Assembly: GCF_017302315.1 (NCBI RefSeq)
Contig: NZ_JAFLDT010000043.1
Coordinates: 1 to 35,448 of the forward strand
DNA length: 35,448 nucleotides
Reading direction: 5' to 3'
DNA from: Zoogloea sp.
GTDB taxonomy: Bacteria; Pseudomonadota; Gammaproteobacteria; Burkholderiales; Rhodocyclaceae
Shown: one piece after another, positions 1 to 35,448 of the stretch
How the letters are laid out: every line of letters starts with the position of its first letter
Numbering within the stretch: position 1 is the first letter of the stretch
The notes under the pieces: model-generated
Seen by the model: the letters and a program-made list of their open reading frames with translations, nothing else
The model's database searches: none
What the model was told of the DNA's origin: nothing
Translations under genes and position numbers: made by a program

Positions 1-232
1 CATGCCGCAGCGCCCGGGACCGAGGCCCGCAAACTCGGACCCCGATCCCGCGTCTCGGATCGGCGGTTCTGGGTCTCGGGTCGAGCCGGCGGAACAAATC
101 GGTTGAGGGGGCTGGGTCGGTCGTGCCGTCTGCGCGGGCGCCGCGTCGCCCGCCCGAGCCAAGGCGGGGGCCAACCCGGGAACCAGTGAGGCACGTCCGA
201 TTCGCGGGCCGGGTTATCGGGTCACGCGTCGC
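1..232. other. Non-coding flank at window start, probably foreign to the rest
   Basis: I see no convincing gene here. The open frames that cross it are antisense or GC-driven shadows. The stretch is very GC-rich and contains loosely repeated CTCGG/TCTCGG-type words, but no clean hairpin or promoter. It lies downstream of the metallopeptidase-PDZ reading frame, which ends at 233, and probably belongs to the same foreign segment rather than to the secretion operon. If the type II operon were intact, gspK would be expected here, and nothing resembling gspK is visible. Confidence 0.5.
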
Positions 233-1234
233 TCATCTCGGGACGAGGGTCAACGGGACGTCGATCTGCTTGCCGTCACGCTTCACACGCACGACCACGC
301 TCGCGCCCGGCGCGTATCCGCCGTCGAGGGACGTTCCCAGGACCCGGACCAGTTCGGGCGTGTCGCGGGTGGGCTTGCCATCGATGCTGATGACGACATC
401 TCCGAGCTTCAGCCCCGCACCGTCCCGGCGGACGACTTCGACGACGACCGGTCCATCGCCCGCGCCGGTCTCGACGACCACGCCCAGGCTTGCGCGTCCC
501 GAGGCGAGCTGCTCGGGCACCTCGGGCATGGCGCGGACGTACGCGCGATAGCTTTTCTCGACCTCGTCCATGGGCATGCGCAGCGCCGCCTCGAACGCGC
601 CGCGCGTCGCCTCTTCGGCGTTGACGCCGCTCCAGCGCCGCGTGAACTCCGCGTACCAGTCGCCCAGGCGCTGACGGTCGCTGATGAACATGAACAGCGT
701 CCGGGCCTGCGCGTAGTTGGCCATCGGGCGCGTGCCGATGAAGTGATCGCGGTCAAGCGAGGTCAATGCCGCGATGGTCAGCAGGCCTCCCGCCTTGGTG
801 AGCCTTTTGGCGGTGTTCGTGCGGTACGACGGCGCCGGGCGCAGGCTGCCGTCCTTGAGGTCGTAGTCCTCGACGAGGGAGCAGAGCCCTTCCTGCAACC
901 AGACGGGATGGATCTGGCCCGCGCGGACGCACATGCGCCAGTGCAGCACGTGCATGAACTCGTGCCGGAGCGTTGAGCCCAGATCGCGGGCGACGAGCCT
1001 CTTGGTGTCGTGGTCGTACGCGCCTCCGACCGCGGCGTAGCCCCCGGGCGCCATGGGCTTGGCCCCGAAGTACCACTCCTGCCAGCGCTCGAAGCCCGCC
1101 TCCAGGTGGGTGCGGCTGGTGGCCACTTCGGCGAGCCCGCGGTAAGACAGGACACCCAGCACCGCAAAGATGGCCAGGGCCACCATCAGCTCGATCAGGG
1201 TCAGGCCGCGTTGGGCGGGCAGGGAGCGCTTCAT
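233..1234 (-). CDS. Chimeric ORF: GspJ N-terminus fused to a gluzincin metallopeptidase-PDZ protein
   Basis: One 333-residue frame with two unrelated parts. Residues 1-51 are a GspJ minor pseudopilin start: short basic leader, G|LTLIEL prepilin cleavage site and hydrophobic helix. From about residue 54 it becomes a soluble peptidase-like protein. That part has a zinc motif HEFMH (H91, E92, H95), a candidate third ligand E115 in WLQEG, a Tyr/Trp-rich helical region, and a C-terminal PDZ-like domain (about 250-333) containing GDVVISIDGKP. This peptidase-MA/DUF1570-like plus PDZ layout is common in Planctomycetes. Leu is often CTC and AGG/AGA Arg codons occur, unlike the neighbouring gsp genes. 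The start overlaps gspI by ATGA, as expected for gspJ. I consider the fusion artificial or recombinational, not a functional protein. The peptidase half probably has its true start outside this sequence. Confidence 0.75.
   Translation of the reverse strand: MKRSLPAQRGLTLIELMVALAIFAVLGVLSYRGLAEVATSRTHLEAGFERWQEWYFGAKPMAPGGYAAVGGAYDHDTKRLVARDLGSTLRHEFMHVLHWRMCVRAGQIHPVWLQEGLCSLVEDYDLKDGSLRPAPSYRTNTAKRLTKAGGLLTIAALTSLDRDHFIGTRPMANYAQARTLFMFISDRQRLGDWYAEFTRRWSGVNAEEATRGAFEAALRMPMDEVEKSYRAYVRAMPEVPEQLASGRASLGVVVETGAGDGPVVVEVVRRDGAGLKLGDVVISIDGKPTRDTPELVRVLGTSLDGGYAPGASVVVRVKRDGKQIDVPLTLVPR
1082..1234 (-). pseudogene. gspJ: gspJ 5' fragment (type II secretion minor pseudopilin, truncated)
   Basis: About 51 codons of gspJ: a positively charged leader, the glycine before the processing site, Glu at +5 of the mature protein, and the N-terminal helix running to GFERW. 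GspJ proteins are normally about 190-230 residues, and the C-terminal globular domain that joins GspI and GspK at the pseudopilus tip is missing. The start overlaps the gspI stop by 4 nt and follows gene order G-H-I-J, so the identity is secure although the gene is cut. Confidence 0.8.
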
Positions 1235-1614
1235 CGCAGGGGCCGGGCCACGTAGCCGGTGAGCCGGGCGATGGCATGGGTGTCGGATTCGGGGGCGAAG
1301 ACGCTCACGTCCACCCGGCGGAACAGGGGGTTGGCGGTGCTCTTGACCTCCTCGCGCCAGCGGTAGGTTCGCCCGGCCTGATCGGCCGTGCCCTCGTTGG
1401 TGCCGGCGCCGGGCCAGGCGCCGGTGGCGCGCAGTTCGGCCAGCCGATTCTCGGCGACCCAGTCGCCCACCAGGCGTTCGCGCAGCTCTGCCGCGCTCTG
1501 GGCGGTAACGCCCATGGCGCGGAAGGCCGCGGTCAGGGCGATAGCCAGGATGGCCAGGGCAACCAGGGTCTCCAGCAGGGTGAAGCCGCGGGCGCGGCCG
1601 GGCTGCCGCCTCAT
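1231..1614 (-). CDS. gspI: Type II secretion minor pseudopilin GspI
   Basis: A 127-residue type IV pilin-like protein of usual GspI length. It has a leader of about ten residues rich in Arg, then the prepilin peptidase site G|FTLLETLVALAIL with Glu at +5, a hydrophobic helix to about residue 35, and a short soluble domain. In the family GspI nucleates the pseudopilus tip with GspJ and GspK in the inner membrane and periplasm. The start overlaps the gspH stop by 4 nt (ATGA), and the stop overlaps the gspJ start in the same way, which indicates translational coupling in one operon. Identification as I rather than H or G rests on length, the FTLLE motif and position in the operon. Confidence 0.9.
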   Translation of the reverse strand: MRRQPGRARGFTLLETLVALAILAIALTAAFRAMGVTAQSAAELRERLVGDWVAENRLAELRATGAWPGAGTNEGTADQAGRTYRWREEVKSTANPLFRRVDVSVFAPESDTHAIARLTGYVARPLR

Positions 1615-2108
1615 GAGGCGGTCCGGCCCGGCATCTGCAGCAGCACCTCGCCGTTGGCCTTGCCTGTCAGGCGGGCTTCGCCGCCGGGTGTGGTGACACG
1701 CAGCTCGTATTCAGGCGCCTGCGAGCCGAACTGCAGGCGGGCTGCGCTGCTCTCGCCACCCCCTTCCAGGCGCAGCCCGCCCCATGCCAGGCCTGCCGGC
1801 AAGGCCTTTTCGGTGAATACCGGCGGGTCGTTGAGGGGGCGCCAGTTGTCGTCGGGGTCGAGGGCCGAAAAGCGGTAGCCGTCGGAGAGCAGCTCCAAGG
1901 CAATCGGCCGGCCGCGCACGATGGCCCGGTCGGCAGTGGCTTCAAGGACCAGACGCAGGCGCTTGAGGGCCTGATCGGAATCACGTCCGCGAAGGCTGTC
2001 CAGGCCCACGCTGAGCCCGGTGGCCATGATGCCCATGATCACCAGCACGACCATCACCTCGATGAGGGTGAAGCCGGTGCTGCGCCGCCGTCGGGGCGTG
2101 GTGTCCAT
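1611..2108 (-). CDS. gspH: Type II secretion minor pseudopilin GspH
   Basis: A pseudopilin of about 165 residues: basic leader with four consecutive Arg, cleavage site G|FTLIEVMVVLVIMG, N-terminal helix, then a beta-rich globular domain of GspH/FimT type. I prefer the ATG at 2108. An upstream in-frame GTG at 2123 would add five residues and would abut the gspG stop (TAG at 2123-2125). GspH is a minor subunit just below the pseudopilus tip. The stop overlaps the gspI ATG by 4 nt. Confidence 0.88.
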   Translation of the reverse strand: MDTTPRRRRSTGFTLIEVMVVLVIMGIMATGLSVGLDSLRGRDSDQALKRLRLVLEATADRAIVRGRPIALELLSDGYRFSALDPDDNWRPLNDPPVFTEKALPAGLAWGGLRLEGGGESSAARLQFGSQAPEYELRVTTPGGEARLTGKANGEVLLQMPGRTAS

Positions 2109-2122
2109 GGGGCGGAAGACCA

Positions 2123-2551
2123 CTACAGGCTCCAGGAGCCGATGTCGGCGTCGAAGCCTTCGCCGCCGGTCACGCCGTCGGCGCCGAAGCTCATCACGTC
2201 CACCTCGCCCTTGAGGCCGGGCATGACGTACTGGTAGGGCTTGCCCCAGGGGTCGAGGGGCAGCTTGTCCAGGTAGGACTTCCAGTTTTCCGGCACCGGG
2301 GCGGTGGTCGGCTTGGTGACGAGGGCCTGCAGGCCCTGTTCGCCGCTGGGGTAGCGGCGGTTGTCGAGCTTGTAGAGCTTGAGGGCCTGCATGATGGCCG
2401 AGATGTCCTGGCGCGCGGCCACGACCCGGGCTTCGTCCGGGCGGCTCATGACCTTGGGCACCACCAGCGCAGCCAGCACGCCGAGGATGACGATCACGAC
2501 CATCACTTCGATCAGGGTGAAGCCGCGGTTGCGGCGCAGGGTCTTGAGCAT
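2123..2551 (-). CDS. gspG: Type II secretion major pseudopilin GspG
   Basis: A 142-residue major pseudopilin, the usual length. It has the leader MLKTLRRNRG, cleavage before FTLIEVMVVIVILGVLAA, and the family signature region with KLYKLDNRRYPSGEQGLQAL followed by DPWGKPYQY. The C-terminal loop rich in Asp and Gly (FGADGVTGGEGFDADIGSW) matches the calcium-binding region known in GspG. The protein polymerises into the pseudopilus thought to push substrates through the GspD secretin. A good Shine-Dalgarno (AAGGAA) precedes the ATG, and a 10-nt gap separates it from gspF. This is the only visible break from ATGA coupling in the operon, consistent with extra independent initiation for the most abundant subunit. 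Confidence 0.95.
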   Translation of the reverse strand: MLKTLRRNRGFTLIEVMVVIVILGVLAALVVPKVMSRPDEARVVAARQDISAIMQALKLYKLDNRRYPSGEQGLQALVTKPTTAPVPENWKSYLDKLPLDPWGKPYQYVMPGLKGEVDVMSFGADGVTGGEGFDADIGSWSL

Positions 2552-2561
2552 CGTGGTTTCC

Positions 2562-3767
2562 TTACTTCATCAGGGTGTTGATTTCGATGATGGGCTGCAT
2601 CACGGCCATCACGATGAGCAGCACGAAGCCGCCCATGGCCAGCAGCAGCACCGGCTCGAGCAGGGCCGTGAGGGTGGCGGTACGGTTTTCCAGTTCGGCC
2701 TGCTGCAGTTTGGCGGCCCGGTCGAGGAGCTCGTCGATGCGGCCGGTGGCCTCGCCGTTGGCCAGCATGTGGATCAGCAGCGGCGGAAACTGGCGGCTGG
2801 CGCCGAGGGCCTTCGACAGGGGCTGGCCTTCGCGCACACGCTCGGCGGCTACGCCCACCGCATCGGCCAGGGGCAGACGGCTGATCACCTGGCGGCCAGC
2901 CTCCAGCGCGGCCAGCAGGGGAACGCCGCTCCCGGCCAGGATGGCCAGGGTGCTGGCAAACCGGGTGGCATCGAGGGTGCGCAGATGGCGGCCCAGCACC
3001 GGAAGGCCGAGCAGCCAGGCGTCCCAGCGGCGGCGCACGCTGGTGTCGCGCAGGGCCGCACGGCCGGTGAAGAAGGCGCCGGCCAGGGCCAGCACCATCA
3101 GCCAGCCCCATTCCCGCAACAGGGCGCTGACCAGGATCAGGCTGCGGGTGAGCAGGGGCAGGGCCTGCTTGCCCTGCTGGAAGACGGACACCACCTGGGG
3201 CACCACGTAGGTCATCAGGCCGACGATGACCAGCAGGGCCACGCTGGCGACGATGGCCGGATAGAGCAGGGCCTGGAGGGTCTTGGTGCGCAGGGCGTGG
3301 CTGCGGTCCAGGTAGTCGGCCAGCTGGTTCATGACCTTGGCCAGCTCGCCGGATTTCTCGCCCGCCGCCACCGAGGCCCGGTACAGGGTGGAGAAGGCCT
3401 GGGGGTAGCGATCCAGGGCGGCGCGCAGGCTGTAGCCGGCCAGGATCTCGGAGCGCACGCCGGCCAGTAGCTGGCGGGTGCCCTCGGTTTCAGCCTGCTC
3501 AATGAGGGCCGCCAGGGCCTGCTCGACGGTCAGGCCGGAGGCCAGCAGGGTGGCCCACTGGCGGGTCAGCAGGGTGAGGTCGGCATCCCGGAGCTTGCGT
3601 CTGACCGTCTTGTTGCCGGCGGCACCGTGGGCCACGGACGCCACCTCCAGCGGGTAGAGGCCGCGTTCGCGGAGCAGGCCGCGTGCCGCCTTGCCGGTGT
3701 CGGCTTCGAGGACGCCGGCGGCTTCCTTGCCGGCGGCATCAAGGGCACGGTAGCGGAAGGCGGTCAT
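2562..3767 (-). CDS. gspF: Type II secretion inner-membrane platform protein GspF
   Basis: 401 residues, the usual size for GspF. The N-terminal cytoplasmic domain ([22 protein letters not shown]) and two T2SSF repeats (about 70-195 and 270-395) are each followed by hydrophobic membrane segments: around residues 165-195, 215-235, and the C-terminal helix ending near NTLMK. GspF couples the GspE ATPase to pseudopilus assembly. The start overlaps the gspE stop by 4 nt. No missing regions are apparent. Confidence 0.93.
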
Positions 3768-5230
3768 TCGCGGGTGACGCGGAGCAGTTCTTCGGCCGAG
3801 GTCAACCCGCTGGCCAACAGGCGCAGGCCGTCGTCGCGCAGGCTGCGGGTGCCGTTGGCGATGGCGTGGGCGCGCAGTTGGGCTTCATCGGCGCCGGTGT
3901 GGATCAGGCGCTGGAAGGTCTCGTCGGCGACGATGAGTTCGTAGATGCCGCTGCGCCCTGCGTAGCCGGTGCGGGCGCAGTCCGGGCAGCCGGCGGCGCG
4001 CCATAGCTGCGCCGGGGTGTCCGGCCCGAGCAGCTCACGGTCGGCTGCACTGCTGGGGCTGGCGCTGCGGCAGGCAGTGCACAGCTTGCGCACCAGGCGC
4101 TGGGCCAGCACACCACGGAGGGTGGACGCCAACAGGAAGGGTTCGACACCCATGTCCACCAGCCGGGTGACCGCCGAGGCGGCGTCGTTGGTGTGCAGGG
4201 TGGCCAGCACCAGGTGGCCGGTGAGGCTGGCCTGCACGGCGATCTGGGCGGTTTCCAGGTCGCGGATCTCACCGATCATGATCACGTCCGGGTCCTGGCG
4301 CAGGATGGCGCGCAGGGCCTTGGCGAAGCTCAGCTCGATGCGCGGATTGACCTGGATCTGGCCGACGCCGGGCAGGTCGTACTCCACCGGGTCTTCAACG
4401 GTGACAATGTTGCGGCGCTTCGCGTCCATGCCCTGCAGGGCGGCGTAGAGGGTGGTGCTCTTGCCCGAGCCGGTGGGGCCGGTGACGAGGAGGATGCCGT
4501 GGGGTTCCTTGAGCAACTCGGCGAAGGGCCTCACGGTGTCGGGGGCCATGCCCAGGCTGTCGAGGCTGCGCTGGCCGCTGCCCTTGTCGAGCAGGCGCAA
4601 CACGATGCGTTCGCCGTGGGTGGTGGGCAGGGTGGACACGCGCACGTCCACCTGGCGGCCGGCCAGGCGCAGGGCGATGCGGCCATCCTGGGGCAGGCGC
4701 TTCTCGGCGATGTCCAGGCTGGCCATGATCTTGATGCGCGAGGCCATGGCGGCGTGGAGGGCCCGGTGGGGTTGGGCCACGTCCACCAGCACGCCGTCGC
4801 GGCGGAAGCGCACCACCGAATTGCGCTCGTAGGGCTCGATGTGGATGTCGCTGGCCTGCTGGCGCACCGCCTGGGTGAGCAGCGCGTTGATCATGCGGAT
4901 GATCGGCGCGTCGTCCTGGGTGTCGAGGAGATCCTCCACCGTCGGCAGCTCGGTCATCAACTGGGTGAGATCCACCTCCTGGCCCACGTCGGCGACCACC
5001 TCGGCGGCATTGTCGTCGGTGCCGGAGTAGGTTTCGGCGAGGCGTGCCTCAAAGGCTGCACGGGTGACGCTCTCGATCTGCAGGGGCAGGCCCAGGCTGC
5101 GCCGCACTTCGGCCAGGGCGGTCAGGTCGGCCCCTTCGCGCATGACCACCTCGGCATGCTCGCTGCCCAGGGCGGCCACGAGGATGCCATGGGCCTTGGC
5201 GAAGGCGTAGGGCAGGGCGGGGGCGCTCAT
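3764..5230 (-). CDS. gspE: Type II secretion assembly ATPase GspE
   Basis: A 488-residue hexameric secretion ATPase. An N-terminal T2SSE domain (about 1-100) precedes the RecA-like core with Walker [10 protein letters not shown] at 251-259, an Asp box around 313-324 (Walker B with IMIGEIRD), and a His box near [12 protein letters not shown] (338-349). The zinc-binding tetracysteine motif typical of GspE is present as C384-x2-C387 and C415-x2-C418. All catalytic motifs look intact. It powers pseudopilus extension from the cytoplasmic face through GspF/GspL. Start and stop overlap gspD and gspF by 4 nt each. Confidence 0.95.
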
Positions 5231-7449
5231 GGGGCGTAGGCTGGCGTGTCCTGCCGGGGGGTGGATATCGCCGGTGTTGCAGGGGGCGGGTTGTCCTTGG
5301 GGCGGTTGAAGGGCACGGCCGGTGGCGGGCTTCCCGGCGGCGGAAGTTCCGGTGGGCTGGGTTCGCCGCGCATCAGGGCGTCCACCCTGTCGTTCGCACG
5401 TTGCTGGCCGATCACATAGTTGTAGCGATCGGCGGAGATGCCCTGAATGCTGGCCGCGTCACGCAGGATGACCGGGCGCAGGAAGACGATCAGGTTGGTC
5501 TTGCCGCGCTTGCGCGAGTCGTAGCGGAAGAACTGGCCGAGATAGGGCAGATCGCCCAGCAGCGGGACTTTTTCCTGGCCACCGCTGTAGGTGTCTTCCA
5601 CCAGGCCGCCCAGGGCAATCATGGCGCCATCATCCACCAGAACGGTGGATTCGATGGAGCGCTTGGTGGTGGTGGGGCCGGTGGTGCTGGTGGCGGTGGA
5701 GTCGATCACCGAGGAGGCTTCCTGGTAGATCTGCAGGCGTACCGTGCCGCCCTCGGAGATCTGCGGCTTGACCTTGAGGGTCAGGCCCACATCGCGGCGC
5801 TCCACGGTGGTGAAGGGGTTGGCCGTGGCGGTGTTGCCGGTGGTGGCGTAGGTGCCGGTGACGAAGGGCACGTTGCGACCGACGACGATCTTGGCCTCCT
5901 CGTTGTCGAGGGTGACGAGGTTGGGCGTGGACAGGATGTTGGCCTTGGTGTCGGACTCGAGGAAGCGTGCCAGCATGTTGAGGTTGGCGATTTCGCGCCC
6001 GCCGACGGTAATGGTGCCGCCACCCAGCAGCAGGTTGAGACCGTTGCCGGGGAGCGTGGTGGCGCTGCTGGAGGCCAGGCTGGTGGCCAGATTGAGGATG
6101 TTGTTACCACCGCTGTTGAAGGTGGTGCCACCGAACACGGCAGTGGAGCCAAGCTTGCCGGCCTGCCACTGGATGCCGATTTCTGCGGCCTTTTCGGTGC
6201 TGACTTCGGTGATCAGAGCCTCCACATACACCTGGGCGCGGCGGCGGTCGAGCTGATCGATGACCTTGCGCAGATTGTTGTAGATGGCATCCGGCGCGGT
6301 GACGATCAATGCGTTGCTCATGGGGTCGGCCTGGACGATGCCATTGCCGGTGGCGCCTGCTCCGCTTCCCGTGTTGCTGCTGGTGCCGAAGGACGGCGTG
6401 TTGCCGACGTTGCTGCCGGTCCCGGTGGAAGTGCCGCTGCTCGTGCCGGTCGAGCTGGGTGCGAAGCTGCTGGTGGATGTGCTGCCGCCGGTGCTTCCCT
6501 GGCCACTGTTGCCGGCCTCGCCGGAGAGCACGGCCCGCAGGGTCTGGGCGACCTTGGTCGCCTCGGCGTTCTTCAGATAGACCACATGGATATTGCCAGC
6601 GGCACCCGGCTGGTCCAGGTTGGCCACGAGCTGGCGCACGGCGTTGAGCTTGGACGGGTTCTCGGAGCGCACCAGCAGGCTGTTGGTGCGCGGGTCGCCG
6701 ATCACCGAGACGCGCTGGCTGGCGTCGCCACCGACGCCGGGCGTGCCGCCAACGCTGCCGCTGCCGGCGTCGTTGAGCAGGCGATTGACCGTCTGGGCGA
6801 GATCAAGTGCCGAGGCATGCTTGAGGTTGATGACCCGCATGTCGCCCTGGGGAACGTCAATGGATTCGATGATGCGGGCGATGCGGCCGATGTTCTCGGC
6901 GTAGTCGGTGACCACCAGGGAATTGTTGCCCGGGTAGGCGGTGACGGTGTTGTTGGGGGACACCAGGGGGCGGATCACCGGTACCAGCTGCGAGGCGGAC
7001 TCGTGTTGCAGGGTGAACACCTGGGTGGTGAGGCGGTCACCGCCGCCGGCGCCCTGGCCCTTGCCCACAGGTACGGCGTGGAGCTTGGCGTCAGCCTCGG
7101 GAACGATCTTGGTGACGCCCTGGCCCTCAATGGCGGCGTAGCCCTGCAGGCGCAAGGCCGAGAGCAGGATGGAGTAACTCAGGTTGCGCGGCACCGGGCG
7201 CGCCGTGACGATGTTGAGGGTGCCCTTGACCCGTGGGTCCACCACGAAGTTGCGCCCGGAGATCTTCGAGATCGCCTGGATCACCGCGCCCACATCCGCG
7301 TTCACGAAGTTGAGGGAAACAGTCTCGCCCGCGTCCGCAGGGCCCTGGGTGCTGGGGGCGGCGGTGACGGCAAGGGGCATGGCCATGGTAGTGGCGAGGC
7401 AGGCGGCGAGGATGCGACGGGCGAACCCCTGGCGGCGGGCTGATTTCAT
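5227..7449 (-). CDS. gspD: Type II secretion outer-membrane secretin GspD
   Basis: A 740-residue secretin. It has a Sec signal peptide (basic [12 protein letters not shown], hydrophobic core, AxA-type site near residue 30). An N0 domain follows ([20 protein letters not shown]), then N1-N3 repeats in which N3 carries a long Ser/Thr/Gly-rich insertion at about 310-375, and the secretin core with [15 protein letters not shown] near 640. The tail is unusually proline-rich (from about 695). The protein forms the outer-membrane channel of the secretion system. The low-complexity Ser/Thr/Gly insertion is longer than a minimal N3 loop and may vary between strains. The start overlaps gspC by ATGA. Confidence 0.95.
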
Positions 7450-8084
7450 TGGCTGGGGACGGGTTGAACCGGAAAGCCGGCAGGCAAGGGGCGGGGCCCC
7501 GAGTCCGGTGCTTCGGTGGTGTTGTCGATGGTGGATGCGCCCTGCTGGAGCTGCGGAAGCTGGGCAATGCCGGCGGGAAGCGGTGAGGCTGTTGCTGGGC
7601 TGCTGGCGCCCCGCTCGGCAAGCCGGATGGTTTGACGCACGCCACCCGTGGTGATCTCGACGCTGCCGGCCTGCACGCGCTCAAGACGCACCCCTGAATG
7701 GATGTCCTGACCTTCAACGACACCCTGCTGGGGACCGCCATCGATGCTCAGGATGGCCCAGCCGGGTCGGCCGCCGGCGCCGGTCACCACGGCTTGCAGG
7801 GTGTAGCGGGCAGGGGCGGCGTTGACCGGGCCGGCCGCGGTGCCAGTGCCCTGGGCTCCACTTCCCATCAAATGCCGGCTCGCGATGGCCTGGGCCGCAA
7901 GCTGCGGGTCACTGGGGCTGACTACGGGCAGGGCCGGTGGGCGTGGGGCACTGAACCGCCAGAACAGATCGGCGACAACCCAGGCTGTGACGGCCATGGC
8001 CACACCCCAGGCCAGAGCAGGGCCTGAGCGCGTTACCCACGGCAGATGGAAGCGGGATGGGTCGAAGCGGTCTGAGAGTTTCAT
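7446..8084 (-). CDS. gspC: Type II secretion inner-membrane protein GspC (short, no PDZ)
   Basis: 212 residues from the ATG at 8084, a start I prefer over the in-frame TTG at 8111. A short cytoplasmic N-terminus is followed by one transmembrane helix (about 22-42, ALAWGVAMAVTAWVVADLFW), a Pro/Ala-rich linker, and an HR-like homology region (about 95-165, YTLQAVVTGAGGRPGWAILS) that binds the GspD N0 domain in the family. The C-terminus is a Pro/Ser-rich tail with no PDZ domain, unlike the roughly 270-300 residue GspC of enterobacteria but as in many short betaproteobacterial GspC proteins. As first gene of the operon it fixes transcription order C-D-E-F-G-H-I-J. Confidence 0.82.
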   Translation of the reverse strand: MKLSDRFDPSRFHLPWVTRSGPALAWGVAMAVTAWVVADLFWRFSAPRPPALPVVSPSDPQLAAQAIASRHLMGSGAQGTGTAAGPVNAAPARYTLQAVVTGAGGRPGWAILSIDGGPQQGVVEGQDIHSGVRLERVQAGSVEITTGGVRQTIRLAERGASSPATASPLPAGIAQLPQLQQGASTIDNTTEAPDSGPRPLPAGFPVQPVPSQ

Positions 8085-8110
8085 CGGGGGCGCAGCACAA
8101 AAGGCCGACA

Positions 8111-8139
8111 ATCTTAGCCGGCCTGTGTTACGGGTGAAA
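8111..8139 (-). promoter_or_regulatory. Weak sigma70-like promoter candidate for the gsp operon
   Basis: On the minus strand a TAAGAT (-10, rc of 8111-8116) lies 17 nt downstream of TTTCAC (rc of 8134-8139). It would start transcription about 20 nt before the gspC ATG at 8084 and so exclude the TTG at 8111 as start. The -35 is poor, so this is only a suggestion. Confidence 0.25.
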
Positions 8140-8194
8140 GCGCCACGTTGTCGCTGAGTGTGCAGGCCGCTTTCCGCCTGGCCGCGAACCCTCC

Positions 8195-9043
8195 TCAGGC
8201 CGCGATGCCCACCACCAGTGATGCGCTGTAGCCGTTGGTCGTGGTGCCACTGATGGAGGCCATTTGCTGCTCGGTTCCGTCGCTGAAAACGTTGTCACTG
8301 GCGAAATTGATGGCGGCAAGATTGATGGCGCTGTTGCCATAGCCGCTGGTGGCGTAGACCTCGTTGCACGTCGCGGTCGGGAAGGCGATCTGCGAGGTCT
8401 TCACCTTGTTGGCGGCGCCAGTGGCACTGGCCAGGCTGGGGTAGACCTCGAAGTGCATGTGGGGCATGCGACCGGCGTAGCAGCCCGGGAAAATGGTCAG
8501 GAAGGTGACTTTGCCGTTGCTGTCGGTCTGCTGCACACCGCGGAGGAAGTTCTCACCCGTGACGCCGGTGCTGTACAGGGAGTAAAGGCCGTCGCGGGTG
8601 CAGTGCCACAGGTAGATGGCGTAGCCGGCAAGGTTCGCACAGTTTCCCGCCGTATTGACGAGCTGCAGGGTGAGGGTGACGGGGATTCCGGCGGCGGTAC
8701 CGGTGGCGCCGCCAACGCTGCTGCGGATGTCACTGCGAACGATGCCGGACAGGCTGAGGGCGTTGGCAATGCCATTGCTGTTGTAGTTGGAACCGTCGCC
8801 CGGGTAGGGGCCGGCCGTCTCTTCGGGGATGATGGTGCAACTGCTGACGGCGCTGGAGGTGTCTGACGAACCGGCGCCCGTCGAACTCCCGACGCCGCCA
8901 ATGCTGACCTCCGCTCCGCCGCCGCACGCGGCAAGGGGGGCACTGGCGCCTGCAAGCAGCCAGCGCAGAACCTGGCGCCGTTCCGGGGCAGTGCGGAGCA
9001 GGGCTTCCAGGTCGTTGGCGAGGGCACGGCGGGGAATGGGCAT
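8195..9043 (-). CDS. Intradiol-dioxygenase-like exported protein (Tat-like, lipobox)
   Basis: 282 residues from the ATG at 9043, chosen because GGAG lies 8 nt upstream; an in-frame ATG at 9082 has no such site. The N-terminus has a twin-arginine-like run (R22-R23-QVLRWLL), then ASAPLAAC with Cys40 as a possible lipidation site, then a Gly/Ser linker. The mature part looks like the intradiol ring-cleavage dioxygenase fold (protocatechuate 3,4-dioxygenase beta type). It has EETAGPYPGDG, LWHCTRDGLYSLY, and IFPGCYAGRMPHMHFEVY, which together keep two Tyr and two His candidate Fe(III) ligands. Secreted members of this family are often of unknown substrate; aromatic cleavage is an inference. It sits about 110 nt upstream of gspC on the same strand, so it may be a substrate of the secretion system. 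Confidence 0.8.
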   Translation of the reverse strand: MPIPRRALANDLEALLRTAPERRQVLRWLLAGASAPLAACGGGAEVSIGGVGSSTGAGSSDTSSAVSSCTIIPEETAGPYPGDGSNYNSNGIANALSLSGIVRSDIRSSVGGATGTAAGIPVTLTLQLVNTAGNCANLAGYAIYLWHCTRDGLYSLYSTGVTGENFLRGVQQTDSNGKVTFLTIFPGCYAGRMPHMHFEVYPSLASATGAANKVKTSQIAFPTATCNEVYATSGYGNSAINLAAINFASDNVFSDGTEQQMASISGTTTNGYSASLVVGIAA

Positions 9044-9119
9044 GGGGAAGCTCCGAAAGCAGTGGGGGTGCCGGGTTGGCATCTGATCGGAGGCGAGTGT
9101 AGGTGGGGCTTGGGTTAAG

Positions 9120-9881
9120 TCATGTTGCCCGGGCGTAAAGGGATGTAAATAAGGTGCTTGGGAGTGCCGCTTGCCAGCCCAGGGCGTCGACCACGCGGGC
9201 GAAGTCTCCGTCGACGGGGGCGAGCAGATCCAGGGGCTGTCCGCTCAGGGGGTGGACAAGCTGCATCCGGGTGCACGCCAGCAGCATGCGCTGGCAGCCG
9301 AATAACTCCTGAAACAAGCGGTTGTGGCGGCCCTTGCCGAAGGTGGCATCGCCGATGATCGGGTGGGCGATGTGCTTGAGGTGACGGCGGATCTGGTGGC
9401 GGCGCCCGGTCAGCGGGGTCAGCTCGACCAGGGCGTAGCGACTGGTCGGGTAGCGGTCTACCGCATGGGGGAGCTCGCAGGTGGCCAGGCGGCGGAAGTC
9501 GGTGACGGCGTCCTGGGCCTCGTCGGTGTTGCGGCTGCCCACCCATTCGGCGTCGTCCCGGCGACGGGTGAGGGCGTGATCGATGCGCCCTTGCTCGGCC
9601 GGGTGGCCCCGCACCACGGCCAGGTAGGTCTTGCTCACTTCCTGGCGTTCGAACTGGCCGCCCAGGTGGCGGGCGCTGTCCTTGTCCAGCGCAAAGACCA
9701 GCACGCCGGAGGTGCCCCGGTCGAGCCGGTGGGCGGGGTGAACGTGACAACCGAGCTGGTCGCGCAGCAGTTGCACCGCAAAGCGGGTTTCGTGGCGATC
9801 CAGCTCGCTGCGATGGACCAGCAGGCCGGCGGGCTTGTGGATGACGACCACGTGGTCGTCCTGGTAGAGGATGGGCAGCAT
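9120..9881 (-). CDS. truC: tRNA pseudouridine(65) synthase TruC
   Basis: 253 residues from the ATG at 9881, which gives the family-typical start MLPILYQDDHVVVIHKPAG; an in-frame ATG at 9938 would add 19 unmatched residues. The RluA-type catalytic motif HRLDRGTSG is present with the nucleophile Asp at about residue 54. RRHQIRRHLKHIAHPIIGD, typical of the TruC/RluC fold, lies near 190. There is no S4 domain, which favours TruC over RluC/RluD. It isomerises U65 in tRNA. It is transcribed away from the large plus-strand membrane protein gene at 9992. Confidence 0.88.
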   Translation of the reverse strand: MLPILYQDDHVVVIHKPAGLLVHRSELDRHETRFAVQLLRDQLGCHVHPAHRLDRGTSGVLVFALDKDSARHLGGQFERQEVSKTYLAVVRGHPAEQGRIDHALTRRRDDAEWVGSRNTDEAQDAVTDFRRLATCELPHAVDRYPTSRYALVELTPLTGRRHQIRRHLKHIAHPIIGDATFGKGRHNRLFQELFGCQRMLLACTRMQLVHPLSGQPLDLLAPVDGDFARVVDALGWQAALPSTLFTSLYARAT

Positions 9882-9896
9882 GGGCGGAATGGTAAC

Positions 9897-9913
9897 CGGG
9901 GACTGCGTCCCCG
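9897..9913. other. Short GC hairpin just upstream of truC
   Basis: CGGGGAC, a 3-nt loop, GTCCCCG: a perfect 7-bp stem ending 15 nt before the truC start on the minus strand. It would lie in the truC leader and could affect ribosome access. Chance is possible in GC-rich DNA. Confidence 0.3.
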
Positions 9914-9991
9914 AGCGGGCCAACCGATCCGGTAGCATTCTGCTGCATGTTGCAGTGAACCAGGCGCTGCCGGCTGAGTCATACTCGCCCT

Positions 9992-12088
9992 ATGCAGAAT
10001 ACCTTTACCCTCTCTCCGGACGGCGTGCTGGCGTGCATCCACGCGGCGCTTCCCCCCCAGCGCCAAAACCAGCGGAACCTGCCCGGGCTGGCGACGCGTT
10101 TGTCCAATCTCGTCTTGGCCGAGCACCTTCCCGATCGCCTTGATGCCTGGCGTTCCATGACCACCTGGCTGTCGGGCGGCTCCCTGTGGAGCGACGTGTA
10201 CATTGACTCGGCTGACGTGCATGGGTCGGCGACCCAGCGTTTTGCGGTGCTGATGGATGTGCTGGCGGCCAATCCGGAGCTGGCAGCGGCCGTTCGTACC
10301 GCCCTGCGCTGCATCCTCGAGGAAACCGAGGGCGCCAACCTGTTTGGCGAGGTCGGCATTCCCAGCGACCGGGGCTTTCTGTCGGAGTTCGGCGACCGCC
10401 TGACCTCCAAGCTGATTCCCTCGCCCCGGGACGATCACGATCTTGGGCACCTGATGAGCCGTAGCTACCAGAGCCGGCGTGACCTGACTCTGATCCGCGG
10501 GTTGCAGCCCTCTACCCTGCTGCGCGCGGTGAATATCCTCTTCCCGGCCGACATGCCGGAGATGACGGCAGCCCTGGAGTGCGCCATGGCCGATGGTTTC
10601 CGTCTGCTCCTTGCCCGCGTGCAGGGTCAAGGCCTGTCCCTCAAGCTGCGTGTCCGCAGCCAGCCCGGGCCAGTGGCCAGGTCGCCGTTCAAGCGCCTCG
10701 CCGATAGTGGTGAAAACCTGCTGTGTGCCTGGGAGCAGGCGCGCCTCACCGGTGATCTGCTGGAAGCTTGGCACGATGACGTGGTGGCCTGCCGGGCGGA
10801 GATGCAGCTGATCTCGACCCGTCTCGAGTCGGAAGGCATCAGCGTGGACATCGTCTATGGCCTGGATGTGCTGGAGCGCTGTATCGCCCGTATGGAGGCC
10901 ATCGTGGCGGTCATGAGCACGGGGCGGGAGGCGCCGGGGCCGGTGTTGCTGCTCCTCCAGCAGCTAGCCTACGCTGCCCACGACAGCACCAGCCTGCGTC
11001 ACCTGGTGCGCAGCAACCTGCAGCGCCTGCAGCGGCGCATCGTCGATCGGGCCGGCAAGACCGGCGAGCACTACATCGCCGAGACGCCTGCTGATTACCG
11101 CCATATCTGGGCCGCTGCGGCCGGAGGCGGCTTGCTCACGGTGGGAACAGCGGCCATGAAGATGGCCATTGCCGGTGCCGGTCTAGCCCTGTTCATGGAA
11201 GGGTTCGCGTCCGGCCTCAACTACGCCGTGAGCTTCCTGATTCTCCAGGCCCTCGGCCTGATCCTTGCCACCAAGCAGCCGGCGATGACCGCCGCGGCCT
11301 TCGCCGCGATCATCCGCGACCGAAAGGGCAGCGAGCGCCTGGAGGTGATTGTTGACTACGCCACGTGCATCTGTCACTCCCAGCTTGCTGCCACCATCGC
11401 CAACGTGGTGGTGGTGGCAACCGGCGCCTACGCCTTTGATGAGATGTGGCAGTGGACCACCGGGCACTCCTTCCTCAGCACCGCCGAGGCAACCTACGTC
11501 TTTCAGGCCCTGAGCCCGGTGGACAGCGGCACGGTGTTCTATGCGGCCCTCACCGGCTGCATCCTGTATCTGGCCGCCCTGGTGGGGGGCTGGGTGGACA
11601 ACTGGGCTGTCTATCACCGTTTGCCCCAGGCCATCGCCGAGCACCGCTTCGGCCTGCGTTTCGGACGCCTGCGCATGATCCGCCTGGCAGGCGTTGTGTC
11701 ACGCAACATGTCGGGCTGGGCCACCAACATCTCCCTGGGCCTGATGCTGGGCATGACGCCGGTACTGGGCAAGTTCTTCGGCCTGCCCCTGGACGTGCGC
11801 CATGTGACCCTCAATTCCGGCATCCTAAGCCTCGCCACGGCGTCCCTCGATGTGGAGTGGGTCGGGACGGGGCTGTTGTCCCTGGCGATCCTCGGCGTGG
11901 CGGTGATGTTCGTGCTCAACCTGGGGGTCAGTTTTGCGCTGTCCCTGATGACGGCGGTGCGCGCCTATGACCTGTCCCGGGACGACCTGCGGGATCTGGG
12001 GCGCCGCCTGTGGCACCGTCTGCGCACCCGCCCGCGGGATTTCATCATGCCGCCACGCCGCTCTGCGCCGCCAGCAGCCTCGACTTAG
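9992..12088 (+). CDS. Large multi-pass membrane protein, Gcr / 'SpecificRecomb' family
   Basis: 698 residues matching my memory of the gonococcal Gcr-type 'site-specific recombinase' family (Pfam SpecificRecomb). The N-terminal half (1-365) is soluble, helical and Arg/Leu-rich. From about residue 370 there are several hydrophobic segments, including LLTVGTAAMKMAIAGAGLAL, a stretch at 405-425, ATIANVVVVATGAYAF, TVFYAALTGCILYLAALVGG, and LLSLAILGVAVMFVLNLGV near 630. I see no tyrosine- or serine-recombinase catalytic motif, so the family name should not be taken as a function; a membrane role is more likely. It starts 110 nt from truC, divergently, with no strong ribosome site. Its stop is 154 nt before the chemoreceptor-like gene. 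Confidence 0.8.
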   Translation: MQNTFTLSPDGVLACIHAALPPQRQNQRNLPGLATRLSNLVLAEHLPDRLDAWRSMTTWLSGGSLWSDVYIDSADVHGSATQRFAVLMDVLAANPELAAAVRTALRCILEETEGANLFGEVGIPSDRGFLSEFGDRLTSKLIPSPRDDHDLGHLMSRSYQSRRDLTLIRGLQPSTLLRAVNILFPADMPEMTAALECAMADGFRLLLARVQGQGLSLKLRVRSQPGPVARSPFKRLADSGENLLCAWEQARLTGDLLEAWHDDVVACRAEMQLISTRLESEGISVDIVYGLDVLERCIARMEAIVAVMSTGREAPGPVLLLLQQLAYAAHDSTSLRHLVRSNLQRLQRRIVDRAGKTGEHYIAETPADYRHIWAAAAGGGLLTVGTAAMKMAIAGAGLALFMEGFASGLNYAVSFLILQALGLILATKQPAMTAAAFAAIIRDRKGSERLEVIVDYATCICHSQLAATIANVVVVATGAYAFDEMWQWTTGHSFLSTAEATYVFQALSPVDSGTVFYAALTGCILYLAALVGGWVDNWAVYHRLPQAIAEHRFGLRFGRLRMIRLAGVVSRNMSGWATNISLGLMLGMTPVLGKFFGLPLDVRHVTLNSGILSLATASLDVEWVGTGLLSLAILGVAVMFVLNLGVSFALSLMTAVRAYDLSRDDLRDLGRRLWHRLRTRPRDFIMPPRRSAPPAAST

Positions 12089-12242
12089 CGATCCCCGGCC
12101 GGGCGCCTCAAGCTTGCGTGCTGGACGCCGTTAATCCGGCACAACTTCAGGCTCCACCCGACCCCTCAGGGGCGTGTGTGCCTGTTTTCAGCCCTCGCCG
12201 TCCACGAGTCCCGCTGCGGCTGCCGCCGCCTGAGAGTCCAGC

Positions 12243-12866
12243 ATGAACGCGCCAGAACGAAACCTGCACCTGAAAGCGCCCGCCTCGGGGGAGCTCGCCC
12301 GAATCGTCCGCGTCAATGAAGAGATCAAGGCCATTGTGTCCACGGCCTTCCGGATCAACCTGATGGCACTCAACGCGATCTTCCTGGCCAAGCGGGCAGG
12401 CAACGCGGCGTTGGGCTTTGGCGTGCTGTCGAACGAGCTGCGCCGCTTTGCCCAGGATCTCACCCGGCATATGTCCTCCCTCCGCGACATGACTTCCGGC
12501 TCCGTGGGCAGTGTCACGGGAGTCGTCCAGCATCAGCGTACATCGGCCATTCTTGCCCAAGCCATCCGCCTGAGCGGCGACGGGGTGCCGGGCGTGCGTG
12601 AAGCTCGCCGGCGCGGTGCTGCGAGGTTGGCTGAACAGCAGTCGCGTCTGCGCTCCCTCGATCTACGCCTTCGTTCGGCTGTGGAGGAGACTCAGCAGCT
12701 GGTCGAACTGGGGGGTGTGCTGGCCCGTTCGGCCAAGATCGAAGCGGCCTACGGGGGGAGCTTCAGCCCGGCGCTGATGCAGGTTTCAACGGATTTCGCC
12801 GAGGTCATCGCGCAAATCAAGCGATCACTGGAAATTCTCGGCAAGGAACGCCTTATTAAGGACTAG
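12243..12866 (+). CDS. Soluble chemoreceptor-like protein with degenerate MCP signalling hairpin
   Basis: 207 residues, no signal peptide or membrane helix. Residues 20-85 resemble the hairpin tip of methyl-accepting chemotaxis proteins: FRINLMALNAIFLAKRAG followed by ALGFGVLSNELRRFAQDL aligns with the canonical N-L-L-A-L-N-A-A-I-E-A-A-R-A-G and G-R-G-F-A-V-V-A-D-E-V-R pattern. The usual Glu in the tip helix is absent and there are no obvious methylation heptads. The remainder (about 105-207) is helical and Arg/Glu-rich, probably coiled coil. The TAG stop overlaps an AGGAG ribosome site for the next gene, six bases away, so the pair is likely co-translated. I infer a signalling or scaffold partner of the di-iron protein; CheA/CheW binding is not demonstrated. 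Confidence 0.7.
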   Translation: MNAPERNLHLKAPASGELARIVRVNEEIKAIVSTAFRINLMALNAIFLAKRAGNAALGFGVLSNELRRFAQDLTRHMSSLRDMTSGSVGSVTGVVQHQRTSAILAQAIRLSGDGVPGVREARRRGAARLAEQQSRLRSLDLRLRSAVEETQQLVELGGVLARSAKIEAAYGGSFSPALMQVSTDFAEVIAQIKRSLEILGKERLIKD

Positions 12867-12872
12867 GAGACC

Positions 12873-13613
12873 ATGAAGCAGGCCCATTGCATCTATCAAC
12901 AGGACGACCACCGCTGGCTTGCCATTGCACGTGATGCCACCAAGCCTGGCTACATCATCGACACCAACGAGTACGTGGTGTTGAGCGGCGAGGAGGCGCT
13001 TCTCTGCGACCCGGGCGGCATCGAGATCTTTCCTTCGGTGTTCTCCGCGCTTTCGGCTGAATGCGATCCGACCCGTCTGGCAGGCATCTTTGCCTCCCAT
13101 CAGGACCCGGACATCATTTCTTCCCTTGCTCTTTGGCTCGAGTTCAAGCCCGATCTCAAGTGCTACATTAGCTGGCTGTGGCAATCCTTCCTGCCCCATT
13201 TCGGCGGCCAGGAAAGCACGTTTGTCCCCATCCCTGACTCGGGCATGCCGATCCGCCTGGGCGCGCTGGAACTGCAGGCCATTCCGGCCCACTATCTGCA
13301 CTCTTCGGGCAACTTCCATCTCTACGACCCGAAAGCGAAGATCCTCTTTTCGGGGGACGTGGGGGCAGCCCTGCTGCCGGCTGACGCCAGCAACCTCTAC
13401 GTTGAGGATTTTTCCCGCCACGTTCGCCATGCCGAGGCGTTCCACAAGCGCTGGATGGGCTCCGATCGGGCCAAACGCGACTGGTGCGAGCGGGTTTCCC
13501 GCCTGGAGATCGACATGATGGTGCCCCAGCATGGGGCCATCTACCAGGGCGCTGACGTTCAGCGCTTCATCAACTGGTTTGCCGCGCTGGAAGTCGGCGT
13601 CCTCAAGGGATAG
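12873..13613 (+). CDS. Stand-alone oxygen-binding di-iron protein (ODP; flavodiiron/MBL fold)
   Basis: 246 residues of metallo-beta-lactamase fold in the flavodiiron/ODP branch. The metal motif is H76-Q-D78-P-D80, with Asp where classic flavodiiron proteins have Glu. Further candidate ligands are H140 (AIPAHYLHSSGN, matching the AHFLHSPGN region of flavodiiron proteins), D162 (LFSGD) and H220 (VPQHG). It has no flavodoxin or rubredoxin domain, so it is unlikely to be an NO/O2 reductase by itself. A stand-alone ODP from Treponema denticola is known to bind di-iron and O2 and to act with a chemotaxis receptor, and the upstream neighbour here is chemoreceptor-like. A sensor role is therefore my inference. 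It may share a message with the preceding gene. A GC hairpin follows at 13621. Confidence 0.82.
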   Translation: MKQAHCIYQQDDHRWLAIARDATKPGYIIDTNEYVVLSGEEALLCDPGGIEIFPSVFSALSAECDPTRLAGIFASHQDPDIISSLALWLEFKPDLKCYISWLWQSFLPHFGGQESTFVPIPDSGMPIRLGALELQAIPAHYLHSSGNFHLYDPKAKILFSGDVGAALLPADASNLYVEDFSRHVRHAEAFHKRWMGSDRAKRDWCERVSRLEIDMMVPQHGAIYQGADVQRFINWFAALEVGVLKG

Positions 13614-13620
13614 AGTCGCG

Positions 13621-13640
13621 GGGCCCGCGTTGGCGGGCCC
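13621..13640 (+). terminator. GC-rich hairpin after the di-iron gene
   Basis: A perfect 8-bp stem GGGCCCGC / GCGGGCCC with a GTTG loop, beginning 8 nt after the stop of the di-iron protein. There is no downstream T-run, so it may stabilise the 3' end or act Rho-assisted rather than as a classic intrinsic terminator. Confidence 0.45.
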
Positions 13641-13684
13641 GGCGTCCCGGTGGGCGTGTCGCCGGACATACCGGATCTGGCGAC

Positions 13685-14071
13685 ATGTACCTGGCCCTCA
13701 AGCACTTTCATCTCACTTGTGTGGTTCTCAGTATTGCAGGCTTTGCCCTGCGGGGCTGGTGGTCCATCACCGGCTCGCCCCTGTTGCGGGCCAGGCTGAC
13801 CCGGACCCTTCCCCATCTGGTGGACTCATGCCTTTTGGCCAGTGCAATCGCAATGGCCTGGATCGCCGGTTTCATGCCGTTCGTGGATGACTGGCTGACC
13901 GCCAAGATCGGGGGTTTGCTGCTTTACATCGGCCTCGGCGCGCTGGCCCTCAAGGCCACTCGGCCCCGGGCGCAGCGGGCGACAGCCTGGGCCGGGGCGC
14001 TGGCCGTGTATTCCTACATCCTTGCGGTGGCGATGACCAAGAACCCCTTGGGCTGGCTCGCCCTAATGTAA
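13685..14071 (+). CDS. SirB2-family membrane protein
   Basis: 128 residues that look like the SirB family: start MYLALKHFHLTCVVLSIAGFALRGWW, then helices around 1-22, 40-65 (LPHLVDSCLLASAIAMAWI), 75-90 (GGLLLYIGLGALALK) and 103-122. Four transmembrane helices fill almost the whole protein. The family is annotated as 'invasion gene expression up-regulator', but its molecular function is unknown; the conserved His and Arg near the N-terminus are typical. It ends 9 nt from the fnr stop, which is convergent. Confidence 0.82.
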   Translation: MYLALKHFHLTCVVLSIAGFALRGWWSITGSPLLRARLTRTLPHLVDSCLLASAIAMAWIAGFMPFVDDWLTAKIGGLLLYIGLGALALKATRPRAQRATAWAGALAVYSYILAVAMTKNPLGWLALM

Positions 14072-14080
14072 GCCGGCGAC

Positions 14081-14815
14081 TCAGGCGGCGTGGTGGCTGA
14101 GGATGCGCTTGAGGCCCGGCGTGTCGAGAATGCGGATGTGTTTCTGCTGGACGGCCACCAGACCTTCGTCCTGGAAACGGGAAAAGGCGCGGGAGACGGT
14201 TTCGAGCTTGAGCCCCAGGTAAGAGCCGATTTCGTCACGGGTCATCCTCAGGTGGAACTCCGACGGCGAAAAGCCCCGGGCCGTGAAACGCTGCGACATG
14301 TTGAGCAGGAAGGCCGCGAGGCGTTCTTCTGCGCGCATGGAGCCGAGCAGCATCATCACGCCGTGGTCACGGACGATCTCGCGACTCATGATCTTGTGGA
14401 ACTGGTGTTGCAGGCTTTCCACCTGGCGGGACAGTTCTTCGAGCCGGCTGAAAGGGATCACGCAGACTTCGCTGTCTTCAAGGGCGATGGCGTTGCAGGA
14501 GTGCTGCTCTCCACTGATGCCGTCTAGGCCAAGAACCTCGCCCGTCATCTGGAAACCGGTCACCTGATCGCGTCCGTCCTCAAGGATGACGTCAGTCTTG
14601 AAAGAGCCGGCGCGAATGGCATAAATGGCCTCGAAGGGGTCGCCTGAGCGGTAAAGGTGCTGTTGCCGCTTGATTTTGCGGCGACTCCCGACAAGTTCGT
14701 CAAGCTGATTGACCTCACGGGGATCAAGTCCGAAAGGCAGGCACAGCTCCCGCAGGTTGCACTGGGAACAGGCTGTCTTGATCTCCACTGCCGTTATTGG
14801 CACTACCGATTTCAT
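14081..14815 (-). CDS. fnr: FNR-family oxygen-responsive regulator with [4Fe-4S] cysteines
   Basis: 244 residues from the ATG at 14815; GTG (14821) and TTG (14827) starts are also in frame. Counting from the TTG, the cluster ligands fall at C20-x2-C23-x5-C29 and C122, as in E. coli FNR. A cyclic-nucleotide-type beta barrel follows, then AEERLAAFLLNMSQRF and the helix-turn-helix MTRDEIGSYLGLKLETVSRAF. Its recognition helix E-x-x-S-R predicts binding to TTGAT-N4-ATCAA, and exactly that site lies 52 nt upstream of the gene. It senses O2 through loss of its iron-sulphur cluster. Its divergent neighbour is hemN, a classic FNR target. Confidence 0.95.
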   Translation of the reverse strand: MKSVVPITAVEIKTACSQCNLRELCLPFGLDPREVNQLDELVGSRRKIKRQQHLYRSGDPFEAIYAIRAGSFKTDVILEDGRDQVTGFQMTGEVLGLDGISGEQHSCNAIALEDSEVCVIPFSRLEELSRQVESLQHQFHKIMSREIVRDHGVMMLLGSMRAEERLAAFLLNMSQRFTARGFSPSEFHLRMTRDEIGSYLGLKLETVSRAFSRFQDEGLVAVQQKHIRILDTPGLKRILSHHAA

Positions 14816-14866
14816 CTGCACGTGCAATCACCTGAACTTTGTGGTCATTCTAAGGTTTGGAGCCCT

Positions 14867-14880
14867 TTGATCCACATCAA
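14867..14880. promoter_or_regulatory. Perfect FNR box between fnr and hemN
   Basis: TTGAT-CCAC-ATCAA, an exact consensus dyad. It is centred at 14873.5. A -10-like GATTGT at 14903-14908 downstream would put the hemN start near 14915, so the box would sit near -41.5, the classic FNR class II activating position. It also lies 52 nt upstream of the fnr ATG on the other strand, so autoregulation is possible. Confidence 0.88.
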
Positions 14881-14934
14881 TACGATTTTTTGACGATTCT
14901 GCGATTGTCTCGTGCAACCAACAGAAGCCTCTCC

Positions 14935-16329
14935 ATGAACACGGCACAAAAAGATCTGATTTTCGACCCTGTCCTCATTCGCAAGTTCGATGTGAATGGG
15001 CCTCGCTACACGTCCTTTCCCACCGCGGACCGCTTCGTCGAGGCCTTCAACGCCGAGGCACTTGGCGACTGGTTGGGCAAGCGCACGATCGGCGGAATCG
15101 GCAAACCGCTCTCATTATACTTCCACATCCCCTTCTGCAATACGATCTGCTACTACTGCGCCTGCAACAAGATCATCACGAAGGACCATGGGCGTTCTGC
15201 CAAGTATCTGAATTACCTTGAAAAGGAAGTCGATCTCCAGGTGGCCAGCCTCGAAGGGCCACGTGAAGTCCTGCAGCTTCACCTGGGTGGCGGCACGCCC
15301 ACCTTCCTGTCCCATGACGAGTTGCGGCAGTTGATGGGCATCGTCAAGAAGCATTTCACGCTTGTACCCGATGGTGAGTATTCCATCGAGGTTGACCCCC
15401 GCAAGGTTGATGAAGCCACGGTTGCGCTGCTCGCCGAGCTGGGCTTCAACCGGATGAGCGTGGGTATCCAGGACTTCAATCCGGATGTGCAGCAGGCCGT
15501 CAATCGGGTGCAGAGCGAGGAAGAGACCAAGCTCGTCATCGATGCCGCCCGTGCCCATGGTTTCAAGTCGGTCAGCGTTGACCTGATCTATGGTCTGCCC
15601 AAGCAGAACGTCATCAGTTTCAACCGCACCCTCGAGCAGATCCTGGCCCTGTCGCCCGATCGCCTCTCGATATACAACTACGCCCATCTGCCCAGCCTGT
15701 TCAAACCCCAGCGACGCATCATGGATGCCCAGTTGCCGTCAGGCGAGACCAAGCTGCAGATCCTTCAGCTCGCGATCCGCCGGCTGACCGAGGCGGGTTA
15801 TGTTTACATCGGCATGGACCATTTCGCCAAGCCGTCCGACGAGCTCACCACCGCCCAGCGCCAGGGTCGGCTGCATCGCAACTTCCAGGGTTACTCCACC
15901 TATGCGGAGTGTGATCTGCTGGCCTTCGGTGTGTCCGCCATCGGCAAGGTGGGTCCGACCTATGCGCAGAACGTCAAGACCCTTGACGAGTACTACGATA
16001 TCCTCGACTCGGGCCGGCTCCCCGTGCTGCGTGGTATTGAGCTGACCCCGGATGATCTGCTGCGCCGGGCGATCATCCAGGCGCTGATGTGTCACTTTGA
16101 GCTGTCCATCGAGTCCATCGAGATCGCGCACCTGATCGACTTCCGCAAGTATTTCGCGGCCGAACTGGCTGATCTGCAGGAAATGGAAAAAGGCGGCTTG
16201 CTGACCATTGATGACCAATGGATCTCGGTACTGCCGGCCGGCCGCATGCTGGTTCGGGCGATTGCCATGGTCTTCGACCGCTACCTGCGCTCTGATCGTG
16301 AGCGCACCCGCTACTCCAAGGTGATCTGA
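14935..16329 (+). CDS. hemN: Oxygen-independent coproporphyrinogen III dehydrogenase HemN
   Basis: 464 residues from the ATG at 14935 (MNTAQKDLIFDPVLI); the open frame extends 26 codons upstream through the FNR-box region, which is not coding. This radical-SAM enzyme decarboxylates coproporphyrinogen III in anaerobic haem synthesis. Seen: FHIPFCNTICYYCACNK carrying C-x3-C-x2-C-x-C, LGGGTPTFL, EVDPRKVD, SVGIQDFNPDVQQAVNR, DLIYGLPKQ, and a C-terminal HemN domain with GMDHFAKPSDEL. Length is typical of true HemN rather than HemW. The upstream FNR box indicates induction at low oxygen. GC hairpins at 16338 and 16384 separate it from the next gene. Confidence 0.96.
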   Translation: MNTAQKDLIFDPVLIRKFDVNGPRYTSFPTADRFVEAFNAEALGDWLGKRTIGGIGKPLSLYFHIPFCNTICYYCACNKIITKDHGRSAKYLNYLEKEVDLQVASLEGPREVLQLHLGGGTPTFLSHDELRQLMGIVKKHFTLVPDGEYSIEVDPRKVDEATVALLAELGFNRMSVGIQDFNPDVQQAVNRVQSEEETKLVIDAARAHGFKSVSVDLIYGLPKQNVISFNRTLEQILALSPDRLSIYNYAHLPSLFKPQRRIMDAQLPSGETKLQILQLAIRRLTEAGYVYIGMDHFAKPSDELTTAQRQGRLHRNFQGYSTYAECDLLAFGVSAIGKVGPTYAQNVKTLDEYYDILDSGRLPVLRGIELTPDDLLRRAIIQALMCHFELSIESIEIAHLIDFRKYFAAELADLQEMEKGGLLTIDDQWISVLPAGRMLVRAIAMVFDRYLRSDRERTRYSKVI

Positions 16330-16337
16330 GCAGACCG

Positions 16338-16355
16338 GCCCGGTCGGCACCGGGC
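16338..16355 (+). terminator. GC hairpin immediately after hemN
   Basis: A 7-bp perfect stem GCCCGGT / ACCGGGC with a CGGC loop, eight bases beyond the hemN stop. It is followed by TAGAAT rather than a T-run, so termination efficiency is uncertain. Confidence 0.4.
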
Positions 16356-16383
16356 TAGAATGCCAAGGCAAGTGCGATTTTCT

Positions 16384-16410
16384 GCGCCCCGTGCTTTCGC
16401 GGGGCGCTTT
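16384..16410 (+). terminator. Hairpin with short T-run before the TauE-like gene
   Basis: An 8-bp stem GCGCCCCG / CGGGGCGC with an 8-nt loop, followed by TTTGCTT, 17 nt before the next ATG. It could be a weak intrinsic terminator or an attenuator in the leader of the copper-related unit. A TAGAAT at 16356-16361 is a possible -10 just upstream of it. Confidence 0.45.
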
Positions 16411-16427
16411 GCTTCCAGGTCTCGACC

Positions 16428-17144
16428 ATGCCCGAAACCGGTTATCTCGCAGTCTTTCTCATCGGCCTCCTGGGGGGCACCCACTGTGTTGGAATGTGTG
16501 GTGGCATCGTCAGCGCCCTGACGGTGAACACTGTTCGCATGCCCGGCGAGTCACGGCGTGAGTGGCCGTTGCATCTGGCCTACAACATCGGTCGAATTGC
16601 CAGTTACACCGTGGCCGGGGCGGCCATGGGCGCCATCGGCACGGTGGGCATGCTCTTCAACGACATCCTGCCCATCCAGTTGGGGCTGTACGTGGCTGCC
16701 AACCTCATGCTCATCGCGCTTGGCCTTTACCTCACCGGTTTCACGCGCGCCTTGTCAGGTGTCGAGCAGCTTGGTAGCCGCCTGTGGTCGCGCATCCAGC
16801 CTCTGACCGGGCGCTTCCTTCCCGCCCGGACCGTGGCGCAGGCCCTGCCGCTGGGCTTGCTGTGGGGCTTCCTGCCCTGCGGTCTGGTTTATAGCGTGCT
16901 CGCGACCGCGCTCGTCACCGGTGCCGCGGAGCGGGGGGCCATGCTGATGCTGGCTTTTGGTCTTGGTACCTTGCCCAATCTTCTTCTGGCTGGCCTGCTG
17001 CTCAAGCGCCTCAAGGATGTGGTACGGAACCGAGTCGTGCGCACGGGGTCTGGAATGGTGGTGCTGGCCTTTGGCGTGTATGGCCTGGTGACGGCGCCGA
17101 CCCTCGGTAGCAACCTTTGGAACGGGGTTGTCTGCCACTTCTGA
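16428..17144 (+). CDS. TauE/SafE - UreH-like (DsbD_2) membrane protein, probable metal handling
   Basis: 238 residues, almost wholly hydrophobic with about six helices. The first helix carries GGTHCVGMCGGI, a Cys-x3-Cys motif typical of the UreH/DsbD_2-like branch annotated as 'sulfite exporter TauE/SafE', and a second Cys lies in LWGFLPCGLVYS. Members of this branch often sit in cbb3-oxidase assembly loci beside a copper ATPase, fnr and hemN, the arrangement seen here, so a role in metal or thiol handling for copper enzymes is more plausible than sulfite export. It ends 12 nt before the copper ATPase and is probably co-transcribed with it. Confidence 0.85.
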   Translation: MPETGYLAVFLIGLLGGTHCVGMCGGIVSALTVNTVRMPGESRREWPLHLAYNIGRIASYTVAGAAMGAIGTVGMLFNDILPIQLGLYVAANLMLIALGLYLTGFTRALSGVEQLGSRLWSRIQPLTGRFLPARTVAQALPLGLLWGFLPCGLVYSVLATALVTGAAERGAMLMLAFGLGTLPNLLLAGLLLKRLKDVVRNRVVRTGSGMVVLAFGVYGLVTAPTLGSNLWNGVVCHF

Positions 17145-17156
17145 CCCGGGCGTGGA

Positions 17157-19562
<2,406 letters not shown>

Positions 19563-19570
19563 AAGGAAAC

Positions 19571-19780
19571 ATGATGGAAGAAGTGCTCATCAAGGTGGCA
19601 GGCATGAGCTGCCAGGGCTGCGTGAAGAACCTGACCGGCGCGCTGTCGGCCACGCCGGGCGTGGCCAGCGTGGCGGTTTCGCTGGAGCAGGGGGAGGCAC
19701 GGGTTGGCTACGACCCGGCCCGGGTTTCGGCCAATGCCCTGCGCACGGTGGTGGAAGACTGTGGTTTTGACGCGAGCTGA
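19571..19780 (+). CDS. copZ: CopZ-like copper chaperone (single HMA domain)
   Basis: 69 residues forming one ferredoxin-like HMA domain with metal motif GMSCQGC (C14, C17) and the C-terminal VVEDCGFDAS of the family. It begins with two adjacent ATG codons; AAAGGAAAC supplies a good ribosome site just after the copA stop. In the family it carries Cu(I) in the cytoplasm to the ATPase N-terminal domains. Adjacent position and spacing suggest one operon with copA. Confidence 0.9.
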   Translation: MMEEVLIKVAGMSCQGCVKNLTGALSATPGVASVAVSLEQGEARVGYDPARVSANALRTVVEDCGFDAS

Positions 19781-19808
19781 GCGGATTTCCGCCATCAGGG
19801 TTCATCCG

Positions 19809-19832
19809 ATGTGAGCACGCCTCACATATAAT
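19809..19832 (+). promoter_or_regulatory. ppa promoter -10 with overlapping inverted repeat
   Basis: A consensus TATAAT at 19827-19832 lies 38 nt before the ppa ATG. Immediately upstream is a perfect 7-bp inverted repeat ATGTGAG-CACGC-CTCACAT (19809-19827), filling the region between -10 and a poor -35. This looks like an operator, but no regulator is assigned. Confidence 0.55.
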
Positions 19833-19870
19833 GCTGCGCTGTCTTACATCTAATAACGGGAGGTAGTGAT

Positions 19871-20398
19871 ATGGGTTTCGATCAGGTCAAGGCCGGCAAG
19901 GACGTTCCGAACGACATCAACGTGATCATCGAGATCTCCGCCCAGGGCGATCCGATCAAGTTCGAAGTGGACAAGGATAGCGGCGCGATCTTTGTTGACC
20001 GTTTCATGGGTACGTCCATGCGTTACCCGATCAACTATGGCTACGTGCCCCACACCGTCGCCGGCGATGGCGACCCGGTGGACGTGCTGGTGGTCACCCC
20101 CTTCCCGCTGGCCCCGGGCGTGGTCATCCGCTGCCGCCCCGTTGGCGTGCTGAAGATGGAAGATGACGGCGGTGTGGACGCCAAGGTTGTGGCTGTTCCC
20201 GTCTCCAAGCTGACCCCGCTGTACGACAAGGTCCAGACCACCGACGACCTGCCCGAGCTGCTGATGAAGCAGACCGTGCACTTCTTCGAGCACTACAAGG
20301 ATCTGGAGCCGGGCAAGTGGGTCAAGATCCTGGGCTGGGGCACCGTCGAGGAAGCCAAGCAGGAAATCGTGAACGGCCTGGCTGCTGCTGCCAAGTAA
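19871..20398 (+). CDS. ppa: Inorganic pyrophosphatase (family I)
   Basis: 175 residues, the usual length for the bacterial hexameric family I enzyme that hydrolyses pyrophosphate to phosphate in the cytoplasm. The metal-binding signature [10 protein letters not shown] gives D66, D68 and D71. [10 protein letters not shown] supplies D98 and D103, and [10 protein letters not shown] holds the Tyr of the active site. These align with E. coli D65, D70 and D102. A strong GGGAGG ribosome site precedes the ATG, and codon use appears strongly biased as expected of a highly expressed gene. It has its own promoter and a strong terminator. Confidence 0.97.
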
Positions 20399-20417
20399 GC
20401 CTTCGCCTCCGCTGCTG

Positions 20418-20446
20418 AAAAAGGCCCGCTGCACGCGGGCCTTTTT
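20418..20446. terminator. Bidirectional intrinsic terminator between ppa and HI0933-family gene
   Basis: A 12-bp perfect stem AAAAAGGCCCGC / GCGGGCCTTTTT with a 5-nt loop. The A-run and T-run make it usable on both strands for the convergent genes ppa (ends 20398) and the flavoprotein (ends 20455). Confidence 0.92.
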
Positions 20447-20454
20447 CTTGCTCT

Positions 20455-21678
20455 TCAGGCCGCCTGCCCGGCTGCATGGCCCGAGGCCCAGGCCCACTGG
20501 AAGTTGTAGCCCCCCAGATGGCCGGTGACGTCCACCACCTCACCCACGAAGAACAGACCCGGCACCTCCCGGGCCTCCATGGTCTTGGAGGACAGGGCGC
20601 GCGTATCCACCCCGCCCAGGGTGACCTCCGCCTTCGCGTAGCCCAGCGTGCCATTGGGTGTGATTGCCCAGCCGGAGAGTGCGGTGGCAATGGCGTCCAG
20701 CTCCCGGGCGTTGAACTGGTGGGTGGGCTTGTTCCAGCCCCGCTGTTCGCACCAGGCCTGGGCAAAGCGCTTGGGCAGGCGTTCGGTGAGCAGGTTGGCC
20801 AGCAGGCTCTTGCCGCGGGCGCGCTCCCCCAGCCAGTCGCGGACGTTCTCGGCCGGAAAGAGATTGACCGTGACCTGGGTGCCGCCGTCCGCCTCGCCGT
20901 AGTCCCGGGCCTGCCAATAGGACGAGGCCTGCAGGATCACCGGCCCGGACAGGCCCCGGTGGGTGAACAGCAGGTTCTCCCGGAAGCGCCCGGCGCCACA
21001 TTCGGCCACCGCATCGAAGGCCATGCCGGAGAGCTCCTTGTAGATGGCGAGCTCTTCGGGTGGCAGGGTCAGGGGCACCAGGGCCGGCTTGGGGGGAATG
21101 ATCGCGAGCCCGAACTGCTCTGCGATCTTGTAGCCCAAAGGGGTGGCGCCGATCTTCGGGATGGCCAGCCCCCCGGTGGCGACCACCAGGCTGGCGCAGG
21201 CCAGGCGCCCGTGACTGGTGTCCAGGATGAAGCGCGCCTCGGGCGTGTCGCCGGCGACCAGCCCCTGGAGCGCGCACGGCATGGCCCAGCTGACGGCACC
21301 GTCCTCGCATTCGGCGCGCAGCATGTCGATGATGTCCTGGGCCGAGTCGTCGCAGAAAAGCTGACCGTGCTCACGCTCGTGCCAGGCAATGCCGTGGCGA
21401 TCCACCAGCCCGATGAAATGCGCCGGTGTGTAGCGCGCCAGGGCCGAGCGGCAGAACTGGGGGTTGCGCGACAGATAGTTGCCGATGCCCACATCGAGAT
21501 TGGTGAAGTTGCACCGTCCTCCGCCGGATATCCGGATCTTCTCGGCCAGCTTGGGGGCGTGGTCGAGGAGCAGCACGCGACGCCCACGTTTGCCGGCCTC
21601 GGCGGCACACATCATGCCGGCGGCACCGGCGCCGATCACGATCACGTCGTAGCGGGAAGTCCTGGTAGGGTGGTTCAT
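20455..21678 (-). CDS. HI0933/YhiN-family NAD(P)/FAD-dependent flavoprotein
   Basis: 407 residues with an N-terminal dinucleotide fold VIVIGAGAAGMMCAAEAG, the family mark ISGGGRCNFTN (about 52-62), a second FAD segment LVVATGGLAIPKIGATPLGY, and a C-terminal FAD-closing motif GLFFVGEVVDVTGHLGGYNFQWA. This is the HI0933/YhiN (BaiN-like) family. Physiological substrate is unknown for most members; reported activities include reduction of unsaturated bile-acid intermediates in clostridia, which should not be assumed here. It is convergent with ppa and divergent from the DUF748 gene. Confidence 0.9.
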   Translation of the reverse strand: MNHPTRTSRYDVIVIGAGAAGMMCAAEAGKRGRRVLLLDHAPKLAEKIRISGGGRCNFTNLDVGIGNYLSRNPQFCRSALARYTPAHFIGLVDRHGIAWHEREHGQLFCDDSAQDIIDMLRAECEDGAVSWAMPCALQGLVAGDTPEARFILDTSHGRLACASLVVATGGLAIPKIGATPLGYKIAEQFGLAIIPPKPALVPLTLPPEELAIYKELSGMAFDAVAECGAGRFRENLLFTHRGLSGPVILQASSYWQARDYGEADGGTQVTVNLFPAENVRDWLGERARGKSLLANLLTERLPKRFAQAWCEQRGWNKPTHQFNARELDAIATALSGWAITPNGTLGYAKAEVTLGGVDTRALSSKTMEAREVPGLFFVGEVVDVTGHLGGYNFQWAWASGHAAGQAA

Positions 21679-21847
21679 TGCGACGGGGCGAGGAGAGCGG
21701 TAACGGGCCCGGAGGATAGACTGCGCCTTGCGTTACGGCAAACACCGCGCAGAACGTCATTTGCAGCACCGCCTTCCCCTGCTAGGCTTCCGGGATACAG
21801 GAATGCTCGCCCGCGCCGTCGGCGCGGAGAAAAAGGGACATGACGAG
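21679..21847 (+). promoter_or_regulatory. Divergent intergenic region; possible DUF748 promoter
   Basis: No gene is convincing between the flavoprotein start and the DUF748 ATG, although the DUF748 frame stays open upstream to 21728. TTGCAG (21761-21766) and TAGGCT (21783-21788) are 16 nt apart and form a modest sigma70-like promoter about 60 nt before the ATG. GGGA precedes the ATG by about ten bases. Confidence 0.3.
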
Positions 21848-24800
21848 ATGGGACAGAAGGTGCGCGTAGCCGGTCGGCCGGCCAGGTGGGCACTGTGGGG
21901 CGCAGGTGTTTTTGCGCTGGTGGGCGTGGTGGGCTTCCTGGTTGCCCCGCCACTGGTCAGGTCGGTGGCGCAAAGCACCCTGTCCGATCTGCTACACCGG
22001 CCGGTGACCATAGAGGGCGTTTCCATCAATCCCTACGCCCTGTCGGCGGAAGTCCGTGGCTTTCGCATGCAGGAGCGGGACAGCGATGCGACGGCGGCCA
22101 GCTTCACCTCCCTGTATGTCAATGTTGAGCTGGAATCCCTGTTTCGGGGTGGGGTGGTTGTCGAGGAGCTGAAGCTTGTCGAGCCGGTGGTCAGCGTGGT
22201 TCGGCTTGAGGGCCGGCGCTTCAACTGGTCGGACGTGATCGACGAGATCCTCAACAAACCGGACGACGGTTCCACCAGCCACTTTGCCGTCAATAACATC
22301 CGTGTTGAAAAAGGGCGGATCGATTTTGACGACAAGCCCGAAGGCAGCAAGCATGCCTTGACCGATCTGGAGCTCGGCCTGCCCTTCGTCTCCAACATGC
22401 CGTCCCATGTATCCACCTTTGTCGAGCCCCTGCTGGCGATGAAGGTGGATGATGCCCCCTTTGAGCTTCGTGGCAAGGCCCTGCCGTTCTCCCCCAAGCG
22501 CGAATCGCTGGTCAATCTGCGCATTGACCGGTTTGATCTGACCCGTTTCGTGGATTATCTCCCCGTAGAGAAGACCTTCCGCCTGCCCGGCGCGCGCTTC
22601 TCCAGCGACCTTGAGCTGCGCTTTGCCCAGCCGCCCAATGCCGCTCCCGATCTGAGCGTGAAAGGCACGCTGGGCCTCGATGACGTGGAGGTCCAGCATG
22701 CGGATGGTCGCCCGGCCATCAAGCTGGCTGCGGTGCGCGTGGGGATCGACAAGCTTGCTCCCCTGGGCGGCGAGCTGGCCCTTGGCACGGTGTCCGTCGA
22801 CAAACCCGACCTCAGCGTGAGCCGCGGCCGGGATGGTCAGCTAAGCCTGCTGGCGCTGATTCCCAAGCAGGCCCCCTTGCCTTCAGACAAGCAGGCTGCG
22901 CCCGCTGCTCCCTCATCCAGGACGAAGCCCTTTGCCCTGTCCCTGGCCGAGTTCAAGCTGACGGGCGGTCGGGTCCACATCACCGACGAGCTGCCCGTCA
23001 GCCCTTACCAGAAGACCCTGCAGGATCTGCATGTATCCCTGCGTCAGTTGCGCTTGCCGGGCAGCGAGCCGGCCGCGCTGGATTTCGGCTTCGGAACCGG
23101 GTCGGGTGAGACCTTCGAGCACAAGGGCAGCTTGGCGATCGCGCCGCTCAAGGCCAGTGGCACACTGGTAGCGGCCGGTGTCGATGTGCCGGCGCTGAAG
23201 CCGTATTTCGAAGCCGCGCTCAAGCAGGCCGAGGTGTTGTCGGGCAAGGTCGATGCGCGCGTGGCCTACGACGTGTCCCTGATTGAGGGCGAGCCCAAGG
23301 TCGGGCTGAAGGCCGAATCCATCAAGCTGAGTGATCTGAGTGTCCGCCTGAAGGGCGAAAAGCAGCCGCTGGCGCGCCTTGGCCTGCTCGAGCTGCGGGA
23401 TGCGGAGGTGGATGCCGCCGGCCGCAAGGTGACGGTTGGCGCGGTCGCAGGCAATGCCACGCGGATCGACCTGGTGCGGGGCCGGGACGGGCTGTTCAAT
23501 GCCCAACGCCTGACGGGCGAGGCCGCGGCCGGGAGTCGGGCTCCGCCAGCAAAGGTGGCACCGTCCGTAGCCGCTGGCGGCGGTGCTCCGCCGAAGGATT
23601 GGCAGGTGGAGATCAAACGTGTCGCCCTTGATGATTGGGGGGTGAGGCTCGAGGATCAGACCCTGGCGCCAGCCGTGGTGCTCAACGTGGAGCCCCTCAG
23701 CTTGAAGGTGGAAGGTTTGTCCACGGTGAAGGGGAGCAAGGCAAAGCTGAATCTCCAGACCTCGGTGAACAAGCGCGGCCGCGTTGGTGTTGTCGGCACG
23801 CTGGGGCTGGCGCCGCTGGCTGGCAGCCTGGACCTGGACCTGAAAGCCGTGGATCTGGCCATGCTCCAGCCCTACGTCACCGAGAAGGTCAAGATCGCGA
23901 TCACCCGCGGAAATGTCACCTCCCGTGGCCGGCTGGCCTTCGAGTTGCCGGCCGTCGGTGGGGTGAAGGGCGGTTTCAAGGGCGCAGTCACGGTGGGCAA
24001 CTTCGCCTCGGTGGACAAACTCAACGCGGCGGACTTCCTCAAATGGAAGTCGCTGTACTTCGGTGGCATGGATATCCGCCTGTCGCCGCTGGCCGTGAGC
24101 ATCGACGAGATCGCCCTGAGTGATTTCTATACCCGGCTGATCCTGGATGCCCAGGGCGGGCTCAACATCCGTGAGCTCACCGCGCAGCAGGCCATCGAGA
24201 AAAAGGAAGCGGCCGCGGTGAAGGCTGCGGCTGAGGCCAGCGCACCCGCCCAGCTACTTCCGCCCATCCTGATCAAGCGCATTACCCTGCAGGGGGGCAA
24301 CATCGCCTACAGCGACCGCTTCATCCGCCCCAACTATGATGCCAACCTCACAGGCATGGGCGGGCAGCTCACGGGGCTCTCGTCGGACCCCGGCACCATC
24401 GCCGAACTCGACCTGCGCGGCAAGGTGGACAATGCTGCGCCCGTCGAGGTGGTTGGCAAGCTCAACCCTTTCCGCCAGGACAAGGCGCTCGACATCCACG
24501 CTTCGGTGAAGGACTTCGAGCTCTCGGGCGTGTCCACTTACGCCGCCAAGTACGTGGGCTACGGTATCGAGAAGGGCAAGCTCTCGGCGGATCTGAAGTA
24601 CAAGGTCGAGGATCGCAAGCTCACCGCCACCAATGAAATCTTCCTGGATCAACTGACCTTCGGCGAGCAGGTGGACAGCCCCAGCGCCCTCAAGCTGCCG
24701 GTGCTCCTTGCGGTGTCCCTGCTCAAGAACAGCCGTGGCGAGATCGACCTCAAGCTGCCCGTGGGGGGCTCCCTGGACGACCCCGAGTTCAGCGTTGGTG

Positions 24801-25456
24801 GGCTTGTCTTCAAGGTCATCGTCAACCTGATCGGCAAGGCCATCACTTCACCCTTTGCCCTGCTCGGCGCAATGCTGGGTGGCGACAGTGAAGAATTGGC
24901 ATGGGTCGATTTCGATCCAGGCTTTGCCCGGCTGCCCGAGTCGGCGGAGGCCAAGCTCAAGGCCATTTCCCGGGCCATGACGGACAAGCCGGGCCTCAAG
25001 CTCGACATTGCCGGGCGGGTGGACACCTTGAATGATCCTGAGGGGCTCAAACGCGCCCTGCTGCTTGGCAAAATTGAGGCCCTGAAGGTGAAGGACATGG
25101 CCCGGAAGGGTGAGTCGGTGGAGGAGGGGGGGCGGGTGTCCATCTCTCCCACGGAGTACCCCGTGCTCCTGGGCCAGGTATATGGTGCCGAGAAGTTTGC
25201 CAAGCCCCGCAACATGATCGGATTGGCCAAGGAGCTGCCGGCCGCCGAGATGGAGAAGCTGATCCTCGCCAGTATCCAGGTGGGCGATGACGAGTTGCGG
25301 CTGCTCGCCCAACAGCGCGCCCAGGCGGTCAAGACCTGGTTGCTGGAGCAGGGCAAGGTACCTGCCGAACGTGTCTTCCTCCTTGCGCCCCGTAGCGGGG
25401 ACGATGGGAAGCACCCCAAGGCCCGCATCAGTCGGGTCGACTTCTCCTTGCGCTGA
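21848..25456 (+). CDS. Giant DUF748 / AsmA-like envelope protein
   Basis: 1,202 residues from the ATG at 21848. One N-terminal membrane helix (about 14-36, [17 protein letters not shown]) is followed by a very long periplasmic domain: repeated beta-rich AsmA/DUF748 segments starting with [20 protein letters not shown] and including [10 protein letters not shown] and [19 protein letters not shown]. The C-terminal part (about 1010-1202) has a hydrophobic/amphipathic stretch [21 protein letters not shown] and an OmpA-like flavour ([29 protein letters not shown]). AsmA-like proteins are thought to form grooved bridges carrying phospholipid between membranes; that function here is an inference. 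The pterin dehydratase gene follows after 13 nt. Confidence 0.85.
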
Positions 25457-25469
25457 AGGACGACGACGC

Positions 25470-25781
25470 ATGAGGCTCCAAAGACTGGATACGGCCGCTC
25501 GGCAGGCCGCCTTGGTTGATCTGGCGGGATGGCAGTTGCTTCCGGATCGCGATGCCATTCACAAATGCTTTCGCTTCGCCGACTTCAGCCACGCCTTTGG
25601 CTGGATGACCCGGGTTGCGCTGATGGCCGAGAAGCTGGATCACCATCCCGAGTGGTCCAATGTGTATGGCCGCGTGGAGGTCACCCTGAGCACCCATGAC
25701 GTGGGTGGGCTGACCGTGCTTGACCTGGAACTGGCCCGGTTCATGGACGCTGCCGCGGCGCTATGCGGCGGCGCGGCATGA
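25470..25781 (+). CDS. phhB: Pterin-4a-carbinolamine dehydratase
   Basis: 103 residues from the ATG at 25470, preceded by AAGGA; the frame is open further upstream, but that stretch lies over the 3' end of the DUF748 gene. The family motif appears as [28 protein letters not shown], with the His-His-Pro-Glu-Trp core. It dehydrates 4a-hydroxytetrahydropterin, recycling cofactor for phenylalanine hydroxylase. No phhA is visible in the window, so the partner enzyme lies elsewhere or the protein has another role. It is 13 nt from the DUF748 stop and probably co-transcribed. Confidence 0.92.
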
Positions 25782-25900
25782 TTGTCTGCGCCGAGGGTGC
25801 TAACCTTCGCCCACCGGATCTGTTGGTTTCATCGATTTCGGCATTCATGGAGTCCGGGCCGACAAAAATAATCCGGACAACCCGAGGGAGAACACAGCCG

Positions 25901-26830
25901 ATGCACCTGACCTTTCACTGGAGTGGAACCCTGCGTCGTTCGCGCCTGCGCACCGTGTCGTCGGGTGACGAACAGGCGGAAAGCCGGCGTACCTGGAAGC
26001 GCTTTCCTTACGGCGACCGGATCTACCGCTACGGTGGCACAGCCCTTCAGAGCAATTGGTCACGCCTCCATCGGGGCGATCGGGAGCCCTATCCGTCTTT
26101 AGACAGTCTTGATGCCCTGCTGCGTGCCAACCCCGCCCTGGCACCCGGCGTCCCTTCGGCGGAAGTCCTGGTCCCCATTCTTGAGGACGCCTGGAGGGCC
26201 TACCATGCCGGTGATTTTGCCGACGCGGTGGATCGTGGCCTGGCCGCCGGGCCCGTGGGTCTGGTCGTTTCCGCGCGGGCTGCTGCCGTCTATGCCTCCC
26301 ACCTGGAGGAGGATGAAGCGCGGCGGATCGCCATCCTGAAGGGCGTGGTGGAATCGTGCTCGGCCTTGGTGCAACTGGCGCCAAACTGGGCCAACGCCTG
26401 GTATGTCCATGGATTGGCCCTGGGGCGCTTCAGCCAGAACATCTCGGTGGTTCGGGCCCTCTCCCAGGGGCTGGGCGGCAAGGTCAGGGACAGTCTGCAA
26501 AGGGCCATAGACCTGGAGCCCGGGCATGCGGATGCCCATGTGGGCTTGGGGGTCTATCATGCCGAGGTGATCGACAAGGTCGGCGCGTTGATGGCCGCCT
26601 TCACCTACGGTGCACGCCGCACGGCCGTGACCGAGCACTTCGAGGCCGCCCGCGCCCTCCATCCCCAATCCCCGGTGGTCCTTGCGGAATACGCCCGATC
26701 CACGGTGCTGGCCTTCGGCAACCTGCATCAGGGGCGGGCCCATCAGATCTTCGGTGAGGCTGCGGCCTGCCAGCCGGCCGATGCGCTGGAGCGCCTTGAT
26801 GTGGAGTGGGCCCTCGGCGAAATCGAGTAG
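25901..26830 (+). CDS. TPR-like helical repeat protein of unknown function
   Basis: 309 residues from the ATG at 25901, chosen because GAGGGAG lies at suitable distance; the frame is open back to 25763, overlapping the pterin dehydratase. The N-terminus (1-60) is basic with Arg/Trp/Tyr and no signal peptide. From about residue 80 there are tetratricopeptide-like helices: AWRAYHAGDFADAVDRGLAA, QLAPNWANAWYVHGLALGRF, AIDLEPGHADAHVGLGVYHA and a final pair near 265. Family-level identity is not recognised. A GTCCGG...CCGGAC repeat (25852-25878) lies in its leader. It converges on smpB with 9 nt between stops, and a hairpin lies in the 3' end of smpB. Confidence 0.72.
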   Translation: MHLTFHWSGTLRRSRLRTVSSGDEQAESRRTWKRFPYGDRIYRYGGTALQSNWSRLHRGDREPYPSLDSLDALLRANPALAPGVPSAEVLVPILEDAWRAYHAGDFADAVDRGLAAGPVGLVVSARAAAVYASHLEEDEARRIAILKGVVESCSALVQLAPNWANAWYVHGLALGRFSQNISVVRALSQGLGGKVRDSLQRAIDLEPGHADAHVGLGVYHAEVIDKVGALMAAFTYGARRTAVTEHFEAARALHPQSPVVLAEYARSTVLAFGNLHQGRAHQIFGEAAACQPADALERLDVEWALGEIE

Positions 26831-26839
26831 CCCTCCCGA

Positions 26840-27286
26840 TCATGCCTTGGCACGTACCAGACGTGCCTTTTCCCGGACCCAGTCGCGTTCCTTCTCGGTC
26901 TCGCGCTTGTCGTACTGCTTCTTGCCCTTTGCCAGGCCCACCGTCGCCTTGACGCGCCCCTTGTTGTAATGCAGATCCAGGGGCACCAGCGCATAGCCGG
27001 CCCGCTCCACCTTGCCAATGAGCTTGGAAATCTCTTCTGCGTGAAGCAGCAGCTTGCGGGTGCGGGTCGGGTCCGGGTGGATGTGGGTCGAGGCCGACTC
27101 GAGTGGTGTGATATGCATGCCGACGATGAAGATCTCGGCGCCGCGGATCACCACGTAGCTTTCCTTGATGTTGGCGCGCCCGGCGCGAATGGCCTTGACT
27201 TCCCATCCCTCCAGCACCAGGCCGGCTTCGTACTTGTCCTCGATGAAATAATCGTGGAAGGCCTTGCGGTTGTCGATGATGCTCAT
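26840..27286 (-). CDS. smpB: SsrA-binding protein SmpB
   Basis: 148 residues from the ATG at 27286 ([15 protein letters not shown]); the frame is open 35 codons upstream, but that stretch covers the divergent promoter region. Signatures: [55 protein letters not shown], and the basic C-terminal tail [20 protein letters not shown]. It binds tmRNA and delivers it to stalled ribosomes. The tmRNA gene itself is not in this window. It is divergent from ratA, a pairing common in proteobacteria. Confidence 0.96.
26849..26871 (+). terminator. Terminator-like hairpin inside the 3' end of smpB
   Basis: GGCACGT-ACCAG-ACGTGCC is a 7-bp perfect stem followed by TTTT on the plus strand. It lies just beyond the TPR gene stop at 26830, within the last ten codons of smpB on the other strand. 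It could end plus-strand transcripts while coding for the SmpB tail. Confidence 0.6.
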
Positions 27287-27309
27287 TGGCGTAGGTTTGA
27301 ACGGGCGCG

Positions 27310-27326
27310 TAAAATCGCGCATTTTA
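27310..27326. promoter_or_regulatory. Palindromic -10-like dyad between smpB and ratA
   Basis: TAAAAT-CGCGC-ATTTTA. Read on either strand it gives TAAAAT, close to the TATAAT -10 hexamer, in the 67-nt gap between divergent smpB and ratA. It could be a shared, face-to-face promoter element or an operator. Clear -35 elements are not seen. Confidence 0.45.
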
Positions 27327-27353
27327 ACAGCTCGGTAGTCCGCTCGCGCCCCA

Positions 27354-27791
27354 ATGGCAGCCGTCAAGAAAATAGTCCTGATCGAGTTCACGCCGGCCCA
27401 GATGTTCGATCTGGTGGATCGCTGCGAGGATTACCCGAAGTTTCTGCCCTGGTGTGGCGGTAGCGAGGTGCAGTCCCGCGACGAAAAAATCACCCGGGCC
27501 ACCCTTCACATCAACTACCACGGGATCAAGTCCCACTTCAGTACCGAGAACGACAAGGACTATCCCCGGCATATGCACATCCGCCTGACCGACGGGCCTT
27601 TCACCCACCTTGACGGCAGTTGGGATTTCACCCCCCTCGGGGATGCGGCCTGCAAGGTGGAGTTCAACCTGCACTACGAGTTTTCCAGCCGTCTGATCGA
27701 GAAAGCGGTTGGCCCCGTGTTCAGCCACATCGCCAATACCTTCGTCGATTCCTTCGTCAAGCGCGCTGCGCAGATCTATACCAAGGGCTGA
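27354..27791 (+). CDS. ratA: RatA-type START/COQ10-like protein
   Basis: 145 residues of the polyketide-cyclase/START fold (COQ10-like): [32 protein letters not shown], then beta strands and a final long helix [24 protein letters not shown]. The name RatA comes from the E. coli ribosome-association toxin report; a role in ubiquinone function (COQ10 type) is an equally reasonable reading. It is divergent from smpB and ends one base before rnfH, the usual ratA-rnfH (yfjG-yfjF) order. Confidence 0.92.
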
Positions 27792-27792
27792 A

Positions 27793-28122
27793 ATGAGCGA
27801 TTCAATCAACGTGGATGTCTGTTACGCCCGGCGGGACGCCCAGGAGATCGTGCATCTTCGTCTGCCCGAAGGCAGCACAGTGCAACGTGCCGTCGAGGCA
27901 TCGGGCCTTCTCCAGAAACACCCGGAGATTGATCTTGCCAAGGGCAACAAGCTCGGCATCTTCGCCAAGCTGGTCAAGGCCGATACGGTGCTCCGGGACA
28001 AGGACCGGGTTGAGATCTACCGCCCGCTGATTGCCGACCCCAAGGAGGTTCGGCGCAAGCGGGCTGAAGAGGGCAAGGTGATGAAGAAAGGTGGCGGGCC
28101 GGCGGAGGAAGCCTCGGGTTGA
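27793..28122 (+). CDS. rnfH: RnfH / YfjF ubiquitin-like (UPF0125) protein
   Basis: 109 residues from the ATG at 27793, one base after the ratA stop. A beta-grasp fold protein: INVDVCYARRDAQEIVHLRLPEGSTVQRAV, LAKGNKLGIFAKLVKADTVLRDKDRVEIYRPL, then the typical DPKEVRRKRAEEGKVMKKG tail. Family function is unsettled (linked by name to the Rnf complex and to RatA as RatB); no rnf genes are present here. It is probably translated together with ratA. Its stop is 18 nt from the convergent DUF4124 gene. Confidence 0.92.
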   Translation: MSDSINVDVCYARRDAQEIVHLRLPEGSTVQRAVEASGLLQKHPEIDLAKGNKLGIFAKLVKADTVLRDKDRVEIYRPLIADPKEVRRKRAEEGKVMKKGGGPAEEASG

Positions 28123-28140
28123 GGCCCTGGAAGTGATTGC

Positions 28141-30143
<2,003 letters not shown>

Positions 30144-30161
30144 TGCTTCGATCCCGTGTTG

Positions 30162-30195
30162 CGGACAAGGGCAGCCTGTTGGCTGCCCTTGTCCG
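30162..30195 (+). terminator. Strong hairpin after guaB
   Basis: A 15-bp perfect stem (30162-30176 pairing with 30181-30195) with a 4-nt TGTT loop, 18 nt past the guaB stop. It is followed by TTCACC rather than a long T-run. Probably ends or protects the guaB message. Confidence 0.75.
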
Positions 30196-30287
30196 TTCAC
30201 CACCTGGCGTGTCATGGCTGACAGGTATCATCTGGAGCCTCGCATCATCGCGCTGAACCTATCGCGCCGAGCACACTCCACACCTCC

Positions 30288-31007
30288 ATGCTGACCCGAA
30301 CCTATCAAGACTCCACCTCTGCCGCGGCCGCCCTTGCGCCGGTTGTCGAGGTAAGCGGCCTGTGCCGCACTGTAAGCGCTGACGACGGCGCGTCCCTGCG
30401 CATTCTCGATGATGTGTCCTTCCGCATCCTTGCGGGCGAGGCCGTAGCCATTGTCGGCGCCTCCGGCTCCGGCAAGTCCACGCTGCTCGGTCTGCTGGCC
30501 GGGCTGGACGAACCGAGCAGTGGCGCCGTGCATATCCGTGGCCAGGATCTGTTTGCCCTCGACGAGGACGGCCGGGCCGCCCTGCGGGGCGCCTGCGTGG
30601 GCTTCGTCTTCCAGTCCTTCCAGCTCCTGCCGGCCCTGACCGCCCTCGAGAACGTGATGCTTCCGCTTGAGCTGGCCGGTCGCGGCGATGCCCGTAAGGA
30701 AGCGGAGCTGTGGCTGAGCCGTGTCGGGCTCGGCGCCCGCCTGGGGCACTATCCGCGCCAGCTTTCGGGGGGCGAGCAGCAGCGCGTCGCCGTCGCCCGG
30801 GCCTTCGCGCCCCAGCCGGCACTGGTGCTCGCCGACGAACCCACCGGCAACCTGGATGTGGCCACCGGCGACGCGGTCATCGAGCTGATGTTTTCCCTCA
30901 ACGCCGAAGCCGGCACGACCCTGGTGCTGGTTACCCACGACAATGCCCTCGCAGCCCGCTGTGGTCGGACATTGCGTCTGGCTGCGGGTCGGCTAGTAGA
31001 AGGGTGA
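30288..31007 (+). CDS. ABC transporter ATPase, LolD/YbbA type, without adjacent permease
   Basis: 239 residues. Walker A GASGSGKST (57-65), Q-loop in FVFQSFQLLPALTALENV, signature LSGGEQQRV, Walker B LVLADEPTGNLD, and His switch VTHD: all intact, of the MacB/LolD/YbbA subgroup that works with FtsX-like permeases. The first 20 residues are Ala/Thr-rich and may be mis-started. The expected permease does not follow: the next 160 nt contain a REPIN-like repeat and then the convergent hpnE. In relatives YbbA sits beside tesA and a YbbP permease; neither is here. Confidence 0.88.
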   Translation: MLTRTYQDSTSAAAALAPVVEVSGLCRTVSADDGASLRILDDVSFRILAGEAVAIVGASGSGKSTLLGLLAGLDEPSSGAVHIRGQDLFALDEDGRAALRGACVGFVFQSFQLLPALTALENVMLPLELAGRGDARKEAELWLSRVGLGARLGHYPRQLSGGEQQRVAVARAFAPQPALVLADEPTGNLDVATGDAVIELMFSLNAEAGTTLVLVTHDNALAARCGRTLRLAAGRLVEG

Positions 31008-31028
31008 TCCCGAGGAAACACCCAATGT

Positions 31029-31096
31029 GGGCGACTGAAGTCGCCCCAACAGGGAAGGCTTTCGCCGGCGTCGTGCAGGGGCGACTTCAGTCGCCC
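31029..31096. repeat. REPIN-like pair of inverted REP palindromes
   Basis: GGGCGACTGAAGTCGCCCC (31029-31047) and its exact reverse complement GGGGCGACTTCAGTCGCCC (31078-31096) are separated by 30 nt. Each half is itself palindromic (8-bp stem around GA or TC). This is the architecture of REP doublets mobilised by RAYT transposases. It sits between convergent genes, the usual location, and may also serve as a shared terminator or mRNA stabiliser. Confidence 0.82.
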
Positions 31097-31169
31097 GTGG
31101 ACGGAATGACCAAGGCTTGCATGAGACGATCAAGCCTTGAAACCGCTCAGTACCTGCCCGGAGCCCGTC

Positions 31170-32495
31170 TCAGTCCAGCAGGAAAGCGCTTTCCTTCAGT
31201 CCGCAGCGCTTGAGGATGCCGCGCGCCGCGCTGATGCCGCTGCGCACTGCCGCTTCCAGGGTGGCGGGGTAGGGCGAGGCCACGTAGTCCCCGGCAAGCC
31301 ACACGCCGGCTTCCGGTGTGCTCGTGGCGGGGCGGACCACGCCCGGTACGCACGCAAAGGTGGCCCGCTTTTCGGTGATGGTCTTCGACCACTTGAGGGG
31401 AGGCAGGCGCCCGAGGGCCTCCTGGAGCTCGGCCACCAGGGCGATCTCCAGCGCCTCCTTGCTGATTTCCTGATGGGCGCCGCTGGCGCTGATGACCACC
31501 CCGACAAGCCCTTCCGGGCCGCCCAGCGCTGCCCGGTCGAAGGCCCACTGGCCGTAGCCACCGCTGAGTCCGATCATGGGGTCGGGGAAATGCACGGGGC
31601 CGTCAAAGGCCAGCCAGCTGGTGACGATGGGTTCATGGCGGAGGGCGCCGATGCAGGCGGTCACCGGTGCCATGGCCGGCAGGGCTTCCACCAGTGCGGC
31701 CACGTGGTAGGGCGCCGTGGCGATCACCACGTGATCGTAGAGGCTGCGCCACGGGTCGCCGTCCAGGCGGTAGCCGTCGTCGTGGCGTTCGATGGCCTTG
31801 ATGGGCTCGGCGGTGCGCACCTGATGGCCGCGCATGGCCAGCCAGCGCGAGGCCGGCACCGGAAAGAGTTCGGACAGGTCCACCCGCGGGATCAGCAGAT
31901 CCGAGGCCGAGGCGGACGCGGCCAGGCTGTCCTGCAGCACGCGGGCAAACACTTGCGCCGAGGCCTCGCTGACCGGGGTGTTGAGGGCGGCGATGCACAG
32001 GGGCTCCCAGATCAGCCGGCTCAGGGTGTCGGTCTGGCCGGATTCGGCCAGCAGCGCCGCCACCGGGCGATCCGGTTCAACGCGATAGGCCTGGCGCTTG
32101 AGTTGCCCCATCAGGCGGGCCATGGCGCGCTTGTCGGCCCAGCTCAGGCCTTTGGCGCGCAGCAGGCCGAGAGCCAGATGGAAGGGCGCGGGCAGGGGCG
32201 CGGCACGCAGCTCGCACAGGCCGGGATAGACCAGGGCCAGGCGCCGGGTTTCCAGGACGCCGGGCTTGACGCCCACCAGACGCAGCATGCGCAGGGTCTC
32301 GGCGTAGGCGCCAAGCAGGATGTGCTGACCGTTGTCGAGGCTGTAGTCGAGCGCGTCCACCACCCGGGCACGTCCGCCCAGGGTGCGCGAGGACTCGAAG
32401 AGGCTGACCCGCGCGCCGCCCCGGGCCAGGGTGACGGCCGCCGCGAAGCCGGCGTAACCGCCTCCGATCACGGCCACCTGGGGGGGCGAACTCAT
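31170..32495 (-). CDS. hpnE: Hydroxysqualene dehydroxylase HpnE
   Basis: 441 residues from the ATG at 32495, overlapping the hpnD stop by 4 nt (ATGA). FAD-dependent amine-oxidase/phytoene-desaturase fold: dinucleotide motif VAVIGGGYAGFAAAVTLARGG, then SRTLGGRARVVDALDYSLDNGQHILLG. The C-terminal FAD segment is GVWLAGDYVASPYPATLEAAVRSG. In the HpnCDE route it reduces hydroxysqualene to squalene. Adjacency to hpnC and hpnD supports HpnE over phytoene desaturase. A longer open frame to 33179 runs through hpnD in another frame and is an artefact. Confidence 0.93.
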   Translation of the reverse strand: MSSPPQVAVIGGGYAGFAAAVTLARGGARVSLFESSRTLGGRARVVDALDYSLDNGQHILLGAYAETLRMLRLVGVKPGVLETRRLALVYPGLCELRAAPLPAPFHLALGLLRAKGLSWADKRAMARLMGQLKRQAYRVEPDRPVAALLAESGQTDTLSRLIWEPLCIAALNTPVSEASAQVFARVLQDSLAASASASDLLIPRVDLSELFPVPASRWLAMRGHQVRTAEPIKAIERHDDGYRLDGDPWRSLYDHVVIATAPYHVAALVEALPAMAPVTACIGALRHEPIVTSWLAFDGPVHFPDPMIGLSGGYGQWAFDRAALGGPEGLVGVVISASGAHQEISKEALEIALVAELQEALGRLPPLKWSKTITEKRATFACVPGVVRPATSTPEAGVWLAGDYVASPYPATLEAAVRSGISAARGILKRCGLKESAFLLD

Positions 32496-33328
32496 CCCTT
32501 GAACCAGGTCATGCCCGCCAGCCAGATCTTGCGCAGGGGCGTCAGGGAGGTGCGCCGGTCGAGGACAAGGAAGCCGTCGGCCTCGATCTCGTCGAGCAGG
32601 CTGCGGTAGATGGCGGCCATGATCAGCCCTGGGCGCTGGGCCTTGCGGTCTTCGGCGGGCAGCTGGGCAAAGGCCTGGTCGTAGAGCTGGCGGGCCCGCT
32701 CGGCCTGGAAGCTCATGAGCTTGCGGAAGTCTTCCGAGTACTGACCGTCGAGGATCTGCCGGGCGGGCACGTTGAAGCGCTGCAGCTCGTCGATGGGCAG
32801 GTAGATGCGGCCACGGCGGGCGTCCTCGCCCACATCGCGGATGATGTTGGTGAGCTGGAAGGCGAGGCCCAGGTCGTGGGCGTACTTGAGGGTCTGGCGG
32901 TTGGTGTAGCCGAAGATCTCGGCCGACAGCAGGCCGACCACGCTGGCCACCCTGTAGCAGTAGAGGTGCAGGGCCTTCCAGTCCAGGTAGCGGGTCTGCA
33001 GCAGGTCCATCTGCATGCCGTCGATGATCTCGAGCAGTTGCTCCCGGGGCAGGTTGAAGCGCCGGGTGACGTCTTTCAGGGCCAGGCCCACCGGGTGCTG
33101 GGGCTCGCCGTCGAAGACCAGGGCCACCTGCTGGCGCCACCAGTCGAGCTTGGTCTGGGCGATCTGCATGTCGTGGCACTCGTCCACCACGTCATCCACC
33201 TCACGGCAGAAGGCGTACAGGGCGGTGATGGCCTGGCGTCGCTCGGGGGGCAGGAACATGAAGCTGTAGTAGAAGCTGGAGCCGCTGCTGGCGGCTTTCT
33301 CCTGGCAGTAGGCGTGGGGGTCGCTCAT
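32492..33328 (-). CDS. hpnD: Presqualene diphosphate synthase HpnD
   Basis: 278 residues from the ATG at 33328 (MSDPHAYCQEKAASSGSSFYYSF); a longer open frame to 33397 overlaps hpnC. Trans-isoprenyl diphosphate synthase fold with Asp-rich motifs D45-D-V-V-D49 and NIIRD165VGED169. It condenses two farnesyl diphosphates to presqualene diphosphate. The motif CREVDDVVDE and gene order distinguish it from phytoene synthase. It is 5 nt downstream of hpnC and overlaps hpnE. Confidence 0.94.
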   Translation of the reverse strand: MSDPHAYCQEKAASSGSSFYYSFMFLPPERRQAITALYAFCREVDDVVDECHDMQIAQTKLDWWRQQVALVFDGEPQHPVGLALKDVTRRFNLPREQLLEIIDGMQMDLLQTRYLDWKALHLYCYRVASVVGLLSAEIFGYTNRQTLKYAHDLGLAFQLTNIIRDVGEDARRGRIYLPIDELQRFNVPARQILDGQYSEDFRKLMSFQAERARQLYDQAFAQLPAEDRKAQRPGLIMAAIYRSLLDEIEADGFLVLDRRTSLTPLRKIWLAGMTWFKG

Positions 33329-33333
33329 GGGGA

Positions 33334-34155
33334 TCACCGGGTGGCGGCGCGCCAGGCGAGGCGCAGCCAGTCTGTCTTGCCGAGGGTCGGCCGGCATTTG
33401 AAGATGTCGTAGCCGTTGGCCTCGATCTTTTCAAGCACGGCCAGCCCGCCCTGCACGATGAGGCGCAGCTCCCAGCCGATGCGGCCTGGCAGGCGGTGGG
33501 CCAGGGGGGCGCCGTGCAACATCATGGTGCGCGCCCGCTGGATCTCGAAATCCATCAGGGCGGAGAAGGCGTGGGTCACTTCGCCGGCGGCAATGCACGC
33601 CTCGCTCACGCCAAAGCGGGCCATGTCGGCCTGGGGCAGGTAGATGCGCTGCTTCTGCCAATCCACGGCCACGTCCTGCCAGAAGTTGATCAGCTGCAGG
33701 CTGGTGCAGATCTGGTCGGACATGGCCAGGTTGTCCGGGGTGTCGGCCTGGTACAGGCGCAGCAGCAGGCGGCCCACCGGGTTGGCGGAGCGGCGGCAGT
33801 AGTCGCTGAGCTCGGCAAAATCGGCGTAGCGGGTCTTGCCCACGTCCTGGCTGAAGGCATCGAGCAGGTCGCGGAACAGGCCGGCCGGCAGCTTGAAGGC
33901 CCGCATGTTGCGCCCCAGGCGCTCAAAGATGGGTATCAGGCCGGGGTCGTCGAAGGGGCGGCCCTGCTCGATGGCGAGCAGCGCCCGGCGGTAGTCATTG
34001 AGGCGGGCCAGGCGCATCACCGGCAGGGCGTCGCCCTCGTCGGCAATGTCATCGGCGCTGCGCGCAAAGGCGTAGATCGCCTCCACCGGCTCGCGCAGGT
34101 GCGCGGGCAGCAGAAAGGAGGCAACCGGGAAGTTTTCGTAGTGGTCGACGGGCAT
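33334..34155 (-). CDS. hpnC: Hydroxysqualene synthase HpnC
   Basis: 273 residues, first gene of the hpnCDE operon. Squalene/phytoene synthase fold: MPVDHYENFPVASFLLP start, first Asp-rich motif ARSADDIADEGD (D35, D36, D39), ELSDYCRRSANPVGRLLL, and second motif NFWQD161VAVD165W. HpnC converts presqualene diphosphate to hydroxysqualene. Paired with HpnD and HpnE it gives squalene without a eukaryote-type synthase, usually for hopanoids. No squalene-hopene cyclase lies in this window. Confidence 0.93.
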   Translation of the reverse strand: MPVDHYENFPVASFLLPAHLREPVEAIYAFARSADDIADEGDALPVMRLARLNDYRRALLAIEQGRPFDDPGLIPIFERLGRNMRAFKLPAGLFRDLLDAFSQDVGKTRYADFAELSDYCRRSANPVGRLLLRLYQADTPDNLAMSDQICTSLQLINFWQDVAVDWQKQRIYLPQADMARFGVSEACIAAGEVTHAFSALMDFEIQRARTMMLHGAPLAHRLPGRIGWELRLIVQGGLAVLEKIEANGYDIFKCRPTLGKTDWLRLAWRAATR

Positions 34156-34165
34156 GGGCGCGCGG

Positions 34166-34201
34166 AGTATACCCTGCGCAGGTAACGGAACCGACCGTTC
34201 C
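34166..34201. promoter_or_regulatory. Divergent hpnC / ABC transporter control region
   Basis: On the minus strand TATACT (rc of 34166-34171) is a good -10 only about ten bases from the hpnC ATG, implying an almost leaderless message; its -35 is weak. Next to it lies an inverted repeat GGAAC-CGACC-GTTCC (34187-34201), a possible operator in the 65-nt gap between the divergent genes. Confidence 0.35.
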
Positions 34202-34220
34202 CGCCGCCCTCTGATACGCC

Positions 34221-34874
34221 ATGCTCGAAATCGAAAAGCTGTCCCGCCATTTCAATGGCCGCGCCGTGCTACGGGAGGTGTCCCTGCAGCTTCAGCCCGG
34301 CGAATACGTGGCCATCGTCGGGGAGTCGGGGGTGGGCAAGTCCACCCTGCTCAATCTGGTGGCTGGCCTGGATCGACCCGATGGTGGCCGACTGTGCCTG
34401 GACGGGGAGGACTACGGCCAGCTCGACGAGGACGCCCTGACCCGCCTGCGCCGGGACAAGCTGGGCTTCGTGTTCCAGGCCTTTCACGTACTACCCCACC
34501 TGACCGTCGGCCAGAACGTGGCCCTGCCCCTGTGGCTTCAGGGCCAGGACGCTGCCGCCGCCGCAGCGCCGGCCCGGCAGCTACTGGACGCGGTGGGTCT
34601 GGCCGAGCGGGCCGATTCCTGGCCGCGGGAGCTCTCCGGCGGCGAGATGCAGCGCGTCGCCATCGCCCGGGCCCTGGTGCATCGCCCGCGCCTGGTGCTG
34701 GCCGACGAACCCACCGGCAACCTGGACCCCGCCAATGGGGAGAAGGTGCTGCGCCTGCTGGCCGCGCGCATCCGCGAGGCCGGGGCCATCGGCATCCTGG
34801 TCACCCATTCCCTCGAGGCGGCGGCCACCGCCGACCGGGTGCTGCGTCTGACGCCGGAAGGCCTGCGCGGATGA
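34221..34874 (+). CDS. ABC transporter ATPase, LolD-like
   Basis: 217 residues. Walker A GESGVGKST (34-42), Q-loop FVFQAFHVLPHLTVGQNV, signature LSGGEMQRV, Walker B LVLADEPTGNLD, and His switch VTHS: MacB/LolD subgroup, complete. The stop overlaps the next ATG by 4 nt (ATGA), so it works with the permease that follows. It is divergent from hpnC, 65 nt away, and a link to lipid or envelope transport beside squalene genes is possible but unproven. Confidence 0.9.
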   Translation: MLEIEKLSRHFNGRAVLREVSLQLQPGEYVAIVGESGVGKSTLLNLVAGLDRPDGGRLCLDGEDYGQLDEDALTRLRRDKLGFVFQAFHVLPHLTVGQNVALPLWLQGQDAAAAAAPARQLLDAVGLAERADSWPRELSGGEMQRVAIARALVHRPRLVLADEPTGNLDPANGEKVLRLLAARIREAGAIGILVTHSLEAAATADRVLRLTPEGLRG

Positions 34875-35448
34875 GGCTGGCACCGGTCTTTCTCGGCTCG
34901 CTGGCCCGGCGCCGCATGGCCACGCTGTTTTCCCTTGTTGCCATCGTACTGGGCGTGGCCCTGGGCATGGCCGTGCAGGCGGTGCACGAGGCCGCGCTGA
35001 GCGAGTTCGGCCGTGGCTTGCGCACCCTGGCCGGGCAGGCCGACCTGCAGGTGCTCGGCCCGCGCGGGGGCTTCGACGAGGCGCTGTATCCCCTGCTGGC
35101 CGCAGCCCCGGAGGTGGCCGACGCCAGCCCGGTGGTGGAGGTCGATGCCCGTCTGGCGGGGCGGGAAGAGAGTCTGAGCATTCAGGGCGTGGATCTGTTC
35201 TCCCTGGCCCGGGTGACACCCCGGCTGCTGCCCCGGGCGGCGGACGAGGGCGAGCGCTTTGCTGCCCTGGCCGACGACGCCCTGTTCCTTACCGAGGGCG
35301 CGCGCCAGGCCCTGGGCGTCAAGGCGGGGGATGTGTTGCACTTCCAGGCCGGGTCGGGCCGGCGGGCCCTGCGGGTGGCCGGCGATCTGCCCGGGCTGGA
35401 GGATGGGCGCCGCCTGGCGGTGATGGACATCGCCGGCGCCCAGTGGCA
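34871..35448 (+). CDS. ABC transporter permease, FtsX/MacB type (partial, runs off window)
   Basis: Open from the ATG at 34871 to the window end, 192 complete codons. It starts MRLAPVFLGSLARRRMATLF, followed by one membrane helix (about 18-38, FSLVAIVLGVALGMAVQAV), then a periplasmic MacB-PCD-like domain with EFGRGLRTLAGQADLQVLG, SLSIQGVDLFSL-like text and LTEGARQALGVKAGDVLHF. It overlaps the ATPase by 4 nt. The C-terminal three helices of the FtsX domain lie beyond the window. It resembles DevC/YbbP-type exporters acting on envelope lipids; the substrate cannot be told. Confidence 0.85.
   Translation, partial: MRLAPVFLGSLARRRMATLFSLVAIVLGVALGMAVQAVHEAALSEFGRGLRTLAGQADLQVLGPRGGFDEALYPLLAAAPEVADASPVVEVDARLAGREESLSIQGVDLFSLARVTPRLLPRAADEGERFAALADDALFLTEGARQALGVKAGDVLHFQAGSGRRALRVAGDLPGLEDGRRLAVMDIAGAQW

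Follow-up and report, generated by a model that had tools for sequence, protein, structure and literature searches.

The DNA analyzed here (the window) is a 35,448-nucleotide stretch that makes up one contig (C104) of the 4.5 Mb genome of Zoogloea sp. Its forward strand carries a gene for a short MCP-like protein followed directly by a gene for an oxygen-binding diiron protein (ODP), and the two proteins probably form one sensory unit that provides O2/Fe input to a CheA/CheW array. The first-pass annotation had proposed an O2/Fe sensor with a degenerate soluble receptor on the precedent of Treponema ODP, a proposal that is well supported by the linkage of the two genes, the metal ligands of ODP, and the chemotaxis operons of distant relatives. 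We propose a mechanism in which ODP (12873-13613) would bind a di-iron center and O2, as its family and ligands suggest, and pass its state to the 207-amino acid partner through presumed physical contact. Once docked on the CheW/CheA proteins of a chemosensory array, the partner would shift kinase activity, and the expected outcome would be O2/Fe(II) taxis or an input that tunes the array.

The receptor-ODP pair and its conservation

The receptor gene (12243-12866) encodes a cytoplasmic MCP-like protein of 207 amino acids in which no sensor domain was found. Six bases (12867-12872) separate its TAG stop codon from the ATG of the ODP gene (12873-13613; 246 amino acids), and the purine-rich TAGGAG that serves as the ribosome site of the ODP gene overlaps the receptor stop codon. 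Reading of the open reading frames thus bears out the coordinates, the soluble 207-residue protein, the short gap, and the overlapping ribosome site described in the first-pass annotation. Among 78 related loci (from the best 80 of at least 124; for one of the 80, L189, no receptor start could be assigned), the gap ranges from -4 to +39; it is -4, such that stop and start overlap, in 22 loci and 6 in 10 loci. The best 80 also include a counterpart with 99% identity to the window's receptor protein in one Zoogloea metagenome assembly and other Zoogloea-named records with 86-92% identity.

Linkage of the two genes is nearly complete. In a set of 100 genomes (the window's own and 99 relatives), receptor matches at E <= 1e-10 numbered 43 in 39 genomes, and ODP followed directly on the same strand in 43/43. 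A scan of a genome collection placed ODP directly behind the receptor in 79 of the best 80 loci of at least 124 confirmed relatives, a sample that leans to near relatives. The first-pass annotation had suggested looking for co-occurrence of the two families across genomes, which both counts confirm. ODP lies within -60 to +150 bases of the receptor in 15 of 16 further distant or second-copy loci and overlaps a run-on receptor frame in the 16th (L233); nine of these 16 repeat genes among the 43. Comparison with nine Zoogloea loci yielded a receptor dN/dS of 0.05-0.11, indicative of purifying selection, at a dS that is near saturation (0.86-1.21). Because of this ratio and the linkage (43/43; 79 of the best 80), we regard the pair as a functional two-gene unit. 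Spread beyond the order was considered and rejected: a wider profile matched 2/398 genomes of the phylum at E <= 1e-18, namely the window's own and one of the same order, with at most seven candidates scored per genome, so that misses are possible. In the class, 18/369 genomes matched at E <= 1e-15 (at most eight candidates scored per genome). Ordinary MCPs occur among the weaker rows; one of them, L239, lacks an ODP and is excluded from the counts given here.

The ODP frame, a stand-alone metallo-beta-lactamase-fold di-iron protein, matches PF19583 with 250.4 bits (E 1.7e-74) against a curated cut-off of 27.2. Its nearest solved structures, 6qrq (238.4 bits) and 6qnm (207 bits), were both deposited as oxygen-binding diiron protein; we take them to be the Treponema and Thermotoga proteins, respectively. 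The metal ligands, assigned by family, are H76-x-D78-x-D80 (13098-13112), H140 (13290-13292), D162 (13356-13358), and H220 (13530-13532), which follows Q219. All are present in 13/13 paired relatives and in 78/78 named paired loci (from the best 80 of at least 124 relatives), except that H220 is counted in 77/78, with one gap. Pfam assigns only ODP and Lactamase_B to the 246 amino acids and detects no flavodoxin domain; a rubredoxin module is likewise absent. The first-pass description of an ODP-like protein with H-x-D-x-D, His, Asp, and His ligands and no flavodoxin domain therefore agrees with both the profile score and the six ligands. Flavodiiron proteins belong to the same metallo-beta-lactamase superfamily, and sequence matches in the structure database relate ODP to the flavoproteins 4dik and 1vme; the Zoogloea protein, however, has no built-in electron supply because it has no flavodoxin domain. 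Judged by sequence, 12873-13613 encodes a true ODP, and its family and ligands suggest that it binds iron and O2.

ODPs also occur apart from the receptor, which counts against the proposed unit. The 100 genomes contain 99 ODP-profile matches, 56 of which are not beside a receptor match; among 22 receptor-less rows selected from these 56 (21 genes, since L064 and L094 are the same gene), one has an MCP in reach, ~1.3 kb away. Two or more ODP-profile matches were found in 21/22 genomes of the same genus. The second ODP in the window's genome (L009, G000:C89:6321-6905; 255.8 bits) has no receptor neighbor and lies close to the end of an HSP90 gene and to a VWA/CoxE-like gene. A genome of the same family encodes an ODP-GGDEF fusion in one 622-amino acid frame (L098:2232-4097). 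The sole receptor among the best 80 loci (of at least 124) that has no ODP behind it (L180:1988-3043) is linker-shortened and is followed by a gene for a hemerythrin-domain protein (PF01814, 84.3 bits). At this locus ODP may have been exchanged for another di-iron O2 binder, although the presence of the hemerythrin gene may also have an unrelated cause.

Two tip-like motifs in the partner protein

PF00015, the canonical MCP signaling domain, matches residues 26-75 of the receptor protein with 31.5 bits (E 2e-07), which lies under the Pfam gathering cut-off of 34.6 and is nonetheless more than chance; in this sense the MCP hairpin-tip pattern is kept, as the first-pass annotation had stated. 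The receptor of one relative (L230) passes the cut-off with 43.2 bits, and 21/21 members of the first receptor alignment match PF00015 at E <= 0.01. Searched against the PDB, the 21-member profile retrieved the tips of 4jpb and 3ur1 together with 3g67 first (E 9e-12 to 3e-11). At E <= 1e-4, Pfam does not recognize an MCP domain in two relatives located in chemotaxis operons (L235 and L237), which weighs against the proposed unit.

The pattern corresponds to residues 35-69 (tip 1; 12345-12449, forward strand). We number tip positions on the assumption that they follow E. coli Tsr, in which Glu385 is the tip Glu. The window protein has Leu48, Asn54, and Leu57 at the positions of Glu385, Glu391, and Arg394 and retains the equivalents of Asn381, Arg388, Gly390, Gly395, Phe396, Glu402, and Arg404. 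In an alignment of 55 rows, which represents 50 genes because L240-L244 are five repeats of genes in the set of 43, the equivalents of Asn381, Gly395, and Arg404 are kept in 55 rows, Phe396 in 53, and Glu402 in 50. The Glu385 equivalent is found in 0/55, whereas position 391 is Glu in 4 rows and position 394 is Arg in 11. (L228-L231 are left out of this set, as a neighboring ordinary MCP frame was picked there; their true receptors are among the 43.) Compared with PF00015, the partner thus shares the Asn, Gly, Phe, Glu402, and Arg404 tip equivalents, lacks Glu385 in all rows and Glu391 and Arg394 in most, and is probably too short to contain the long methylation helices. The 19 other MCPs of the same genome, the tips of which were located without using Glu, contain Glu at position 385 in 18 cases and Gln in one. 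The claimed loss of the key tip Glu is therefore correct and extends to the whole family. This difference between tip 1 and 18/19 other MCPs means that coupling to the kinase may be weak or lost. The one MCP with Gln (L216, G000:C78:134610-135158) has the tip IQAASAG instead of IEAARAG, which shows that the paired receptor is not alone in having lost the tip Glu; we suppose that L216 may be a PilJ-type protein.

The first-pass annotation described the receptor as reduced to a tip and a coiled coil. The tip is present, but the presumed coiled coil holds a strongly conserved second tip-like motif, residues 157-185 (GGVLARSAKIEAAYGGSFSPALMQVSTDF; 12711-12797, forward strand), that keeps a Glu (E167, within SAKIEAAYGG). 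The best conserved stretch in the C-terminal half of the partner is LARSAKIEAAYGG; residues 163-170 (SAKIEAAY) are identical in 58/58 sequences, and the stretch aligns gap-free with LALNAAIEAARAG of ordinary MCP tips. E167 is present in 58/58 sequences of this larger alignment and in 54/55 rows of the wider set, with Gln in the remaining row. An hhalign comparison of the C-terminal half with the tips of 18 canonical MCPs, in which 160 positions were available, placed Glu on Glu unprompted (score 21.9, E 0.0028, probability 10.9%). Scores at least this high were obtained with 0/400 column shuffles, 6/400 heptad-preserving shuffles, and 23/400 shuffles of 7-column blocks; the reversed profile scored 15.36, and masking of the motif lowered the score to 17.07. 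A smaller sequence set scored 17.94 (probability 2.7%), and at least 3/200 shuffles scored higher (null maxima 18.71-21.93). The occurrence of Glu in 18/18 members of the canonical tip set is circular, because these MCPs were chosen by a pattern that includes Glu. Direct comparison of the N- and C-terminal halves of the partner by hhalign (14.72 and 15.90) detected no homology in the tip register. As judged from these alignments, homology of the second motif to an MCP tip is suggestive, not proven.

AlphaFold2 predicted an all-helical structure for the full partner (58 sequences; mean pLDDT 87.6, pTM 0.77), with helices at 13-111, 118-168, and 172-204. Tip 1 is unbroken in this model, and the predicted turn (169-171) comes after IEAA, an arrangement also seen in MCP tips. 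When residues 1-112 were modeled alone, the helix broke at 54-58, leaving helices 14-53 and 59-110, with lower confidence (mean pLDDT 76.4, pTM 0.46, and 62 around the turn). This N-terminal model best resembles the MCP hairpins 6s1k, 3g6b, 3g67, and 1qu7 (query-based TM 0.56-0.64), with no match reaching E <= 0.001. A Foldseek search of the PDB with the full model likewise yielded no match at E <= 0.001; designed helical proteins ranked best (E 1.3e-3 to 1.1e-2; TM 0.27-0.48), and chemoreceptors followed at E 0.06 to 0.29. Since tip 1 is unbroken in one model and broken in the other, it could form a closed hairpin or could open out within a swapped dimer. If helix 118-168 ran back along 58-111, the turn at 169-171 would be placed beside tip 1. 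With tip 1 closed, four helices would then bundle with the two tips together at the same end, which is the shape of an MCP dimer within one chain; the unbroken tip 1 of the full model argues against such a bundle.

The partner may be composed of two linked hairpins with their tips at one end, one without and one with Glu. We tentatively extend this to a reading that we hold to be possible but doubtful, in which the partner would be an asymmetric chemoreceptor 'dimer' made of a single chain. Its two hairpin tips would share the tasks of one normal tip, with the Asn/Phe/Arg side kept by tip 1 and the Glu by tip 2. This pseudo-dimer would serve solely to dock an exchangeable metalloprotein sensor (ODP, and in L180 possibly hemerythrin) to CheA/CheW arrays and would do so with no membrane, HAMP, or methylation regions of its own. 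If true, the pair would constitute a minimal O2/Fe input to chemosensory arrays that is small enough for full reconstitution. The partner would be a natural covalent receptor 'dimer' whose tip protomers could be mutated independently, which is impossible in homodimeric chemoreceptors; contacts with CheW/CheA and contacts within the trimer could then be assigned to one protomer or the other by direct test. ODP sensing would also be placed in wastewater and nitrogen-cycle bacteria that live at oxic-anoxic boundaries, including Zoogloea, Azonexus, and Dechloromonas (among the best 80 of at least 124 relatives).

Known systems, chemotaxis genes, and competing explanations

Among the nearest PDB sequence matches of the partner family is 3g67, a soluble chemoreceptor of Thermotoga maritima that has a similar length (213 amino acids). 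We presume that 3g67 is an ODP-linked receptor and that 6qnm is the ODP of Thermotoga maritima. The tip of 3g67 keeps the Glu (ALNATIEAARAGEAGKGF) and is located near mid-chain, whereas tip 1 of the Zoogloea protein lies near residue 50 and the second motif near 165; the match of the partner family to 3g67 stops short of this second motif. Pairing of ODP with a receptor is already known, since published passages describe ODP-MCP coupling. According to one such passage, Treponema denticola ODP (TDE2498) is genetically coupled to TDE2496, an MCP homologue that has neither transmembrane nor sensing modules and is able to modulate CheA (PMC7666581). According to a passage of PMC7319448, the original ODP study found ODPs in MCP-containing operons of two orders, alongside other signaling genes in operons, and in fusions to signaling domains; a passage of PMC6978683 portrays ODP as a sensory subunit that is auxiliary to soluble receptors. 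The Zoogloea ODP likewise adjoins a sensorless, soluble MCP homologue; as judged from the description of TDE2496, the Zoogloea partner may differ in having a tip 1 without Glu and a second tip-like motif. CetA/CetB-type bipartite receptors, as outlined in a passage of PMC12442639, are also two-protein O2/redox receptors; unlike the ODP pair, their sensing protein uses FAD. Hence, what looks new is the build of the partner with its second tip-like motif, ODP-receptor coupling itself having been published. The literature searched contained no description of a two-tip ODP partner, with no search aimed at such a partner alone.

The pair is found inside chemotaxis operons in at least four distant relatives. 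The gene order in L230 is CheA, MCP, CheW, receptor, ODP, CheR, CheD, CheB. CheW and CheR surround the pair in L234, L235, and L237, together with CheB in L235 and CheD in L237. The operon in L234 also contains a 368-amino acid open reading frame (6992-8098) between CheW and the receptor. By phmmer, CheA, CheW, CheR, CheD, and CheB were detected in L232 and L233, and CheA and CheW accompany second copies in Zoogloea-genus genomes (L228, L229, and L231). Overall, at least one che gene was identified by phmmer in 11/16 distant or second-copy loci, one of which (L238) is counted by a CheA-like hit only. No che gene was found in the other five (L236, L240, L242, L243, and L244), of which L236 and L244 are near contig ends. 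Around window-type pairs, phmmer detected a che gene in 0/80 loci (the best 80 of at least 124; flank up to 6 kb), which makes the window copy an orphan. Genomes that carry the pair encode CheA in 39/39 cases compared with 46/61 non-carriers (Fisher p 0.0003), and in 17/17 compared with 45/60 outside the genus (p 0.03); these p-values are only a guide, because related genomes are not independent. CheA is in any case common in the group. The first-pass annotation had left a choice between an array component and a chemotaxis-independent switch. CheA in all carriers and che genes in 11/16 loci favor the array component, and the switch is disfavored, though a che gene was found in the flank of 0/80 loci of the window's own type (the best 80 of at least 124).

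One alternative holds that the partner is uncoupled from CheA and is a pseudo-receptor scaffold that links ODP to another output, such as the turnover of c-di-GMP or a regulator of respiration in the vicinity of fnr, hemN, and SirB. The absence of Glu from tip 1 in each of the 55 rows and the 0/80 count for che genes are consistent with such a scaffold, as is the presence of SirB in 67/79 and FNR in 39/79 loci (from the best 80 of at least 124). A receiver-GGDEF-EAL gene (L228:14617-16347) just downstream of ODP in a Zoogloea-genus second copy, hinting at c-di-GMP output, and the ODP-GGDEF fusion in L098 point the same way. We nevertheless consider an uncoupled partner unlikely, given that CheA is encoded by every carrier, that the pair lies inside che operons of distant relatives, and that the Asn381, Phe396, and Arg404 equivalents are retained.

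Lower still is the probability that ODP is mainly an enzyme or scavenger that reduces O2 or NO and that the small helical protein is its stabilizing subunit. Its relation to the flavoproteins 4dik and 1vme, the 56/99 ODP-profile matches (100 genomes) that have no adjacent receptor match, and the presence of FNR and HemN among the neighbors would fit such a role; the missing flavodoxin and rubredoxin modules and the che-operon placement in relatives argue against it. Moreover, the title of a 2019 study by Muok and passages citing it attribute to ODP a sensor role and the stabilization of an iron-peroxy species. That the MCP pattern marks a decaying gene and ODP alone matters is highly improbable: the sub-threshold Pfam score is set against the dN/dS of 0.05-0.11 in nine comparisons with dS near saturation, invariant residues in both partner halves over 58 sequences, and linkage in 79 of the best 80 loci (of at least 124). 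A pseudogene or a chance arrangement was rejected on the same ratio and linkage. A single sensory unit with input to CheA/CheW therefore remains our preferred reading of the pair.

Genes surrounding the pair

Pfam and NCBIfam assign the upstream neighbor of the pair to PF10136 ('site-specific recombinase') and the downstream neighbors to SirB, FNR (opposite strand), HemN, a DsbD_2-type membrane protein, and a copper-type P-type ATPase. The proximity to fnr and hemN noted in the first-pass annotation is thus confirmed in the window but is only partly general: SirB occurs in 67/79 loci, FNR in 39/79, and HemN in 34/79 (from the best 80 of at least 124), counts that are lowered by 21/79 loci shorter than 12 kb. 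FNR control of the pair was considered and rejected, because the 250 bases upstream of receptor genes contain an FNR-like box with at most one mismatch in 0/77 cases, against an expectation of 3.2 derived from sequence drawn at random within the same loci. Elsewhere in the window, the divergent fnr and hemN genes flank a perfect FNR-like box (TTGATCCACATCAA; 14867-14880). FNR-like matches with at most two mismatches number 8 in the window compared with 4.26 expected, and 7/100 shuffles contain as many. The minus strand of the window also encodes type II secretion genes (5227-8111), consisting of GspD (5227-7449) and a weak GspC (7446-8111).
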